A stretch of DNA of 64,000 nucleotides from Dehalobacter sp. DCA (GTDB taxonomy: Bacteria; Bacillota; Desulfitobacteriia; Desulfitobacteriales; Syntrophobotulaceae): NCBI RefSeq assembly GCF_000305775.1, contig NC_018866.1, positions 62,001-126,000 of the forward strand, in the 5' to 3' direction. The notes under the pieces are model-generated. The model ran no database searches and was not told the DNA's origin. It saw only the letters and a program-made list of their open reading frames with translations. Within the stretch, counting starts at the first letter, position 1. Each line of letters begins with the position of its first letter. Shown one piece after another: positions 1 to 64,000 of the stretch. The translations under genes were made by a program, and so were the position numbers.

Positions 1-1488
1 GCGCTAATCAAACAGCTTTGGAGCACTATGGGGTTAGACGCCTTTTTTCTTGCTAATTGCGGAAAGCGCAATGCTACAGCTGTTGGACAAGCTCTATTCT
101 ACCTTGTCGCCCATCGCTGCGCAGATCCTTGCAGTATCCATGCGAGTGCATTGGAACAGAATTCCTATGCGGGTATCCTTTCTCTTGGGATCGATGTCCT
201 TTACGATGTTCTTGATGTACTCTCCCAGCAGAAAGAGGCCATCATAAGCCACCTTGCTGACTTCTTTGAAAAGAAAACCAGCCGCAGTGGTCCTGAAGCA
301 TACTATGACGTCACAACGTACGCTTTTGAGAGCACCCGCTGGGGCGAATTACGAATGTTTGGCTTCTCGAAGGATCACAAAAATAACGAAGTTCAGGTGG
401 TCATGGGGCTGCTTTTGGACAACAACGGCATACCCATAACGTATGAACTTTTTCCAGGCAACACGATGGATCAGTGTACTCTGACCCGATCGGTAGAGAA
501 GCTTAAGAGTCTGTACAGGCTGGAAAAGATCACGGTGGTTGCCGACAGAGGACTCAACAGCGGCAGCAATCTTGAGTACCTCTGCAAGGGTGGGCACGAC
601 TTCGTCATCAGCTATACTTTAAAGCGTTCTCCTGACTCCTTTAAGGAACTTGTATGGAACGACGAAGGATGGCAAGATAGTGTGGACCTTGCCACAGGGG
701 AGATAACCTCTCGTTCCAAGATCGTAGAGCAAATACTGGAGGTCAAGGTTCCCATAGATCAGGATGAGGAAAGTGCTGAAAAGAAAAAAAGAGGAAGGCC
801 CAGGAAGTACACTATTGAAAAAATTCCCGTAAAGATACACTTAACCTGGTCGGCCAAACGGGCTAACAAAGACAGATCCGACAGGGAACGCGTACTAGAG
901 AAGCTCAAGAAACGCCTTGACAAACCCTATCAGCTTAAGGCTGCAGTAAAACGGGGTTGCAATCAGTTTTTGCAGATGGAGCTTGACACAGAAGATTGGA
1001 AGCTGGATGAAGCAAAAATTGAGCAAGCCGCCCGCTATGATGGGTATTATGCGGTCATTACCAACAACCTGAACTTGAGCACAGATGAGGTTTCCAAGAT
1101 ATACGGAGGACTATGGAAGATCGAAGAGAGTTTTAGAATACTTAAGACTGACCTTAGAGCACGACCGGTTTTCGTATGGAATGACGAACATATTAAGGGG
1201 CACTTTGCCATGTGTTTCATCGCGTTATGCATACTCCGTTATGCACAGTACTTACTCGAACAATCAATGGGCAAGAGCGTTTCGGCCGCGCAAATCATGG
1301 AAGCAATACAGGACCCCCTTGCATTAGTTCAGGGAGAATACCCAAATAATATCGTTACCCCAACCCAAGTTTCCCAGACTTATCTCGATCTCGCATCGAT
1401 ACTCAAACTGACTCCTCTAAAGACAAACATGACACTGACCAAGTTCCGTTCATGCACAAAATTGGATCTAACAATAAACCTAAAATAA
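1..1488 (+). CDS. IS1634-like DDE transposase (5' partial)
   Basis: Cut-and-paste type DDE transposase of the IS4/IS1634 group. The frame is open to the left edge of the window (codons before the ATG at 28 read ALIKQLWST), so the gene very likely starts upstream. Numbering from that ATG, the catalytic acids appear as Asp94 in YDVTTYAFES, Asp173 in VVADRGLNS and a Glu near 367 in GLWKIEESFRILKTDLRARP, which is the Y-(2)-R-(3)-E-(6)-K style block of the family. A basic stretch EKKKRGRPRK lies near residue 250. The C-terminus looks complete, so the copy may be functional. It interrupts a conjugative-element gene on the opposite strand. Confidence 0.85.
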   Translation, partial: ALIKQLWSTMGLDAFFLANCGKRNATAVGQALFYLVAHRCADPCSIHASALEQNSYAGILSLGIDVLYDVLDVLSQQKEAIISHLADFFEKKTSRSGPEAYYDVTTYAFESTRWGELRMFGFSKDHKNNEVQVVMGLLLDNNGIPITYELFPGNTMDQCTLTRSVEKLKSLYRLEKITVVADRGLNSGSNLEYLCKGGHDFVISYTLKRSPDSFKELVWNDEGWQDSVDLATGEITSRSKIVEQILEVKVPIDQDEESAEKKKRGRPRKYTIEKIPVKIHLTWSAKRANKDRSDRERVLEKLKKRLDKPYQLKAAVKRGCNQFLQMELDTEDWKLDEAKIEQAARYDGYYAVITNNLNLSTDEVSKIYGGLWKIEESFRILKTDLRARPVFVWNDEHIKGHFAMCFIALCILRYAQYLLEQSMGKSVSAAQIMEAIQDPLALVQGEYPNNIVTPTQVSQTYLDLASILKLTPLKTNMTLTKFRSCTKLDLTINLK

Positions 1489-1500
1489 TAGGACAATTTA

Positions 1501-1548
1501 AAATCGCTGAATCTCTTGCGCATCAAGTGATTCAGCGATTTTTCGTCT
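1501..1548 (+). terminator. Terminator of the IS transposase
   Basis: Perfect 13-bp inverted repeat: AAATCGCTGAATC at 1501-1513 pairs with 1529-1541, loop of 15, followed by a T-rich tail. It sits 12 bases after the transposase stop. On the minus strand the same hairpin is where the truncated helicase frame runs into IS sequence and stops. Confidence 0.8.
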
Positions 1549-4500
1549 TTTATCTTCTAAAGTCAGGAACAGGTTCTTGTAAAAATCGGCCTCGTCCACA
1601 AATAAGCGGTCAACGCCTAATTCCTCAAAAGTGACGACATCATCCTTACGGCTGGTGTCATTGAGCTTATCCAGCTTCAGCTTTAAGGTTTTCTTTGTCT
1701 TTTCAAGCTGCTTGATGGCGTAGCGTTCACCGCGTTCCTCCTTGAGTTCCTGGATACCGTTGGTAATCTCCTCAATTTGCTCCTGCAGCTGCCGCTTTTG
1801 GCGCTCAGCGGAAATGGGAATTTTCTCAAACTGACTGTGGCCGATAATTACCGCGTCGTAGTCGCCAGTAGCGATTCTCGCACAGAATTTCTTACGGTTT
1901 TTGGTTTCAAAGTCTTTTTTCGTCGCCACAAGGATATTGGCTGATGGGTAGAGCTGCAAAAATTCCCCGGCCCACTGCTCGGTCAGGTGGTTGGGAACGA
2001 CGAACATGCTTTTGTTGCAAAGCCCCAAATGCTTGTTTTCCATGGCAGCCGCCGTCATCTCGTAGGTTTTGCCCGCACCGACACAGTGTGCCAATAAAGT
2101 ATTGCCGCCGTACAGGATGTGAGCGACCGCATCCACCTGGTGCTTACGCAGAGTTATTTCCGGATTCATACCGGTAAACCGGATATGGCTGCCGTCGTAC
2201 TCGCGGGGACGGATGGAGTTAAAACGGTCGTTATAGAGCCTTGTAAGTTGTTCCCGGCGCTGGGGATCTTTCCATATCCAGCTTTGGAACGCTTCCTTGA
2301 TGGCCTCCTGCTTCTGCTGGGCAATGGCGGTTTCCTTTTTGTTCAGCACACGCTTCTCAGCGCCGTCCTCATAAACCGTGTCGAAAATACGCACATCCCG
2401 GAGATTCAGGGTTTCCTCGATAATTTTGTAGGCATTGATGCGTTTGGTCCCGTAGGTGACGTTGGCTTTGATATTGTCGCTGCGGTCGTCGCCTTTGCCC
2501 TTAACATTCCAGTTGGCGGTATAGGAGGAATAAAAAACGTCGATATAGCGTCTGTACATATGCGGGGTTTCCAGATATTCAAAGATGAAATCCCTGACCA
2601 CCTCAGGAGGCAGCCAGGTTGCACCCAGCCGGACGTCAATTTCCGAGGCGTCCAAATCTTTCGGCTGTACCGCTTCCAGCGCCGTGACGTTAGGGGCGAT
2701 CTGCTCTGCAAGGTCAGGCCGCATCTGGGCGAGTCCTCTGGCAAGGCGGAGCTTATTTCTCACATTGCAGGAAAGATATTCATCGGCTGTAACAAAGGGG
2801 CAACGGGTTATATCAAAAAAAGCTTGCGGCACATGTGCCGGGTCTTGTTCGCCGAGGCTGCGGAAGATGACGCCTTCCAGGTCTTTTACAAGCTGTTCCT
2901 GGGAAAGCCCCGTCAGGCTTTGCATTAGATCTATGTCCACACAGGCTTTTTCTGCGATGGAAATAGCCAATGCTTCGGTGGCGGTATCCACATGGGTGAC
3001 GATGGTGCGCTGCTTGATGGTGCGTTTGGTGAACATATCCGCCTTGTGCTCCAATTCGCCGTTTTCATCGAGAATCTCCAGAGAGCAGAGCAGGCAGTAG
3101 GAGCTGTCGTCGGAGAAGGCCATGTTGTTGCCGCGGCTGTTCAAGAGTCCATACTTGTCGACAAAGTCGTCATACAGGCGGTTCAGATTGCGTTGCTGTT
3201 CCCGGATAATTTCGTCTGAATAATCCTCGATTTGGTATTCGATGAGTTCACGGACACAGTCCCGGATGGCGATCATGCCCTTGATTCGGTTGGCCGCCGT
3301 GACGGAAACTTCTATCTTGTTCATCCGGCTGTTTTCGCGGTAATAGATTTCGCCGTCCACCAGGCAAAAGCTGAAATTTCGCACATTCGGATCTGCCGGG
3401 ATGGAAGTATCTGCTTGTTCGGTGACATCATCAAGTTCGTATTCCGTGATTTCCGCATGGATGTTTTCCAGCGCCTCGCGCAAAAACTCAGTAAGGTCGG
3501 CACCCTCATAAGGGATACAGGTGGTTTCGCTTTGGTTGCCGTACATCCGATCGTCAAAGGCCATCGTGCCCAGCACCATGTCCGGGTTGGCTGCGAAATA
3601 CTGATTGATTGGCACGCCATCCTCAGTCGTGGAAAGATGCACCCAATCCGGTTCAATGTCGATAACCCGGTCGCGCTTTTGCAGGAAAAGGATGTCGGTC
3701 GTAACCTCGGTTCCGGCGTTGGCAAGGAAAGCATTGTTGGGAAGCCTGACGGCTCCCAATAGTTCGGCCCGCTGGGCGATGTACTTGCGGACTTCGGGGT
3801 TCTGCTTATCCATCGTACCTTTGGAAGAGATAAAGGCGATTATGCCTCCGGGCCGCACCTTGTCTAAAGTTTTGGCAAAAAAATAATCGTGGATGTAAAA
3901 CTTGTACTTGTCATACTTTTTGTCCGCCACCCCGTAGCTGCCGAAAGGCACGTTGCCTATAGCCAGGTCGAAAAAGCTGTCGGGCAGATTGGTTTCCTCA
4001 AAGCCCTGCACCGCGATACTGGCTTGCTGGTAAAGCTGTTTGGCCATACGCCCCGTGATGCTGTCTAGTTCGACGCCATACAGCTTGGAGTTTTTCATGT
4101 TCTCCGGTACAAGGCCGAAAAAGTTGCCGATGCCGCAGGCGGGCTCCAAAATATTGCCTGTCTTAAAACCCATGTTTTCCAGACAGGCGAACATGGCCTT
4201 GATGATGGTGGGGGAGGTATAATGGGCATTTAGGGTGGAGGCCCGTGCGGATGTATATTCCTCCTCAGTGAGCAGCTCCTTCAATTCGGTGTATTCCTTC
4301 GCCCATTGACTGTTCTGCTCGTCAAACACCTGCGAGATGCCGCCCCATCCGACGTATTTTGAAAGGATCTCCTGTTCCTTCGGGGTGGCAAGGCGGTTTT
4401 GTTCCTCCAGTTTGTTCAATAGCCGGATAGCGGCGGCATTCCAGCCATATTTGGTTTTTTGGCCGCCAGCGCCCAGGTTGTCGTCGATGATTCGGAAATC

Positions 4501-6341
4501 GACGCGTAGTTGTTTTGGCGTTTCCTGCGGAAGGTCAATGATGACTTTCGATACTTGACTATCCCGAGTTTTTTGCCCCACGGGTTCTTTCGCCTGCTCC
4601 AAAACGCCGCGGACAAACTCAATGCTCTCCCTGCGGAAAATAGGGAGGCCCGTGTTTTGTTGGAAGGTAATATCCCGTAGGCTGACCGTTCCGGCTCCCT
4701 CATTAATGCTGTCTATGGCATAGTGCCGGTCCTCAATGGCAAATTCCATGCCTACAGCCATTTCTTTTTCGGCCGGTTGCTTTTCCGTCTCTCCCGCTTG
4801 AGCATCCGGCAGGGCGGCATCAAACTCCGTATGGAGTTTTTCACCCTCGCCACCGCTGTCAATGGTGTCGCCTTCGCGGGTAATGGCCGGATCGCCGGTT
4901 GCCCGCACCCAGGCAGGGGCGTCGGGGTCGTCGGCATGAAGGGTAACGCTGTCCCTTTTTTCTGTTAGATAATCTTCATAAGTTCGCTGGAATACATCCT
5001 CGGCAAGCCATTCCTTAAACTGGGGCAGGGTGGTATAGGCTTCATAAAAAGCCGGGTGTTCCTCCCGCATGGAAAAGACAATGCGGTCGATGGCCTCGCC
5101 TAACGCCCGTTCGGCGCGGTCCGGGTCGGTATCCCTGTCTCGGAGGTATGGGTAGATCTGGTCAGTTCGTATCTTATTGACGATTTGAGGCAAATACACC
5201 TGGTACAGCACACGGGGGGATGCGGATTCCGTTTTTTCTTCGGCTTGTTGCGCCGGTCCCCCCTCGGCTGCAATAAGATGGTCGTTTAAGGGATTTTCCC
5301 GCAGCATCCGGTCAAAGTCATCCCGTGCCAGCTCTTTGCTGAACAGCGGAAAGCTTATATCTCGGAGAATGACCTTGCCTCCGTCAAAGGAAAAAATCTC
5401 ATATTCATCCGCGCCAAGATACACAGTGTCGCCAAGAGAGAAGGAGCAATGGGCATTTTCCCTTGACGGAGGCTCTGATTTTTTGAAGGGGGCTGGTTCT
5501 CGGCTCAGGATTTCACGGGCGTAGGCTTGCTCGGCAAGCTGTTGCCGGCGTTCCTCCATCTGCTGCTTATAAACAGGCAGGTATTCCTTTTCCTTGCTGT
5601 TTAAGTAGCGGTCGGCGGCAATCAGTTCGCCAAGGCGTTTTTGCACCTTTGCCCAGGGTAGAATTATTTTTATGTCAGGTTCGGTGTGCTTTCCTCTGGT
5701 AAGAGTGATGCCCTTGGAATCGTGCCATTCGTCGATATCGGAACCGATCAGAACGGGTGCGCGCCCGCCTATGCCGTATTCTTTTTTCAAGAAGTCAATT
5801 GTTTCTTTTGTAGAAACATTCTGTTGAAAGTGCAGACAAATCCGGTATTTGCCGTCCTGGATACCGCTTCCTTGCTGTAAAACCGTATCAATAACTTCCT
5901 GGGGAATAGAAAAAGCGGAGGATTTTTCTTCCTCCGCCTGTTCGATCAGGGTCATTTGCTGCTGAACCGAGGGTAACATCGGTTGATCAAGGAATTCGCT
6001 CAGCAATATCATGCTGCCGAAATGTCCGGCAATGACGCCCCAGTCGTAATACCCTTGGGATATTCTTGAGGCGTAATTGCCTTCCCAAAGATGAAGAACG
6101 TTTTGATAGGTCTTATACCCGACATGCTGATCTTCACCGATAATCAACTCTGTATAGTCGTTATTAAAGATGCTTTTAATGTATTGAGTACGCTCGCTAT
6201 TGTCCTCGTGAACAGTATAAAAAGCCACAATTTCCTGCTTTGTCGCTTTCAAATGAGGTGTCGAGCGAAGTATTTGATTAATAAGCGGCGTGGAATGGAA
6301 AAACGGAAGACTTCTATCCTCCGTTTCCCTGTCATACCATG

Positions 6342-6683
6342 TTAATTGTAAATCAGCTCCGTTAAGACTGTCTCCTCCGCCGAATGCCGCAGGCTGTTCA
6401 TGTGTCCCGTCCAGCCCAGCGGGTCGGTCGCCTTGTCCGGCGCGGGACTTCTCTGCAAGAGCTTCACCGTGATTTGTTCGATGTGCTCCTTCGCCGTCCG
6501 GTCGATTTCCGTCAGGTGGCTGTTCAGCTTGCCAGACAGCATCAGGCTGGCGTACATCCCTTTCCTGTGGTTCTTCAGATATGTTTTGCGCAACATCCCA
6601 TACTTGCCTATGGGCGTTGCTTCCTCCGGCAGCGTCAGGTCGGGTATCAGATAATCGCCGTGCAACGTGTAAGTCAGTTCCAT
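6342..6683 (-). CDS. tnpV: TnpV-like protein nested inside the helicase gene (copy 1)
   Basis: 113-residue protein read in a different frame from, and completely inside, the giant helicase gene on the same strand. It reads MELTYTLHGDYLIPDLTLPE with IGKYGMLRKTYLKNH and ends ETVLTELIYN, the pattern of the TnpV family first known from Tn4451. An AAAGG lies just upstream; an alternative ATG two codons earlier (6689) has closer spacing to it. The homologous copy at 25081 lies at the same place in the other element, and the amino acid pattern of TnpV is better kept than the giant-protein frame, which here is a Gly/Pro/Arg/Asp-rich linker. Function is unknown; TnpV is accessory in mobile elements. 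Confidence 0.7.
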   Translation of the reverse strand: MELTYTLHGDYLIPDLTLPEEATPIGKYGMLRKTYLKNHRKGMYASLMLSGKLNSHLTEIDRTAKEHIEQITVKLLQRSPAPDKATDPLGWTGHMNSLRHSAEETVLTELIYN

Positions 6684-7530
6684 ATTCATCAATCCTTTCA
6701 GACTTTTGAGCTTGCTTTACGCTTTCATTGTGCGGAACATCCTGATTTTTTGCAAAGGTGCGGTTTTGTTTTTTCTCCGTGATTTGCAGTTCCTTGACCG
6801 TCGTCTCGATTTCCCGCAGGAGCATTTCAGAAATATCGCTGGCAGCGGTTCCCAGGCGGGAAACGGTATCCAGCGTATTGAAATTGGCAACGTCTTGAAA
6901 ATCCTCTAAAGTCAGGTATTGATCGGCATTACAGCCGCAGCGAACTAAGAGCATGTAGGCCACGGAGCTTTTTAAAGCGTTTTTGAAATAGATTTCGACA
7001 TTGAGGTCGTCCAGCTCCTCCAAATAGCTGTTCTCCCGAAAGGAAAGCAAGTCGGGGAGATAATCCGTAAAATTGTCCTCCACTGCATTGTGGGCGGCTG
7101 AAAACAAGGCGGCGGGCAAGCTGCTTTTATCCTCCAGGCCGCCAAAGGCATTCTCCAGCGTTTCTGTTACGGTTTCGGCGTACCGGTCCCGCATTGTCCA
7201 AAGGATGGAGGGACGGTTATTCCGGCTGTTTGTGTCCGACACGTCGAACACATGGCGCAGGCTCAACCGGTCCCCGCTATCATTGATGAGGGCAATGCCC
7301 TTTGCCCCGCGGTTGACCCAACGGCCCAATTTTTGATTCCATATTTCGATGGGAGCGCAGGCTGTAGCTTCGGGTCGCTGCGCATAAATCAAAAGCTGGT
7401 CCTGAAAAGGATATTTATAGTTCCAGGCAGCCGTTTTCAGAAAGGAGGTCCAGTTGACATAGTTTCTTGTGATGCTGCGGGCTATTGTCTGCGATAACTC
7501 TGTAATTAACTGCAATTTCGTTACCAACGT

Positions 7531-7668
7531 TTATCCCTCCTTCCTTAAATGAGTATTGGTTGTGGATAGCTTTCCTGTTTGCTCCGAATAACAAGGCCCT
7601 TTATCGTTTCGGACTTCGTTTTTCCTTTTTGAGAGCGGGCTGTATTTGTTTACCCTTACCTTTATCAT
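7531..7668 (-). CDS. Possible 45-residue ORF in an extra spacer
   Basis: In copy 1 the spacer between the 99-residue gene and the giant helicase gene is about 205 bases, against 14 in copy 2. The extra DNA holds a small inverted repeat (GTTATAG/CTATAAC) and this basic ORF, which ends inside the helicase ribosome binding site. The Shine-Dalgarno match is poor and there is no recognisable family. It may be only an inserted spacer. Confidence 0.2.
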   Translation of the reverse strand: MIKVRVNKYSPLSKRKNEVRNDKGPCYSEQTGKLSTTNTHLRKEG

Positions 7669-7732
7669 GAGCCGTTCTTTTGCCTTTTTAAAGCAGTAAG
7701 CATAGAAGTTATAGTCGCTTGCTATAACCCTC

Positions 7733-8032
7733 CTAACGCTCCGGTACAGACTTTTTCTTCCCATTCTGCCTCACCGGGTTCTTGCCAGCGTTTTGCTCCT
7801 GCCGGAGGCTTTTCAAATGATGGACTTCATCCAGCGCGCGATTGCACAGATCTTCAAGGGCAGTCAGGCGGTCATTGCTGTAATGGCCCCAATAATAATC
7901 CCTTTCACCCTTTTTGACCTTCCAGGTTACAAATTTGGCGGGGGCACTGTCGCTCTGCCCGATGACAAATTCAGCATTTGCTACGGTCAGTCGGTCGGTA
8001 ATGGTATATCCGGCATTAATCTCTTTTTCCAT
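7733..8032 (-). CDS. Conserved conjugative-element protein, 99 aa (copy 1)
   Basis: Unrecognised small basic protein. The N-terminus MEKEINAGYTITDRLTVANA is followed by FVIGQSDSAPAKFVTWK and YYWGHYSNDRLTALEDLC, a pattern kept almost residue for residue in the homologue at 23924, including 99-residue length. No membrane segment or signal peptide. It lies between the 202-residue gene and the giant helicase gene in both element copies, so it is probably part of the same transcription unit and of the element DNA-processing module. No function can be assigned from sequence. Confidence 0.8.
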   Translation of the reverse strand: MEKEINAGYTITDRLTVANAEFVIGQSDSAPAKFVTWKVKKGERDYYWGHYSNDRLTALEDLCNRALDEVHHLKSLRQEQNAGKNPVRQNGKKKSVPER

Positions 8033-8044
8033 AACTCAACCCCC

Positions 8045-8653
8045 CTAACGCTCTTGTTCCTGATTTTTATGCCTTGCCTGCCGCTCGGCCTGTATCTGTT
8101 TCAGGCGTTTCTTTGCCCAATCGGGCATATATTCCGGTTTAAGCGAACCTAAAATATCCTCCCGGTTCCAGCGCGATTCCTTGCCGGAGTAAAGGTTAAC
8201 GGTGTAGACCGCGCGGCCTCTGGAATTGCCATAAGCGCCAAAACCGCCAGTGACCAGCACAAGCTGCTTATCGGCGGTACGGTATTCGGGGTGCAGGCAT
8301 TCCGCGCGGATGATTACCACCTTGTTTTCAATGTTCTCTTTGTAATCGCTTGGGATGCAATGCTTCAAAGTAAAAGGCTGTAAAGGAACAGTAATCTTGT
8401 TCCGTTCCGCATTAACCGCTTCAAGCTGTTTTCTTACGCGTTCGGTAAACTCCGTCATCATTTCCAGATAGTCCGCGCTTCCCATGGCATCACTATATTG
8501 GTCAACGCCTAAAGGGTTATCCCAGGAACAGTTGCACACAATATACGGGCAGGAGGTTATTTTCTCATCTACCAGAAAGAGGATTTCTTTATCGCCGACA
8601 TGGATGGCGTGTTTTACCTCATAGGTATCAACCATGCGTTTAGAATCATCCAT
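8045..8653 (-). CDS. Conserved conjugative-element protein, 202 aa (copy 1)
   Basis: Unrecognised soluble protein. The start is placed at the ATG at 8653 because GGAGAGTG lies eight bases upstream and the homologue at 23297 begins at the equivalent place, whereas the longer frame would start inside the binding site. Conserved blocks shared by both copies are VDTYEVKHAI.VGDKEILF, CNC.WDNPLG and a C-terminal half ending in RALYTVNLYSGKESRWNRED-like sequence. The tail is basic and Gln-rich (KQIQAERQARHK). It lies downstream of parB and two tiny genes and 12 bases before the 99-residue gene. Confidence 0.8.
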   Translation of the reverse strand: MDDSKRMVDTYEVKHAIHVGDKEILFLVDEKITSCPYIVCNCSWDNPLGVDQYSDAMGSADYLEMMTEFTERVRKQLEAVNAERNKITVPLQPFTLKHCIPSDYKENIENKVVIIRAECLHPEYRTADKQLVLVTGGFGAYGNSRGRAVYTVNLYSGKESRWNREDILGSLKPEYMPDWAKKRLKQIQAERQARHKNQEQER

Positions 8654-8713
8654 TTTGCTATCACTCTCCAATCAAATGGATGGCGGAATAGGGATGAATC
8701 GCCGTCCCGTTCA

Positions 8714-8746
8714 TAAAAAAAGCTCTCTGCGTTTAAATAGAGAGCA
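8714..8746 (-). terminator. Terminator after the 49-aa gene
   Basis: On the minus strand GCTCTCT, an 11-base loop and AGAGAGC (8722-8745) are followed directly by a run of T. It lies four bases after the stop of the 49-residue gene and before the 202-residue gene, so it would separate or attenuate the parAB-small gene unit from the following unit. Confidence 0.7.
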
Positions 8747-8749
8747 CCA

Positions 8750-8899
8750 TTACAGGCCGAAAAAGAAGGGCGGTTGGTTTTTTCGCTCCTTCTCAGTAGC
8801 CTGAACTTTGTTATCCTTCTGTATCTCCTTATTGTCCGTATGAACCTGGCGAATAAGGGTACGAAAGACTTTCGGCTTCTTTTCTGCTGTCTGTTTCAT
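8750..8899 (-). CDS. Small basic protein, 49 aa (copy 1)
   Basis: A complete frame with ATG at 8899 and a good binding site (AGAAAGGAACC) upstream. The product is MKQTAEKKPKVFRTLIRQVH followed by a Lys/Gln-rich middle and the end PPFFFGL. Both ends can be recognised in a decayed counterpart at 22934-23095 in the second element (NPKTFRTLI and SLFFFGR). This conservation of ends supports a real gene here. Function unknown. Confidence 0.55.
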   Translation of the reverse strand: MKQTAEKKPKVFRTLIRQVHTDNKEIQKDNKVQATEKERKNQPPFFFGL

Positions 8900-8932
8900 A
8901 AAAAGGTTCCTTTCTGGGATCAATTTAGTGGT

Positions 8933-8968
8933 TTACCAGACGAAGAGTATTTCTTTTTCGGCTGGTAA
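8933..8968. repeat. Inverted repeat shared by both element copies
   Basis: TTACCAG at 8933-8939 pairs with CTGGTAA at 8962-8968. The inner sequence (CCGAAAAAGAAATA on the minus strand) also occurs in the same place in copy 2 (22862-22902, arms TTACC/GGTAA), where the surrounding small genes have decayed. No convincing ORF covers it in both copies, so it may be a protein-binding site or RNA hairpin. Confidence 0.4.
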
Positions 8969-9074
8969 ATTTTGAGGGGAGGGGTGTGGGGAGGGGGAAA
9001 CGGCAAGCCCCCAATTCGATGACTGCAAACAAATGGACATACCACCCCCTTGGCATACAATTTCTATAAGGTTG

Positions 9075-9254
9075 TTACTCTTCAAACAAAACGCACTTTT
9101 TCTTGCTGCATTTACTGTGATGCTTGACAAAGTAAAGACAGTGCTTGCAATCCCGTTCTTCTACCGTTTTAGTAATAATACTTTTGCGGTCAAATTCCGG
9201 TTTTTCCTGCATGATGCGTTCGTATTTGCGCAACTGTCCTTCTGTAAAGTACAT
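9075..9254 (-). CDS. Small Cys-rich protein, 59 aa
   Basis: Complete frame with an excellent binding site (AAAAGGAGGTGCCTCC) before ATG 9254. It starts MYFTEGQLRKYERIMQEKPE and carries four cysteines near the C-terminus, CKHC and a later C-(4)-C, with His residues between. This is a likely zinc-ribbon-like metal site. It is the first small gene after parB in copy 1. In copy 2 only a short CKKCPAYIF-like trace remains at about 22725. The role is unknown; a DNA-binding or protein-binding zinc peptide is possible. Confidence 0.65.
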   Translation of the reverse strand: MYFTEGQLRKYERIMQEKPEFDRKSIITKTVEERDCKHCLYFVKHHSKCSKKKCVLFEE

Positions 9255-9346
9255 GGAGGCACCTCCTTTTAAAAAAGGACAATAAAAAATGCTCCTGCTG
9301 GTTTGAGAGCAAAATGATTATTTTTATGCAGCTGTAGTAACCTGTT

Positions 9347-10294
9347 TCATCGCTCCTGCTGCTCCCTCTGGCGCTTCTTGTACCAGCTTTCCAGAAGCTG
9401 GACAACTAACTCCTCCTTTTGTTTTTCGGTAAAGTTTTTAGGAAAATAGCGGTCGATACGGTCACGCTGAATATGGAATCTTTCTTTTTGATTGGGCTTT
9501 TCTTCCGTGAGAATGGAATAAATGACATCTGCGTTCAGCCTGCCTTCCTGGCTGAACTTCTTTATCCGCTGTGCTTGTGATAGGGAAGGGGTGCAGTCCT
9601 CCGACTGTATGGTATTGTAAAGGTCCTGCTGTTCATTTTCGGACAGGTAGGAGATTTCCACCGCTGGATTAAAAGCAATCTCTTTTTCGTCCACCATTTC
9701 AAGAATAGAGGGGAGCAGGAAGGTAAGGCGAATGTAACGGTGAATTTGAGGGCCGCTTTCTCCAGTTTGTTTTGCTAATAAATCCCGTGATTGTTGTCCT
9801 TTATAATCCAGTTCAACTTGAACTGAATTTTCTTTGCTTGGTCGGCCTGCTTGACGTTTCATGGCTTCCAACTTCATTTTATAGGCAAAGGCTTTTTCGC
9901 TCGGCAAAATGCTTTCCCGTTGTAGGTTGCTGTCAACCATGATAATTGTAGCAGCATCGTCGTCCAATTCACGGACAATACAGGGCATTGTTTCCTTGCC
10001 CGCAAGCTCGCTTGCTTTTTTGCGGCGGTGTCCGGCCACCATTTCATAGCCGCCGTCTACTTTGGGGCGTACAAGGCCGGGGACTAAAACGCCGTACTGT
10101 GTTACACTGTCTGCCATTTCCAGCATAGCTTCATCCGCTTTTACTTTAAAAGGATGATTTGAAAAATCACTGATTTCCGACAGGGGAATATCCAGAACCT
10201 TTTCTAGCTGACTATCTGCGCGGTTTTCCTCCGTGGTAAATAATTCATCTACTGAGGTCAGCTTGATGCTGTTTCGCACGTCGTTTTTCGCCAA
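9347..10294 (-). CDS. parB: ParB-like partition protein (copy 1)
   Basis: ParB/Spo0J-type nuclease-fold and HTH protein, 315 residues. The N-terminal ParB box is clear: ISDFSNHPFKVKADEAMLEM, GVLVPGLVRP, VAGHRRKKASELAG and MPCIVREL. The DNA-binding middle contains ESILPSEKAFAYKMKLEAM. The TTG start overlaps parA by 50 bases and has AGGAGGTGCAGGAC upstream, as in copy 2. With ParA it should stabilise the element when extrachromosomal, binding a centromere-like site that I could not locate. Confidence 0.9.
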   Translation of the reverse strand: MAKNDVRNSIKLTSVDELFTTEENRADSQLEKVLDIPLSEISDFSNHPFKVKADEAMLEMADSVTQYGVLVPGLVRPKVDGGYEMVAGHRRKKASELAGKETMPCIVRELDDDAATIIMVDSNLQRESILPSEKAFAYKMKLEAMKRQAGRPSKENSVQVELDYKGQQSRDLLAKQTGESGPQIHRYIRLTFLLPSILEMVDEKEIAFNPAVEISYLSENEQQDLYNTIQSEDCTPSLSQAQRIKKFSQEGRLNADVIYSILTEEKPNQKERFHIQRDRIDRYFPKNFTEKQKEELVVQLLESWYKKRQREQQER

Positions 10295-11069
10295 TGTCCT
10301 GCACCTCCTTTGTAAAGGATTGATAGGCTCTGGCAGCTATTCCGTGCGGATCGAACGCATAGATGCTTTTTCCCTGCGCGCTTGTTTCAGCCGCCCGGAT
10401 GGACAGGGGAATTTCCGTTTGAAAAACTCGCAGCTTGTCGCCGTAGTCCCGCCGCAGGACAAAGGAAATATCCTTTGCGAAATTGGTGCGGTTATCCACC
10501 ATTGTTAGCAACACACCTTCAATGGTAAGTCTGGGATTGATTTGCCTTCTCACCCTGGCAATGGTCTGTAAAAGCTGTGTCATTCCTTTAACGGGCAAAT
10601 AGTGGGCCTGGACGGGAATGATTACGCTGTCTGCGGCTGCAAGGGCGTTGATGGTCATCATGCCAAGAGAGGGCATGCAATCTATTAGCACATAATCATA
10701 CCTGTCTTTGACCGTGTTGATATATGTGCGGAGTATCGTTTCCCGGCTCATGGTGTTGACCAGCGACACCTCAATAGCAGACAGTTCAATGTTTCCCGGC
10801 ATCAGGTCTACACCTTCCGCATGGTGAAGAATTCCTTCGTCGTACTCATATGGTTCCTCTATCATAGCCTTGGTCAGGATGGTAGCCAACGAAATAGGCA
10901 GATTGTCCGGCTCCTGATAGCCCAATGAATCCGTCAGGTTCCCCTGTGCGTCCGCGTCCACCAGCAGCACCTTTTTACTCTGTACCGCAAGACCGATCCC
11001 AAGATTGACTGCCGTCGTTGTTTTCCCTGTGCCGCCTTTTTGATTGGCAAGGGCGATTACTTTAGACAC
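10245..11069 (-). CDS. parA: ParA-like partition ATPase (copy 1)
   Basis: Walker-type ATPase of 274 residues that would position element DNA together with ParB. It begins with GTG (MSKVIALANQ) and carries the deviant Walker A KGGTGKTTTAVN, a Walker A-prime/switch LLVDADAQGN and YDYVLIDCMPSLGM. The binding site is AAAGGAGAAAATCAAA. It is preceded by a hairpin conserved in copy 2. The gene is homologous along its full length to the one at 20993. Confidence 0.93.
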   Translation of the reverse strand: MSKVIALANQKGGTGKTTTAVNLGIGLAVQSKKVLLVDADAQGNLTDSLGYQEPDNLPISLATILTKAMIEEPYEYDEGILHHAEGVDLMPGNIELSAIEVSLVNTMSRETILRTYINTVKDRYDYVLIDCMPSLGMMTINALAAADSVIIPVQAHYLPVKGMTQLLQTIARVRRQINPRLTIEGVLLTMVDNRTNFAKDISFVLRRDYGDKLRVFQTEIPLSIRAAETSAQGKSIYAFDPHGIAARAYQSFTKEVQDIGEKRRAKQHQADLSR

Positions 11070-11094
11070 TTTGATTTTCTCCTTTCACGCAAAA

Positions 11095-11133
11095 AAGCCG
11101 CTTGCTTTATCGGGATAATAAGGCAAACGGCTT
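11095..11133 (-). promoter_or_regulatory. Conserved hairpin in the parA leader (copy 1)
   Basis: On the minus strand AAGCCGTTTGCCTTA pairs with AAAGCAAGCGGCTT and is followed by TTTTTGCG, 25 bases before the parA start codon and ending just before its binding site. The same arms, the T-run and the TTTGCG follow-on occur before parA of copy 2. It looks like an intrinsic terminator in the leader, so either an upstream-transcript insulator or an attenuator of parAB. Confidence 0.6.
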
Positions 11134-11380
11134 CTTAAATTGGTTATATATAAAAAGAGAACATAAGCTAAGAGCCTATCTTCTCTAATTCATTCGATTA
11201 TTTGTGCAATATGGATAATGTGCAGTTCAAAACGCGACAGGATTAAACTGTTATTAAACATAATACGAAACTCAAATCGTATTGATCGTGCATGTAGTCT
11301 ACTCGATAAACTGTAATTTGTAGGATAAGAGTATTTCTAATCATGCGCTATTTTACTTTAATAAAAGAGAATACTCACTT
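11134..11380. other. AT-rich spacer between parA and the defence operon
   Basis: Roughly 250 bases with no ORF of note. It should contain the parA promoter reading left. The TIR gene ends at 11381. I see no clear terminator for the TIR operon and no convincing promoter boxes. Confidence 0.4.
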
Positions 11381-11767
11381 TTACCCTATAGCATTCTCCA
11401 AACTATCTTTTCTGCATGCAATAACTTCAATATCATTATCTTCCCAAAAAGATGCTACACTAGTTGTCGTTCCAGTGTTAACTGCTATAATTTTCTTTCC
11501 TTTACTAATAGCATAATTAATTTCTGCACGTCCCATGCTGCCTGCCGTAACTGCTGCTGGACGTGCTGGTGCAAGAATCACACTAGCACTATCAATCTTG
11601 CCTTTTATTGCATCTGTCACTTGCTTTTTTGTTCCCACCAATGGATCAGAACTCTCAATCGAACGATCAGACACGTCATATTTTGACCTATCTAATACTG
11701 CACTAATTTTCTCGTAATCCTCTTCATAATCCCAACGATGACTTATGAACACATTCTTTTTTCCCAT
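11381..11767 (-). CDS. TIR-like protein of a Thoeris-type system
   Basis: 128-residue single-domain protein of the MTH538/ThsB-like TIR group. The first strand reads NVFISHRW after a short N-terminus, followed by KISAVLDRSKYDVSDRSI, SASVILAPARP and EINYAISKGKKIIAVNT, the order of strands and helices seen in Thoeris ThsB proteins. Such proteins sense phage and make a cyclic ADP-ribose type signal. The conserved Glu expected for NADase activity may be the Glu in GRAEINYA. The ATG at 11767 is chosen because GGAGG lies eight bases upstream. It is the last gene of a three-gene minus-strand operon behind a caspase-like gene, with no ThsA (SIR2/SLOG) gene in the window, which fits the Thoeris variant with a caspase-like effector. 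Confidence 0.75.
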   Translation of the reverse strand: MGKKNVFISHRWDYEEDYEKISAVLDRSKYDVSDRSIESSDPLVGTKKQVTDAIKGKIDSASVILAPARPAAVTAGSMGRAEINYAISKGKKIIAVNTGTTTSVASFWEDNDIEVIACRKDSLENAIG

Positions 11768-11852
11768 TTTCATGACCTCCACTTAATATTTATATACTTA
11801 AATGTCCACAACATGCATGGACTTATAGCCGCTTCTAACATCATGAATATCT

Positions 11853-12821
11853 TTAAACATTTCCTTTATTTACCAGATTCCAATAATGTTGTCCTTGAGC
11901 TGTTAATTTACACGACTCATGTTTTATCGCAGCGTAGTACATATGATCAGCATTTACCGGTACCACTAAATTTAGCTTCACATATTTTTGTAAAATAGAA
12001 AATATCTCTTCATGTTCAAGATTTACATCTTTAATGTCAGCCTCGTGTTTATCTGGTTCATATGTAGGATCCAATGCGTATTCATCATACGGCGTAATAA
12101 AGAATTCCGTAATGCGACGCAATTCTCCAATAGCAATTGGTGGAGCATTTTTTCTGAGCGAAACAAATTGCTTTATATTTGCCTTAAACACTGGTCGTTG
12201 CTCCCATCCTCCCAAAGAACTATCTATATAAGAATAAATGCTGCCAGGAGAAACCTCACCAAGTAGATTCATTGCTCCACCATATAATGCTTCAATCAAC
12301 AACGATGTAAAAACACCATGACCATTTTCTTCCGATGAATACTGATTTTCGTCGCATGCCGCTAAAATAGTTGTGCCGTTATGTAGCACAGAATAATTTT
12401 GCATTTCTTTTGAATTTGCTGCTCGTCCGCTAAAACAGCTATCAAGTATTACAATTTTGTTTTGTGCACGGGAATCAGCTACTATCCCCATAAGGTCATT
12501 CAATGATAACCCTTGATCTTCTCTTTCCACTTCGCTAGTACATAGATATCCACCAAGTGCATCATAAGAACCATGTCCGGCATAATAAAAAACAGCAACT
12601 TCGGATTCATCTCTAAAAAGATCTTGAACTGCATCTTTCAATCCCTCTCTAGTAATGTAAGATGCTTCGCTTGTTGCACATAGAAGTTTCGTAGAAAAAT
12701 TTAGTGTTCCATCGCCATTTCTATCTAACGCTGCTTTCACCCCATTTGCATCATTAACACATCCATGTAAATCCTTGATTTTTTCGTAACTATCAATTCC
12801 AACACACAATGCCTTTCTCAT
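11853..12821 (-). CDS. Caspase-like (C14) protease, probable Thoeris effector
   Basis: 322-residue protein with an N-terminal caspase/metacaspase p20 domain. It begins MRKALCVGIDSYEKIKDLHG CVNDA, has the catalytic His83 in FYYAGHGS and Cys129 in ILDSCFSGRAA, and continues with TILAACDENQYSSEE and GVFTSLLIEAL as in bacterial C14 proteins. The C-terminal part from about residue 235 contains no known domain to me and would be the place for ligand sensing. The start has AGGAGGAGCAG upstream and overlaps the Mrr-like gene by 29 bases, so the genes are translationally coupled. By analogy with TIR-caspase Thoeris, a TIR-made nucleotide would activate the protease and stop the infected cell. Confidence 0.85.
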   Translation of the reverse strand: MRKALCVGIDSYEKIKDLHGCVNDANGVKAALDRNGDGTLNFSTKLLCATSEASYITREGLKDAVQDLFRDESEVAVFYYAGHGSYDALGGYLCTSEVEREDQGLSLNDLMGIVADSRAQNKIVILDSCFSGRAANSKEMQNYSVLHNGTTILAACDENQYSSEENGHGVFTSLLIEALYGGAMNLLGEVSPGSIYSYIDSSLGGWEQRPVFKANIKQFVSLRKNAPPIAIGELRRITEFFITPYDEYALDPTYEPDKHEADIKDVNLEHEEIFSILQKYVKLNLVVPVNADHMYYAAIKHESCKLTAQGQHYWNLVNKGNV

Positions 12822-13392
12822 TCTGCTCCTCCTGACTTCTCTTAATTAAGAAATCTCTTACATTTAACTCTGTGTTACTTAAATACAAACAATTTACAAT
12901 ATGCTCATCCCCGACCTGCATTACACCTATATAAGAGCATGCTTTTTTCTTTTGCGTAGCAAATGCACCACCTTTTTCTGTGAAATCAGATCGTGTTTCA
13001 TATATACTGTCAGCATCAGTCAACTGAATTAATGCAATACCATGTTTTGACGCATATTGTACTGCACCACTTTGGAAATTAGATGATGACACCAATACAC
13101 CCTTATTTGCTCCACAAGCTCGTATTTTGTCATAGAGTACAGCAACTTTTTCTCTGGATATACTACTTTTATAATGTTTGCACTCTATTAAAGTTTTATA
13201 ATAAATGCCCATAAGCTCAAACTCTATGTATCCATCAATTTGATAATTTCCATCATGTACCTCCATAATCTTATTATGTTGAAAGTTGCAATTTCCAATA
13301 TCTTGTATCTGCTCAGTCAATATACGCAATGAGTGCTTTTCAAATTCAGTAGGAGTCATCTCAAGAATTGATTCTTTACAAGGCATAAACAT
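12793..13392 (-). CDS. Mrr-like restriction endonuclease-fold protein
   Basis: 199 residues; first gene of the TIR/caspase operon (binding site AGGAGGTGATAAAAA before ATG 13392). An Mrr-type PD-(D/E)XK core is visible: FEKHSLRILTEQI helix, then QIDGYIEFELMG, LIECKHYKSSISREKV and the strand-helix GVLVSSSNFQSGAVQYASKH. The D-x(n)-ECK motif keeps the catalytic Asp, Glu and Lys. The C-terminal 60 residues (from about FTEKGGAFAT) are not recognised. It may be a DNA- or damage-sensing partner or an extra effector of the defence operon. This gene is not part of the core TIR-caspase pair as I know it. Confidence 0.75.
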   Translation of the reverse strand: MFMPCKESILEMTPTEFEKHSLRILTEQIQDIGNCNFQHNKIMEVHDGNYQIDGYIEFELMGIYYKTLIECKHYKSSISREKVAVLYDKIRACGANKGVLVSSSNFQSGAVQYASKHGIALIQLTDADSIYETRSDFTEKGGAFATQKKKACSYIGVMQVGDEHIVNCLYLSNTELNVRDFLIKRSQEEQNEKGIVCWN

Positions 13393-13868
13393 TTTTTATC
13401 ACCTCCTATATGTTTTTAGTCTAAATAAAGCGTTCTTTATTGTACCATCAATTTCCAATATCACTATAGCAACCGCACCATCAAATTCGGATTTATTGAG
13501 CTGCACATTATTGCTATTTTATCGAATTCAGCCAGCTTCGCCTTAATAGGCGGTAGATATAACTCTACTATATACTACTATCCTATATAATCCGGATATT
13601 TTCCAGGGGAATCTTGTCGTAATCGGTCGTAATCGATTAAATTGCATAAAAAAAGCAGAAGCACATCTCTAACATTCTAGAATTGTTTCTGCTTTTTTAC
13701 TCTTCATGCTTTATAATATAACGCCGCATAAAAACCGACATTCTTTCATCATTACCCAGTCTCCAGAATTGCACGCACTTCACATGATTTGTCAGGGAAA
13801 TTACCTTTAATACTTCAAATTCCAGCTAGCTCAATTTTAAAAGTTGATGAAAGTAAAAGGTATTTTTT
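13393..13868. other. Intergenic region before the defence operon
   Basis: About 475 bases without a supported gene. It contains the terminator at 13648-13698 and, to its left, AT-rich sequence that must hold the promoter of the Mrr/caspase/TIR operon. A short tandem TCTTGTCGTAATCGG/TCGTAATCGATT repeat lies near 13610-13635. Confidence 0.4.
13648..13698 (-). terminator. Bidirectional-looking terminator
   Basis: AAAAAAGCAGAAGCA at the left pairs with TGTTTCTGCTTTTTT at the right around a loop of about 20. Both strands end in T-runs. It would end transcription of the two HTH genes coming from the right and shield the defence operon. Confidence 0.75.
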
Positions 13869-14429
13869 TTATTTGCTTTTATATTGTTGCAACTCCCGAT
13901 TGAATAAATAGGTAATAACACTATTTTTTTGTAGAAGATAAGCATTATGGTGCATGAGATATCTTACCTTTCCAGATTTACACCATGAAACTATTGTACT
14001 AATTGAATGTCCCGTAACTTGCTGTATTTGTAAATTGGTCATCATATCTGGATAATCTTTAAATTGCTGTTCTAGATATTTCTGATAATCTTTAACTTCT
14101 TTTATGCCTTTTAGCTTGTATACGTATTTATAAGTATCAGGTCGTGGTTTGGTCTTATACTGCCTAATTTCACTCGGTAAAAAAGGATTGTTAAAATGAT
14201 TCGGTAGATGGTATTTCGTGGGGTTTTCATCTCTGTCTTGTAGAAAGAAAATAATATCTTTCAACGCAATTTTATATCTACGTGTCTTTTTCCCAGAATC
14301 AATGCAGGGAATTACGCCATTCTCCAGATAATACAGCGCTGTTTTTTTGCTGATATGGCATATCCTATAAAACTGATCTTTCGTTACAAAATTGGGATAC
14401 CTATTAATAAGGAAGGTATAATCAGACAT
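13869..14429 (-). CDS. Double-HTH excisionase-like DNA-binding protein (second of pair)
   Basis: 186-residue basic protein with two MerR/excisionase-like helix-turn-helix units. The first is RYPNFVTKDQFYRICHISKK with a wing-like VIPCIDSGKKTRRYKI; the second is YPDMMTNLQIQQVTGHSIST followed by IVSWCKSGKVRYLM. The same two-unit plan occurs in its upstream neighbour, with which it overlaps by 8 bases, so the pair arose by duplication. Its position next to a tRNA-type attachment scar suggests a role in excision control or regulation of an integrated element. No integrase is visible in the window. Confidence 0.65.
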   Translation of the reverse strand: MSDYTFLINRYPNFVTKDQFYRICHISKKTALYYLENGVIPCIDSGKKTRRYKIALKDIIFFLQDRDENPTKYHLPNHFNNPFLPSEIRQYKTKPRPDTYKYVYKLKGIKEVKDYQKYLEQQFKDYPDMMTNLQIQQVTGHSISTIVSWCKSGKVRYLMHHNAYLLQKNSVITYLFNRELQQYKSK

Positions 14430-15009
14430 TCACAGCACCTCGCTTTGACATGAAAGTGTCAAAGAGTTGCTCATATTGTCTGGCTTGCTCTTTATGCACG
14501 TCTGATTTCCTTGTTATGTTCCTATAATACGGGCCGGTTAAAAAATCAAGAAAGGTATCTTTTGTTATAACGGACCCCTTACCTCTACGAAATGATTGTA
14601 TTCGCTTGTTTTTAAAGCTCAGAGGCTTCAATTCATTGCGCAGTATCCAATTGTTTACTGCTGTTTTTGAATATCCAGTAAAACGCATTACATCAGAAAC
14701 TAAAAGCAGTTTAGGAATTTTACGCAATTGCTTTTGGTAATAACGGCGCAAACCTTCAATAAATTTATTTTCTGATTCAGTAAAGCACATCGTTTCGTAT
14801 TGGTATCGCAGGATGTCGATAATCTTTATCCGTTGTCTTCTTCCTTCTGATGTGTTTATATATTCAAATGGAATCATGCCTTTTTTCTGGATGGAGTAGG
14901 CCGTGGATGTGCAAATACCCAAGATGACACACATTTCTTTCTGTGTGACATATTCAGGATAACGATCAATTACTGAAGAACAATATTCATCAAAATTCAT
15001 TTGCTTCAC
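14422..15009 (-). CDS. Double-HTH excisionase-like DNA-binding protein (first of pair)
   Basis: 195 residues, paralogous to the following gene. Unit one is RYPEYVTQKEMCVILGICTS with GMIPFEYINTSEGRRQRIKI; unit two is LLLVSDVMRFTGYSKTAVNN WILRNELKPLS. The sequence is basic throughout and has no membrane segment. A palindrome and a tandem repeat lie 75-110 bases upstream and may be its own operator. It is the rightmost gene before the truncated tRNA-Ser at 15261, the usual place for excisionase or element regulators. Confidence 0.65.
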   Translation of the reverse strand: MKQMNFDEYCSSVIDRYPEYVTQKEMCVILGICTSTAYSIQKKGMIPFEYINTSEGRRQRIKIIDILRYQYETMCFTESENKFIEGLRRYYQKQLRKIPKLLLVSDVMRFTGYSKTAVNNWILRNELKPLSFKNKRIQSFRRGKGSVITKDTFLDFLTGPYYRNITRKSDVHKEQARQYEQLFDTFMSKRGAVNV

Positions 15010-15080
15010 TCACTTTTCTCGAATTTGTCAACGGCAAGTGGTGAAAGCAAATCTAAGAGTTAAAAATGATAGTTTTTTCT

Positions 15081-15116
15081 AGTTCTATCCGAGTTCTATC
15101 CAAAACAGGTTTTGGA
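15081..15116 (-). promoter_or_regulatory. Operator candidate upstream of the HTH pair
   Basis: AGTTCTATCC occurs twice with an 11-base period (15081-15090 and 15092-15101). It runs into a perfect palindrome TCCAAAAC-AG-GTTTTGGA at 15099-15116. The location upstream of the first HTH gene suggests autoregulation. Confidence 0.45.
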
Positions 15117-15260
15117 TCAACTTTTTCGTTATTTTTTTGCTATGTTTTACTTTCCTTGTAAATAAGGAATAATTCTCTGGAAACCTGATTCTATAAGAGT
15201 TTCGTGGGTTTTTATCTACATGCATTTACCGATAACTTCCTCTATTTTCTCTTTTAATTT

Positions 15261-15321
15261 GACCACTCGAAATGCGGTTGTCCGCAAGGGCACGTGGGTT
15301 CGAATCCCACCTTCTCCGCCA
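15261..15321 (+). other. 3' half of a tRNA-Ser(CGA): attachment-site scar
   Basis: From the anticodon loop onward this is a class II serine tRNA: CTCGAAA loop, 3' anticodon arm TGCGG, variable arm TGTCC-GCAA-GGGCA, T arm GTGGG-TTCGAAT-CCCAC, acceptor CTTCTCC, discriminator G and encoded CCA at 15319-15321. The bases before the loop (GACCA) do not pair with TGCGG and there is no GGAGAAG acceptor or D arm upstream. So the gene is cut in or just before the anticodon loop, as left by a tRNA-targeting integrase. It is followed by a normal tRNA-type terminator, which suggests that an element lies to the left. Confidence 0.75.
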
Positions 15322-15334
15322 TAAAGAATACACG

Positions 15335-15370
15335 AACCCGCATGAACACTGAGTTTAGGCGGGTTTCTTT
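15335..15370 (+). terminator. Terminator behind the tRNA-Ser fragment
   Basis: AACCCGC at 15335-15341 pairs with GCGGGTT at 15359-15365, then TCTTT. The spacing of 13 bases after CCA is typical for a chromosomal tRNA terminator. Confidence 0.7.
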
Positions 15371-15579
15371 ATACCCTTCTAATGGTGAGAAAATATGCTC
15401 TTGCCCTAATTGTTATCAATGTTATCAAAATTGTTATCAAAATATATCCATTTATTGTAAATATAAAAACACCTGTTTTCGAAAATTGTTGTAAAAATGT
15501 TATCAAACTATACGGACGGCTATAAAAGGTTATGGAAAGAAACAAAGAAAAACATATGATTACAAAGGAGGCAAAGACA

Positions 15580-15963
15580 ATGAGTGAGATTAACACCAAT
15601 TACAACGCGCTTATTAAAAAGGGTATCCTCATTTCTGAAAACTTAATCAGCAAGGACAAAATTAACCTCATATCCGGAGCGACGACTGCCCCATTGATTG
15701 AAACTATCTGGACTTTCTCCGGCAACAATATCGAAGCAATAAACAGGATTTCGGACATGCTTACCAAGCTATACAGCACGAGCCGGGGAAGCGAAATGCT
15801 GGACATCCTGAGAATTCTATTTGATGTTGTAGGCATGGAATTTCCGGAGGATGTGAATCTGTTGGCAACCCACCCAAAGGCACAACGATACTTTCTATTC
15901 TCTTTTCTACTGGATATGGACGACTGTATGCAGGACTTCATGCCTGATGTTAAAGGAGAATAA
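15580..15963 (+). CDS. Unknown protein between the two tRNA scars, 127 aa
   Basis: The ATG at 15580 is preferred because AAAGGAGG lies eight bases upstream; an in-frame ATG at 15532 has none. The protein (MSEINTNYNALIKKGILISE) is acidic in its C-terminal part, predicted soluble and mostly helical, and ends DDCMQDFMPDVKGE. I recognise no family. It stands alone between a tRNA-Ser piece and another tRNA 3' piece, so it is probably carried on a small or eroded integrated element. Confidence 0.55.
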   Translation: MSEINTNYNALIKKGILISENLISKDKINLISGATTAPLIETIWTFSGNNIEAINRISDMLTKLYSTSRGSEMLDILRILFDVVGMEFPEDVNLLATHPKAQRYFLFSFLLDMDDCMQDFMPDVKGE

Positions 15964-16030
15964 ACGACAATTAATAATATGAGGGAAGTTTAAACCAGAG
16001 TTTATAGAGGATTTAACTGATGTTTTTGAG

Positions 16031-16072
16031 AGGACTAAGTGGTCAGAGGTTCGAGTCCTCTCAAACCCACCA
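16031..16072 (+). other. 3' end of a second tRNA gene: attachment-site scar
   Basis: T arm AGAGG-TTCGAGT-CCTCT (16045-16061), acceptor strand CAAACCC, discriminator A and CCA at 16070-16072. A full gene would need GGGTTTG about 75-85 bases upstream; that sequence is absent, and the DNA before the T arm does not fold as D and anticodon arms. The isotype is not determined. It points the same way as the tRNA-Ser fragment. Confidence 0.6.
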
Positions 16073-16830
16073 ATTCCCAAATTGGTGATAGTTAAACTAA
16101 TAACCTGAAACCGTTGGTATAAGCGAACTTGTAGAGATTTAATTAAATATGGGGATTGGACAAAATCATTTTTATTCAATTAAATACCTGTAAAACGTCG
16201 TAAATATTTCTAAGTATTCAGTCAAAAGTTCAGTCAAAATAGTAATACAAAAAAACAGCCAAAACTGTAGATTAAATTATAGTCTAGAGTTTTTTTATAT
16301 ACAGTGAATATTTTTAAAATATCTACTTGTCATTTGTGTCAGTTTCACAAAATAAAGTAATTGATAATATAGCTCAAAGGCTCTATTACCCTACATTCTC
16401 AAGCATCTGGCTAAGAGGAGAGCAAATAAAAGCTGAGCCATTTATAAAATACGATTTTTAAAATTCAGAACCTTCGGACCAGCCAACCAACTAGAATAAT
16501 CGATGCAATTGGTCGGATGGTAAATCATTTTTTCCATCATCATATACAATACTCAAAAATTTTCACCTTCCTTATTTGTTTATTGTAAAAGAGATTTGTA
16601 GAAAATAGCAAAGCAGATTCTGAAATTTGCAGATATAAGTTAAATAGAGAGTGGAGTAAAGGCTTTGCTTTTTCTGTTCATTTTTTAAAAAATGTGATAA
16701 TCTTAATATGGTAATTTTTTGTTATAAACGATGCGTAAGAATACAGATAAAGGTTATAAACATTCACAAATTTCTATTTTGGATTTAGGGGATTAATCTA
16801 ACATAATTTTCTTAAGATTGTAGGTAGCAA
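16073..16830. other. AT-rich region without genes
   Basis: About 760 bases with no ORF I would defend. It has a loose inverted repeat AGCAAAGC (16607) / GCTTTGCT (16662) followed by TTTTCTG, which may be a weak terminator, and A+T-rich sequence before the OLD gene. No integrase or small RNA is recognisable. Confidence 0.4.
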
Positions 16831-18384
16831 ATGAGAAAAATAGTTATTGATAATATCCGTAGTGTGAAACACCTGGAATTTGAAATACCTTCTTATGGCG
16901 TTCATATATTAACCGGAGAAAATGGAACGGGGAAAACAACACTTCTCACATGTTTGAACAGAATATGCAACAGCAATGCTTTTCGCATTGGGTTTCCCAC
17001 AACAAGTATACAAAATTATGATGAGAATACAGGATCTATAACATATTGTACGGATACATTGTCCGTACGATATACTAAGCGTGCAAGCGGTCGTTGGCAA
17101 CCAGATACAAATGGTGATGTTTTTTCACAATTTGGCTTTACAGATGTTGTACATATTAGTACCAAAAGTGAGCGTATCTTTACACAAGTAATTAATATTC
17201 CGAGAAAACAAGTACGTGCTGATGCTTGGCTTATTTCTGCCTTAAACAGCATTATGCAAACGGAACGGTTCACTCCAATGATTAGAATTACAGTTGGAGA
17301 TCTGAGATCAAGAAATGGAAACGCAGATCAACGCAGAAGAAATACGGCATTTGCAATACCGCAAAGTAGAGGAAGATACTTTACTGAGCAAAATTTTAGC
17401 TTTGGGGAGATTGTTTTACTCAATCTACTTTATGATATTGAAATGGTCGAGCATAACTCGCTTGTACTTATTGATGAATTGGAAATGGCGTTGCATCCAG
17501 CAGCGCAGATTAGATTGATTCAGCTATTAAAAGATTTGGCGAATGAAAAGCATTTAACGATTATTATTTCGACTCACTCCTCCAGTATTATTAAATCACA
17601 AAAATATGTGATTCTGTTGGAGCAGAGTTTGCAGCGTGTATGTGTGACCTATAATTGTCCACCAGCTAAGGCTATCGGAGCGATCGGAATGCGTGAAGAT
17701 ACTATGGCTGATATTATTGTAATCGTAGAGGATGAAATGGCCAAAGCGCTTTTCATGGCACTATTAAATAAATATAATTCGCTTTGTACCGATAGTTATT
17801 ATTTGGATGTAAGGGTTTTAGGTGTGGGTGGATACCCAAACATCATCAATTTCTACGTTGAGGCAGAGAATTATATCTTTTATGACAACGTGTATGTTAC
17901 TGCGTTTTTGGATAAGGATGTAGAGACAGATATTATACCCTTTAAGCAATTTGGCAATAGGGATATTATTGAAAAGTATGAAGCGAATACTCGAAAAATA
18001 AAATTCCTACCCTATACACCTGAAGTTTTACTATATCAAGAAATGAAAGATCATCGTGCGGACTTGCTTGCGCATATGAGACGTGCTTATTCCAATCAAC
18101 AACTCAATTATAATGTTCAAGACATTCAAAATTTTGCTGATTATGATAATCCACTTCCTGATTTCGCAACACAAAATGATTACAATGCAACTATTCAAAC
18201 ACGTGGCACCATTCGAAACGCTTGCAAAAATGAGACTGAACAAATTGCTAATCTTCTTTCACGGCAGCTAAATATAAGTGAGAGCGAAATATATCGATAT
18301 ATTTTTCGTTCAGCAGTTGAGCACATGGAAGGAAACACTCTTAATGTACGAGCTTTTTTGGCTTCGACAATGAAGCGACTGTGA
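16831..18384 (+). CDS. OLD-family ATPase/TOPRIM nuclease
   Basis: 517 residues. The N-terminal ABC-type ATPase begins directly (MRKIVIDNIRSVKHLEFEIP) with Walker A LTGENGTGKTTLL at about 28-40, signature-like FSFGEIVLLNLL, Walker B SLVLIDELEMALHP and H-loop IIISTHSSSI. From about residue 290 there is a TOPRIM-type nuclease: IIVIVEDEMAKALF, VLGVGGYPNI and TAFLDKDVE supply the Glu, Gly and Asp-x-Asp positions. OLD proteins of this plan act in phage defence (P2 Old, Gabija GajA). No UvrD helicase (GajB) follows; instead a GHKL-nuclease gene lies 344 bases downstream on the same strand. Confidence 0.8.
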   Translation: MRKIVIDNIRSVKHLEFEIPSYGVHILTGENGTGKTTLLTCLNRICNSNAFRIGFPTTSIQNYDENTGSITYCTDTLSVRYTKRASGRWQPDTNGDVFSQFGFTDVVHISTKSERIFTQVINIPRKQVRADAWLISALNSIMQTERFTPMIRITVGDLRSRNGNADQRRRNTAFAIPQSRGRYFTEQNFSFGEIVLLNLLYDIEMVEHNSLVLIDELEMALHPAAQIRLIQLLKDLANEKHLTIIISTHSSSIIKSQKYVILLEQSLQRVCVTYNCPPAKAIGAIGMREDTMADIIVIVEDEMAKALFMALLNKYNSLCTDSYYLDVRVLGVGGYPNIINFYVEAENYIFYDNVYVTAFLDKDVETDIIPFKQFGNRDIIEKYEANTRKIKFLPYTPEVLLYQEMKDHRADLLAHMRRAYSNQQLNYNVQDIQNFADYDNPLPDFATQNDYNATIQTRGTIRNACKNETEQIANLLSRQLNISESEIYRYIFRSAVEHMEGNTLNVRAFLASTMKRL

Positions 18385-18727
18385 CTGAACTTGCATTTTT
18401 TGAATTTAGCACAATTCTATGATTTTTAGCTTAATACCTAAATTACGTAAGCGTAGATAATTTTAGGGCATTGTCGGTTATAAAATAGAAAATACTCGGA
18501 CAGTAATTTAGGCTTATTGCCAAGTCGCAATATATCGGGATAAAAGAATTAACAAAATATATATCTTTACAAAAACAAGAAGATTGTATCACGAGAAGAT
18601 TTTAGGGGATGCAGAATCTGTAGTAACTATTAGTTAAGTTGGAATCGCTCCTAAATGGATATAGTAGCTAATAACTGTCAGTTGTTACTTTGAATTGGTA
18701 CAACCATAATGGGAAGGAGATATTGTT
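18385..18727. other. Spacer between OLD and GHKL genes
   Basis: About 340 AT-rich bases. An imperfect hairpin CCTAAATTA / GATAATTTTAGG at 18437-18467 may end the OLD transcript. The rest holds no ORF; a promoter for the GHKL gene is expected here but I cannot define it. Confidence 0.35.
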
Positions 18728-20767
18728 GTGGCACAGTTTACTGTTGATTTGAAGGGTAGAATAAATAATACGTTTTTGCCGGAGTCTAAATCACTTTGGC
18801 CTTTGTTTGAAGCTGTTGTCAATTCAATTCAATCTCTTGAAGATTCAGAGACTGTGTCCAATAAACTAATTCGAGTATTTGCACAGCGGCAAGAAACAAG
18901 CCAATATGATATTAATGGCAAAATCGAAGTAACTCCGTTTGAAGCATTTTCTATTACAGACAATGGTAATGGATTTACATCCGATAATTATCAATCTTTT
19001 AGAACAGCTGATTCCTCATTAAAATGGAAAAAAGGTTGCAAGGGAATAGGGCGCTTCTTATGGTTAAAAGCATTTGAGAAGGTGGAGATATCTAGCACTT
19101 TTTTTGAAGATGGCAAATGGAGAGACAGACTATTTTCGTTTGATTTTAATGGAACAACTCCAGATGACAACATTCAGGATTCAGCTTCTAATGAATATCA
19201 AACAACAGTAACGCTTGAAGGATTTAAACGTAATTTTCGTGAAAAGTGCCCTATATCTTTAGAAGTTCTAGCAAAAAAAATTATTGAGCATTGTCTTGTA
19301 TATTTTTTATTTGATGATTGTCCGAAAATTGTTGTACAAGATAGTTTAGGCGAACAATTCTGGCTTAATGATTACTTTGACAGATTCATAAGAGATTCTT
19401 TGCACCAAGATAGATTTAATATCGCAGAACGAAGTTTTACATTATATCATATAAAGATGCCGGAGGGTGCAAATGCACACGAATTACATCTTTGTGCTAA
19501 CAAAAGAGAAGTGAAATCGTATCAACTCAATAAGTATTTACCCAACTTGCAAGGCCGAATCTATGATGAAACAGGAAAGAGTTTTCATTATGCTGGCTTT
19601 TTATCCAGTTCATATCTGGATGGCGCAGTCAACTCATCAAGAACAAATTTCGATTTTGAGAAAAACGGTCAGATAGACATAGAGCAAAATTTACCCGAAA
19701 AAGAATTGATTGATGCAGCGAACAACTACATTGTTACTTATTTAAATGATTATCTTGACGAAATCATAAAACAAAAGGAAAAAAGAATAAATGACTATGT
19801 AACCCATCGCCAACCTAAGTATCGTTATTTGGTTGCCCAACGCCCTACTACGTATGATGCTATTGCTCCCAATATTAGCGACAAAGAATTAGATATAGCT
19901 TTATACAAAGAATTACTACAATGGGATTTAGAAACGAAAAAGACAGGTGAACAATTGCAAGAGGATTTGTCTAAGAATCTTCTTTCAGCAAGTGACGTAA
20001 AGGCAAGATATGATGAATATTACAAGCAAATTAATGGATTGAGTAAAACCAGCCTTGCGGAATATATCGTTAGGCGAAAAGTAATTTTAGATCTGCTGGA
20101 AAATGCTCTTCAAATAACACCCGATGGGAAATATGCTTCTGAAGAGAGCGTTCATTCAATAATTTGTCCCATGCGATATACATCAGATGAAATAAGTTTT
20201 GAGGAAATGAATCTTTGGATTATAAATGAAAGATTAGCCTATCATAATTTTTTAGCTTCGGATAAGCAAATGAAATCCATACCTGTTATAGATTCGGAAT
20301 CTGATGACAGAATGGATATTGCTATTTTTGACGAAGCTATATCGTTCTCGGATAAGGATAATTCATTCAACTCCATAACGATTATTGAATTTAAAAAGCC
20401 TAATCGAAATGACTTAAAGCCTGATGATAAAAACCCAATTCATCAAGTGCTACGATATGTGGAAGAAATAAAAAATGGCAAGAAAATGCGTGCTAATGGT
20501 AGACCATTTGGGAATGTCTCAAACACTGCTTTTTATTGTTATGTCATTGCAGATATGACTGATTCACTAAAGGAAGATGCAAAATTTGCAGGTTTACGAA
20601 TTACACCAGACGGAGAAGGATACTTTGGTTATAATCCAGATCCCGGTGCTTATATCGAGGTAATCTCTTTTGATAAATTGATTAGGGATGCTAATGAGAG
20701 AAATCGGATACTCTTTGATAAGTTGTTTACACCTAGCGCAAGAACAATCCTTGACCACAATATTTAA
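18728..20767 (+). CDS. GHKL ATPase fused to a PD-(D/E)XK-like nuclease
   Basis: 679 residues, GTG start with GGGAAGGAGATATT upstream. The N-terminus is a Bergerat-fold ATPase: N-box LFEAVVNSIQSLED, G1 ITDNGNGFT and G2 KGCKGIGRFLWLKAF. A central part (about 200-480) follows the MORC/Hsp90-like layout. The C-terminal domain has DDRMDIAIFDEA then TIIEFKKPNR, the D-x(n)-E-x-K arrangement of a restriction-type nuclease, followed by a helix HQVLRYVEEI. ATPase-nuclease fusions of this type are found in anti-phage islands. It is followed by a terminator and then by parA of copy 2. An exact system name cannot be given. Confidence 0.7.
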   Translation: MAQFTVDLKGRINNTFLPESKSLWPLFEAVVNSIQSLEDSETVSNKLIRVFAQRQETSQYDINGKIEVTPFEAFSITDNGNGFTSDNYQSFRTADSSLKWKKGCKGIGRFLWLKAFEKVEISSTFFEDGKWRDRLFSFDFNGTTPDDNIQDSASNEYQTTVTLEGFKRNFREKCPISLEVLAKKIIEHCLVYFLFDDCPKIVVQDSLGEQFWLNDYFDRFIRDSLHQDRFNIAERSFTLYHIKMPEGANAHELHLCANKREVKSYQLNKYLPNLQGRIYDETGKSFHYAGFLSSSYLDGAVNSSRTNFDFEKNGQIDIEQNLPEKELIDAANNYIVTYLNDYLDEIIKQKEKRINDYVTHRQPKYRYLVAQRPTTYDAIAPNISDKELDIALYKELLQWDLETKKTGEQLQEDLSKNLLSASDVKARYDEYYKQINGLSKTSLAEYIVRRKVILDLLENALQITPDGKYASEESVHSIICPMRYTSDEISFEEMNLWIINERLAYHNFLASDKQMKSIPVIDSESDDRMDIAIFDEAISFSDKDNSFNSITIIEFKKPNRNDLKPDDKNPIHQVLRYVEEIKNGKKMRANGRPFGNVSNTAFYCYVIADMTDSLKEDAKFAGLRITPDGEGYFGYNPDPGAYIEVISFDKLIRDANERNRILFDKLFTPSARTILDHNI

Positions 20768-20873
20768 AATTATAGTTAAAACTGATTTTATATGGAGCGA
20801 TGGAATGACAAAAAAAATTTATTTGGAAGGAAATATAAGCCTTAAAATTCTTCTTCATTAATTGAAAAATATT

Positions 20874-20906
20874 AAGGGAATGCTGGTCTTATCTGGCATT
20901 CTCTTT
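20874..20906 (+). terminator. Terminator downstream of the GHKL gene
   Basis: AAGGGAATGC pairs with GCATTCTCTT around a 12-base loop and ends in TT-rich sequence. It separates the defence genes from parA. Confidence 0.65.
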
Positions 20907-20928
20907 ATCATATATAAAATGAGTAAAG

Positions 20929-20971
20929 AAGCCGTTTGCTTTATCGTTTCAAGAAAGCAAGCGGCTTTTTT
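20929..20971 (+). promoter_or_regulatory. Conserved hairpin in the parA leader (copy 2)
   Basis: AAGCCGTTTGCTTT pairs with AAAGCAAGCGGCTT and is followed by TTTTTGCG, ending 22 bases before the parA ATG. It matches the leader of the other parA in arms, tail and spacing although the loop differs, so it is under selection as a structure. Confidence 0.6.
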
Positions 20972-20992
20972 GCGTTAAAGGAGGTAAACAAG

Positions 20993-21814
20993 ATGTCTAA
21001 AGTAATCGCCCTCGCCAACCAAAAAGGAGGCGTAGGCAAAACAACAACTGCTGTTAACCTCGGCATTGGTCTTGCCAGACAGGGTAAAAAGGTGCTACTG
21101 GTAGACGCAGATGCACAGGGCAACCTAACGGATTCCTTGGGCTTTCATCAACCGGACAATTTACCTGTAACTTTGGCAACAATCCTTACAAAAATCATGA
21201 CCGAGGAGAAGTATGATCCTGATGAAGGCATACTGCGCCAAGAAGAAGGCGTTGACCTGATGCCGGGAAATATTGAACTATCTGCCATCGAAGTGTCGTT
21301 GGTAAACACTATGAGCCGAGAAATGGTGCTACGCAGCTATATTAATGCCGTCAAACAGAAGTACGATTATATCCTGATCGACTGTATGCCTTCGCTCGGA
21401 ATGATGACCATCAACGCCCTAGCTGCCGCGGACAGCGTGATCATTCCCGTCCAAGCACACTATCTGCCTGCCAAAGGAATGACGCAGCTTTTGCAGACTA
21501 TCGCCAGAGTGAGAAGGCAAATCAATACGAAACTGACGGTTGACGGCGTTCTTCTTACAATGGTAGATAACCGCACCAACTTTTCAAAAGATATTTCCTT
21601 TGTCCTTCGGCGGGATTACGGCGACAAGCTGTGCGTTTTCAAAGCAGAAATCCCATTGTCCATCCGGGCAGCCGAAACGAGCGCAGAGGGAAAAAGTATC
21701 TTCGCGCACGACCCGCATGGGATAGCTGCCAAGGCCTATCAAGCCTTCACAAAGGAGGTGCAGGACATTGGTAAAAAGCAACGTCAAAAACATGAAGCTG
21801 ACCTCGGTAGATGA
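20993..21814 (+). CDS. parA: ParA-like partition ATPase (copy 2)
   Basis: 273 residues. The ATG at 20993 follows AAAGGAGGTAAACAAG; a longer frame from 20936 would have to be translated through the leader hairpin and is rejected. Deviant Walker A KGGVGKTTTAVN, LLVDADAQGN and YDYILIDCMPSLGM are all intact. It heads the plus-strand operon parA-parB and the small genes of the second conjugative-element copy and is homologous to 10245-11069. Confidence 0.93.
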   Translation: MSKVIALANQKGGVGKTTTAVNLGIGLARQGKKVLLVDADAQGNLTDSLGFHQPDNLPVTLATILTKIMTEEKYDPDEGILRQEEGVDLMPGNIELSAIEVSLVNTMSREMVLRSYINAVKQKYDYILIDCMPSLGMMTINALAAADSVIIPVQAHYLPAKGMTQLLQTIARVRRQINTKLTVDGVLLTMVDNRTNFSKDISFVLRRDYGDKLCVFKAEIPLSIRAAETSAEGKSIFAHDPHGIAAKAYQAFTKEVQDIGKKQRQKHEADLGR

Positions 21815-22706
21815 ACTTTTTGAAACGGATGCAAGCCGCGAGGACAAACAGCGCGAGAAGGTCATGGATATTTCTTTATCGGAAATCAGCGATTTCCCGA
21901 ACCACCCTTTTAAGGTAAAGGCGGATGAAGCCATGCTAGAAATGGCGGACAGTGTAAAACAGTATGGCATCTTAGTCCCCGCCCTTGTCCGGCCCAAAGC
22001 TGACGGTGGTTATGAAATGGTTGCCGGCCACCGGCGCAAGAAAGCCAGCGAACTGGCGGGCAAAGAAACAATGCCCTGCATTGTCCGCGAGCTGAACAAT
22101 GACGAAGCAATTGTCGCTATGGTTGACAGCAACCTGCAACGGGAAAGCATTCTGCCAAGCGAAAAAGCTCTTGCCTATAAAATGAAGCTGGAAGCCATGA
22201 ACAGGCAAGGACAAAGGACGGATTTAACTTGTTCCCAAGTTGGGAACAGGTTGGACGGGAAAAAATCAAGTGAAGTTTTAGCTGAACAAGTTGGTGAAAG
22301 CAAAAACCAGATATTCCGCTATATCCGTTTAACCGAACTCATAGTGCCCATCCTTGAAATGGTGGACGAAAAGCAGATTGCCTTTAACCCTGCCGTGGAA
22401 ATCTCCTACCTGACCGAAAATGAACAGGTGGAGCTGCTTACAACGATGAAGCAGGAAGAGAACACTCCGTCTTTATCTCAGGCGCAGCGGCTTAAGAAGT
22501 TTAGTCAGGAAGGCAGGCTGAATACTGATGTCATTTATTCCATTCTCACGGAGGAAAAACCAAACCAAAAGGAAAAAATCAATATTCAGCGTGAACGCAT
22601 TGACCGTTTTTTTCCTAAGAACTTTAACGAGAAGCAAAAGGAGGACCTTATTGTCCAGCTTCTGGAAAGCTGGTACAAAAAGCGGCAAAGAGAGCAGGAA
22701 CGATAA
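21768..22706 (+). CDS. parB: ParB-like partition protein (copy 2)
   Basis: 312 residues, TTG start with AAAGGAGGTGCAGGACA upstream, overlapping parA by 47 bases. ParB box intact: ISDFPNHPFKVKADEAMLEM, GILVPALVRPK, VAGHRRKKASELAG. Relative to copy 1 the stretch after the EAMNRQ helix differs strongly (here a GQRTDLTCSQVGNRLDGKKS insert), consistent with different centromere specificity in the two elements. Confidence 0.9.
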   Translation: MVKSNVKNMKLTSVDELFETDASREDKQREKVMDISLSEISDFPNHPFKVKADEAMLEMADSVKQYGILVPALVRPKADGGYEMVAGHRRKKASELAGKETMPCIVRELNNDEAIVAMVDSNLQRESILPSEKALAYKMKLEAMNRQGQRTDLTCSQVGNRLDGKKSSEVLAEQVGESKNQIFRYIRLTELIVPILEMVDEKQIAFNPAVEISYLTENEQVELLTTMKQEENTPSLSQAQRLKKFSQEGRLNTDVIYSILTEEKPNQKEKINIQRERIDRFFPKNFNEKQKEDLIVQLLESWYKKRQREQER

Positions 22707-22933
22707 GATGTAGTCCTGCCGTGTGCAAAAAGTGCCCGGCTTATATATTTTCCGTATGAATTTCCAAGCGTCATACAAAGGGGGTAGTCTATCAGTTTTT
22801 TTGCAGGCGTCGCAAAGCGTTTCTGTGCCGTCCCCCTCTCCACACCTCACCCCCTAAAAGCTTACCAGCCGAAAAAGAAATATTCTGTCTATCAGTAGGT
22901 AATATTCCTAAAACTACATATAGAAAGCCTTTT

Positions 22934-23095
22934 GTGGAACAGACAGAACAGACGAACCCAAAAACATTCCGTACCCTTATTTGACAAGGCAACAGCAGAA
23001 TTGGGTAGATGCTAAATGGAGATTAAGTGGATAAGGTGTAGATAATGTCTGTAAAAGAGGTCAAAAAACATTCGCTTTTCTTTTTCGGCAGGTAA
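22934..23095 (+). pseudogene. Decayed counterpart of the 49-aa small gene
   Basis: Starts with GTG (EQTEQTNPKTFRTLI, then TGA) and ends with SLFFFGR before TAA, matching the two ends of the intact product at 8750-8899 (PKVFRTLI and PFFFGL). Several stops lie between, so no full product is possible. Confidence 0.45.
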
Positions 23096-23101
23096 TAGCA
23101 G

Positions 23102-23129
23102 CTCTTTGTGGAAACACAGGGGGTTTTTT
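23102..23129 (+). terminator. Terminator with GAAA loop
   Basis: CTCTTTGTG and CACAGGGGG pair (with G-U pairs) around GAAA and are followed by six T. The position matches the terminator after the 49-aa gene in copy 1. Confidence 0.6.
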
Positions 23130-23296
23130 ACGTTTATGACCAAAAACAACATGGAAGGAGGACTCAGAACAATTTGAAAATACGAAAAACCGGAATTTCT
23201 AAGCGTCCTTTATACACATCCGGAGAAAAATGAAATAAAGGCAGGCGGAAAAAAGTGGCAACTTCGTCTTTTTTCTGTGCTTGGATTGGAGTGAGA

Positions 23297-23911
23297 ATGA
23301 AAGTGAACGATGAAAAACGGACGGTGGATACCTATGAGGTAAAACACGCCATCTGTGTTGGAGATAAGGAAATTCTCTTTGGGGTGGACGACAGGAAAAC
23401 AGATTGCGCGTATATGGTGTGCAACTGTACTTGGGATAATCCTTTGGGGATTGACTGTTTTTTTGAAGCCGTTGGAAGCACAGATTATTTGGAAATGATG
23501 ACGGAATTTACCACCCGTGTGACGGCGCAGCTTGAAGCTGTAAAGGCGGAACGGGCTAAGATAGCTACTCCCTTGGAGCCTTTTACCATAGAGCACTGCA
23601 TTCCTGACGATTACGGGGAAAGCATTGAAAACAAGGTAGTGGTTATTCGTGCGGAACGACTGCGTCCTGAATTTAGGACCGCCGACAAGCAACTTGTGCT
23701 GGCAACGGGCGGCTTTGGTGCTGTGGCCAATTCCAGAGGTCGAGCGGTCTACACCGTCAACCTCTATTCCGGCAAAGAATCCCGCTGGAACCGGGAGGAC
23801 ATTTTAGGTACGGTAAAGCCGGAAAAGTTACCTGATTGGGCAAAGGAACGGCTGAAACAGATACAGGCCGAAAGACAGGCCAAGCAGAAAAAGCAAGAAC
23901 AGGTGCGTTAG
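23297..23911 (+). CDS. Conserved conjugative-element protein, 204 aa (copy 2)
   Basis: Homologue of the 202-residue protein at 8045. The ATG at 23297 follows GGAGTGAG and matches the start of copy 1; an upstream in-frame start at 23255 has no binding site. Shared blocks are VDTYEVKHAICVGDKEILF, NCTWDNPLG, ENKVVVIRAE, RALYTVNLYSG-type sequence and RWNREDILG. The tail is basic and Gln-rich. Role unknown, but constant position before the 99-residue gene and the helicase/methylase indicates a core element function. Confidence 0.8.
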   Translation: MKVNDEKRTVDTYEVKHAICVGDKEILFGVDDRKTDCAYMVCNCTWDNPLGIDCFFEAVGSTDYLEMMTEFTTRVTAQLEAVKAERAKIATPLEPFTIEHCIPDDYGESIENKVVVIRAERLRPEFRTADKQLVLATGGFGAVANSRGRAVYTVNLYSGKESRWNREDILGTVKPEKLPDWAKERLKQIQAERQAKQKKQEQVR

Positions 23912-23923
23912 GAGGTGCTGGGA

Positions 23924-24223
23924 ATGGAGAAAGAAAACAATGCAGGGTATACCATAACCGATCGTTTGAGCGTCGGAAACGAGGAATTTGTCATTGGTCA
24001 AAACAAAAATGCTCCAGCCAAATTTGTAACCTGGAAATGCAACAAGGGTGAAAAGAATTACTACTGGGGGCATTACTGCAATGAACGTCTAACTGCCCTT
24101 GAAGACTTGTGCAACCGGGCGTTGGATGAAATCCACCATTTGAAAAGCCTCCAGCAGGAAAAGGTTGCATCCGAAAAGCCGGTGCGACATGCCGAAAAGA
24201 AAAGCCGGGAGCCGGAGAGATAA
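23924..24223 (+). CDS. Conserved conjugative-element protein, 99 aa (copy 2)
   Basis: Start ATG 23924 with GGAGGTG six bases upstream. MEKENNAGYTITDRLSVGNE, PAKFVTWKCNKGEKNYYWGH and LTALEDLCNRALDEIHHLKS match copy 1 closely. Small and basic at the C-terminus. It ends 13 bases before the helicase/methylase start. No family name is known to me. Confidence 0.8.
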   Translation: MEKENNAGYTITDRLSVGNEEFVIGQNKNAPAKFVTWKCNKGEKNYYWGHYCNERLTALEDLCNRALDEIHHLKSLQQEKVASEKPVRHAEKKSREPER

Positions 24224-24236
24224 GGAGGGATAAGAG

Positions 24237-27200
24237 TTGGCAACGAAGCTGCAACTGATTACAGAGCTTTCGGAAAGGACGACACATACCGTAGTGAAAA
24301 ACCCTGTCAACTGGACTGCCTTTCTGAAGACGGCGGCATGGAACTACAAATATCCCTTTCAGGATCAGCTTTTAATCTATGCACAGCGCCCCGAGGCAAC
24401 GGCCTGCGCTCCGATTGAGCTTTGGAATCAGAAGCTGGGCCGGTGGATAACCCGGGGCGCAAAGGGAATCGCCCTCATCGAAGACACCGGAAGCCGTCTT
24501 GCTCTGCGCCACGTGTTTGATGTGTCGGATACCAACAGCCGCCAGAATGGCCCCATTGTGCTTTGGATGATGCAGGACAGATATGCCGGAGCTGTTGCGG
24601 AAACGCTGGAAAATACCTTTGGTGAGTTGGACAACAAAAGCGAACTGCCTGCCGAGTTGGTTTCCGCCGCCCGCAACGCCGTGGACGACAATTTCCCCGA
24701 TTATCTCTCCGACCTGGTTGACTGCCGGGGAAACAGCTTTTTGGAGGAACTGGACGACCTGAACGTGGAAGTAATCTTCAAGGACGTCCTGAAAAGCTCT
24801 GTGGCCTACATGCTCTTAGTCCGCTGCGGCTATCCCGCCGACGAATATCTGATTTTTGAGGATTTTCAGGGTATTGTCAACTTCAATACGTTGGATACCG
24901 TTTCCCGTTTGGGAGCTGCCACCAGCGACATTTCCGAAATGCTTCTGCGTGAAATCGGCGCGACGGTCAAGGAACAGCAACTTGCGGAGAAAAAACAAAG
25001 CCGTACCTTTGCAGGAAATCAGGATGTGCGTCACAATGAAAGCGTAAAGCAAAATATGAGTCCCGAAAGGATTGGTGAATATGGAACTGACCTACACGCA
25101 GCAGGGCGATTACCTGATACCCGATCTGACACTGCAGGAGAAAGAAGCGCCCATCGGCAAGTATGGGATGTTGCACAAAACATATCTGAAAAATCACAAG
25201 AAAGGAATGTACGCCAGCCTGATGCTGTCGGTCAAGCTGAACAGCCACCTGGCGGAGATCGACCGGACGGCGAAGGAACGCGTCGAGCAGATCACGTCGA
25301 GACTCTTAATGAACAGCCCCGCACCAGACAAAGCGAGCAATCAAATGGCGTGGGTGGGACACATGAACAGCCTGAGACATCAGGCGGAGGAAACAGTGCT
25401 GACGGAGCTGATTTACAATTAGCGTGGTATGACCGAAGAGCGGAGGACAAAAGTCTTCCGTTTTTTCATGATTCATCACTTATCAACCAAATCCTCCGTT
25501 CTACCCCGCACTTAAAAGCGACAAAGCAGGAAATTGTGGACTTTTACGTCACCTTTGATGATAGCAGCGAGCGTATCGAGTATATCAGAAGTATTTTTAA
25601 TAATGATTATACAGAACTGACTATCAACGGAGATCATCGCGTTGGGTACAAGACCTATCAAAATGTTCTCCATCTTTGGGAGGGCAGCTACGCCGCAAGA
25701 ACATCACAGAGCCACTATGATTGGGGCGTTATTACCGGACACATTGGAAGCATGATCCTGCTGAATGAATTTCTTGATGAGCAACCGGCATTGCTATCGG
25801 TGCAGCAGCAAATAACCCTGATCGAACAGGCAGAGGACGAAAAATCCTCTGCTTTTTCGATTCCCCAGGGAGCTATTGACTCGGTTTTGCAGCAAGGAAG
25901 CGGTATACAGGACGGAAAGTACAGGATTTATCTGCAATTTCAGCAAAATGCCTCCGCAAAAGAGAACGCCGATTTTTTAAAAAATGAGTACGGTATTGGC
26001 GGACGGACACCCGCCCTGACAGGCACCGATATTCATGAATGGCATGATGGCAAGGGAATAACCCTCACCAGCGGAAAAACCATCGGGCCGGATGCAAAGA
26101 TTGTTTTACTCTGGGCAAAGGTGCAAAAGCGCCTTGGCGAACTGATCGCCGCCGATCGCTACCTGAACCGAAAGGAAAAGGAACATCTGCCTATTTACCA
26201 GCAGGAGACGGAGGAACGCCGTCAACAGCTTGCCGAGCAAGCCTACGCCCGTGAAATCTTGAATCGGGAACCGGTTCCTTCTGATCCGGAGCCGCCTCCA
26301 CGGGAAAACGCCCGCTATGCCTTTTCTTTTGGCGATACCGTTTATATTGATGCTGATGAATATGAGATTTTTTCCTTTGACGAAAGTATGGTGCAGCTCC
26401 GAAATGTGAGCTTCCCGCTGCTTGGCAAGGAGCTTGCACGGAGTGCCTTTGACAAGATGCTGCGGGAAAATCCTTTAAACGACCATCTTATTGCGACGGA
26501 ACAATCAGCCGAAGAAAGAATAGAAACAGAAAAAAGAGATACGGACACCATTAAGGCCGACGATCCCGGCGCACCTGCATGGATGCGTGAAACCGGCGAT
26601 ATGACTATCACCTGCGAGGGCGATACCGTCACCATCGACAGCGGCAGCGAGCACGAAAAAACCTATGTGGAATTTGAGCTGGAGCTGCCGGATGGTGAAG
26701 TCGGAGAAATAGAAAAGCAACCAGCCAAAAAAGAAATGGCCTTGGGAATTGAATTTACCATTGAGGATCGGCGCTATGCAATTGACAGCATCGACGAGAA
26801 AGCCGGAACAGTCAGCTTGCAGGATATTACTTTCCAGCGCAGTGTGGGCTTCCCAATTTTCCGCAGGGAAAGTATCGCATTTGTGCGTGGTGTACTTGAG
26901 CGGCAGGAGGAACCCATCTGGCAGAAAACCAGAGGCAGCGAAGTAGGCAGAGTCCGCATTGACCTGCTGCCTGAACTGCCGAAACAGGAACACATCAATT
27001 TCCATATTACTGACGACAACCTCGGCATGGGTGGCCAAAAAACAAAATACGGCTACAACGTCGCCGCCATCCGGCTGCTCAACCGGCTGGAACAAGAAAA
27101 CCGTCTTGCAACCGCCGAAGAACAGGAAATTCTTGCACTTTATGTGGGATGGGGCGGCCTGCCGCAAGCCTTTGACGAAAACAACTCCTCATGGGCGAAG

Positions 27201-30200
27201 GAATACGCCGAACTGAAGGAGCTGCTTGACGAGGGTGAATACACCTCTGCGAGGGCCTCCACCTTAAACGCTCATTACACTTCTCCCACCGTCATCAAGG
27301 CTATATATGCCTGTCTTGTAAACATGCGTTTTCAGACCGGCAATATTCTGGAGCCTGCCATGGGCATCGGCAACTTTTTCGGTCTTGTTCCCGAAAGTAT
27401 GGCAAAATCCAAGCTGTACGGCATTGAACTGGACAGCATTACGGGACGGATTGCCAAGCAGCTTTACCAGCAGGCAAACATTGCGGTGCAGGGCTTTGAG
27501 GAAACCAACCTGCCCGACAGCTTTTTCGATCTTGCCATCGGCAACGTGCCCTTTGGGAATTACAAGGTAGCGGACCGGAAGTACGACAAGCATAACTTCC
27601 TCATCCATGACTATTTCTTCGCAAAGACACTCGACAAGGTGCGTCCGGGCGGTATCGTGGCATTTATTACAAGCAGCGGCACGCTGGATAAGCAAAACCG
27701 CGAAGTCCGCAAGTACATCGCGCAGCGGGCAGAGTTTTTGGGTGCTGTGAGGCTCCCAAACAACGCATTTTTGAAAAACGCCGGAACGGAGGTCGTCGCG
27801 GACATCATCTTCCTGCAAAAGCGCGACCGCGTGATAGACATCGAGCCTGATTGGGTGCATCTCGACAAAACTCCCGAAGGCTTCACCGTCAACAGTTATT
27901 TTGTCCAAAATCCCGACATGATTTTGGGACAGCTCACCGAGGAAAACACGCAATACGGGCGGCAGGAATGTACTTGTGCGCCCTATGAGAACGCTGATCT
28001 TGCCGACCAGCTTCGCGAGGCAATGAGCAGTATCCATGCCGAAATCACTGAGTACGAAATGGACGACATAAGCGAGGACGAGGATACTTCAATCCCTGCC
28101 GACCCCAATGTGCGCAATTTCAGCTATTGCCTTGTGAACGGCGGAATCTATTTCCGTGAAAACAGTCGGATGAACCGCGTGGAAACCTCAGTCACGGCAG
28201 AGGGCCGCATCAAGGGCATGATCGGCATCCGGGATTGTGTCAGGGACTTAATCGAATATCAGACCGAGGATTACAGCGATGAGGCTATTCACGAGCAGCA
28301 GCGCAGGTTGAACCGCCTGTATGACGCCTTTACCGCCAAATACGGACTGTTAAACAGCCGCGGCAACAACATGGCGTTTTCCGACGACAGCTCCTACTGC
28401 CTGCTCTGTTCCCTTGAAATTCTGGATGAAAACGGAGAGATGGAGCGCAAGGCCGATATGTTCACCAAGCGCACCATCCGGCAACGCACCGTAATTTCCC
28501 ATGTGGACACCGCCACCGAAGCATTGGCTATCTCTATCGCGGAAAAAGCCTGTGTAGACATGGGCTTCATGCGGAGCTTGACCGGCCTTTCCTATGAACA
28601 ACTTGAAAAAGACCTTCAGAGCGTCATCTTCCGCAATCCTGAAAAGCTAGATAGTGAAGAAAAGCCAATGTTTGAAACGGCAGATGCCTATCTGTCCGGC
28701 AACGTGCGGGAAAAACTGAAAGCAGCCCGGAAGTTTGCCGAGATGCATTCGGAGATTTACGGCGTGAACGTCACGGCGCTGGAAGCGGTGCAGCCGAAGG
28801 ATCTGGACGCTTCTGAAATTGACGTCCGGCTGGGCGCGACTTGGCTTCCCCCGGATGTGGTCAAGGACTTTATCTTTGAGTTTTTGGAAACGCCTTACCT
28901 CTATAAGCGGTACATTGATGTTCTCTACTCCACCTATACCGCCAACTGGAACGTCAAGGGCAAAAGCGACGACCGCAGCGACAACATCAAGGCCAACGTC
29001 ACCTATGGTACGAAACGCATCAATGCCTATAAGATCATCGAGGAAACCCTCAATCTCCGGGATGTGCGCATCTTTGATACCGTCTATGAGGATGGAAACG
29101 AAAAGCGGGTGCTGAATAAAAAAGAAACCGCCATCGCTCAACAAAAACAGGAAGCCATCAAGGAGGCGTTTCAAGGCTGGCTATGGAAAGACCCGAAGCG
29201 TCGGGAACATCTGACAAGGCTCTATAACGACCGATTTAACTCCATCCGTCCCCGTGAGTATGATGGCAGCCATATTCGTTTTACGGGAATAAACCCGGAA
29301 ATCACCCTGCGCAAACATCAGGTGGATGCGGTTGCCCATATCCTGTACGGCGGCAACACGCTGCTGGCACACTGTGTTGGCGCTGGAAAAACCTATGAAA
29401 TGACGGCGGCGGCAATGGAAAGCAAACATTTGGGGCTTTGCAACAAAAGCATGTTTGTCGTGCCCAACCATTTGACTGAGCAATGGGCCGGGGAGTTTTT
29501 ACAGCTCTACCCATCGGCAAATATCCTTGTGGCGACGAAAAAGGACTTTGAAACCAAAAACCGCAAGAAGTTTTGCGCGAGGATTGCCACCGGCGACTAT
29601 GACGCAGTGATTATCGGGCACAGTCAGTTTGAGAAAATCCCTATTTCTGCGGAGCGTCAAAAACAGCAGTTGGAGGAACAAATCGCGGAAATCACCAGCG
29701 GTATTCGGGAGTTGAAAGATGAACGCGGCGAGCGTTACGCGATTAAGCAGCTTGAAAGAACCAAAAAGACCCTAAGGCTGAAACTGGATAAGCTTAACGA
29801 CACCAGCCGTAAGGATGATGTCGTCACCTTTGAGGAACTCGGCGTTGACCGGATGTTCGTAGATGAAGCAGACTTTTATAAAAACCTGTTTTTGTTTACC
29901 AAGATGAGGAACGTGGCGGGCCTGGCGCAGACCGAGGCGCAGAAATCTTCCGACCTGTTTGCCAAGTGCCGTTACCTCGACGAGCTAACCGAAGGGCGCG
30001 GCATTATCTTTGCCACGGGAACGCCAATTTCTAATTCCATTACAGAAATGTACACCATGCAGCGGTATCTGCAATATGAAATCCTGCGCAAGAACGGCTT
30101 ACAGCATTTTGACTGTTGGGCTTCTACCTTTGGGGAAACCGTCACGGCCATTGAACTTGCACCGGAGGGAACTGGTTACCGGGCAAAAACCAGGTTCGCC

Positions 30201-31808
30201 CGGTTCTACAATCTTCCGGAACTTATGAGTATGTTTAAAGAGGTTGCCGATATCAAGACGGCGGATATGCTCAACCTCCCCGTTCCGATAGCCAATTACC
30301 ACAATGTTGCGGTGAAGCCAAGCGAATTTCAGCGGGATATGGTGGCCGAGCTTGCGGAACGTGCGGAAAAAGTACGCGCCAGAGAGGTGGAGCCGTATGA
30401 GGACAATATGCTCAAAATCACCAATGATGGCCGCAAACTGGCCCTTGACCAGCGCCTTGCGAATCCAATGCTGCCCGACCATGAGGACAGCAAGGTAAAT
30501 GCCTGCGTGGACAGCATATTCCACTTCTGGCAGGAGAATAACGACAAAAAGCTGACGCAGCTTGTGTTCTGCGACCTGTCAACGCCTCATTATGACAACA
30601 GCTTCAATGTTTACGATGATGTAAAAAAGAAACTGATTGGAAAAGGCGTTCCTTCCGATGAAATCTCCTATATCCATGACGCAAACACGGAAACGAAGAA
30701 AAAAGAACTGTTTGCAAAGGTGCGCAAAGGACAGGTGCGCGTTCTTATTGGAAGTACCTTTAAGATGGGAGCCGGGACCAACGTGCAGGATAGACTGATT
30801 GCGCTCCATGACCTGGATTGCCCGTGGCGGCCCCGCGATCTGGAGCAGCGCAGCGGGCGTATTGTGAGGCAGGGCAACAAAAACGGCGAGGTGCATATCT
30901 ACCGGTATGTCACCGAGAACACCTTTGACGCCTATCTCTATCAAATATTGGAGAACAAGCAGCGTTTCATTTCGCAGATCGTGACCAGCAAATCCCCCGT
31001 GAGAAGCGCAGAGGACATTGACGAAACGGCGCTTTCCTATGCGGAGGTGAAGGCGCTGGCGACCGGCAATCCGCACATACGCGAAAAGATGGATTTGGAC
31101 ATTCAGGTTTCTAAGCTGAAATTGTTGAAAGCTAACCATCTTAGTCAGCGTTACGCGCTGGAGGACCGGTTGTACAAGCACTTTCCGCAGCAGATCAAAT
31201 TCACCGAAGAACGCATTGTGGGCTATGAAAAAGACCTTGCTTTGTACGAGTTACACAGCACTTCCGGTCCCATTGAAGAAAATACCGACAGTGCGGAGGA
31301 CAGCAAATTCGCGGGCATGACTGTCAAAGGCATTCATTACGCCGAAAAAGTCAAGGCAGGCGCGGCCATTCTCGAAGCCTGCAAACTGATGATCTCACCG
31401 GAGCCGCAGGAATTAGGAAACTATATGGGCTTCCCGATGCTGTTTTCTTTTGATAGCTTTAACAAGAAGTATCAGATCACACTGCGCGGTGCTCTGAGCC
31501 ATACGGTGACATTGGGTACGGACATTCACGGCAACATTACCCGCCTTAACAACGCCCAAGGCGAATTGCCTAAAAAACTGGAGTATTGCAGAGAACAGTT
31601 GAAAACGATCCAGCACCAGATGGAAACAGCGAAGGAGCAAATTGGCGTCCCGTTTGAAAAGGAGCAGGAGCTTCAAAGCAAATCTGCCCGGTTGGCGGAA
31701 CTGAACATCCTGCTCAACATGGATAAACGGGAAAACGAAGTCCTGGACTGCGAGCCTGATGAAGAATTTGAGGTTCAGGAAAAGAAGGCCGTGGGCCATG
31801 AAAGATGA
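24237..31808 (+). CDS. Giant SNF2-type helicase / N6-adenine methylase, 2,523 aa (copy 2)
   Basis: Intact version of the element DNA-processing giant. TTG start with AAGGAGGGATAAGAG. In order: ArdC-like N-terminus (about 1-110); disordered linker about 280-400 overlapping tnpV; poorly known middle with acidic repeats; methylase motif LEPAMGIGNFFG near 1037 and AIGNVPFGNYK near 1099 (an NPPY variant); helicase Walker A HCVGAGKTYE near 1713; DEAD-type VDEADF near 1874; GTPISNS motif; and QRSGRIVRQG near 2203 with the rest of helicase C. Proteins of this plan are typical of Tn1549/CTn-like elements and are thought to protect entering DNA by methylation and to remodel it. Ends with a 11-base overlap with the TOPRIM gene. 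Confidence 0.9.
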   Translation: MATKLQLITELSERTTHTVVKNPVNWTAFLKTAAWNYKYPFQDQLLIYAQRPEATACAPIELWNQKLGRWITRGAKGIALIEDTGSRLALRHVFDVSDTNSRQNGPIVLWMMQDRYAGAVAETLENTFGELDNKSELPAELVSAARNAVDDNFPDYLSDLVDCRGNSFLEELDDLNVEVIFKDVLKSSVAYMLLVRCGYPADEYLIFEDFQGIVNFNTLDTVSRLGAATSDISEMLLREIGATVKEQQLAEKKQSRTFAGNQDVRHNESVKQNMSPERIGEYGTDLHAAGRLPDTRSDTAGERSAHRQVWDVAQNISEKSQERNVRQPDAVGQAEQPPGGDRPDGEGTRRADHVETLNEQPRTRQSEQSNGVGGTHEQPETSGGGNSADGADLQLAWYDRRAEDKSLPFFHDSSLINQILRSTPHLKATKQEIVDFYVTFDDSSERIEYIRSIFNNDYTELTINGDHRVGYKTYQNVLHLWEGSYAARTSQSHYDWGVITGHIGSMILLNEFLDEQPALLSVQQQITLIEQAEDEKSSAFSIPQGAIDSVLQQGSGIQDGKYRIYLQFQQNASAKENADFLKNEYGIGGRTPALTGTDIHEWHDGKGITLTSGKTIGPDAKIVLLWAKVQKRLGELIAADRYLNRKEKEHLPIYQQETEERRQQLAEQAYAREILNREPVPSDPEPPPRENARYAFSFGDTVYIDADEYEIFSFDESMVQLRNVSFPLLGKELARSAFDKMLRENPLNDHLIATEQSAEERIETEKRDTDTIKADDPGAPAWMRETGDMTITCEGDTVTIDSGSEHEKTYVEFELELPDGEVGEIEKQPAKKEMALGIEFTIEDRRYAIDSIDEKAGTVSLQDITFQRSVGFPIFRRESIAFVRGVLERQEEPIWQKTRGSEVGRVRIDLLPELPKQEHINFHITDDNLGMGGQKTKYGYNVAAIRLLNRLEQENRLATAEEQEILALYVGWGGLPQAFDENNSSWAKEYAELKELLDEGEYTSARASTLNAHYTSPTVIKAIYACLVNMRFQTGNILEPAMGIGNFFGLVPESMAKSKLYGIELDSITGRIAKQLYQQANIAVQGFEETNLPDSFFDLAIGNVPFGNYKVADRKYDKHNFLIHDYFFAKTLDKVRPGGIVAFITSSGTLDKQNREVRKYIAQRAEFLGAVRLPNNAFLKNAGTEVVADIIFLQKRDRVIDIEPDWVHLDKTPEGFTVNSYFVQNPDMILGQLTEENTQYGRQECTCAPYENADLADQLREAMSSIHAEITEYEMDDISEDEDTSIPADPNVRNFSYCLVNGGIYFRENSRMNRVETSVTAEGRIKGMIGIRDCVRDLIEYQTEDYSDEAIHEQQRRLNRLYDAFTAKYGLLNSRGNNMAFSDDSSYCLLCSLEILDENGEMERKADMFTKRTIRQRTVISHVDTATEALAISIAEKACVDMGFMRSLTGLSYEQLEKDLQSVIFRNPEKLDSEEKPMFETADAYLSGNVREKLKAARKFAEMHSEIYGVNVTALEAVQPKDLDASEIDVRLGATWLPPDVVKDFIFEFLETPYLYKRYIDVLYSTYTANWNVKGKSDDRSDNIKANVTYGTKRINAYKIIEETLNLRDVRIFDTVYEDGNEKRVLNKKETAIAQQKQEAIKEAFQGWLWKDPKRREHLTRLYNDRFNSIRPREYDGSHIRFTGINPEITLRKHQVDAVAHILYGGNTLLAHCVGAGKTYEMTAAAMESKHLGLCNKSMFVVPNHLTEQWAGEFLQLYPSANILVATKKDFETKNRKKFCARIATGDYDAVIIGHSQFEKIPISAERQKQQLEEQIAEITSGIRELKDERGERYAIKQLERTKKTLRLKLDKLNDTSRKDDVVTFEELGVDRMFVDEADFYKNLFLFTKMRNVAGLAQTEAQKSSDLFAKCRYLDELTEGRGIIFATGTPISNSITEMYTMQRYLQYEILRKNGLQHFDCWASTFGETVTAIELAPEGTGYRAKTRFARFYNLPELMSMFKEVADIKTADMLNLPVPIANYHNVAVKPSEFQRDMVAELAERAEKVRAREVEPYEDNMLKITNDGRKLALDQRLANPMLPDHEDSKVNACVDSIFHFWQENNDKKLTQLVFCDLSTPHYDNSFNVYDDVKKKLIGKGVPSDEISYIHDANTETKKKELFAKVRKGQVRVLIGSTFKMGAGTNVQDRLIALHDLDCPWRPRDLEQRSGRIVRQGNKNGEVHIYRYVTENTFDAYLYQILENKQRFISQIVTSKSPVRSAEDIDETALSYAEVKALATGNPHIREKMDLDIQVSKLKLLKANHLSQRYALEDRLYKHFPQQIKFTEERIVGYEKDLALYELHSTSGPIEENTDSAEDSKFAGMTVKGIHYAEKVKAGAAILEACKLMISPEPQELGNYMGFPMLFSFDSFNKKYQITLRGALSHTVTLGTDIHGNITRLNNAQGELPKKLEYCREQLKTIQHQMETAKEQIGVPFEKEQELQSKSARLAELNILLNMDKRENEVLDCEPDEEFEVQEKKAVGHER
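25081..25422 (+). CDS. tnpV: TnpV-like protein nested inside the helicase gene (copy 2)
   Basis: 113 residues read in the +1 frame relative to the giant gene. MELTYTQQGDYLIPDLTLQE, IGKYGMLHKTYLKNHKKGMY and the ending ETVLTELIYN are typical TnpV. An AAAGG is 10 bases upstream; a GTG two codons earlier (25075) is an alternative start. The host frame stays open through the whole of tnpV and encodes a Gly/Arg/Asp/Pro-rich linker. The same nesting occurs in copy 1, so the dual coding predates the divergence of the two elements. Confidence 0.7.
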   Translation: MELTYTQQGDYLIPDLTLQEKEAPIGKYGMLHKTYLKNHKKGMYASLMLSVKLNSHLAEIDRTAKERVEQITSRLLMNSPAPDKASNQMAWVGHMNSLRHQAEETVLTELIYN

Positions 31809-32763
31809 GGCGATGAGAATGACCTATGTTACGCCTGAGCAGATCGAACGGGCCAAACAAATGGATCTGCTGACCTATCTAAAATATTATGAGCCGCAGG
31901 AGCTGGTGCACTTTTCCGGCAGCGTCTTTACGACACGAAGCCATGATAGCTTGAAGATCAGCAACGGAAAATGGTGCTGGTGGTCGCACAGCATCGGCGG
32001 GCGTTCCGCCCTGGATTACCTGGTTAAAGTGAGGGGCCTTTCCCTCCCCGAAGCGGTAATTCAAATAGACGGACAGGCCGCAATGTCGCCTATTCCGTCA
32101 AAAAAGCCGATATCCACCGAGCCGAAGAGGCTGCTTCTGCCGGAGAAAAACGAAAACAATGCCCAGGTAATTACCTACCTGACAGGTCGAGGTATCCACC
32201 GGGAGATCATCGACTACTGCATCCAAACTAAACGGTTGTATGAAAGTCGCAATTACCACAACGCGGTCTTTATCGGTCTTGATCGGCAAGGCATTCCCCG
32301 GTACGCATCGCTCCGGGGGACGTCCGCCAGGAGGTTTATGGGGGAAGCTAACGGAAGCGACAAGCATTTTTCCTTCTCCATTCCAGCAAGGAACAAATGC
32401 TGCAAGCTGCACGTATTTGAAAGTGCTGTTGACTTAATGTCCTACGGCACTTTGGAGCTGTTTTCAGGCAGGGACTGGCGAGAGGATTCCTGCCTGTCCC
32501 TTGCAGGCATTTACAAACCAAAAAAGGACATTGGGGAAAGCACCCCGCCTGCCGCTTTAATGCAATACCTGAAAGACTTCCCGCAAATTGACGGCATTGC
32601 CCTGCATTTGGACAACGACACTGCCGGACGACAGGCGTCAGAAACGATTCAAACCATTCTTCTGTCTAAATACACTATTTTTGACGATTCGCCAAAGCGC
32701 GGAAAGGATTATAACGACTATCTGAAAATGACCGTCATAAAGAATCCATTGCATGAGAGATAA
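31798..32763 (+). CDS. DUF3991/TOPRIM primase-like protein
   Basis: 321 residues. The ATG at 31798 is chosen inside the end of the helicase gene (11-base overlap), with AGAAGG upstream. N-terminal part reads like DUF3991 (VTPEQIERAKQMDLLTYLKY and WCWWSHSIGGRSALDYLVKV, a zinc-less primase-like fold). A TOPRIM core follows: KLHVFESAVDLMS with the Glu, and IALHLDNDTAGRQA with Asp-x-Asp. RGKDYNDYLK near the end is typical. Such proteins accompany relaxase systems in Firmicutes elements and probably prime or process transferred DNA. Confidence 0.8.
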   Translation: MKDEAMRMTYVTPEQIERAKQMDLLTYLKYYEPQELVHFSGSVFTTRSHDSLKISNGKWCWWSHSIGGRSALDYLVKVRGLSLPEAVIQIDGQAAMSPIPSKKPISTEPKRLLLPEKNENNAQVITYLTGRGIHREIIDYCIQTKRLYESRNYHNAVFIGLDRQGIPRYASLRGTSARRFMGEANGSDKHFSFSIPARNKCCKLHVFESAVDLMSYGTLELFSGRDWREDSCLSLAGIYKPKKDIGESTPPAALMQYLKDFPQIDGIALHLDNDTAGRQASETIQTILLSKYTIFDDSPKRGKDYNDYLKMTVIKNPLHER

Positions 32764-32794
32764 AAATTTCAAACCACTTTTCCTTTACAATGTA

Positions 32795-32837
32795 TACAAA
32801 TACACTCTAATATGAAATAATATAGAGTGTATTTGTA
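32795..32837. promoter_or_regulatory. Perfect 15-bp palindrome before abiEi
   Basis: TACAAATACACTCTA at 32795-32809 is repeated as its exact reverse complement at 32823-32837, 15 bases before the abiEi start. AbiEi antitoxins are known to repress their own operon by binding inverted repeats in the promoter; this is the obvious candidate. A related palindrome follows abiEii. Confidence 0.7.
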
Positions 32838-32852
32838 CTGCAAAGGAGGTGC

Positions 32853-33449
32853 ATGATGGATAATATCGAAAAAATCCAAGAGATGCTCGCGCAAAACAAT
32901 GGAATAATTACCACTACACAGATTACGGAGGCCAATATACCAAGGCATTATCTGAAGAAAATGCTGGTTATGGGGTTCCTGGCCAAGGTTGACAGGGGGA
33001 TTTATATCAAGCCGGAAATGTGGGAAGATGAAATGTATATATTGCAGTACAAGTACAGCAGAGGCATTTTTTCTCACGAAACGGCCTTGTATATTCATGG
33101 CTTGACGGACAGGACACCCAAAAAATATACCATGACATTTCCCTATGGATATCATGTGCATTCTTTGAAAGAAGAAAATGTAGTAATCAAAAAATCCGTT
33201 CAGGATCTATACGAACTCGGGTTGACCAATGGCGTTTCGCCCTGTGGCAATCGGATATGTCTGTACGATGTGGAACGGACGCTTTGCGATATCGTTAAAG
33301 GCAATAACACCTGTGACATTCAGATTGTAAATCAGGCAATGAAGCAGTATGCCAAGATGCCGGGGAAGAATATTACGCAGCTTTTTGACTATGCCGAGAA
33401 AGTGCGGGTAAAGCCTAAAATACTGAACTATATGGAGGTTTTGCTATGA
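32853..33449 (+). CDS. abiEi: AbiEi-type antitoxin
   Basis: 198 residues. N-terminal winged-helix (IQEMLAQNNGIITTTQITEA, then MGFLAKVDRGIYI) followed by the AbiEi middle: RGIFSHETALYIHGLTDRTP, YTMTFPYGYHV and LYDVERTLCDIVKG. It is preceded by AAAGGAGGTGCATG and overlaps abiEii by 4 bases. Together they form a type IV toxin-antitoxin/abortive infection system that guards against phage and stabilises the element. Confidence 0.9.
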   Translation: MMDNIEKIQEMLAQNNGIITTTQITEANIPRHYLKKMLVMGFLAKVDRGIYIKPEMWEDEMYILQYKYSRGIFSHETALYIHGLTDRTPKKYTMTFPYGYHVHSLKEENVVIKKSVQDLYELGLTNGVSPCGNRICLYDVERTLCDIVKGNNTCDIQIVNQAMKQYAKMPGKNITQLFDYAEKVRVKPKILNYMEVLL

Positions 33450-34291
33450 GAACGAACAATCCAATGCAATTGAAAGCATATATAAAAAAGATGGCCGCTG
33501 AAAAGAACATTTCCGCCCAGCTTATCATGCAGAACTACATGATGGAAAGGCTGTTGGAACGTATTTCTGTATCCAAATATCAATCTAATCTGATTTTAAA
33601 AGGCGGATTCTTGATTTCTGCCATTGTCGGGCTGGATACAAGGGCAACAATGGATTTGGATACCACAATAAAAGGATTTGACGTTAGCCATGATACTATC
33701 CGGAGAATTTTTGAGGAAATAAGCTCCATTCCCATTGAGGATGATGTCAAATTCGAAGTGCTGAATACATCCGATATCCGCGAAGGTGATGATTATCCAG
33801 GAATCAGAGTATCTTTGAGGGCCAATTATCCTCCACTGGCTGTTCCACTTTCCGTGGATGTTACGACCGGAGACAAAATCACTCCCAGAGAAATCGAATA
33901 CTCTTTTAAACTTCTTTTTGATGACAGGACGATCATAATCATGGCGTACAATCTGGAAACGGTGCTCGCGGAAAAGCTGGAAACTGTAATAACCCGGGGA
34001 ATTGCGAATACAAGACCAAGAGACTTTTATGATATTTACATTCTGTATCAGCTCAGAGGCCATGAATGCGATAAATCGGTGTTGAAAAGCGCTTTAGTGG
34101 AAACTGCTTCCAAACGAAAAAGCATTTCTATTATGTCAAATTACAAAACGGCGATGGAAAACATCGCCGCAAGTGAACAATTGAAAGGCTTCTGGAGAAA
34201 ATACCAAACAGATTTTGACTATGCACAGGACATTGCTTTTACGGATGTCTGCCATACGATTAGCCAAATTTTCAAAGAAATTGGTTTTTGA
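33446..34291 (+). CDS. abiEii: AbiEii nucleotidyltransferase toxin
   Basis: 281 residues with the DUF1814/AbiEii fold. The nucleotidyltransferase motif is visible: LILKGGFLIS (GG helix) then RATMDLDTTIKG (Asp-x-Asp), with DVTTGDKITPR and later LAEKLETVITRGIANTRPRD FYDIYIL, the family signature. It would block growth by modifying tRNA or similar targets (family knowledge). Translation is coupled to abiEi through an ATGA-type overlap. Confidence 0.9.
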   Translation: MRTNNPMQLKAYIKKMAAEKNISAQLIMQNYMMERLLERISVSKYQSNLILKGGFLISAIVGLDTRATMDLDTTIKGFDVSHDTIRRIFEEISSIPIEDDVKFEVLNTSDIREGDDYPGIRVSLRANYPPLAVPLSVDVTTGDKITPREIEYSFKLLFDDRTIIIMAYNLETVLAEKLETVITRGIANTRPRDFYDIYILYQLRGHECDKSVLKSALVETASKRKSISIMSNYKTAMENIAASEQLKGFWRKYQTDFDYAQDIAFTDVCHTISQIFKEIGF

Positions 34292-34294
34292 GAG

Positions 34295-34339
34295 ATACAA
34301 ATAAACTCTAAATTGTTGAAGTTTAGAGTTTGTTTGTAT
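34295..34339 (+). terminator. abiE terminator resembling the abiE operator
   Basis: ATACAAATAAACTCTAAA at 34295-34312 pairs with 34322-34339, one G-U pair, short loop, followed by TCTTTAT. The arms share TACAAATA-ACTCTA with the palindrome before abiEi, so it may be terminator and second AbiEi site at once. Confidence 0.6.
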
Positions 34340-34520
34340 TCTTTATATGCAATAAGAACATTAATCTATTCTGAATATTGGCAGTTAGATGAATTCCCTT
34401 GAATGTTATATATACAAAACAAAACCTACACAGGATATTTTCACGTGCAGGTTTTTTAAAGAGGCATGTTTCTTTGGATAATAATAGCATATCCATTAAT
34501 GGAAAAAATTCGTGCATTAT

Positions 34521-34718
34521 TTACTTCTTTAGTCTTGTTCTAAAAGCACCTATGTCTCTCTCGGTTAGCGTGTATTTAGAGTTCTCAAAGTTGAAATTAA
34601 GATCAAACGATTTTAATTTGCCGTTTCTGGCTTCAATATTTTGAATGATTTTAGCCATTGTCACATTTAAGAACAAAGATAAATCATCCTTAGAAAACTG
34701 TCCTACTTTAATAAGCAT
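34521..34718 (-). CDS. Possible small protein, 65 aa
   Basis: Frame with plausible protein-like composition (MLIKVGQFSKDDLSLFLNVT, basic end FRTRLKK). There is no good binding site and no recognised family. It lies on the same strand as, and just downstream of, a frameshifted XRE regulator, so it may be part of a decaying module. Confidence 0.25.
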   Translation of the reverse strand: MLIKVGQFSKDDLSLFLNVTMAKIIQNIEARNGKLKSFDLNFNFENSKYTLTERDIGAFRTRLKK

Positions 34719-34789
34719 AAGGCACCCATTACTAGTATATTAGTATCTAAATTTGTCCGTGAAAAAAGAACAATATAAACAACGCCTAT

Positions 34790-34994
34790 CTAATCAGGTA
34801 TATATTCCATCAAGTCACCCGGCTGGCAGTTTAAATACTTACATAGTTTTTCAATAACATCTAAAGAGACATTTTGACCTTTGCTCATTTTTGCCTATGG
34901 TGGACGGAGAAAACCTTAAGGCAACTCTCAAGTTTTCGCGAGTCATATTCTTATCAATTAATATTTTCCATAAAGGGTTAAAAGTAAAAGGCAT
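34790..34994 (-). pseudogene. XRE/Cro-type HTH regulator, frameshifted
   Basis: ATG at 34994 after GGAAAGGAGAAAAATACT. The first half reads MPFTFNPLWKILIDKNMTRE, the second half, one base out of frame, reads MSKGQNVSLDVIEKLCKYLN then CQPGDLMEYIPD. The sequence is 205 bases long, one more than a multiple of three; the extra base is in the A-run of GGCAAAAATGAGC. Restoring the frame gives a standard 67-residue HTH of the YozG type. Confidence 0.7.
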
Positions 34995-35154
34995 AGTATT
35001 TTTCTCCTTTCCAAAATTATAAAAGAAAATCTATAAGATATCAAAGAAAATCAAAGAAAATCTAAAACGTAGAATTGACCAAATATACAACTTGCAATAG
35101 AATATATTCGATATGTAGTAGATTAAAGAATTAATTTATTTGGGGGAAGAGTGT

Positions 35155-35421
35155 ATGTCAATTTTAAGCCTTATTAACAATCATGATGAAAATCTAAATC
35201 AAATGATTAGAAACGAGGCTGAATACCACAAATATCTAGATGAGGCCGGTGATTCTTGGCACGAGTTAACAAAAACGGGTATCAGCCAGGAGCAAAAAGA
35301 TTTAATAGAGAAGATAGAACGAGCTTCATTATGTATAGGGTCTGTTACCTCTGAGGTTTGCTATGAGAAGGGTTTCAAGGATGCCGTAAAGCTTATTATG
35401 AATCACTCGTATCCTAGTTGA
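35155..35421 (+). CDS. Unknown small protein, 88 aa
   Basis: The ATG at 35155 follows GGGGGAAGAGTG; an in-frame GTG/ATG start at 35140 would lie before it. MSILSLINNHDENLNQMIRN begins a soluble, acidic helical protein with two Cys (SLCIGSVTSEVCYEKG). Similar short proteins sit beside phage-like regulators in Clostridia, but I cannot name a family. It stands between the broken XRE gene and the oriT candidate. Confidence 0.5.
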   Translation: MSILSLINNHDENLNQMIRNEAEYHKYLDEAGDSWHELTKTGISQEQKDLIEKIERASLCIGSVTSEVCYEKGFKDAVKLIMNHSYPS

Positions 35422-35966
35422 CCATAGTATCATTTCAATTCAGAATTGATTCAGAAATCACAATTTTATTTTTGTATACAGTTACCTGATTAACTGAAAT
35501 GTTGATCGGGTTTTTTGTTCCCCATTTATCTTTGTAATCAAATATTTTGGTTTTTGGGAGTGCGAACGATGACCGATGGACTTTTCTTTTCGGTCGGTAA
35601 TATCTGAAACCAACCGTAACTTTCATTCCAACACAAGACCTGTGTCTTGTGTTGCAGCAAGCACTGAATTTGGTCTCCCAAATTCGCTTGTTAGGGGATA
35701 CCCCCTAAAACCCCAAAAAGAATACCGGGCTCGCGGGTATTCCTATTCCGTCTTGCTCGCGCTCTCATGTGCCCATGCACGGAACCATGAATGATGGCAC
35801 ATCAAAGCGCTCGCGGAGACCGGGCCGCCGTACTCTGAGTGAGTGACACTCCCCGTACAGCGGCCTTCTAATTACTAAATGAATGCTTAGTTATAAGGCG
35901 ACGCCATTGGCTCCGCCTTTATGTTTTTTTCAAAAACAACATTTGATACGAAAGGGAGGAGAAGGT
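35422..35966. other. oriT: oriT candidate: palindrome-rich region before mobC and relaxase
   Basis: No gene is supported in these 545 bases. They hold AACACAAGAC-CTGT-GTCTTGTGTT (35630-35653), GAATTTGG-TCTC-CCAAATTC (35666-35685), TTAGGGG-AT-ACCCCCTAA (35691-35708), a GAATACC/GGTATTC pair near 35718-35741 and GGCCGC-GTAC/GTAC-GCGGCC arms between about 35823 and 35867. This density of inverted repeats directly upstream of mobC and a MOB_P relaxase is what an origin of transfer looks like; the CGCTTGTTAGGGGATACC stretch is the most likely nick region. Confidence 0.55.
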
Positions 35967-36377
35967 ATGAGAAATTATGACACTGTAGAGCGTTGGCGTG
36001 ACGAATACTACTGCAAATTACAGGACTGCAAAAAGGCAATGATGGATGACTATGCCTTATCTCAGGCCTACAACAATCACACATTCAGGGAGTTTATGGA
36101 ACAGCTTATCGGGACGCATGGTTTGGAGCATGTGTCCCTTTTGCTGTCCAACACCATCAGGGAAGCTCCGTGGGACGGGCGCTATTCGGGCGAGATTAAA
36201 GCATGGGCAAACCGCTATCCGGCAATTCAACCAGCACCTGCAGAACAGAAAGAGCCGATGCGCATTTTTGCCCTGTCTCTGTATGAGCATCCCGTCATTC
36301 TAAATCAGGCGGCGCGGATTGCTATGCAAAAAGAAAAAGAGCTTGCCCATCCCAAACATAAGGAGCCGGAGAGATGA
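35967..36377 (+). CDS. DUF3849-like protein
   Basis: 136 residues. Start at 35967 after AAAGGGAGGAGAAGGT; the longer frame from 35883 has no site. EFMEQLIGTHGLEHVSLLLS NT and APWDGRYSGEIKAWANRYP match the LANTV-x-DWDGR-x-NKAWA pattern of DUF3849 proteins found in conjugative elements. It overlaps mobC by 4 bases, the first gene of the mobilisation operon. Role unknown. Confidence 0.6.
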   Translation: MRNYDTVERWRDEYYCKLQDCKKAMMDDYALSQAYNNHTFREFMEQLIGTHGLEHVSLLLSNTIREAPWDGRYSGEIKAWANRYPAIQPAPAEQKEPMRIFALSLYEHPVILNQAARIAMQKEKELAHPKHKEPER

Positions 36378-36703
36378 GAAGACGCAACATTCGTGTTCAG
36401 GTGTGGCTCAACAAAGAAGAGAAAACAAAACTTCAAGCTAATGCCAAAAAAACAGGGCTTTCCAAAGAAACCTATCTGCGCACCCTAATAAACGGCTATG
36501 TGCCCAAAGAGCTTCCTCCGCCCGACTACTACGTCATAATGAGGGAGCTTCACGCCATCGGCGGCAACCTGAATCAGATTGCGGCAAAGGCAAATGCCAC
36601 AGGTCATATCGACAGGACTGTGTTTCAGTATGAATCCAATCGGCTCCGCAAGGTCGTGCTGGATATTCAGGCTGCGGTCACGTCGCCGCAAAAGCTGGAG
36701 TGA
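36374..36703 (+). CDS. mobC: MobC relaxosome accessory protein
   Basis: 109 residues. A ribbon-helix-helix start (RRRNIRVQVWLNKEEKTKLQ, then KKTGLSKETYLRTLING) is followed by the MobC box ELHAIGGNLNQIAAKANATG. It would bind oriT and open DNA for the relaxase, which begins 3 bases after its stop. Confidence 0.92.
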   Translation: MRRRNIRVQVWLNKEEKTKLQANAKKTGLSKETYLRTLINGYVPKELPPPDYYVIMRELHAIGGNLNQIAAKANATGHIDRTVFQYESNRLRKVVLDIQAAVTSPQKLE

Positions 36704-36706
36704 ACT

Positions 36707-38104
36707 ATGGCGGCAACAGCGATATGGGATGTGACAGACCGGCTTGATCGGGTAATAAACTATGCCGCAAATCCCAACAAAACCGAGAACCTGGATTTTG
36801 CAAGCCCAAATTTTCAGAGCTTGCTGAATGTGCTGGAATACACCGCACGCGACGACAAGACCGAAAAGCAGTTTTATGTTGACGGCATCAACTGTGATCC
36901 GGCCATTGCCTATGTGCAGATGTCGCAGACCAAGCTGCAATTCCAGAAAACGGACGGCATTCTTGCCTTTCACGGCTACCAGTCCTTTGCGCCAGGGGAA
37001 GCCAGCCCCGAAACCGCCCATGCCATCGGCGTAAAGTTGGCGCAGGAGCTTTGGGGCGGACGCTTTGAGGTTATCGTTTCCACCCATTTGGATAAAAACC
37101 ACCTGCACAACCATTTCGTACTCAATTCCGTATCTTTTGCGGACGGGATGCGGTATTACGACAACAAGGCCACCTATGCCCTCATGCGACAGGCATCCGA
37201 CCGGCTGTGCAGAGAATACTCTCTGTCCGTCATTGAAAACCCGCAAGAGGGTAAATCCAAACATTACGCCGAGTGGGAAGCCGAGAAAGAAGGCAAACCA
37301 ACCTGGCGGGGACTCATCCGTGAGGATGTGGACGAGGCAATCTCCGCATCCATGACCTTCAGCCAGTTTATTTCCACTCTTAGAAATCAGGGTTACGAAG
37401 TAAAGACGGGCGTGAAATATATAGCGGTGCGTCCGCAGGGGAAGGAACGGTTTGTCCGGCTGAAGACCATTGGGGAGGATTATACCGAGGAAATCATCAA
37501 GCAACGGATACTTAAGAACCGTACCCCGAAGCGGCAGGAAGTTCTGCCGGAGCCGAAACGAAAACGCTATATCGCCAGAAGCAGGCCCAATCCTAAAAAG
37601 GCTAGAAAACTCAAAGGCTTGCGGGCGTTATACTTTCACTACCTATATAAGATGGGCATTTTGCCGAAACAATCTGCGTCCAACAAACGGACGCATTTTT
37701 TATTGCGCGAGGACATCCGGCACATGGAGGAACTGACTGCTCAAACAAAGCTGCTATGTATCCACCGGATTGAGAACAAAGAGCAGCTTTCCACCCATCA
37801 GTCCAAGCTGGAGCAAGAAATGACAGCCTTATCCGGCGACCGTAAATCTCTTTACCACCGCCTGCGCCGATGCAAAGACGATTCGCAGGTTGCGGACTGC
37901 AAACAGCAGATTGCGGGACTTTCCAAGAAGCTGTCTCTGCTTGGGAAGGAGGTGAAACTTTGCACGGGCATCCTGTCCCGTTCCGAGGTAATGAAGAAGA
38001 AATTGTCCCGGATAAGCCTTGAGGAAAACGAGCTAAGAAGGGAGGAAAAGGAATATGAACAGCGGAGCCGACGCAGCAGACCAAATCGTCAATATGAGTC
38101 TTAA
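36707..38104 (+). CDS. MOB_P-type relaxase
   Basis: 465 residues. Relaxase motif III is clear at about 130: STHLDKNHLHNHFVLNSV with three His for metal binding. The N-terminus AIWDVTDRLDRVINYAANPN contains the likely nucleophile Tyr (motif I region). The second half is basic and coiled-coil like (LSTHQSKLEQEMTALSGDRK, ELRREEKEYEQRSRRSRPNR). It nicks oriT, stays bound to the 5' end and pilots DNA to VirD4. It overlaps pcfB by 50 bases. Confidence 0.92.
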   Translation: MAATAIWDVTDRLDRVINYAANPNKTENLDFASPNFQSLLNVLEYTARDDKTEKQFYVDGINCDPAIAYVQMSQTKLQFQKTDGILAFHGYQSFAPGEASPETAHAIGVKLAQELWGGRFEVIVSTHLDKNHLHNHFVLNSVSFADGMRYYDNKATYALMRQASDRLCREYSLSVIENPQEGKSKHYAEWEAEKEGKPTWRGLIREDVDEAISASMTFSQFISTLRNQGYEVKTGVKYIAVRPQGKERFVRLKTIGEDYTEEIIKQRILKNRTPKRQEVLPEPKRKRYIARSRPNPKKARKLKGLRALYFHYLYKMGILPKQSASNKRTHFLLREDIRHMEELTAQTKLLCIHRIENKEQLSTHQSKLEQEMTALSGDRKSLYHRLRRCKDDSQVADCKQQIAGLSKKLSLLGKEVKLCTGILSRSEVMKKKLSRISLEENELRREEKEYEQRSRRSRPNRQYES

Positions 38105-38855
38105 AGGGATTGAAGTATTTGCCAAAATCTCGGGCGAAGGTGCTAAAAACCTTGCCACCTACCTGTATGCCGTCCTGAAGGACCAGAAAAAAACCAAAGG
38201 TAAAACTCGTCTGGAGGGGCTTTTGCGGAGTGGCAAGGAGCTAAAAGTCTTTGCGGTCAAAAACGATGATTTACAAAAGTTTTGTCAGGAAGCCAAACGC
38301 TACGGCGTTCTATACTGCGCCCTGAGGGACAAAAAGAGCCTGGACGGGATGTGCGATATCATGGTGCGGGCGGAGGACGCTTCCAAGATCAACCGCATTG
38401 TGGAAAGATTTAAGCTGGCCACCGTGGATACGGCAAGCATCAAGAGTGAAATCGAGAAAACTAAAGCCGCCCGAGAATCCCGTATTGAGCCTGCCGTCAA
38501 AGTTACTCCAGCCGAGAAAAGCACCGAGGATTTTTTGAATGAGCTGATGTCAAAACCGGCTCAACAAGAAAAAACCGCAGAACCGGTTGGAAACCCAAAC
38601 CCCACGACGGCGACGACGGAGAAATCCCGTCCGTCCGAGCCTATCTCCGAGCGCAGCGGGAAAGCCGCCGAGGGTGTTGAGCCGCCAAGAGAATCCGTCC
38701 GCGGAGAACTGCGGAAAATCAAGGACGCTCAAAAGGAACAGGCGGCAAGACCTAAGCGCGAACCAGTCAAAGAACAAGCCCAAGCCGTGAAGCAGAACGC
38801 CAAGCCAAAGAGGCGAAAATCAAAATCTCCAAAATTAAAACCGAAAGAGAGGTAA
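38055..38855 (+). CDS. PcfB/DUF3801-type conjugation protein
   Basis: 266 residues. The N-terminal 135 residues are typical DUF3801 (IVNMSLKGIEVFAKISGEGA, LKVFAVKNDDLQKFCQEAKR YGVLYCALRDK). The tail is a long Lys/Glu/Pro-rich disordered region ending KRRKSKSPKLKPKER. PcfB links relaxosome and coupling protein in related plasmids. Confidence 0.85.
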   Translation: MNSGADAADQIVNMSLKGIEVFAKISGEGAKNLATYLYAVLKDQKKTKGKTRLEGLLRSGKELKVFAVKNDDLQKFCQEAKRYGVLYCALRDKKSLDGMCDIMVRAEDASKINRIVERFKLATVDTASIKSEIEKTKAARESRIEPAVKVTPAEKSTEDFLNELMSKPAQQEKTAEPVGNPNPTTATTEKSRPSEPISERSGKAAEGVEPPRESVRGELRKIKDAQKEQAARPKREPVKEQAQAVKQNAKPKRRKSKSPKLKPKER

Positions 38856-38861
38856 GTCTTG

Positions 38862-39761
38862 ATGAGTACTTATGACGACCTGTTCAGGCCGGAAAATGAA
38901 CAGCCTATCCCCGGAAACGGCCTGCCTTTTGACAAAGAGGCATGGAAGCAGCAGAAACAGGAACAGCGGGAATTGGTTTATTCCATAATCGACGATGCGG
39001 CGGGAACCGTAGCGCAGGACGGTGTTGCTTACCAAAAATATCTAGATTTGCAAAGCCGCTTTGACCGTTACAGCGTGGCCAACGTTCTTTTAATCCTTGC
39101 GCAGAAGCCGGATGCTACCCGAATTGCGGATTTTGATACATGGAAGGAGCAAGGCATTTTCATCCGCAAAAAGGAAAGCGGCTTTTATATCCTGGAGCCG
39201 GGCGATGAATATCAGCGCGAAGACGGTTCCGTGGGCATCAGCTACAATCCGAAAAAGATGTTTGACATTTCCCAGACAGGAAACCGCAAAAGGCAAGACC
39301 CTGCGCTAGTTTCGGATGAGCGCACCCGCCTAAAGGCCCTGATGGAACACGCGCTCGTGCCGATTCGAATCAGCGATGCTCTGCCGGAAGGTGTTAACGC
39401 CTTGTACTATCCGGAAGTAAGGGAAATCCAAATCAGGAGGGGAATGGATGCAGGCAATATCTTTCGAACTCTGTCCCAGGAGCTTGCCCATGCGGAAATG
39501 GATACGGGAAACGAAAATTACAGCCGAACTGATCATGCCTTCCACGCCTACTCTGTGTCCTATATGCTCTGCAGGCAGTACGGCGTAGATACGGGCGAAT
39601 ACCGCTTTGGTCGCGCTCCGGAAATGCTGAAGGGCATGAATGCACAGGAAATCCGCGCCGAGCTTTCTGTCATAAGGGAAGCTGCCGGTGAAATTTGCGG
39701 CAGGATGAACCGGATGCTGGCGCAGCAGAGAGAGCATTTACGGAAGGAACCAGTACGTTAG
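38862..39761 (+). CDS. ArdC-like / zincin-like element protein
   Basis: 299 residues. ATG 38862 lies nine bases after GAGAGG. An ArdC-N-like ssDNA-binding part (YSVANVLLILAQKPDATRIA, FDTWKEQGIFIRKKESGF) is followed by a metallopeptidase-like helix LSQELAHAEMD. The expected HExxH is QELAH here, the first His replaced by Gln, with DHAFHAYSVSYMLCRQYG downstream providing further His. ArdC-like proteins shield incoming single-stranded DNA from restriction. The peptidase-like half may be inactive. Confidence 0.7.
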   Translation: MSTYDDLFRPENEQPIPGNGLPFDKEAWKQQKQEQRELVYSIIDDAAGTVAQDGVAYQKYLDLQSRFDRYSVANVLLILAQKPDATRIADFDTWKEQGIFIRKKESGFYILEPGDEYQREDGSVGISYNPKKMFDISQTGNRKRQDPALVSDERTRLKALMEHALVPIRISDALPEGVNALYYPEVREIQIRRGMDAGNIFRTLSQELAHAEMDTGNENYSRTDHAFHAYSVSYMLCRQYGVDTGEYRFGRAPEMLKGMNAQEIRAELSVIREAAGEICGRMNRMLAQQREHLRKEPVR

Positions 39762-39773
39762 GAGGAATGTGGC

Positions 39774-39965
39774 ATGAAAGATGAGGAACGGGCACTCACC
39801 CTTGACACTTACGAACACGGCATAGTAGTGAATGCCTTAAATGAACTCAGGAACGACCTGATTAAAGAAGAACGTCCGACCGATGCAGTGGACGAACTGC
39901 TACTTAAAACAATTGACGCTCCAACAAAAAGGCTGAAAAGCAGAAAACAAGATGAAGCGCGCTGA
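39774..39965 (+). CDS. Small conserved element protein, 63 aa
   Basis: Acidic N-terminus MKDEERALTLDTYEHGIVVN ALNELRND and basic C-terminus KRLKSRKQDEAR. GGAGGAATGTGGC lies before the ATG. Similar mini-proteins precede the coupling protein in related elements. It overlaps virD4 by 14 bases. Confidence 0.6.
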   Translation: MKDEERALTLDTYEHGIVVNALNELRNDLIKEERPTDAVDELLLKTIDAPTKRLKSRKQDEAR

Positions 39966-41715
39966 TACCGCAAAGAGTGAATTCATACTCTTTGCGGTTT
40001 TTTTAATTCCTGTTGTGTGGGCAGCTCTACTGATTGCTCCTGCCTTATCGGGAGGGCTTCCCGAGATTCTTGCCAAGCTCACTGCGGCAATGAATAGTCC
40101 TTTTGATATTGAGTGGGTAAAGGATACGCCCAAATGCATTCTACTGTTTATAGCCGCCTATGGTCTTGGCATCGGAATTTACCTTTCCACTAAACGCAAT
40201 TACCGGCGAAGGGAGGAACACGGTAGCGCCCGCTGGGGAGGGGCGGCGGCTGTCAACAAAAAATACAGGAATAACGACCGACACAGGAATAAAATCCTGA
40301 CACAGAATGTCCGCATCGGTCTGGACGGCAGAAAACACAAAAGAAATATAAACGTGCTGGTGGTAGGCGGCTCCGGCTCAGGCAAGACCCGCTTTTACGC
40401 GAAGCCCAATGTTATGCAGGCCAACACCTCGTTTGTCGTGCTCGACCCCAAGGGCGAAATCCTGCGGGACTCGGGAAATTTACTGAAAGCAAAGGGCTAT
40501 GAAATCAAGGTACTTGATCTTATCAACCTGCACCTTTCGTATTGCTACAACCCTTTTGCCTATTTGCAGGACGACAAGGATGTGCTCAAGCTGGTGACTA
40601 ACCTGATCCGCAATACCACGCCCAAAGGCTCCAATACCAACGATCCCTTTTGGGAACGCTCTGAAACCGCGCTGCTGGAAGCTTTAATCCTATACTTGCT
40701 GTACGAAGCGCCGCCGGAAGAACAGAATTTCCCGATGGTCATGGAATTGATCGCCGCTGCCGAAGTCCGGGAGGAGGACGAGGAATACCAAAGCCCGCTT
40801 GACGAGTTGTTTGAACGGCTGGAAATGCGCGAACCGGAGCACCTGGCGATCAAGCAGTACAACATCTTCAAGCTGGCGGCGGGCAAAACAGCAAAATCAA
40901 TTCTGATCAGCCTGGGTGTCCGCTTAGAGAAGTTTAACCTTGCCTCCATAGCCGGGATTACCGCCACGGACGAATTGGAGCTGCCGTTCATCGGAGAGCG
41001 CAAAACAGCGCTTTTTGCCGTAATACCCGACAACGATTCGTCCTTTAATTTCATTGTCGGAATGCTTTATACGCAGCTATTCCAGCAGCTCTATTTCCTT
41101 GCCGACCACGTGTACGACGGGCGGCTTCCAGTTCATGTTCATTTTGTGATGGATGAATTCAGCAATGTCGCCCTGCCGGACGAGTTTGACAAGCTGCTTT
41201 CCACCGTACGTTCCCGGGAGATTAGCGTGTCCATCATCCTGCAAAATCTGGCGCAGCTGAAAGCCCTGTTCAAAGATACCTGGGAGTCCATTGTCGGCAA
41301 CTGCGACGAGTTTTTATATTTAGGAGGCAACGAGCAATCTACACATAAGTATGTGTCCGAGCTTTTAGGAAAGGAAACCATCGACGTAAACAGTTACGGA
41401 CAGAGCCGGGGCAGGAACGGTAGCTACTCTACCAATTACCAGTTGTCGGGGCGCGAGCTTCTGACTCCCGACGAAGTACGGATGCTGGACAACCGCTATG
41501 CCCTGCTGTTCATCCGGGGCGAACGGGCAGTTATGGACGACAAATACAATATTCTCAAACATCCCAATTTAAAGCTGACAGTTGACGGCGGCGGTGAGCC
41601 GTACCGGCATGGAGGTACGGAAAACGCTCTGGACTGGAAAACCACAACCTTAAACGAAGAAGGCGATTACGAGCTTCTCTCTGAGGAAGAACTCGAAACC
41701 CTGTTGCAATCCTAA
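39952..41715 (+). CDS. virD4: VirD4-type coupling ATPase
   Basis: 587 residues. Two N-terminal membrane segments (FILFAVFLIPVVWAALLIAP and CILLFIAAYGLGIGIYL) are followed by the TraG/VirD4 core: Walker A VVGGSGSGKTRFY near 134, VVLDPKGEIL, and Walker B VHFVMDEFSNVAL near 395, then ILQNLAQLK and CDEFLYLGG. It docks the relaxosome to the secretion channel at the inner membrane. Strong family match over full length. Confidence 0.93.
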   Translation: MKRADTAKSEFILFAVFLIPVVWAALLIAPALSGGLPEILAKLTAAMNSPFDIEWVKDTPKCILLFIAAYGLGIGIYLSTKRNYRRREEHGSARWGGAAAVNKKYRNNDRHRNKILTQNVRIGLDGRKHKRNINVLVVGGSGSGKTRFYAKPNVMQANTSFVVLDPKGEILRDSGNLLKAKGYEIKVLDLINLHLSYCYNPFAYLQDDKDVLKLVTNLIRNTTPKGSNTNDPFWERSETALLEALILYLLYEAPPEEQNFPMVMELIAAAEVREEDEEYQSPLDELFERLEMREPEHLAIKQYNIFKLAAGKTAKSILISLGVRLEKFNLASIAGITATDELELPFIGERKTALFAVIPDNDSSFNFIVGMLYTQLFQQLYFLADHVYDGRLPVHVHFVMDEFSNVALPDEFDKLLSTVRSREISVSIILQNLAQLKALFKDTWESIVGNCDEFLYLGGNEQSTHKYVSELLGKETIDVNSYGQSRGRNGSYSTNYQLSGRELLTPDEVRMLDNRYALLFIRGERAVMDDKYNILKHPNLKLTVDGGGEPYRHGGTENALDWKTTTLNEEGDYELLSEEELETLLQS

Positions 41716-41738
41716 AAAATATCTGGAGGTATTATCTT

Positions 41739-42046
41739 TTGAAAATGTCTAAAAAATAAAAAGGACGATTGCTGTTTATAGCGTACTCGTGCTAATAATT
41801 GCCCTCTTTCCCTTATCCGTTTATGCGACAAATGATCCGCTAACCGTCGTCAACAACTTGTCCGATTTTATCTTCGGATTGATCCGCGCCATCGGGATGA
41901 TCCTGCTAGGCTTCGGCATTGTGCAAATTGGCCTTTCCCTCAAATCTCATGACCCGTCCCAGCGGGCAAACGGCTTTCTGACCCTGGCGGGCGGTGTGAT
42001 TATTACCTTTGCCAAAGAGATTCTGACTCTTATTACAGGCGGATGA
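41739..42046 (+). CDS. VirB2-like pilin with a frameshift after the start
   Basis: The clear coding part begins with residues KRTIAVYSVLVLIIALFPLS VYA, a signal peptide, followed by two membrane helices (FIFGLIRAIGMILLGFGIVQ and FLTLAGGVIITFAKEILTL). The only start with a well-spaced binding site (GGAGG, TTG at 41739) reads MKMSKK then TAA, one base out of frame. One more A in the run of six A would give MKMSKKIKRTIAVYSVL. Without slippage or sequencing error only weak internal starts such as GTG 41789 remain, which would cut the signal peptide. Family: small VirB2/Maff2-like channel subunit. Confidence 0.65.
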
Positions 42047-42120
42047 AGCGTCACACGTTTAAGGGGAACAGACGAAGAAAAAGCCTGTTCCCCCAATGTA
42101 CTTAAGGAGGTGATTACGCT

Positions 42121-42960
42121 GTGTCAAGCGGCAACTGGGTAATCGACAATCTGAATATCGCCCTGCAAACATGGAACGAAAAGCTGGTGGAGATTTTCCA
42201 AATAATCTCCCAATCGCCCACGGAATTTAAAGGCGGCGGTATCTGGAACGTCATCGTAAATATTCACGGCGCGCTGCAGGCCATCGGTCTTGCCCTGCTG
42301 GTACTGTTTTTTGTCATCGGCGTGGCCAAGACCTGCGGCAGCTTTGCGGAAGTCAAAAAGCCGGAACACGCCCTGAAGCTTTTCATCCGGTTCGCCCTGG
42401 CCAAAGCCGTCGTAACCTACGGGCTGGATCTGATGATGGCGCTCTTCAACATTGTGCAGGGGATTATCTCTACCATCATGAGCAGTGCCGGCTTCGGGAC
42501 GGCTGACCAATCCGTCCTGCCGGAACCTATCGTCCAAGCGATTCAGAACTGTGGATTTTTCGAGAGCATCCCCTTATGGGCCGTGACGCTGATCGGCGGC
42601 CTGTTTATCACGGTGCTGTCTTTCATTATGATCATGACGGTGTACGGCAGGTTTTTTAAACTCTATTTATACACCGCCATTGCCCCCGTGCCTTTGTCCT
42701 CTTTTGCAGGGGAGCCGAGCCAGAGCATTGGCGTATCTTTTTTAAAAGGCTATGCCGCCACCTGCCTGGAAGGGGCGATTATTGTCCTAGCCTGTATTAT
42801 TTTTTCCGTTTTTGCGTCCTCCCCGCCGGTGGTGGATACCAGCGCCAGCGCCGTGACCATGGTATGGTCCTACGTCGGGGAACTGATTTTTAATATGCTG
42901 GTGCTGGTCGGCGCGGTGAAAATGGCCGACCGCGTGGTGCGGGAGATGATGGGACTGTAA
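42121..42960 (+). CDS. VirB6/TrbL-like membrane protein
   Basis: 279 residues, GTG start with AAGGAGGTGATTACGCT. At least five hydrophobic segments: LQAIGLALLVLFFVIGVA, FALAKAVVTYGLDLMMALF, PLWAVTLIGGLFITVLSFIM, LEGAIIVLACIIFSVFAS and ELIFNMLVLVGAVKMA. IYTAIAPVPLSSF-type sequence is typical of VirB6-like proteins of Firmicutes elements. Forms the inner-membrane part of the channel. Confidence 0.85.
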   Translation: MSSGNWVIDNLNIALQTWNEKLVEIFQIISQSPTEFKGGGIWNVIVNIHGALQAIGLALLVLFFVIGVAKTCGSFAEVKKPEHALKLFIRFALAKAVVTYGLDLMMALFNIVQGIISTIMSSAGFGTADQSVLPEPIVQAIQNCGFFESIPLWAVTLIGGLFITVLSFIMIMTVYGRFFKLYLYTAIAPVPLSSFAGEPSQSIGVSFLKGYAATCLEGAIIVLACIIFSVFASSPPVVDTSASAVTMVWSYVGELIFNMLVLVGAVKMADRVVREMMGL

Positions 42961-42965
42961 GGCTG

Positions 42966-43244
42966 TCAAGTATTGATGTCCTCATTATACCGGCTCTCCT
43001 TCAGCTCCCGTCTGCACCGGATTTTCTTGCGGATGCTTACAATCCAGCTCAATAAGACAAGACCGATCAGCACATACCAGATGCCCATGGCGAGGGCTTC
43101 ATTATTATGAAGCCAATCCGTGAAGAAAAGCGGCACGACAAAGGCATAAAGCAGGGGAATACCCAACCGGAAAAACGACGCGATTTTAAACAGGAAATTT
43201 AACACGAACATCAACAAAAATATGCAGATCGATACGTACAACAT
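42966..43244 (-). CDS. Small membrane protein in antisense orientation, 92 aa
   Basis: ATG 43244 has AAAGGAGGG six bases upstream, so it is a real translation unit in spite of lying against the direction of the conjugation operon. It has three hydrophobic segments (YVSICIFLLMFVLNFLFKIA, GIPLLYAFVVPLFFTDWL, IWYVLIGLVLLSWIVSI) and a basic/acidic tail RKKIRCRRELKESRYNEDI. It ends 6 bases after the stop of the VirB6-like gene, tail to tail. Function unknown. Confidence 0.65.
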   Translation of the reverse strand: MLYVSICIFLLMFVLNFLFKIASFFRLGIPLLYAFVVPLFFTDWLHNNEALAMGIWYVLIGLVLLSWIVSIRKKIRCRRELKESRYNEDINT

Positions 43245-43335
43245 CAATTAACCCTCCTTTTCTGATTCCATTATGACGCAGTAAGGAAAAAAATGGAAGG
43301 GTATTGCGCTGATTAAGACAAAAGGAGGTACCGGG

Positions 43336-43533
43336 ATGAAAAAGGAAAGCTTAAACGAAAAGTTGGAAAAAGAAAAGGAAAAACTCCATAAACTTGGGGA
43401 TGAAGCCATGAAAAAGGGTATCCCCCTCAGGGAGGACGAGGCTTTTATGTCTCAGAACCGCAAGGTTGACGAATTGGTATTTAAGATCCAAAAAGAGAAA
43501 GAAAAGCACAAAGAAAACCGGCAGGAACGATAA
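43336..43533 (+). CDS. Spo0E-like small protein, 65 aa
   Basis: After AAAGGAGGTACCGGG. A helical hairpin LNEKLEKEKEKLHKLGDEAM then FMSQNRKVDELVFKIQKEKE resembles Spo0E phosphatases, whose signature is S-(R/Q)-x-LD-x-LI. Here Asn stands in place of Ser before RKVDELV, so activity is uncertain. Spo0E-like proteins on mobile elements may delay sporulation; a simple coiled-coil protein is the alternative. Confidence 0.45.
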   Translation: MKKESLNEKLEKEKEKLHKLGDEAMKKGIPLREDEAFMSQNRKVDELVFKIQKEKEKHKENRQER

Positions 43534-43541
43534 AAATTCTG

Positions 43542-43570
43542 ATAGCGCTTTATTTAGGTGCTATTTTTTA
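43542..43570 (+). terminator. Terminator/attenuator before prgI
   Basis: ATAGCGC at 43542-43548 pairs with GTGCTAT at 43558-43564 and is followed by TTTTTTA. It lies between the Spo0E-like gene and prgI, inside the conjugation gene row, so some read-through is expected. Confidence 0.55.
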
Positions 43571-43588
43571 TTTGGAGGCGATTGAATT

Positions 43589-43954
43589 TTGGAAGTCAAA
43601 ATCAACCGGGAAATCCGGGATTACACGGAAAGCTTGTTCTTTGGACTGTCCATGCGGCAGTTCGTTTTTTCTGTCTTGGCTGTCACTATTGCCGTTGGCA
43701 TATACTTCGGCCTGCGGAATTTATTGGGCACGGAAACTGTGAGCTGGGTGTGCATTTTGGGGGCGTTTCCGTTTGCGGCGTTGGGGTTTATCAAATACCA
43801 CGGCATGACGGCTGAGCAGTTTTTATGGGCGTATATCAAATCGGAGTTTCTCATACCCAAAAAGCTGACCTTTTATCCGACGAATGTGTATTACGAAGCA
43901 TTGAAACAGAACATTCAAAACCGCGAAAAGGAGGAATGGAAACGCCATGATTAA
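43589..43954 (+). CDS. PrgI-family conjugation protein
   Basis: 121 residues, TTG start after GGAGG. MEVKINREIRDYTESLFFGL followed by two membrane segments (FVFSVLAVTIAVGIYFGL and WVCILGAFPFAALGF) and the conserved YIKSEFLIPKKLTFYPTN. This is the PrgI/VirB3-like partner encoded just before VirB4 and overlapping it by 8 bases. Confidence 0.9.
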   Translation: MEVKINREIRDYTESLFFGLSMRQFVFSVLAVTIAVGIYFGLRNLLGTETVSWVCILGAFPFAALGFIKYHGMTAEQFLWAYIKSEFLIPKKLTFYPTNVYYEALKQNIQNREKEEWKRHD

Positions 43955-46283
43955 GACTTTGCAAAAAATCATGAAGCAGGATAAAGAAAGGTTTGTCGTA
44001 CCCAAAGGCATCCAGCAGGCCATCCCTGTCCGTGCCATCTGGCCGGATGGGATATTTCGGGTGGGCAACAAGTTTTCCAAATCCTTTCGCTTTGAGGACA
44101 TTAACTACGCGGTGGCGTCTAAAGAAGATAAGGAAGCGATGTTTCTCTCCTATTCGGAGCTTCTCAATTCCTTTGACAGCGGAGCGACCACCAAAATTAC
44201 CATCAACAACCGCCGCTTAAACAAAGCGGACTTTGAAAGCTCCATCCTGATCCCGCTAATGGAGGATGGGCTGGACGAATACCGCAGGGAATACAACCAG
44301 ATGCTTTTGGATAAAGCCACGGGTTCTAACAGTATTGTGCAGGATAAATATGTAACTGTATCGGTGCTGAAAAAGAACGTTGAGGAAGCGCGGAACTATT
44401 TTTCCCGCATCGGCACCGACCTGATCACCCATTTTTCCCATCTGGGTTCTAAGTGCGTGGAATTGGATGCGATCGACCGACTGCGCATCCTGCACGATTT
44501 TTTCCGTTCCGGTGAGGAAACGGATTTTCATTTCGACTTTTCCGAAATGATGAGAAAAGGGCACGACTTTAAGGACTATATCTGCCCAGACACCTTTGAA
44601 TTTGAAAAAGACCACTTCCGCATGGGGAATAAATACGGGCGCGTCATCTTCCTGCGGGAATATGCCAGCTACATCAAGGATAGCATGGTGTCCGAGCTAT
44701 GCGACTTAAACCGAAGTATGATGCTGTCTTTGGATATCATCCCCATTCCCACGGACGAAGCCGTGCGAGAAGTGGAAAACAGGCTGCTCGGCGTAGAAAC
44801 CAATATCACCAACTGGCAAAGGCGGCAGAATCAGAGCAACAATTATTCCGCTGTGGTTCCCTACGATATGGAGCAACAGCGCAAAGAAAGCAAGGAATTC
44901 CTCGACGACCTGACAACCCGTGATCAAAGGATGATGTTTGCTGTCCTGACGATGGTGCACATTGCGGACAGCAAGGAACAACTGGATAGCGACACCGAAA
45001 CTCTGCTTACCACCGTACGGAAGCACCTTTGTCAATTTTCCACGCTGACTTTCCAGCAGATGGACGGATTGAACACGGCGCTGCCCTACGGACTGCGGAG
45101 AATCGAAGCCATCCGGACGCTGACCACCGAAAGTACGGCGGTGTTTATTCCTTTCCGAGCGCAGGAAATCTCTCAGAATGGGGGCATTTACTACGGGCAG
45201 AACGTTATCAGTAAAAACATGATTATCGCCAACCGCAAGCTGCTTTTAAACGGCAACAGCTTCATTTTGGGCGTATCCGGCTCCGGCAAGAGCTTCACCG
45301 CCAAACGGGAAATCGTCAATCAGATTCTGTCCAGTGATGACGATATTATCCTGATTGATCCAGAACGCGAATATTCCTCCCTTGTCAAAGCGATGGGCGG
45401 CGAGATCATCCATATTTCCGCGACCTCCCCGAACCACATCAACGCCATGGACATGAACCGGGATTACGGTGACGGCGCAAACCCCGTCATTCTGAAATCC
45501 GAATTTGTCTTGTCCCTGTGTGAGCAGTTAATCGGCGGCCAAAACCTAGGTGCCAAGCAGAAATCCCTGATTGACCGCTGCACCGCGAGCGTGTACCGGA
45601 AGTACCTGCAAAGCAATTTCCAGGGAATTACGCCCACCTTGCAGGATTTTCACGCAGAGCTCATAAAGCAGGACGAATCAGAAGCGCAGGAAATTGCTCT
45701 GGCGATTGAGTTGTTCACCAGCGGCAGTCTGAACACCTTCGCCAAACCGACCAATGTGGACGTGAACAACCGCCTGATTTGTTACGACATCCTTGACCTC
45801 GGCAAGCAGCTGCTCCCCATAGGAATGCTGGTGGTGCTGGACAGTATCCTGAACCGTATTACGCAGAACCGGGCAAAAGGCAAAAACACCTTCATCATCA
45901 TTGATGAAATCTATCTGCTGTTCCAACATGAGTATTCCGCCAATTTTCTTTTTACCCTGTGGAAGCGCGTCCGGAAATACGGGGCGTTTTGCACTGGCAT
46001 CACGCAGAATGTGGACGATCTTTTGCAGAGCCACACGGCAAGAACAATGCTTGCGAATTCTGAGTTTATTGTCATGCTCAATCAGGCTTCTACAGACAGA
46101 ATGGAGCTTGCCAGGCTCTTAAATATTTCCGACCTTCAGTTAAGCTACATCACCAACGTGGATGCGGGGAACGGTCTGATTAAGGTGGGAAGCTCCCTTG
46201 TACCCTTCGCCGATCAATTCCCGCGCAACACCAAGCTCTACCGCTTGATGACCACAAAACCGGGGGAACAGGCGGAAGTCTAA
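43947..46283 (+). CDS. virB4: VirB4-type conjugation ATPase
   Basis: 778 residues. Walker A ILGVSGSGKSFTAKREI near 440, LIDPEREYSSL, Walker B TFIIIDEIYLLF near 648 and GITQNVDDLLQSHTARTMLA downstream, as in VirB4/TraE ATPases. N-terminal part (about 1-300) is the VirB4 N-domain. It powers assembly and substrate transfer. Confidence 0.93.
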   Translation: MIKTLQKIMKQDKERFVVPKGIQQAIPVRAIWPDGIFRVGNKFSKSFRFEDINYAVASKEDKEAMFLSYSELLNSFDSGATTKITINNRRLNKADFESSILIPLMEDGLDEYRREYNQMLLDKATGSNSIVQDKYVTVSVLKKNVEEARNYFSRIGTDLITHFSHLGSKCVELDAIDRLRILHDFFRSGEETDFHFDFSEMMRKGHDFKDYICPDTFEFEKDHFRMGNKYGRVIFLREYASYIKDSMVSELCDLNRSMMLSLDIIPIPTDEAVREVENRLLGVETNITNWQRRQNQSNNYSAVVPYDMEQQRKESKEFLDDLTTRDQRMMFAVLTMVHIADSKEQLDSDTETLLTTVRKHLCQFSTLTFQQMDGLNTALPYGLRRIEAIRTLTTESTAVFIPFRAQEISQNGGIYYGQNVISKNMIIANRKLLLNGNSFILGVSGSGKSFTAKREIVNQILSSDDDIILIDPEREYSSLVKAMGGEIIHISATSPNHINAMDMNRDYGDGANPVILKSEFVLSLCEQLIGGQNLGAKQKSLIDRCTASVYRKYLQSNFQGITPTLQDFHAELIKQDESEAQEIALAIELFTSGSLNTFAKPTNVDVNNRLICYDILDLGKQLLPIGMLVVLDSILNRITQNRAKGKNTFIIIDEIYLLFQHEYSANFLFTLWKRVRKYGAFCTGITQNVDDLLQSHTARTMLANSEFIVMLNQASTDRMELARLLNISDLQLSYITNVDAGNGLIKVGSSLVPFADQFPRNTKLYRLMTTKPGEQAEV

Positions 46284-46357
46284 CCCTATAAGCTAAGGCG
46301 AAAGGCTGGGCAAATAAACGGACGACTTTTTCCATCATTATTGAGGAGGAAAAGACA

Positions 46358-46765
46358 ATGGAAAATATTCGGTTTGCCAACAAAGAGCATGAGGCTTTTT
46401 ATTTCAATATGCTCGCAGCGGCAGGCAATACCGATGTGTACCACAGGGCGTTTTTCTACACGATGGGAATCAGTGCGGAAACAAGGAACCATATCCGTTC
46501 CTTGTTTAACTTTGAGGAGAATTGTATCCGGCCACAAAACCTTGTGGCGGCTTGGCAGACAGGCGGCACTACCCGATTGTGCCGTCTGGCCTTTAACCTT
46601 TGGAACGGGTGGACGGAGGACGAAAAAGAGAAATACTCAACACCTTATGAACTGTTTGACTGTCGCTTTGCGCCGTACTTTTTTGAAGCAATCCCGCTAC
46701 GTTATCCCGAATATTGCAGGAGCCTAGAGCATCCAATGCCGCATTTTTCCACAAAGGAACGGTAA
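46358..46765 (+). CDS. DUF6075-like protein
   Basis: 135 residues; AGGAGGAAAAGACA before ATG. FANKEHEAFYFNMLAAAGNT DVYHRAFFYTMGIS, LVAAWQTGGTTRLCRLAFNL WNGWT and the ending AIPLRYPEYCR are typical of a protein conserved between virB4 and the NlpC/P60 gene in Firmicutes elements. Soluble, function unknown. Confidence 0.65.
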   Translation: MENIRFANKEHEAFYFNMLAAAGNTDVYHRAFFYTMGISAETRNHIRSLFNFEENCIRPQNLVAAWQTGGTTRLCRLAFNLWNGWTEDEKEKYSTPYELFDCRFAPYFFEAIPLRYPEYCRSLEHPMPHFSTKER

Positions 46766-46811
46766 TTTTGCAGGAAAAACTTGAGTTCACTTGCGGAAGG
46801 AGGTACGCGCT

Positions 46812-48785
46812 TTGAAAGAAATCAAAATCAAATCGACTATCAAGGACATTAAAGCGCTGGATAAAGTCACGGATGTATCCCACAGAATGAAAAATGCCTA
46901 TATCCGCACCAAAGATCAGGCGAAACAGAACGGGCAAAACGATGATTGCAATTATGTGGACAATGCAGGGGATAGAGTACAAAGTGGCACGAAAACCATT
47001 ACCCGAAAAGCGGGATATACTACGGGAAACTACGGCAAAAATACGGTTCGAAAAATCAGAAAACGCCGGATGGGGAATACAGATGCTTCATATTCTGGTG
47101 CTTTAAGTGGGAATCAGGCGCGGCATATCTCTAAAAGTGAAACCAGCAATCCAAGGATAGAGCAGAAATTTGTTCAGAGCAAAGCAATGCAGACGTCAAA
47201 TCAAAAAGCCGCTCAAGCTCAGGCGAAACAAGCGGCTGAAAGAAAAATTGCGCAGACTGTCCAAAACCCTGTTTTCCAACGGGTAGAAAAAGCAGCTGCG
47301 CAGATCGGCAATACCTCCGGCCAAACAGGGCGTACGATTAAGCGATCTGCCGAAGTCGGTGAAAAAACTGTAAAGGAAGCAGCTAAAGGTACGATTAAAG
47401 CGGTGCAAAGAACAGTCAAAACCGCTGAGCACAGTGCAAAGACTGCCATTAAGACCTCACAGTCGGCGGCAAAAAGCGCCTCCAAAACCGCACAAGCCAC
47501 CAAAAGGGCGGTACAAGCAGCGCGGGCGGCAGCGAGAGTAGCAGCTGTTTCGGCAAAAACGGTGGCAAAGTCAATGGCGGCCACAATTAAAGCGATCATT
47601 GCAGCATTGAAGAGCCTGATTACAATGATTACCGCAGGCGGCTGGGCGGCGGTTGTTGTTATCTTGCTGGTATGCCTGGTGGGGCTTATGTCAGGCTCAG
47701 TTTTCGGGGTTTTCTTTTCCAATGAAGATATCAGTAAGAACACGCCGGTTATGACGGAGACCGTCAGCCGTCTGAACGGAGAATTTGCGACAAAACTTGA
47801 TCAGATAGAGAAGGAAAACCCGCATGACACGCTGGATTTATCCAACAACGATAGTAGCAATATGGTCAGTAACTGGCGGGACATACTGGCGGTTTACGCG
47901 GTAAAAGTGGCCTCTGATCCGGAAAATGGCATTGAAGTTGCCACCCTTGACGACACAAAAGTTGGGATCCTGCGGAATATTTTTTGGGATATGAACAAAA
48001 TCGACTACTGGCTAGAAACGATTGAGCATGAGGGAACGGCAACCACCACAGACAAGGACGGTAACACAAGCGAAGAAACGGTTACCAGCACCGAGACAGT
48101 CTTGCATATTCATGTCACCTCTAAATCTTATTCGAACATGATCGTCGAATACAATTTCAATCCGCAGCAAGCGGGAATGTTGAACGAGCTTATGCAGGAT
48201 AAATACCAGCAGCTATTTATGAGGCTTATCGGCAGCTATACGGATATTACCCTTTCCCCGCAGGAAATTGCGGCTATTACGCAAAACCTGCCGGAAGATT
48301 TGGATGAACAACGGAAAAACACTGTGCTGGCTGCTTATTCCCTTCTTGGCAAAGTAAACTATTTTTGGGGCGGCAAATCCACAGTTATCGGCTGGGACAG
48401 CCGGTGGGGAACACTTACCAAGGTAACAGCCGAGGGAAGTCCTACCACCGGAACAGTACGGCCTTTCGGATTGGACTGCTCGGGCTATGTGGCATGGGTG
48501 TTTGCCAATGCTACGGAAAATTCAGATGTCGCGGATAGAATCGGATTCGGTACCTCCAGTCAGTATACTGCCTGTACTGCGGTAAGTTGGAATCAGGCAC
48601 AGCCGGGAGATCTGGCGTTTTATTCCGATTTAAGCCATGTGGGCATAGTTGTAGGCAAGCAAAACGGAGAGCTGTTGATTGCCAATTGCAATGCCAGACA
48701 GAACAATGTAGCGGTAAGCAGTGTTTCCGGTGCAAGTTCATCAGGCTTCTATACAATTGGCAGACCAAAGTTTTTTGGAAAGTAA
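46812..48785 (+). CDS. NlpC/P60 cell-wall hydrolase of the conjugation machine
   Basis: 657 residues. TTG 46812 is chosen, eight bases after GAAGGAGGT. An Ala/Lys/Thr-rich N-terminal part (about 120-260) precedes one membrane segment (WAAVVVILLVCLVGLMSGSV FGVFF) and an extracellular part. The NlpC/P60 domain has catalytic Cys near 556 in GLDCSGYVAW and His near 608 in SDLSHVGIVVG. It should open peptidoglycan for the transfer channel. The end of its domain is repeated, diverged, at the right edge of the window. Confidence 0.88.
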   Translation: MKEIKIKSTIKDIKALDKVTDVSHRMKNAYIRTKDQAKQNGQNDDCNYVDNAGDRVQSGTKTITRKAGYTTGNYGKNTVRKIRKRRMGNTDASYSGALSGNQARHISKSETSNPRIEQKFVQSKAMQTSNQKAAQAQAKQAAERKIAQTVQNPVFQRVEKAAAQIGNTSGQTGRTIKRSAEVGEKTVKEAAKGTIKAVQRTVKTAEHSAKTAIKTSQSAAKSASKTAQATKRAVQAARAAARVAAVSAKTVAKSMAATIKAIIAALKSLITMITAGGWAAVVVILLVCLVGLMSGSVFGVFFSNEDISKNTPVMTETVSRLNGEFATKLDQIEKENPHDTLDLSNNDSSNMVSNWRDILAVYAVKVASDPENGIEVATLDDTKVGILRNIFWDMNKIDYWLETIEHEGTATTTDKDGNTSEETVTSTETVLHIHVTSKSYSNMIVEYNFNPQQAGMLNELMQDKYQQLFMRLIGSYTDITLSPQEIAAITQNLPEDLDEQRKNTVLAAYSLLGKVNYFWGGKSTVIGWDSRWGTLTKVTAEGSPTTGTVRPFGLDCSGYVAWVFANATENSDVADRIGFGTSSQYTACTAVSWNQAQPGDLAFYSDLSHVGIVVGKQNGELLIANCNARQNNVAVSSVSGASSSGFYTIGRPKFFGK

Positions 48786-48791
48786 AGGCGG

Positions 48792-49478
48792 GTGATTATC
48801 ACGAATTGCCAATCAAAAAGTTCAGCCTGTTTTCTGGACAATATTTTGTCCGGTAGGATAAAAACAGAAATAGCTTTTCAGCCAATTTGGGATTTGCAGA
48901 AAATGAAGGTATTCGGTTTTGAAGCATTAGCCCGATGGGAAAATCTTAGGCCGGATGAAGTTTTTTTAGAGGCTGCCCAAAATAATTTAGTGCTGGAATT
49001 GGAAACTTTGATTTTGGCGAAAATATGCCGGATCGGAAAAAGTACTAAAGGAAAGACGTTTATTAACGTTCATCCAAGCTTGCCCGATCCTTATTTTTGG
49101 GAATGTTTAAAAGGTCAAAATGTGATTTTAGAAATAACGGAATCGGATACAATTTGCTTTCCTGCTTTAAATATCCTAAGAGACTTAGGGTTTACTTTGG
49201 CTTTAGATGATTTTGGTACCGGTTCGGCAACATTAGAATCTTTGTGCCTTGTCGAGCCTGAATATATTAAGCTTGATAAAAGTCTCATCCAATCAAAGAA
49301 TGTTGCAAGCCGTGATAGCTTGATTACGGCTTTTGTTGGACATGCTACAAGGCTGGATACCAAGGTGATTGTTGAAGGCATAGAAAACCGTGGACAATTG
49401 CAGGCGGCAAGGATAAATGGTTCTCACTATGGACAAGGTTACTTCCTCGGAAAACCTGAAATTATTTGGAAAAGGTGA
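48792..49478 (+). CDS. EAL-domain c-di-GMP phosphodiesterase
   Basis: 228 residues, GTG start 7 bases after the NlpC/P60 stop. A single EAL domain with all key positions: FGFEALARW, FINVHPSL (Asn), ILEITES, LALDDFGTGSATL, YIKLDKSLI, VIVEGIEN and YGQGYFLGKP. It lacks sensor domains. Active hydrolysis of c-di-GMP is likely. First gene of the AT-rich Tad cargo, so it may set pilus output or surface behaviour. Confidence 0.85.
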   Translation: MIITNCQSKSSACFLDNILSGRIKTEIAFQPIWDLQKMKVFGFEALARWENLRPDEVFLEAAQNNLVLELETLILAKICRIGKSTKGKTFINVHPSLPDPYFWECLKGQNVILEITESDTICFPALNILRDLGFTLALDDFGTGSATLESLCLVEPEYIKLDKSLIQSKNVASRDSLITAFVGHATRLDTKVIVEGIENRGQLQAARINGSHYGQGYFLGKPEIIWKR

Positions 49479-49597
49479 TTGTAACGGGGAATAAGTAGAA
49501 GATGCTCTCTCCCTGTTGCAAAATATTCTATCGTGGCAAAAACAAAGAAAAACTATATTTACCGGTTTCTAAAATTATAAATTAAGGAGTGTTTTTT

Positions 49598-50359
49598 TTG
49601 AGAAAGGTATTTTTCATTTTGGGTTTAGTTATCGCTTTAGGAAGTGGCATAGGCCTTTATTTTTATATGGATTATGCAAAAGGTTTGATTCCTGTGGTTT
49701 ATGCCGCCACAAATATTACTGAAGATACCGTTATAAGCGCACAGCAATTAAAAGTTAAAAGTGTTCCAAGGGAAAGTGTGCCTTCAGGAGTTGCAGCAAG
49801 TATCAACCAGGTAGTAAATAAGTCTCTTAATTGGCCTTTAAAAGAAGGCGATCCGGTGCGGTTGGATAAGATAGAACAAAACACGAAGGCGGAGGTTGAG
49901 AATTCGCGATTAATCGCCTTCAAAACAGATTACAACGGATCCATTGCCGGTCTCGCCAAATACGGACAAACCGTCGACCTTGTTTTAACTCTTGACCCGA
50001 AACAAACAGGCAATTTATCGCTTGCAGGATATATTATCACTGATTTATTTATTGAAGCGACTGCTGATTCATCGGGGAAGATATTATCTTCTGCAGATAT
50101 CCCGAATTTAAATAAATCAACATCTGTTGTGAGTTTATCAGGCAGTGAGCAAACAACCGGTATCCCGACAGAAATAATAGCAAAGGTTACGCCTAAACAG
50201 TTTTTAGTAATAAAACAAGCCGAAACAATGGGAACTATTTCATTGGGGCAGCGCGATAAGAATGCTAAGGATCTATACAACATAAACAGTGTTATCGAAA
50301 ATTCACAGATGAATATTGGCAAAGATTTTATTGTTTCATTGCTTCAGCTTCAAAAGTAA
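49598..50359 (+). CDS. cpaB: CpaB/RcpC-like pilus assembly protein
   Basis: 253 residues; TTG start eight bases after AAGGAG. One N-terminal membrane segment (VFFILGLVIALGSGIGLYFY) then a SAF domain: VVYAATNITEDTVISAQQLK, NWPLKEGDPVRLDKIEQN. CpaB/RcpC proteins sit at the base of Tad pili. Next gene is the TadZ-like ATPase. Confidence 0.8.
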   Translation: MRKVFFILGLVIALGSGIGLYFYMDYAKGLIPVVYAATNITEDTVISAQQLKVKSVPRESVPSGVAASINQVVNKSLNWPLKEGDPVRLDKIEQNTKAEVENSRLIAFKTDYNGSIAGLAKYGQTVDLVLTLDPKQTGNLSLAGYIITDLFIEATADSSGKILSSADIPNLNKSTSVVSLSGSEQTTGIPTEIIAKVTPKQFLVIKQAETMGTISLGQRDKNAKDLYNINSVIENSQMNIGKDFIVSLLQLQK

Positions 50360-50379
50360 ATGTTATTGGAGGAAATCTT

Positions 50380-51210
50380 ATGGCTGATGAAAATAAAGCG
50401 GTTAATGAGCAGGTGAAGAAAATAATCGCGTTGTGGAGTGTGTGCAGTGTTGGAAAGTCGACACTTGCATGCAATCTTGCCCGAAAACTGGCAAAGGAAA
50501 CAAACTTCAAAATAGGGTTGTTGGATTTTTCGTTAATAACGCCCTGTCTCCACTTTTTTTTAGATCTGGAAGATAAAGAAAGCTCGATTGAATATATCCT
50601 TAAGTCTTGGCAGGATAATTATTCTTATCACGAGTTACTTAAGGAAAACGCCCACATAAATAAGAACCTTCCAAATTTATTATGTTGGACGGGATTAATG
50701 AAAAAACCTGAATTGATAGATAAACTTGGGGATATTCAAGCTCGTACAATAATCTCTGAGTTGTCCGATCTCGTAGATATTCTCTTTATTGACGTACAAA
50801 GCGATACGCTGATTATTCCTACCGACGTAGCGCTTAAAGCAGCAACAGATGTTTTGGTTGTTGTTGACCAAAACAGAAACACGATTGAGAACACCGCTAA
50901 ATGGCTTAACAATTTGCATGCCCGAAATATGGAAATAAGTAAATTCAAACTGATCATAAACCAATATTCAAATAAGGTACTGTACACGAAAAATAAAATT
51001 GAGAGCAATCTCGCGCTGCCCTTGCTTGGGACAATACCGTGTGTTTCCAAGGTAAATTATGATAACTCTACTGTTTCGTTGATTCCATTATTAAAATACG
51101 GCAAGTTTGATAAATCAATTGGAGATATTTTGTTACAGCTTCATTTGTATAAAGCGGTAAAAAAACACCGTATATTTTTTACCGCACCGCGCTTGGGGAG
51201 TTCGCGCTGA
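50380..51210 (+). CDS. tadZ: TadZ/CpaE-like ParA-family ATPase
   Basis: 276 residues. Modified Walker A WSVCSVGKSTLACNLA lacks the first signature Lys of KGGxGKT. IGLLDFSLITP, DILFIDVQSDT and ATDVLVVVDQNRNTIENT match MinD/ParA relatives. In Tad systems this type of protein positions the machine at a site in the cell. Its neighbours (cpaB, cpaF) leave little doubt on role. Confidence 0.8.
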   Translation: MADENKAVNEQVKKIIALWSVCSVGKSTLACNLARKLAKETNFKIGLLDFSLITPCLHFFLDLEDKESSIEYILKSWQDNYSYHELLKENAHINKNLPNLLCWTGLMKKPELIDKLGDIQARTIISELSDLVDILFIDVQSDTLIIPTDVALKAATDVLVVVDQNRNTIENTAKWLNNLHARNMEISKFKLIINQYSNKVLYTKNKIESNLALPLLGTIPCVSKVNYDNSTVSLIPLLKYGKFDKSIGDILLQLHLYKAVKKHRIFFTAPRLGSSR

Positions 51211-51238
51211 TGCAGAATTCGAATTGGGGGATATTTAT

Positions 51239-52663
51239 ATGAGAATCAGTTCAGCTAAAGCTGTTGAACCAAAAACATATGACACAGAGGGCAAAAATTA
51301 TCTATATAAAACAACAAGTATTATACAGTCAATATTGACTGAAAATCAGCAAAAATTACTTAATGATGCTATTTATGGGGTCGGAGAATGTCAAAAACAA
51401 ATTCTCGATGTTATAAAAGATATCATTCGTCATGAGAAACTCGATGTACCTAATATGAGTATCGATGAAATTGCTTGGGAGGTATATAAATACATTATTG
51501 GGTATGATGTTATCCATGACCTTCTTCTTGATACGGAGATAACGGAAATTTGCGTAAATGGTCCGTATCAAATTACTTATAAAAAGAGTGGAATCAGGTA
51601 TTTGGCAAAAGAAATTCAGTTTACCGATCTGGCCCATCTTGAAAAAATAACAGAACGCATCTTGCTCACCTGCCACTCGGAAGCCAACGAAGGCAGCCCT
51701 ATGGTGGATAATGCCTGGCTTCCGGATCGAAGCAGGGTTGTAATCAATAAAAGCGCAATCGTCCCCAGCCACGGAATCACATTAAATATCCGGAGATTTA
51801 GGGATAAAAACTTTTCCCTGGAAGAACTTGAAAAGATCGGGACGTTAAAAATAGCTGAGAGAAGCAAATCTCGTAGCTCTCTTAATAGAGAGTATGAAGA
51901 GATCAAAAGTATTCCAAGCGAAGAACATTCCTATCGACAGCTTGATTTTATTCGGGATGTGGTAAGCGCGGGTGCGACTATCATAGTCAGCGGCGGGACT
52001 CACACAGGGAAAACAACTTTGATTCGTACCTTGGCCTCAATTTTTCAAGATATCATTCCGGATGAAAACGGTCCGGGCGATCCCGAAAGCGGTTTGCGAA
52101 TAATAACTATCGAAAATGGGCCGGAGTTGCAGCTGGTTAAATACTACCCTGGCCTGGAGGTAGTTGAAATGCTTGAACGCGACACAAAATACAATCCTAT
52201 AGGTGTAGAGGAGATTTACCCGCAGGTTATGAGAATGGACCCTGATGTGATTTTGGTTGGTGAAATCCGTTTCCCGATCGAGGCAATGTATACTTTGCGG
52301 GCCATGCGATCCGGCCATGCAAATACAATGGCTTCAATTCATACGTATGATGCTGAATCCTGTTGTCAGGAATTAAGAACCAAGGTTCAAGCTATCTCCA
52401 ATGTCAGTGATAAGGTCATTAATACGGAAATCGTCACGGCAGTGGATATTATTATCCAGTTAGGGATAGTGGACAGAAAAATTGAAATCACCCAAGTAGC
52501 TGAATTAGACCTGGATTCGGAATGTAATATAGTCATTAAAGATATTTTTAAAAGAGACAGCGACGAGAAAATGATCTTTATCCCCATAAGCAAAAAACTT
52601 GCTTATCGTCTTATTGCCAAGGGCAGAAAAAATGCTGGTGATGTTAAGAGGTGGTTGGTATGA
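51239..52663 (+). CDS. cpaF: CpaF/TadA secretion ATPase
   Basis: 474 residues. ATG 51239 is used; the TTG at 51224 is part of the binding site. ICVNGPYQI in the N-domain, Walker A VSGGTHTGKTTLIRTLA near 252, TIENGPELQ (Asp-box variant), Walker B DVILVGEIR near 337 and GHANTMASIHTYDAESC (His box). This hexameric VirB11/GspE-like motor drives pilus extension and probably retraction. It overlaps tadB by 4 bases. Confidence 0.92.
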   Translation: MRISSAKAVEPKTYDTEGKNYLYKTTSIIQSILTENQQKLLNDAIYGVGECQKQILDVIKDIIRHEKLDVPNMSIDEIAWEVYKYIIGYDVIHDLLLDTEITEICVNGPYQITYKKSGIRYLAKEIQFTDLAHLEKITERILLTCHSEANEGSPMVDNAWLPDRSRVVINKSAIVPSHGITLNIRRFRDKNFSLEELEKIGTLKIAERSKSRSSLNREYEEIKSIPSEEHSYRQLDFIRDVVSAGATIIVSGGTHTGKTTLIRTLASIFQDIIPDENGPGDPESGLRIITIENGPELQLVKYYPGLEVVEMLERDTKYNPIGVEEIYPQVMRMDPDVILVGEIRFPIEAMYTLRAMRSGHANTMASIHTYDAESCCQELRTKVQAISNVSDKVINTEIVTAVDIIIQLGIVDRKIEITQVAELDLDSECNIVIKDIFKRDSDEKMIFIPISKKLAYRLIAKGRKNAGDVKRWLV

Positions 52664-53616
52664 GGCTTGTTCTTTGTTATGGAATAAGCATTGGGCTTTT
52701 ATTGTCTGTAATTGTATGGTTTCTCGGGAAAAAAGAAAAGAAGCAAATATCAGGTTTCATAAATAAAAGAATAAACTATTTGCATGACAAAGTGAAAAAT
52801 AACAATAGGATAAGTAATTTTGCAAGATATTGCAATCAAAGAATCTATATTACAAATTTGAAGTTGAGCTTAAAAGCTCTTCTTTTTATTAGTATAGTTT
52901 TCTGTTTTATTGCTTTTTTCCTGTCAATAGTGATCCTTTCTGAAAAAATTCCGAATCCAATCTATCAGAATCCGGGGGCTATAATCGTAAGCCATAATAT
53001 TTTCGGGATTGTTATTTTTATGATTGTCGGCTTCATGATCCCGTGGGTATTGTTAAATTTAATCTATCACAGTATGCGAAGAATGCTGAATAAACAAGCC
53101 TTGAACACTTTCAATCTTATATTAAACAATTATATTGTCCGTAATAATCTTGAAGCTGCAACCTGGGATTCAATTGCTGGCATGCCGCCTCGAATGCGGT
53201 CTTTGTTTAGCCGAATCCAGTCCCGGGTGAATAATGGGGAAGAATTCGACACGGTCATATATAAAATATCAATACTACTAAAACTGCAATCTTTCAGGGA
53301 CTTTTACAACGTTATCGTTTCTTCGAGGATGGCTGGGGGCAACACAGAAGATCTTTTATACAGGCTTACGGATAAAATCAGATCAAGAAAAAACAGGGCG
53401 CAATCAATTAAAGAGGATCTTAATCCTCTAATCTCAAAAGCGGTGGCTTTTACGCTGGTAATGATTCTTACGTATTTAGGCGTAAGTCTTGTTTGGCCGG
53501 ATTCAATAGCCCTGGTAAAACAATCCTCAATAGGACACCTTTATATCAACTCTATAATAATCTCCATTTTAATTGAGGCTGCTCTGTTACTAAAATTCTT
53601 ATCAATGGAGGATTAA
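52660..53616 (+). CDS. tadB: TadB-like platform protein
   Basis: 318 residues from ATG 52660 (ATGA overlap with cpaF). N-terminal membrane segment, then two central ones (ALLFISIVFCFIAFFLSIVI and FGIVIFMIVGFMIPWVLLNL) and two at the C-terminus, around a T2SF-type cytoplasmic part (WDSIAGMPPRMRSLFSRIQS, FRDFYNVIVSSRMAGGN). Inner-membrane platform of the Tad machine. Confidence 0.8.
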   Translation: MRLVLCYGISIGLLLSVIVWFLGKKEKKQISGFINKRINYLHDKVKNNNRISNFARYCNQRIYITNLKLSLKALLFISIVFCFIAFFLSIVILSEKIPNPIYQNPGAIIVSHNIFGIVIFMIVGFMIPWVLLNLIYHSMRRMLNKQALNTFNLILNNYIVRNNLEAATWDSIAGMPPRMRSLFSRIQSRVNNGEEFDTVIYKISILLKLQSFRDFYNVIVSSRMAGGNTEDLLYRLTDKIRSRKNRAQSIKEDLNPLISKAVAFTLVMILTYLGVSLVWPDSIALVKQSSIGHLYINSIIISILIEAALLLKFLSMED

Positions 53617-53618
53617 GT

Positions 53619-54524
53619 ATGAATATACTTTTGATTTGTTCTATAGGAATTTCACTGGGTTTAATGCTGCTTTTTGCGGCATTTTTTATTAGGACAAACC
53701 GCAAGGAGTCAAAGAGAATAAATTCTCTTCGCACTACTGTACTTTCATATAGGCAAGCCCAGGATACTGCTTTAGAAAAAATTCGCAAAAAGACGGCAAA
53801 TTATATCTCAAAATTATTAAGCAAAAAGCCAGGGCATAATCGTTCAGCTTACATGCTAGAAATACTTAAACAGCCTGGAAAACCGATGCCGATTGAATAT
53901 GCGGAATATAAGACTTTTAAAAATTTATCCCCTTTCATATTTGCGCTCTTATTCGGCTTTGCAGGCTTTTCCACGAAAGATTTTCTGATGATAATAGGGC
54001 TGATCTGTGCAGGCTTTTTTGTGGGGATAATAGCACCTACAGCCATTCTTTCGTATTTTTACAACCAATACAAAAATGATCTCATCAATGAGTTGTCGGA
54101 AATCATGACATATATCGTTGATTTAAGAAAAGCGGGGCAAACAATACCCGATTCTATTCGCGGTGCCTTATTTGCAACAAATAAATTACGGCCTCACTTA
54201 GAAAAACTCTTGCAAGAGATGTCAATAACAGGGTCAAAACCGGCACTCGCAAAATTGAGTAAAGAAACTGATATTGATGAATTGAAAAACTTAGCGGATA
54301 TTTTAATGCAATCTATCACAATTGATAGTTCTAATATGGTTGCATATTTAGCAAGCCGGTCACGGGACATTGAATATATTGAGGGATTAAAAGAAATAAG
54401 GCGGTATAAAAACAAAAAAATACTTGTCGAAGCATTAACCGCAATTCCTTTTATTATGATCCCGGTAATAATTCTTGTCCCGCTGCTATACCAGGCCAAC
54501 CAAAGCCTTGGCCAAATAATGTAG
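53619..54524 (+). CDS. tadC: TadC-like platform protein
   Basis: 301 residues, two bases after tadB. One N-terminal membrane segment, two central (FALLFGFAGFSTKDFLMIIG, IGLICAGFFVGIIAPTAI) and one at the C-terminus (IPFIMIPVIILVPLLYQA). The T2SF-like core has DLRKAGQTIPDSIRGALFAT and ADILMQSITI. Partner of TadB. Confidence 0.8.
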   Translation: MNILLICSIGISLGLMLLFAAFFIRTNRKESKRINSLRTTVLSYRQAQDTALEKIRKKTANYISKLLSKKPGHNRSAYMLEILKQPGKPMPIEYAEYKTFKNLSPFIFALLFGFAGFSTKDFLMIIGLICAGFFVGIIAPTAILSYFYNQYKNDLINELSEIMTYIVDLRKAGQTIPDSIRGALFATNKLRPHLEKLLQEMSITGSKPALAKLSKETDIDELKNLADILMQSITIDSSNMVAYLASRSRDIEYIEGLKEIRRYKNKKILVEALTAIPFIMIPVIILVPLLYQANQSLGQIM

Positions 54525-54538
54525 GGAGGTGGCTATAT

Positions 54539-54718
54539 GTGAAAAAAAATGTCTGCTATCTGGCAGCAGTGCTGCGTGATGAAGGGGGGGATCTTGTTCA
54601 AAATATCGTCTTGTTGTTCGGGGGCATTCTGGCAACGATAGGCATTGCAGTGATTCTTTACAATACAATAACAGCTAAAATAGCCAATGACTCAGCCGGA
54701 ATGAGCAAACTTAATTAA
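54539..54718 (+). CDS. flp: Flp-like prepilin 1, 59 aa
   Basis: GTG start after GGGAGGTGG. The product has a short leader ending RDEGG, then DLVQNIVLLFGGILATIGIA VIL and a polar tail. Class III (Flp) prepilins have a leader ending in Gly and a hydrophobic N-terminus of this length; the usual Glu5 is not obvious (DLVQN). Followed 19 bases later by a close paralogue. Probable pilus subunit cleaved by the peptidase at 55992. Confidence 0.7.
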   Translation: MKKNVCYLAAVLRDEGGDLVQNIVLLFGGILATIGIAVILYNTITAKIANDSAGMSKLN

Positions 54719-54737
54719 GAAGGGGGGTTATTTTTTT

Positions 54738-54914
54738 ATGGGAAAAACTCTAAAAAGCCTTTATCAGGATGAAGGCGGTGATTTAGTTCAAAACATCATC
54801 TGGATCTTCGGTGGTGTTCTGGCGACGGTTGCAGCCGTGTCGGTGTTGTTTGTTACAATCCGGGGCAAATTGACTGATATGAATACCAGTATAACAAATA
54901 TCACCACTCCTTAA
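54738..54914 (+). CDS. flp: Flp-like prepilin 2, 58 aa
   Basis: After AAGGGGGGTT and a T-rich spacer. The leader region YQDEGG and the motif DLVQNIIWIFGGVLATVAAV repeat prepilin 1 (same EGGDLVQNI box), with a different tail (TDMNTSITNITTP). Two subunits suggest a major and a minor pilin. Confidence 0.7.
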   Translation: MGKTLKSLYQDEGGDLVQNIIWIFGGVLATVAAVSVLFVTIRGKLTDMNTSITNITTP

Positions 54915-54950
54915 TTAAAATATTCCTCACCGTGAGGAGGAAGGGAGAGG

Positions 54951-54984
54951 GCGGATAGTATATGTTTAGACGTATACTATCCGC
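54951..54984 (+). promoter_or_regulatory. 12-bp perfect hairpin between prepilins and tadE
   Basis: GCGGATAGTATA (54951-54962) pairs with 54973-54984 around ten bases. No T-run follows and the next start codon is 9 bases downstream. It may stop exonucleases and set a high pilin to low assembly-gene ratio, or hide the next start. Confidence 0.6.
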
Positions 54985-54992
54985 TTAAAATT

Positions 54993-55427
54993 ATGCTTAA
55001 ATTACTAATAAAACAAATGAAAAACCCTGATAATGAACGCGGATCTACCTTGATTGAATTCTTGATTGTCTTTGCCTTATGGATCGCGATATTCTTCACC
55101 TTTATATCTATGTTTTTTCTTAATATCTTACAGGGCTCAATGGTTAATGCCGTGAATCTTGGCCTGGAAAGGGCTGCTATTGTTGGAGGAACTACTACAG
55201 AGATCCAAAATCTAATTAAAGATCAGCTTAAACACACCGGCGTCAATACCAGTTTATTTATGATTACCGGATCGGGCAGCGATGCCAGCCGCGTTGCTTA
55301 CGGACAATATATAACAATTTCCATAACCGGCCCCCGGAAATTTACCGATTGGTCAAGCGGGCATCCGGTTTCTAAATCGGAGACGGTTACGGTAACCAAA
55401 ACGATAATGAGCCAATATTTGCCCTAA
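54993..55427 (+). CDS. tadE: TadE-like pseudopilin
   Basis: 144 residues. NERGSTLIEFLIVFALWIAI FFTF has the Gly-(ST)-LIEF prepilin-like motif with Glu5 and a long hydrophobic segment; the rest is a Ser/Thr-rich outer domain. No Shine-Dalgarno is visible before ATG 54993, which follows the hairpin directly. Minor pilin of the Tad system. Confidence 0.75.
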   Translation: MLKLLIKQMKNPDNERGSTLIEFLIVFALWIAIFFTFISMFFLNILQGSMVNAVNLGLERAAIVGGTTTEIQNLIKDQLKHTGVNTSLFMITGSGSDASRVAYGQYITISITGPRKFTDWSSGHPVSKSETVTVTKTIMSQYLP

Positions 55428-55439
55428 ATGAGGTGATTT

Positions 55440-55964
55440 ATGAAGAAGCTATATAAAATAATCAAAGACGACCGGGGTTCATCTTTAATTGAACTGCTGA
55501 TTTTTTTAGGTATTTCTCTTGCCCTTATTGGCTGGGCGACGGATTACTACCACGCAATAAACATAAAACGGGGAATAACAGACAGTATAAAATTTGCCGC
55601 TTTAGCAGCCAGCCAGCAAACCGACCAGGCAAAATTAAATCAAGGTATTTTAGCTATAGACTCAACGCAAGCGGATGTTGTTTTTTTAGAGATGTTAAAG
55701 AAAAATTTATCTTTAGACAATAACCTGAATCCGCTTCCGGGCTCGCCGGTGATTTATGTTAATAAAGCAACGCTTTATTATAAAACCTACAATTCTGATG
55801 TTTTGCCGGCAGTAAGCCCGATAGACAGTCACGCTATCACTGAGCCATCCTATGTGGTTTATATCGAAGTTAGGGTAAGGCGAGGCTTAACGCAAATAGT
55901 AAATTCAACCCCTTATTGGACAATTAAAGTAGCGAAAGACGCTGCTTTAAAAATTTCACCATAA
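55440..55964 (+). CDS. Second pseudopilin-like protein
   Basis: 174 residues after GAGGTGATTT. DDRGSSLIELLIFLGISLAL IGW again has a G-S-S-L-I-E-L prepilin box, then a soluble domain with YVVYIEVRVRRGLTQIV. Position in the row corresponds to TadF or a second TadE. Not assigned further. Confidence 0.65.
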   Translation: MKKLYKIIKDDRGSSLIELLIFLGISLALIGWATDYYHAINIKRGITDSIKFAALAASQQTDQAKLNQGILAIDSTQADVVFLEMLKKNLSLDNNLNPLPGSPVIYVNKATLYYKTYNSDVLPAVSPIDSHAITEPSYVVYIEVRVRRGLTQIVNSTPYWTIKVAKDAALKISP

Positions 55965-55991
55965 ATTCAAACGTAAGGAGTGATTAAATAG

Positions 55992-56522
55992 ATGGTTAAC
56001 TATATAGCATTACTGATACCTTTAATTATGCTGTCAATTTGTGTTGTGACGGATTGGCGGAAGCGGAAAATATATAATTTGGTGACAACACCCGGGTTTA
56101 TTCTCGGGATAATTTATGTAATATACGTCAAAACATATTCCGCAAGTTATTGCGTTTCTTTATTTTTCCTTTTCTTAATTCTCCTATTAGTTTATTCCCA
56201 TGGGGCAATGAGGGGAGGGGATGTTAAATTGCTATTGGCTCTGAGCCTGTTTTTAACACCCGGAGCCTTCTTTTTCAATTTAGCGCTCTTTATGTTTTCA
56301 GCTTTTTTTTATTTCTTTTTTCAAACTGTACGGGTTAAAGGCTTATCCCAAACTGTTAATGATGTAAAAACAGATTCACTTGTTTTTATCGCTATCGGAG
56401 AAAATAATAATTCCTTTGCAAATGGCGTAAAAAGTACATTTTTTCCCGGAGGCGGAGCCGCTTTAATTTCTTTATGCTATATAGTTACTTCATTATTGTT
56501 TAATATAAAATTATTTTTATGA
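55992..56522 (+). CDS. cpaA: Prepilin peptidase, A24 (TadV/CpaA)
   Basis: 176 residues with several membrane segments. The two catalytic Asp are in CVVTDWRKRKIYN and MRGGDVKLLLALS. An atypical insert with Asn/Asp (AIGENNNSFANGVKSTFF) precedes the last helix. It removes the leaders of the prepilins above. Confidence 0.85.
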   Translation: MVNYIALLIPLIMLSICVVTDWRKRKIYNLVTTPGFILGIIYVIYVKTYSASYCVSLFFLFLILLLVYSHGAMRGGDVKLLLALSLFLTPGAFFFNLALFMFSAFFYFFFQTVRVKGLSQTVNDVKTDSLVFIAIGENNNSFANGVKSTFFPGGGAALISLCYIVTSLLFNIKLFL

Positions 56523-56534
56523 GGAGATATGGAT

Positions 56535-56777
56535 ATGTTGAAATGGGAATTAGATGTTTCAGAGAACTTAAATCAAAGAACGGAAGGATTCAGCGCATCA
56601 ATAGGGATGGATAAAATGGAATTCATCAAATTTGCAGTTCTTATGCAGTTAGAAAAAATGGAAGCCATGATGGATGAAAGAAGAAAAAACGGCAGTCCAG
56701 CCAGTAAATCGATAATTTCTGAAACTAGCTATATTGAAATGGGAGACAAAATAGTGCCGTTAGAAAATAATAAATAA
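56535..56777 (+). CDS. Unknown small protein, 80 aa
   Basis: ATG 56535 is eight bases from GAGGAG; the ATG at 56529 is too near. MLKWELDVSENLNQRTEGFS then helical IKFAVLMQLEKMEAMMDERR. Soluble, no known family. It lies between the prepilin peptidase and a membrane-anchored protein, in the same row. Confidence 0.55.
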   Translation: MLKWELDVSENLNQRTEGFSASIGMDKMEFIKFAVLMQLEKMEAMMDERRKNGSPASKSIISETSYIEMGDKIVPLENNK

Positions 56778-56789
56778 GAGGGAATTATC

Positions 56790-57563
56790 ATGAAAAAAAT
56801 ATATATTTTGATCATCTCTATTGCAGTTGCAATAGCTGTTGTTTCCGCTGTTTTTTTAATAAATAGCGGAGTTTTTTTATATTCCGGGACAAATGATACA
56901 AATCCCAATACTGCCATTCAGAAATCAGATTCTGAATCTCAAAATAATTCTAATCCTGAGAAAAGCTTAGATCCTATTATCCAACCAAAGGACAGAAATG
57001 GTAACGCTAATGATAAGGGAGATCAAGAGCTTACCGTCGGAACTGATCCTGCCCCAACCGAAAAGGAGGAATATAGCAAAGGGGACTTATCTTTAAGCAG
57101 TCTTGGCCGTCCTGTTGATATTAAAAATTATGTTGTCAAAACGGAGAAGGAAATGACTGTTTTTAAAATCGCAGCATCTTGGATCAATGAAATGAGAACT
57201 GTTGATTTTAAAAATGCTAATAACCTAAATACGACACCCGGAAGTCAATATACAACAAGCCACTTTCAAAAAATGATTGATGGTTCTCTGCCAGGGCTTA
57301 AATCCGAGGTCATAAAAAACAACGATACCAAGCAAGTACTGACTTTATACTTAGAGGAAATTGGATTTCAGGCGATTCCTCAACTCGATAATCAAGAGGG
57401 TGCTTTTTTAGAATTTCAAATGGACTACAAACTATCTCAGTTGAACGGGGGATATGCTGTGGTTCAATGCAAAGAAAAAGTAATATTAATCTATGAGCAA
57501 GGCGCATGGAAAGTAGACGCAGAGACGTTTGAACAATTGAATGTTTATCACAAGGAGGGTTAA
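56790..57563 (+). CDS. Membrane-anchored protein with NTF2-like outer domain
   Basis: 257 residues. N-terminal anchor IYILIISIAVAIAVVSAVFL, then a Ser/Asn/Asp/Pro-rich linker (about 35-100), then a domain that begins LSLSSLGRPVDIKNYVV and continues IAASWINEMRTVDFKNANNL. The same sequence start (LTSLGQPVNFSY, then FYNSWKSINYQNLDN) opens the C-terminal domain of the CWB2 protein at 62119, so two surface proteins share a module. Function unknown; assembly or anchoring of a surface product is possible. Confidence 0.6.
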   Translation: MKKIYILIISIAVAIAVVSAVFLINSGVFLYSGTNDTNPNTAIQKSDSESQNNSNPEKSLDPIIQPKDRNGNANDKGDQELTVGTDPAPTEKEEYSKGDLSLSSLGRPVDIKNYVVKTEKEMTVFKIAASWINEMRTVDFKNANNLNTTPGSQYTTSHFQKMIDGSLPGLKSEVIKNNDTKQVLTLYLEEIGFQAIPQLDNQEGAFLEFQMDYKLSQLNGGYAVVQCKEKVILIYEQGAWKVDAETFEQLNVYHKEG

Positions 57564-57565
57564 AG

Positions 57566-59026
57566 ATGAATTTATTATCCCGGAAAGAACTGCATCAATT
57601 CAGAAAATATAATAACAGATTTGAAAGAGAATTACGCAAGACTAATTTATGGTCTATTGATCCTGCTATGAATCCGGAACAAATTATTAGCGTGGTTAAT
57701 GATAATAAAACAGCATTGTTTTCTTCATCAATAAAACAGTTTGACAGGCACCCTGATTTATTTAAGAAGGATCTGGACTTTGGCAAAATGGACCTTGTTG
57801 AAAATATTAAATACCCTGAGCGGACTACATTGATTATTAAGGTAACTCATGCTTGTAATCTGCATTGTCCTTATTGTTATGACCTTATGTATCGCAAAAG
57901 CTTAAACGCTGAAGGGAATTTATTAACGATCGATACTGTAAAACAAATTCTAAAAGTATTTAAGGAGTTGGATATTGGTCAATGGATATGGCATGGCGGC
58001 GAACCGTTGTTAGTTGATAACGTTTTTTACGAAGAAGCGAATTCTTTGATTAATGAACAGTTCCCGAAAGCTTCAATTGATATGCAGTCCAATCTTGTTT
58101 TATTAAATGACGAAAAAGCCCGGATGCTCAAAAAGTGGGATGTACGGCCTGGTTTTTCATTTGACGGTCTGACAAATCATTTGACCAGAAAAAACACGGG
58201 TGATCTTATGCGCTCTTTATTGGTTGCGGAAAGAAACGGAATCTTTAGTGGGGCAATAATGCTGATAACCAGCGATAATATCAATCAGCTGATAGATGAA
58301 TATGAGTATTTTAAGCGTTTAAGGCTGCATTGTAAGATGAACTTAATTTTTGCAGCAAATAAAAATGACAAAACTTACAATTTAGATGGCAAATTGGCTG
58401 CTGAAAAGCTTTGTGATTTTTTCGATTACTGGATAAAAGATACTCAAGGCCCTGTCAGTTCCGATATTTGTGAAAGATATCTTTTTGCAGCCTTAGATGC
58501 TGGTGGATCATGTAGTTTCACTGATTGTGCCGGGGAAAATTATTGGTTCTCTGTTCAGCCTAATGGAGATATTTATCATTGTGGGCGTGATTGGCCTGAA
58601 GAAAATTCGCTTAGTTTCGGTAATATTTTTGATGTAGAATCTGTTTCAGATATTATAGAACACCCAAATCATAAACGCTGGTACGAAGGTACAAGAAGGA
58701 TGCTTAAAAATTGCAGTAGTTGTGACTTTTTCTATTCCTGTCATTCCGGCTGCTATAACGACAATGTGCAATATGATCCTTCCTTGAATAAGCCTGAGCC
58801 AAGCAACTGTTATCTCCATAAACACGTCATTAGTCATATTATTAAAACACTTAATGAAATAGATTTTGATGATATGCCTAGTTATAACCCTATATTTTTA
58901 AATTTTCTATTTAAGTTTCAATTTAGAAGCGCCAAGATGCTAAACAATATTTTGGATGAATCTATCCGGCAAATTGAAGTGCCGGTGAAGGCTGAAGATA
59001 AACTCAAAGAATTTCTTGTAGGTTAG
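57566..59026 (+). CDS. Radical SAM/SPASM peptide-modifying enzyme 1
   Basis: 486 residues. The cluster motif CNLHCPYCYD is at about 92-101. WIWHGGEPLL is the GGE motif. The C-terminus is a SPASM domain for auxiliary clusters, with Cys in CSFTDCAGENYW, YHCGRDW, NCSSCDFFYSCHSGC and SNCYLHKH. Such enzymes modify ribosomal peptides or proteins. Two genes downstream is a Tyr/Trp-X-Asn repeat protein, the likely substrate. AAGGAGGGTTAAAG precedes the start; 3 bases separate it from the previous gene. Confidence 0.85.
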   Translation: MNLLSRKELHQFRKYNNRFERELRKTNLWSIDPAMNPEQIISVVNDNKTALFSSSIKQFDRHPDLFKKDLDFGKMDLVENIKYPERTTLIIKVTHACNLHCPYCYDLMYRKSLNAEGNLLTIDTVKQILKVFKELDIGQWIWHGGEPLLVDNVFYEEANSLINEQFPKASIDMQSNLVLLNDEKARMLKKWDVRPGFSFDGLTNHLTRKNTGDLMRSLLVAERNGIFSGAIMLITSDNINQLIDEYEYFKRLRLHCKMNLIFAANKNDKTYNLDGKLAAEKLCDFFDYWIKDTQGPVSSDICERYLFAALDAGGSCSFTDCAGENYWFSVQPNGDIYHCGRDWPEENSLSFGNIFDVESVSDIIEHPNHKRWYEGTRRMLKNCSSCDFFYSCHSGCYNDNVQYDPSLNKPEPSNCYLHKHVISHIIKTLNEIDFDDMPSYNPIFLNFLFKFQFRSAKMLNNILDESIRQIEVPVKAEDKLKEFLVG

Positions 59027-59041
59027 GAGGGTCTCTTTTTT

Positions 59042-60226
59042 ATGATAAATATTTTTAAAAGAAAACAAAAATTTAATCCCCATATCCCCTCAAAGGATAT
59101 GGTTTTTTCTGTACCATTGTTATATGACTATGGGTATATACATGAATTGGCTAAACTTAATAACCAAAATACCAAATATAAGGTTCGCAGTGTCTATAAC
59201 AGTCTTCCTTCATCATCCTACGCGAAATCAGGATTCGAGCATGGACGGTCAGTCAATGTACAAGAAGACAGTAATAAAATAAAGACACTGGCTGACCTTA
59301 AATCTTATGTAGAGAAACTTACGGAGAATGGTATTGATTTTGTATATACAATGAATAATATTTCAACGGTTTCTTTGTACGATTTTGAACTGCAAATAGT
59401 TCAGTTAAAAGAATTTGTAAACCATTTAGCTGATATTGGAGTAAGAAGCATCACAGTGGGCAGCCAACTCCTTGCGGATTTTTTCAAAGAAGAATTTAGG
59501 GATTTATCTGTAAACGCTTCAACAATGATGGATATTAGGTCAATTACGCAGGCTAAATATGTCGTTGAAAATCTTGGTATCTCGAATATAATACCGGCTT
59601 CAGACTTAAATAAGGACTTTACCTTTATTGAAGCATTTAAAAAATATTTTCAGAATACGACTTTAGAGCTTATGGCCGACGAGGGATGTATTTTTGCCTG
59701 CCCAACAAAAAACATTCATTATTCATTGTTCGGCAGACAAGAAAATATTCATAAATGCAGCCCTGTCTTCAGGGAATTCCCCAAATTTATCTGTGATGAA
59801 ATTACTCAAAAAAATCCAGCCCTGCAAATGTCTATGAACCGAGTAATCTTCCCGTGGGAACTAAAATATTATGAAGAACGCGGTGTGAATATTATTAAGC
59901 TTGTAGGCAGGGATCACCCAAAACCTGAATTATTGAATAAAATTCGTGCGTATATGATCGGGGCAACTGATATTGAATACGGTCAGAACGAATTTTACAA
60001 CACCTACAATTCACGGTTTCTAAATTCAAAATTCCATATTTATGGAACAACCAAGATGAATGAAATAATGGAGTATATGCCCAATTTAGAGTTTTTTATT
60101 GAACATAAACCTCAATGTTCTAGTCAGTGCGGGAGCGTATGCAAGTATTGTTACGGATGTGCTGATAAAATTAATGAATATATAAAATCTAAAAATATCC
60201 TGACAAATGTCGGTTGTATAGGTTAG
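59042..60226 (+). CDS. U32-family-like protein with Cys clusters
   Basis: 394 residues. The middle resembles U32 TIM-barrel proteins: GVRSITVGSQLLADFFKEEF then LSVNASTMMDIRSITQAKYV and LELMADEGCIFACPTKNIHY, with a further HKCSPVF. The C-terminus adds a five-Cys cluster, PQCSSQCGSVCKYCYGCADK. Relatives such as UbiU/UbiV, TrhP and RlhA are iron-sulphur proteins that hydroxylate without oxygen. Here it lies between a radical SAM gene and the repeat protein, so it may hydroxylate or otherwise modify that protein. Assignment to U32 is by pattern only. Confidence 0.6.
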   Translation: MINIFKRKQKFNPHIPSKDMVFSVPLLYDYGYIHELAKLNNQNTKYKVRSVYNSLPSSSYAKSGFEHGRSVNVQEDSNKIKTLADLKSYVEKLTENGIDFVYTMNNISTVSLYDFELQIVQLKEFVNHLADIGVRSITVGSQLLADFFKEEFRDLSVNASTMMDIRSITQAKYVVENLGISNIIPASDLNKDFTFIEAFKKYFQNTTLELMADEGCIFACPTKNIHYSLFGRQENIHKCSPVFREFPKFICDEITQKNPALQMSMNRVIFPWELKYYEERGVNIIKLVGRDHPKPELLNKIRAYMIGATDIEYGQNEFYNTYNSRFLNSKFHIYGTTKMNEIMEYMPNLEFFIEHKPQCSSQCGSVCKYCYGCADKINEYIKSKNILTNVGCIG

Positions 60227-60236
60227 AGGTGATGAT

Positions 60237-60968
60237 ATGGCAAGAAGTTATAACAAAATCAAAAGGTTAATCCAAGGTTTTCTATCTTTAAGCATCCTTT
60301 ATTCTTCAATAACAAATGACTTGGTTATCGATCAATCACAGCCGTTAGATAAACCTCAGCCAAAGGATGGGAAATACTTACTCGGCACACAAATAAAACT
60401 TGTACCCCAAAAAGCTTTTGCCTGGGTTGATTGGGTATGGCCTAACTGGGGACAAAGTGTATATGGGAATTATGTAAATTGGAATGCTGCATATAATAAT
60501 GCCGGCGTGTGGGAAGCTCATAATCAATGGGAAAATCATAGCGAAACATGGAACCAATATTCTAATTGGACTGCTTATTCTAATTATAGCAATTACAGTA
60601 ATTATGGTAATTATGGCAACTGGGGTGATTATAGCAATTATTCTAACTATAGTAATTGGAATAATTGGACACCACCTCCATCGGTTGTGGCAAGTGTACA
60701 AGCCGTCGCATTTCCAAACACAACAATTCAGATTACAGCAACAACAACCGGGACCACCACTTCTGTTACTGCTACAAATACTTTAAATTCAACAGTAATT
60801 ACCTTTACTAATACCGGTGGAAATACATGGGTTGGATATTTTAATGTGCCTACCGGTACAACTGTTCAACCGATAACCTTTAATGTTACAGCTAGTAATA
60901 GTACTGGATCGAGTAATGCTGTTGCAATCACAAACGTAAAACACTTCCAAAATGCAATTACTCGGTAA
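60237..60968 (+). CDS. Aromatic-X-Asn repeat protein, candidate radical SAM substrate
   Basis: 243 residues; AGAGGTGATGAT before ATG. Residues 8-25 form a signal-anchor-like stretch (IKRLIQGFLSLSILYSS). Residues 63-144 are very rich in Trp, Tyr and Asn: I count fifteen aromatic-X-Asn triplets plus one WGD, ten consecutive triplets from 114 to 143 (YSN x3, YGN x2, WGD, YSN x3, WNN). From about 150 a Thr/Val-rich region looks like an Ig-like beta-sandwich. There is no Cys. Known three-residue cyclophane enzymes act on exactly such aromatic-X-Asn motifs. The protein would be a surface component of the Tad cargo. Function inferred only. Confidence 0.6.
   Translation: MARSYNKIKRLIQGFLSLSILYSSITNDLVIDQSQPLDKPQPKDGKYLLGTQIKLVPQKAFAWVDWVWPNWGQSVYGNYVNWNAAYNNAGVWEAHNQWENHSETWNQYSNWTAYSNYSNYSNYGNYGNWGDYSNYSNYSNWNNWTPPPSVVASVQAVAFPNTTIQITATTTGTTTSVTATNTLNSTVITFTNTGGNTWVGYFNVPTGTTVQPITFNVTASNSTGSSNAVAITNVKHFQNAITR
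60576..60665 (+). repeat. Ten consecutive Tyr/Trp-X-Asn/Asp codon triplets
   Basis: 9-base period covering residues 114-143. Tyr, Ser, Gly and Asn codons vary (TAT/TAC, TCT/AGC/AGT, AAT/AAC), so the repeat is kept at protein level and is not a recent DNA slippage product. Confidence 0.85.
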
Positions 60969-61039
60969 TTTAAGTAATAATTTCTATTCTTTTCCCTAAC
61001 CTGAATATTTTAAGATATTTCTTTTAAAGGAGTGTTCCC

Positions 61040-62020
61040 ATGAATATTATGTTAAATAATTACTGCAACCTAAAATGTTCTTATTGCTTTGCAAGTTGTG
61101 ATCCTAAGAACATGGTCAATATTTCTGATGATAATTATGAATATATAATCAATTTTTTTAAGAAATCGGCGCATGTTGATTTAAGATTACTGGGTGGGGA
61201 GCCGACACTGCATCCAAACTTTGAAAAATGGGTTAATCAAGGAATAGATGATCCATTTTTCCGGAGAATTCAGATTTTTACCAATGCTATTGCTTTAGAT
61301 AATACATTGAGCCGATATATAGTGGATAATAAGGTTTCGTTTCTGATTAATTTAAATGGGCCTAATGTAATCGGTGAGAATCTATATAATAAGACAATAG
61401 ACAATGTAGAAAACCTGGTATTTGAATATCGGAGAAAAAATATGGAACCTCAGGTTACTCTCGGCATTAATATCTTTGAGCCGAATTTTAACTATAAATA
61501 TATTATTGAGCAAAGCAAAAAACTAAAATTAAAGACCATCAGATACAGTATTACGGTACCCTCAGAAGATACTCAGAATGGCAGTCTTGAACATTATGAA
61601 AGTTTTGTTTCCAAATTAGTTGAGTTTTTAGATGATTGCTATAGAAATGAGATTTCTCCTCATGTTGATTGCAATAATCCGCCTAAGTGTATTTTTTCTA
61701 ATGAACAACTTGTGAATTTCATTTACTCAGGTTTTGATCTTATTCGCAAGGGAATATGTTCGCCGGTTATGGATATAAGGCCCGACTTGAGCGTCGCTCG
61801 ATGTTTCGTTTTTGAGGATTATCTAAGTGTAAACATTAAAGATTTTAATACCGTTCAAGATGTCAATGATTTTTTTCTAACAGAGATAGACAGTAAAAGA
61901 TATAATAATCCTCCGTTTAACCAATGCCCCGGATGCAGGTTTTGGGAAGAAAAGAAATGTATCGGCGGTTGTTTAGGGTATAGTATCAGGGGAAAATCAT
62001 CCACATGCTGTGCAGGATAG
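61040..62020 (+). CDS. Radical SAM protein 2 with Cys-rich C-terminus
   Basis: 326 residues, AAAGGAGTGTTCCC before the ATG. The motif YCNLKCSYCF begins at residue 8, so there is no N-terminal extension. RLLGGEPTLHP is the GGE motif. The C-terminus has CPGCRFWEEKKCIGGCLGY and a final CC, plus Cys at GICSPVM and ARCFVF, a SPASM/twitch-like set. It follows the repeat protein directly and is a second candidate modifying enzyme. Confidence 0.8.
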   Translation: MNIMLNNYCNLKCSYCFASCDPKNMVNISDDNYEYIINFFKKSAHVDLRLLGGEPTLHPNFEKWVNQGIDDPFFRRIQIFTNAIALDNTLSRYIVDNKVSFLINLNGPNVIGENLYNKTIDNVENLVFEYRRKNMEPQVTLGINIFEPNFNYKYIIEQSKKLKLKTIRYSITVPSEDTQNGSLEHYESFVSKLVEFLDDCYRNEISPHVDCNNPPKCIFSNEQLVNFIYSGFDLIRKGICSPVMDIRPDLSVARCFVFEDYLSVNIKDFNTVQDVNDFFLTEIDSKRYNNPPFNQCPGCRFWEEKKCIGGCLGYSIRGKSSTCCAG

Positions 62021-62051
62021 CTTTCTTCATGGTGACAGAATAGGAAATTCT

Positions 62052-62070
62052 TCCAAAATTGTGGTATGAT
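62052..62070 (+). promoter_or_regulatory. Possible extended -10 promoter before the CWB2 gene
   Basis: TGGTATGAT (TATGAT at 62065-62070) matches an extended -10 box 50 bases before the start codon. A -35 box is weak. Internal promoter of the last cargo gene. Confidence 0.3.
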
Positions 62071-62118
62071 TTTACAGTAATAAAATGACCCGGTTGATTA
62101 ATATATTTGGAGGTTGTT

Positions 62119-63633
62119 ATGAGAAAAATGACATTTGGTATTAAAGGTATATTTTCTATAGTTCTTTTGATGCTGGTTTTGGCTAGTCCTGTATTAGCAT
62201 CCACGGATAGTTCGGAAAGGATATGCGGAGCGGATAGATATAAAACAGCAGAGGCAATTGCAAATACGGTTAATAGCAAGGAGGTCGATTGTGTAGTTTT
62301 AGCCCCCGGCAATAGTTATGCCAATGCTTTACCAGCCGGTGTGCTGGCCTACAAAAGTAATGCCCCTTTGTTATTAATAAATTCTACGGCAAGTAATACC
62401 ATCGAAGCTTTTAATTATATAAAATCTCATTTATCTTCGACAGGGAAAATATATCTTGTTGGAGATAATGACCTTATTGGAAATGATTTTATTACAAGCC
62501 TTAATGGCATGGGTTATACCAATATAATTAAGATTTCTGGCTCTGATATTTATAATACTGATTACTTAATTGCCAAAGAATTAAATGTTCCAAATAATAC
62601 GCCCATGGTTATAAGCTCTGGAGTAAACTTCCCGGATGCATTGGCAATATCCAGTGTAGCTTCATCAAATGGTTGGCCTATTTTACTCACAGACGGAAGT
62701 ACATTATCAAACGATATTAAATCAATAATTACTGAAAAGCAGCCGCAAAAGATATATATTACCGGAGGAATAGCTGCTGTAACAAATTCTATTGAAGATC
62801 AGATAAAGAGTATCGCGCCAAACTCTACAATCATTAGGTTTGCCGGTAGTGACAGATATGAGACGTCTACTCTTATCGTAGATCAGTTTTTTTCTTCTTC
62901 AGAGAATATTTATTTAGCTTCAGGTCTTGATTATCCAGATGCTTTAGCAGGAAGTGTCTTAGCAGCTAAGAGCCAAAGCTCCATTATTTTAATAAATCCA
63001 AATACAAAAAGATCTATTCCTGGGAGCGTAGTGCATCTTTTGGTAGAGTTAAGGGGAAAGCAAGTAGGTAAGAATTTAACTGCTCTTGGAGGTATTACCG
63101 TTGTCCCGAATGAAGTGCTTCAATTAGCTAATGACCTTATGGGTAAAATTAATTTGACCAGCCTTGGGCAGCCGGTAAATTTCAGTTATGCTTTTACAAA
63201 AGATCCCCAATTTAGTCATAACGGTAATTTTGTTGAAGGTACTGGAAGTTTGTCTGAGGAACAACAGATAGCTTTGATTACAGCGGTGAAATTCTATAAT
63301 TCATGGAAATCGATTAACTATCAAAATCTTGATAACACATCTTATGGATATGAATACTGTACAGATAGATTTGCTGACGGGGAAAAACAAAATCTTTTAA
63401 ATACTAAATCCTCGCTTATCCAACGAAAATACGTACATCAAATAAATAAAATCACATTATCAAGTTATGGCACGGCTTATATTTTAAAAGATACTCCTTA
63501 TACTTTCTTCCGTATTGCTGCTGATGTGCAGGGCCATGATGCAAATACAGGAGGGTCTTTTCATGGTACCGAATACCAAATGATTTTGCTTTATAATGTT
63601 CGAGGCTATTGGGAGATTGATAGTATAAGATAG
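62119..63633 (+). CDS. Secreted CWB2 cell-wall-binding protein with NTF2-like domain
   Basis: 504 residues from ATG 62119 (GGAGG five bases upstream). Signal peptide GIFSIVLLMLVLASPVLAST. Three cell-wall-binding repeat 2 units follow: ERICGADRYKTAEAIANTVN, then the unit around ISGSDIYNTDYLIAKELN, then IRFAGSDRYETSTLIVDQFF, each with GNSYANALP/NFPDALA/DYPDALA-type sequence. The last 150 residues are the module shared with the protein at 56790. CWB2 binds secondary cell-wall polymer, so the protein is anchored outside. Confidence 0.85.
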   Translation: MRKMTFGIKGIFSIVLLMLVLASPVLASTDSSERICGADRYKTAEAIANTVNSKEVDCVVLAPGNSYANALPAGVLAYKSNAPLLLINSTASNTIEAFNYIKSHLSSTGKIYLVGDNDLIGNDFITSLNGMGYTNIIKISGSDIYNTDYLIAKELNVPNNTPMVISSGVNFPDALAISSVASSNGWPILLTDGSTLSNDIKSIITEKQPQKIYITGGIAAVTNSIEDQIKSIAPNSTIIRFAGSDRYETSTLIVDQFFSSSENIYLASGLDYPDALAGSVLAAKSQSSIILINPNTKRSIPGSVVHLLVELRGKQVGKNLTALGGITVVPNEVLQLANDLMGKINLTSLGQPVNFSYAFTKDPQFSHNGNFVEGTGSLSEEQQIALITAVKFYNSWKSINYQNLDNTSYGYEYCTDRFADGEKQNLLNTKSSLIQRKYVHQINKITLSSYGTAYILKDTPYTFFRIAADVQGHDANTGGSFHGTEYQMILLYNVRGYWEIDSIR

Positions 63634-63654
63634 TTGAAATTCGTAAAGGAGCGT

Positions 63655-63723
63655 ATGTTTTTGAATTTGATAGGTATTCCACGGTTACATGAGCTGGTTG
63701 TTATTGGAATGCCCAAGAACTAA
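63655..63723 (+). CDS. Possible 22-residue peptide
   Basis: ATG six bases after AAAGGAG; MFLNLIGIPRLHELVVIGMP KN. It may be a small peptide or the remnant of a gene cut at the junction 60 bases further on. Very low certainty. Confidence 0.2.
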   Translation: MFLNLIGIPRLHELVVIGMPKN

Positions 63724-63780
63724 GAAACAATTCTTCTGTCGCCCAGATCTAGTATCGCGCACTCAGATAAGCCTTCAGTT

Positions 63781-64000
63781 CATCGGCTGGGACGGCCGGT
63801 GTGGAGCACTTACCAAGGTAACAGCCGAGGGGAGTCCCGCCATCGGAACAGTGCATCCCTTTGGGTTGGACTGCTCCGGCTATGTGGCACGGGTATTCGT
63901 TAACGCGGCGGGAAATTCAGATACGGCAGAGATCATCGGAACCGGTACGTCAAGCCAGTATGCTGCCTGTACACCAGTAAACTGGAGCAATGCACAGCCG
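63781..64000 (+). pseudogene. Second, 5'-truncated NlpC/P60 domain (runs off the window)
   Basis: From ATCGGCTGGGAC at 63782 the frame reads IGWDGRCGALTKVTAEGSPA, HPFGLDCSGYVARVF and SSQYAACTPVNWSNAQP, matching the NlpC/P60 domain of 46812-48785 from IGWDSRWGTL onward but diverged at many positions. There is no start codon or upstream part of the gene. Similarity begins abruptly at 63781. It is either a fused remnant from recombination when the Tad cargo was inserted or the start of another element copy. Confidence 0.75.

Follow-up and report, generated by a model that had tools for sequence, protein, structure and literature searches.

The gene neighbourhood of a U32-family protein in the strictly anaerobic bacterium Dehalobacter sp. 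DCA suggests that oxygen is added to protein side chains without air. The gene belongs to a six-gene cassette that also encodes two radical SAM proteins and a triad-repeat protein, and it lies within the 64,000-nucleotide stretch analysed here (the window), part of a complete 3,069,953-bp genome. The best overall explanation, to which we assign a probability of roughly one half, is that the U32 protein acts as a prephenate-using hydroxylase on Tyr/Trp residues of the repeat protein, that the radical SAM enzymes crosslink the triads, and that the product is displayed on the surface. All window features described below are on the forward strand.

The U32 protein and its cysteine clusters

The open reading frame at 59042-60226 (394 residues, ATG start), the proposed O2-independent hydroxylase, encodes a member of the U32 superfamily: its product matches Pfam Peptidase_U32 (PF01136) with an E-value of 5.6e-11 and 42.6 bits, the curated cut-off being 22.4. 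The predicted structure, with a mean pLDDT of only 65 and a pTM of 0.71, is a (beta/alpha)8 barrel of the 5d88 type. The solved structure of the U32 peptidase Mk0906 (5d88) is its top match (Foldseek E 3.1e-7; Z 17.9 and rmsd 3.0 over 198 residues, the next chain reaching Z 15.9), being the best among the chains in the Foldseek and VIA lists, which contain no UbiU/UbiV structure. A direct sequence search of the PDB returned only a chance match, to RPA70. The U32-like barrel anticipated by an earlier reading of the sequence alone is present; the lack of a barrel, one of the outcomes by which that reading would have fallen, did not arise. Between close orthologues the dN/dS of the gene is 0.07-0.12.

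The same reading had pointed to two cysteine clusters, and every motif it named is found in the protein. The segment EGCIFACPTKNIHY carries C216 and C220, HKCSPVF carries C239, and C251 is a further core cysteine; the codons of this core cluster (C216-x3-C220-x18-C239-x11-C251) span 59687-59794. At the C-terminal end, CSSQCGSVCKYCYGC carries C359, C363, C367, C370 and C373, with the quartet C359-x3-C363-x3-C367-x2-C370 encoded at 60116-60151. Eight homologues of about 70% identity all retain the four core cysteines, the C-terminal quartet and C392; C373 occurs in this copy alone. C216, C251 and the whole quartet are also invariant in relatives at 22-27% identity, the quartet being shared with phage and natural-product-cluster relatives, and non-cysteine residues (R69, Y102, N105, H226, R267, K286 and R290) are conserved in relatives down to 22% identity. 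The loops that bear the cysteines (215-258 and 345-372) are modelled mostly at pLDDT below 50.

The U32 barrel and a cysteine cluster in the same region are features that the protein shares with UbiU/UbiV, TrhP and RlhA, and the GRxxNxxxC-like segment of RlhA and UbiU has its counterpart in GRQENIHKC, in which C239 is comparable to the third cluster cysteine of RlhA/UbiU. The core spacing differs: characterised members of the family have CX6CX15CX3/4C (PMC6747719, PMC11574389), whereas the window protein has CX3CX18CX11C, which matches neither this motif nor the UbiU/UbiV variants. It differs further in the C-terminal quartet, which is absent from UbiU, UbiV and TrhP and is likely to be a second cluster; both clusters would bind Fe-S. 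In the tree of U32 relatives the window protein joins the phage and natural-product-cluster relatives in one branch with 100/100 support, albeit on long branches, and this branch stands apart from UbiU, UbiV, TrhP, RlhA and the two canonical U32 copies that the genome encodes besides the window gene. On the tree and the profile scores, we rejected the idea that the protein is itself a canonical TrhP or RlhA.

A conserved cassette behind a Tad pilus operon

The order of the six genes is always the same: a small protein, a surface protein or lipoprotein, rSAM1, the U32 protein, the repeat protein and rSAM2. In the window the small protein (82 residues, 56529-56777) has 60-67% identity to its counterparts in all seven other cassettes, and the membrane or lipoprotein-like accessory protein that follows (56790-57563) is conserved in all eight. 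The radical SAM setting claimed for the U32 gene holds, with genes for two such proteins flanking the U32 and repeat-protein genes: the peptide-maturase-like rSAM1 (57566-59026; PF04055 5.6e-14, SPASM 1.2e-6) and rSAM2 (61040-62020; PF04055 2.3e-11), which has a CxxxCxxC motif and 74-89% identity across cassettes.

A survey of genome context, as the sequence-only reading had proposed, found the cassette eight times in six genomes (twice each in G000 and G003), with the U32 gene directly upstream of the repeat-protein gene in every case. Candidatus Dichloromethanomonas elyunquensis is among the carriers, and a Peptococcaceae MAG is a further named relative. Of the 82 genomes in the class, the same six and no others were found to contain the U32 protein, the repeat protein and rSAM2, barring stray rSAM2 matches: G003 gave an additional fragment of 57 residues, and two genomes of the same family (G012, G013) gave distant relatives. 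The latter were rejected as cassette kin: they lie next to a molybdopterin oxidoreductase, and their surroundings contain no repeat protein. In the majority of cassettes the repeat-protein frame opens before the U32 gene has ended. This start-stop overlap, the strict co-occurrence and the fixed gene order bear out the link to the 60237 product that had been drawn from the sequence alone. The cassette is under strong purifying selection, dN/dS between close copies being 0.06-0.12 for all four main genes.

The two cassettes of the Dehalobacter genome have diverged unevenly. Their rSAM2 genes (61040-62020 and L013:11074-12066) are 88% identical with a dS of 0.6, whereas the U32 and rSAM1 genes are only 66-71% identical and saturated in dS, a pattern suggesting that rSAM2 has been replaced or has undergone gene conversion. 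A further U32-subfamily gene, on a short contig of G019 (L020:4437-5636), is interrupted by a stop codon.

The window cassette lies directly behind a complete Tad/Flp pilus operon (49589-56522) encoding CpaB, CpaE-like, TadA, TadB, TadC and TadE-like proteins, two Flp-like pilins (54539-54718 and 54738-54914) and, as its last gene, a prepilin peptidase; a prepilin peptidase gene is found upstream of six of the seven other cassettes as well. The sequence-only reading had remarked neither on this pilus locus, nor on the aromatic-x-Asn repeats of the proposed substrate, nor on the unusual core cysteine spacing of the U32 protein. On the other side follows a CWB2 cell-wall-binding surface protein (62107-63633; PF04122 8.6e-50), a possible partner or anchor that does not occur in the other cassettes. 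It has a C-terminal domain in common with the accessory protein at 56790-57563, at about 24% identity.

The triad-repeat protein as proposed substrate

The product of 60237-60968 (243 residues) is the likely substrate. It consists of an N-terminal helix that may serve as signal or anchor, a region of aromatic-x-(N/D/Q/A) triads (residues 63-145, 60423-60671) and a C-terminal all-beta domain. The predicted structure is mostly disordered, with the repeat region at low confidence and only the N-terminal hydrophobic helix and the C-terminal strands resolved. The periodicity of the repeats is pronounced: aromatic pairs at spacing 3 number 20 in the window copy against 7.6 expected, and 20-22 across all eight copies against 8-11 expected, counts that none of 2000 shuffles reached. 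The aromatic-x-x motifs typical of triceptide precursors are present in all eight copies, the aromatic residues being Tyr, Trp and His and the third position mostly Asn. Tyr and Trp exchange between copies while the period is preserved. All eight copies are devoid of cysteine, which argues against thioether chemistry by the radical SAM enzymes, and this candidate was rejected.

The Pfam name Peptidase_U32 and the position of the gene beside a precursor-like gene would also accommodate a peptidase acting on the repeat protein to cleave off a leader. This is very improbable: the conserved features of the U32 protein are cysteine clusters of Fe-S type, its characterised relatives are hydroxylases, and the repeat protein starts with a signal-like helix, not a RiPP leader.

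The cassette context and the triad periodicity would also fit if the U32 protein modified the repeat protein in another way, by hydroxylation of the Asn/Asp beta-carbon or of the backbone or by a different redox reaction, for example dehydrogenation or joint crosslinking with the radical SAM enzymes. Within the triads, Asn is conserved to the same degree as the aromatic residue, and the second cysteine quartet, lacking in UbiU/UbiV/TrhP, could support other chemistry. However, every characterised U32 oxidase hydroxylates ring carbons, all of them sp2 (PMC11574389); nor is a U32 gene found where the repeats are mainly His-x-Asp/Asn. We consider such a non-aromatic modification unlikely, if worth serious attention, and prefer hydroxylation of the aromatic residues.

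Relatives of rSAM1 beside other triad proteins

Like the triceptide and cyclophane enzymes OscB, YxdB, YhhB and HaaB, rSAM1 is a SPASM radical SAM maturase (PF04055, PF13186). Its matches to described families are weak. The nearest NCBIfam model is DynA (E 8.4e-37, 127 bits, cut-off 450), and YhhB (67.7 bits, cut-off 445) and GrrM/OscB (GrrM 65.9 bits, cut-off 310) score likewise; these values lie far below all family cut-offs, and assignment to a described radical SAM peptide or cyclophane-forming family was rejected.

Across 398 genomes of the phylum, close relatives of rSAM1 outside the cassette group were found only in G285 and G354. The G285 relative, a SPASM radical SAM protein, adjoins an 815-residue protein with 23 His-x-Asp triads (L098:3880-8002). 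The corresponding protein in G354 has 385 residues and many His-x-Asn, Tyr-x-Asn and His-x-Asp triads, and its gene lies next to two rSAM1-like genes and one rSAM2-like gene. Among all frames of the loci examined, these two proteins and the window protein are the most triad-dense; looser SPASM relatives of rSAM1 have no triad-repeat neighbour at the loci examined. The rSAM1-like loci of G285 and G354 contain no U32 gene, and a search of both whole genomes gave no U32-subfamily match. The occurrence of rSAM1 relatives beside triad proteins without U32 makes it most likely that the radical SAM enzymes act on aromatic-x-Asn/Asp triads; the U32 protein is probably an addition where the aromatic residue is Tyr or Trp, a contrast drawn from only three kinds of system.

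The G285 pair is a His version of a comparable system without U32, and is situated within another Tad pilus locus beside a SecA-like gene. The G354 locus (L097:5004-11049) comprises four radical SAM genes around the triad protein, which is also Cys-rich, and lies in a phage-tail-like region where amidase and holin-like genes also occur.

These systems also bear on the notion that the U32 protein is a non-catalytic partner of the radical SAM enzymes, serving electron transfer through Fe-S or a structural role. Its eight conserved cysteines in two clusters and the rSAM1 gene directly upstream would be consistent with such a role. We nevertheless hold it to be improbable given the full barrel, the conservation of non-cysteine residues across 22% identity and the existence of related rSAM1 systems that work with no U32 protein.

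Relatives in phages and a proposed oxygen donor

The Dehalobacter protein as query gave no match in the first genome-contig scan or in the first viral scan, and no relatives were found among plasmids. The nearest annotated relatives occur in 218 records of T4-like phages; they align over the full length at 22-24% identity and have the C-terminal cysteine quartet in common with the window protein. Among them are the U32 proteins of the arabinosyl-hydroxycytosine phages RB69, LC53, EcS1 and Thanatos-2. RB69 DNA bears arabinosyl groups on 5-hydroxycytosine (PMC13390438), and Thanatos-2 comes from a phage group with pentose on cytosine (PMC12838424). Unlike the window gene, the phage U32 genes stand beside genes for a thymidylate-synthase homologue and sugar-phosphate isomerases (arabinose-phosphate isomerase in several phages), often with chorismate mutase, a context indicating a nucleotide substrate.

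A chorismate mutase gene (PF01817) directly follows the U32 gene in EcS1 (L011:5983-7496), kv_tblp2 (L012:5995-7394), LC53 (L077:3504-5011) and Thanatos-2 (L078:3995-5382), and chorismate mutase-like genes follow it in further phage records; RB69-type phages have the U32 gene without an adjacent chorismate mutase. Prephenate is the product of chorismate mutase, and this arrangement fits prephenate as the oxygen donor. Prephenate is also the reported oxygen source of anaerobic ubiquinone hydroxylation, and the known U32 oxidases depend on it (PMC11574389). The U32 and chorismate mutase genes near the thymidylate-synthase homologue are likely to form a prephenate-dependent module for 5-hydroxylation of DNA bases, a reaction credited in phages to the thymidylate-synthase homologue alone, with no mention of U32 (PMC13390438). 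The Dehalobacter cassette has no chorismate mutase gene of its own; the genome encodes prephenate dehydratase, from which we conclude that the organism makes prephenate. The phage pairs strengthen the case for protein hydroxylation by the window protein.

Two other settings of the subfamily lack both radical SAM genes and repeats. One is an antibiotic-type natural-product cluster in G100 (L032:1-17001), with an adenylation enzyme, a carrier protein, glycosyltransferases, an ABC transporter, a UvrA-like protein and a carbamoyltransferase. In the other (G464, L087:6917-8958), a solitary U32-subfamily gene is followed by one for a 331-residue Fe-S protein with the appearance of an epoxyqueuosine or dehalogenase reductase.

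The contexts of the phage and natural-product-cluster relatives point to non-protein targets, and U32 enzymes are known to act on RNA bases and quinone precursors (PMC11574389), so that the window protein might have an RNA base or some small molecule as its target and merely be co-inherited with the repeat protein. Its place immediately ahead of the repeat-protein gene in 8 of 8 cassettes and its absence from the rest of the class speak against this, and the genome's two canonical U32 genes are already available for RNA-type roles. We deem a non-protein target quite unlikely and favour the repeat protein.

Discussion

What could be the function of such a combination of enzymes? We propose that the U32 protein, through its two Fe-S clusters, would catalyse an O2-independent hydroxylation with prephenate as the oxygen donor, acting before export on Tyr, and perhaps also on Trp, within the domain of aromatic-x-Asn repeats. 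The same triads would be crosslinked by rSAM1, probably together with rSAM2, most likely between a ring carbon and the Asn/Asp beta-carbon as in triceptides, and the finished protein would be presented at the surface in association with the Tad pilus, on or near it.

Several known systems offer partial parallels. Oxygen-independent hydroxylation, the chemistry we infer here, is that of UbiU/UbiV, TrhP and RlhA, which act on RNA or quinone, whereas the proposed target of the window enzyme is a protein. In the literature that could be searched we found no U32 protein acting on a protein. Triceptide enzymes crosslink an aromatic residue i to residue i+2, often Asn/Asp (PMC11002830); the window system differs in its 243-residue surface substrate with a beta domain and in the additional U32 protein. 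Post-translational aromatic hydroxylation of a ribosomal peptide, as proposed here, is described for MNIO-dependent ortho-Tyr peptides of the biphenomycin type; their enzyme family and chemistry are unrelated to U32. The darobactin synthase DarE is a radical SAM peptide maturase that brings oxygen from water into its peptide without a separate oxygenase (PMC9055067), yet it is a single enzyme that forms an ether crosslink and involves no U32.

More speculatively, and with considerable doubt, the U32 protein might use prephenate to turn Tyr into dihydroxyphenylalanine and/or Trp into hydroxy-Trp on a secreted Tad-pilus-associated repeat protein that also carries cyclophane crosslinks made by radical SAM enzymes; the product would be an anaerobic analogue, made by enzymes, of the mussel-type adhesive protein.

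In this cassette the peptide chemistry of radical SAM enzymes is linked not with small antibiotics but with surface proteins associated with a pilus, and the chorismate mutase genes beside several phage U32 genes make the prephenate hypothesis directly testable. Protein hydroxylation is generally tied to O2. If the U32 protein does act on the repeat protein, the latter would be the first protein among the substrates of U32 oxidases, the chemistry of the family would extend beyond RNA and quinones, and strict anaerobes would be able to hydroxylate aromatic side chains by means of an organic oxygen donor.
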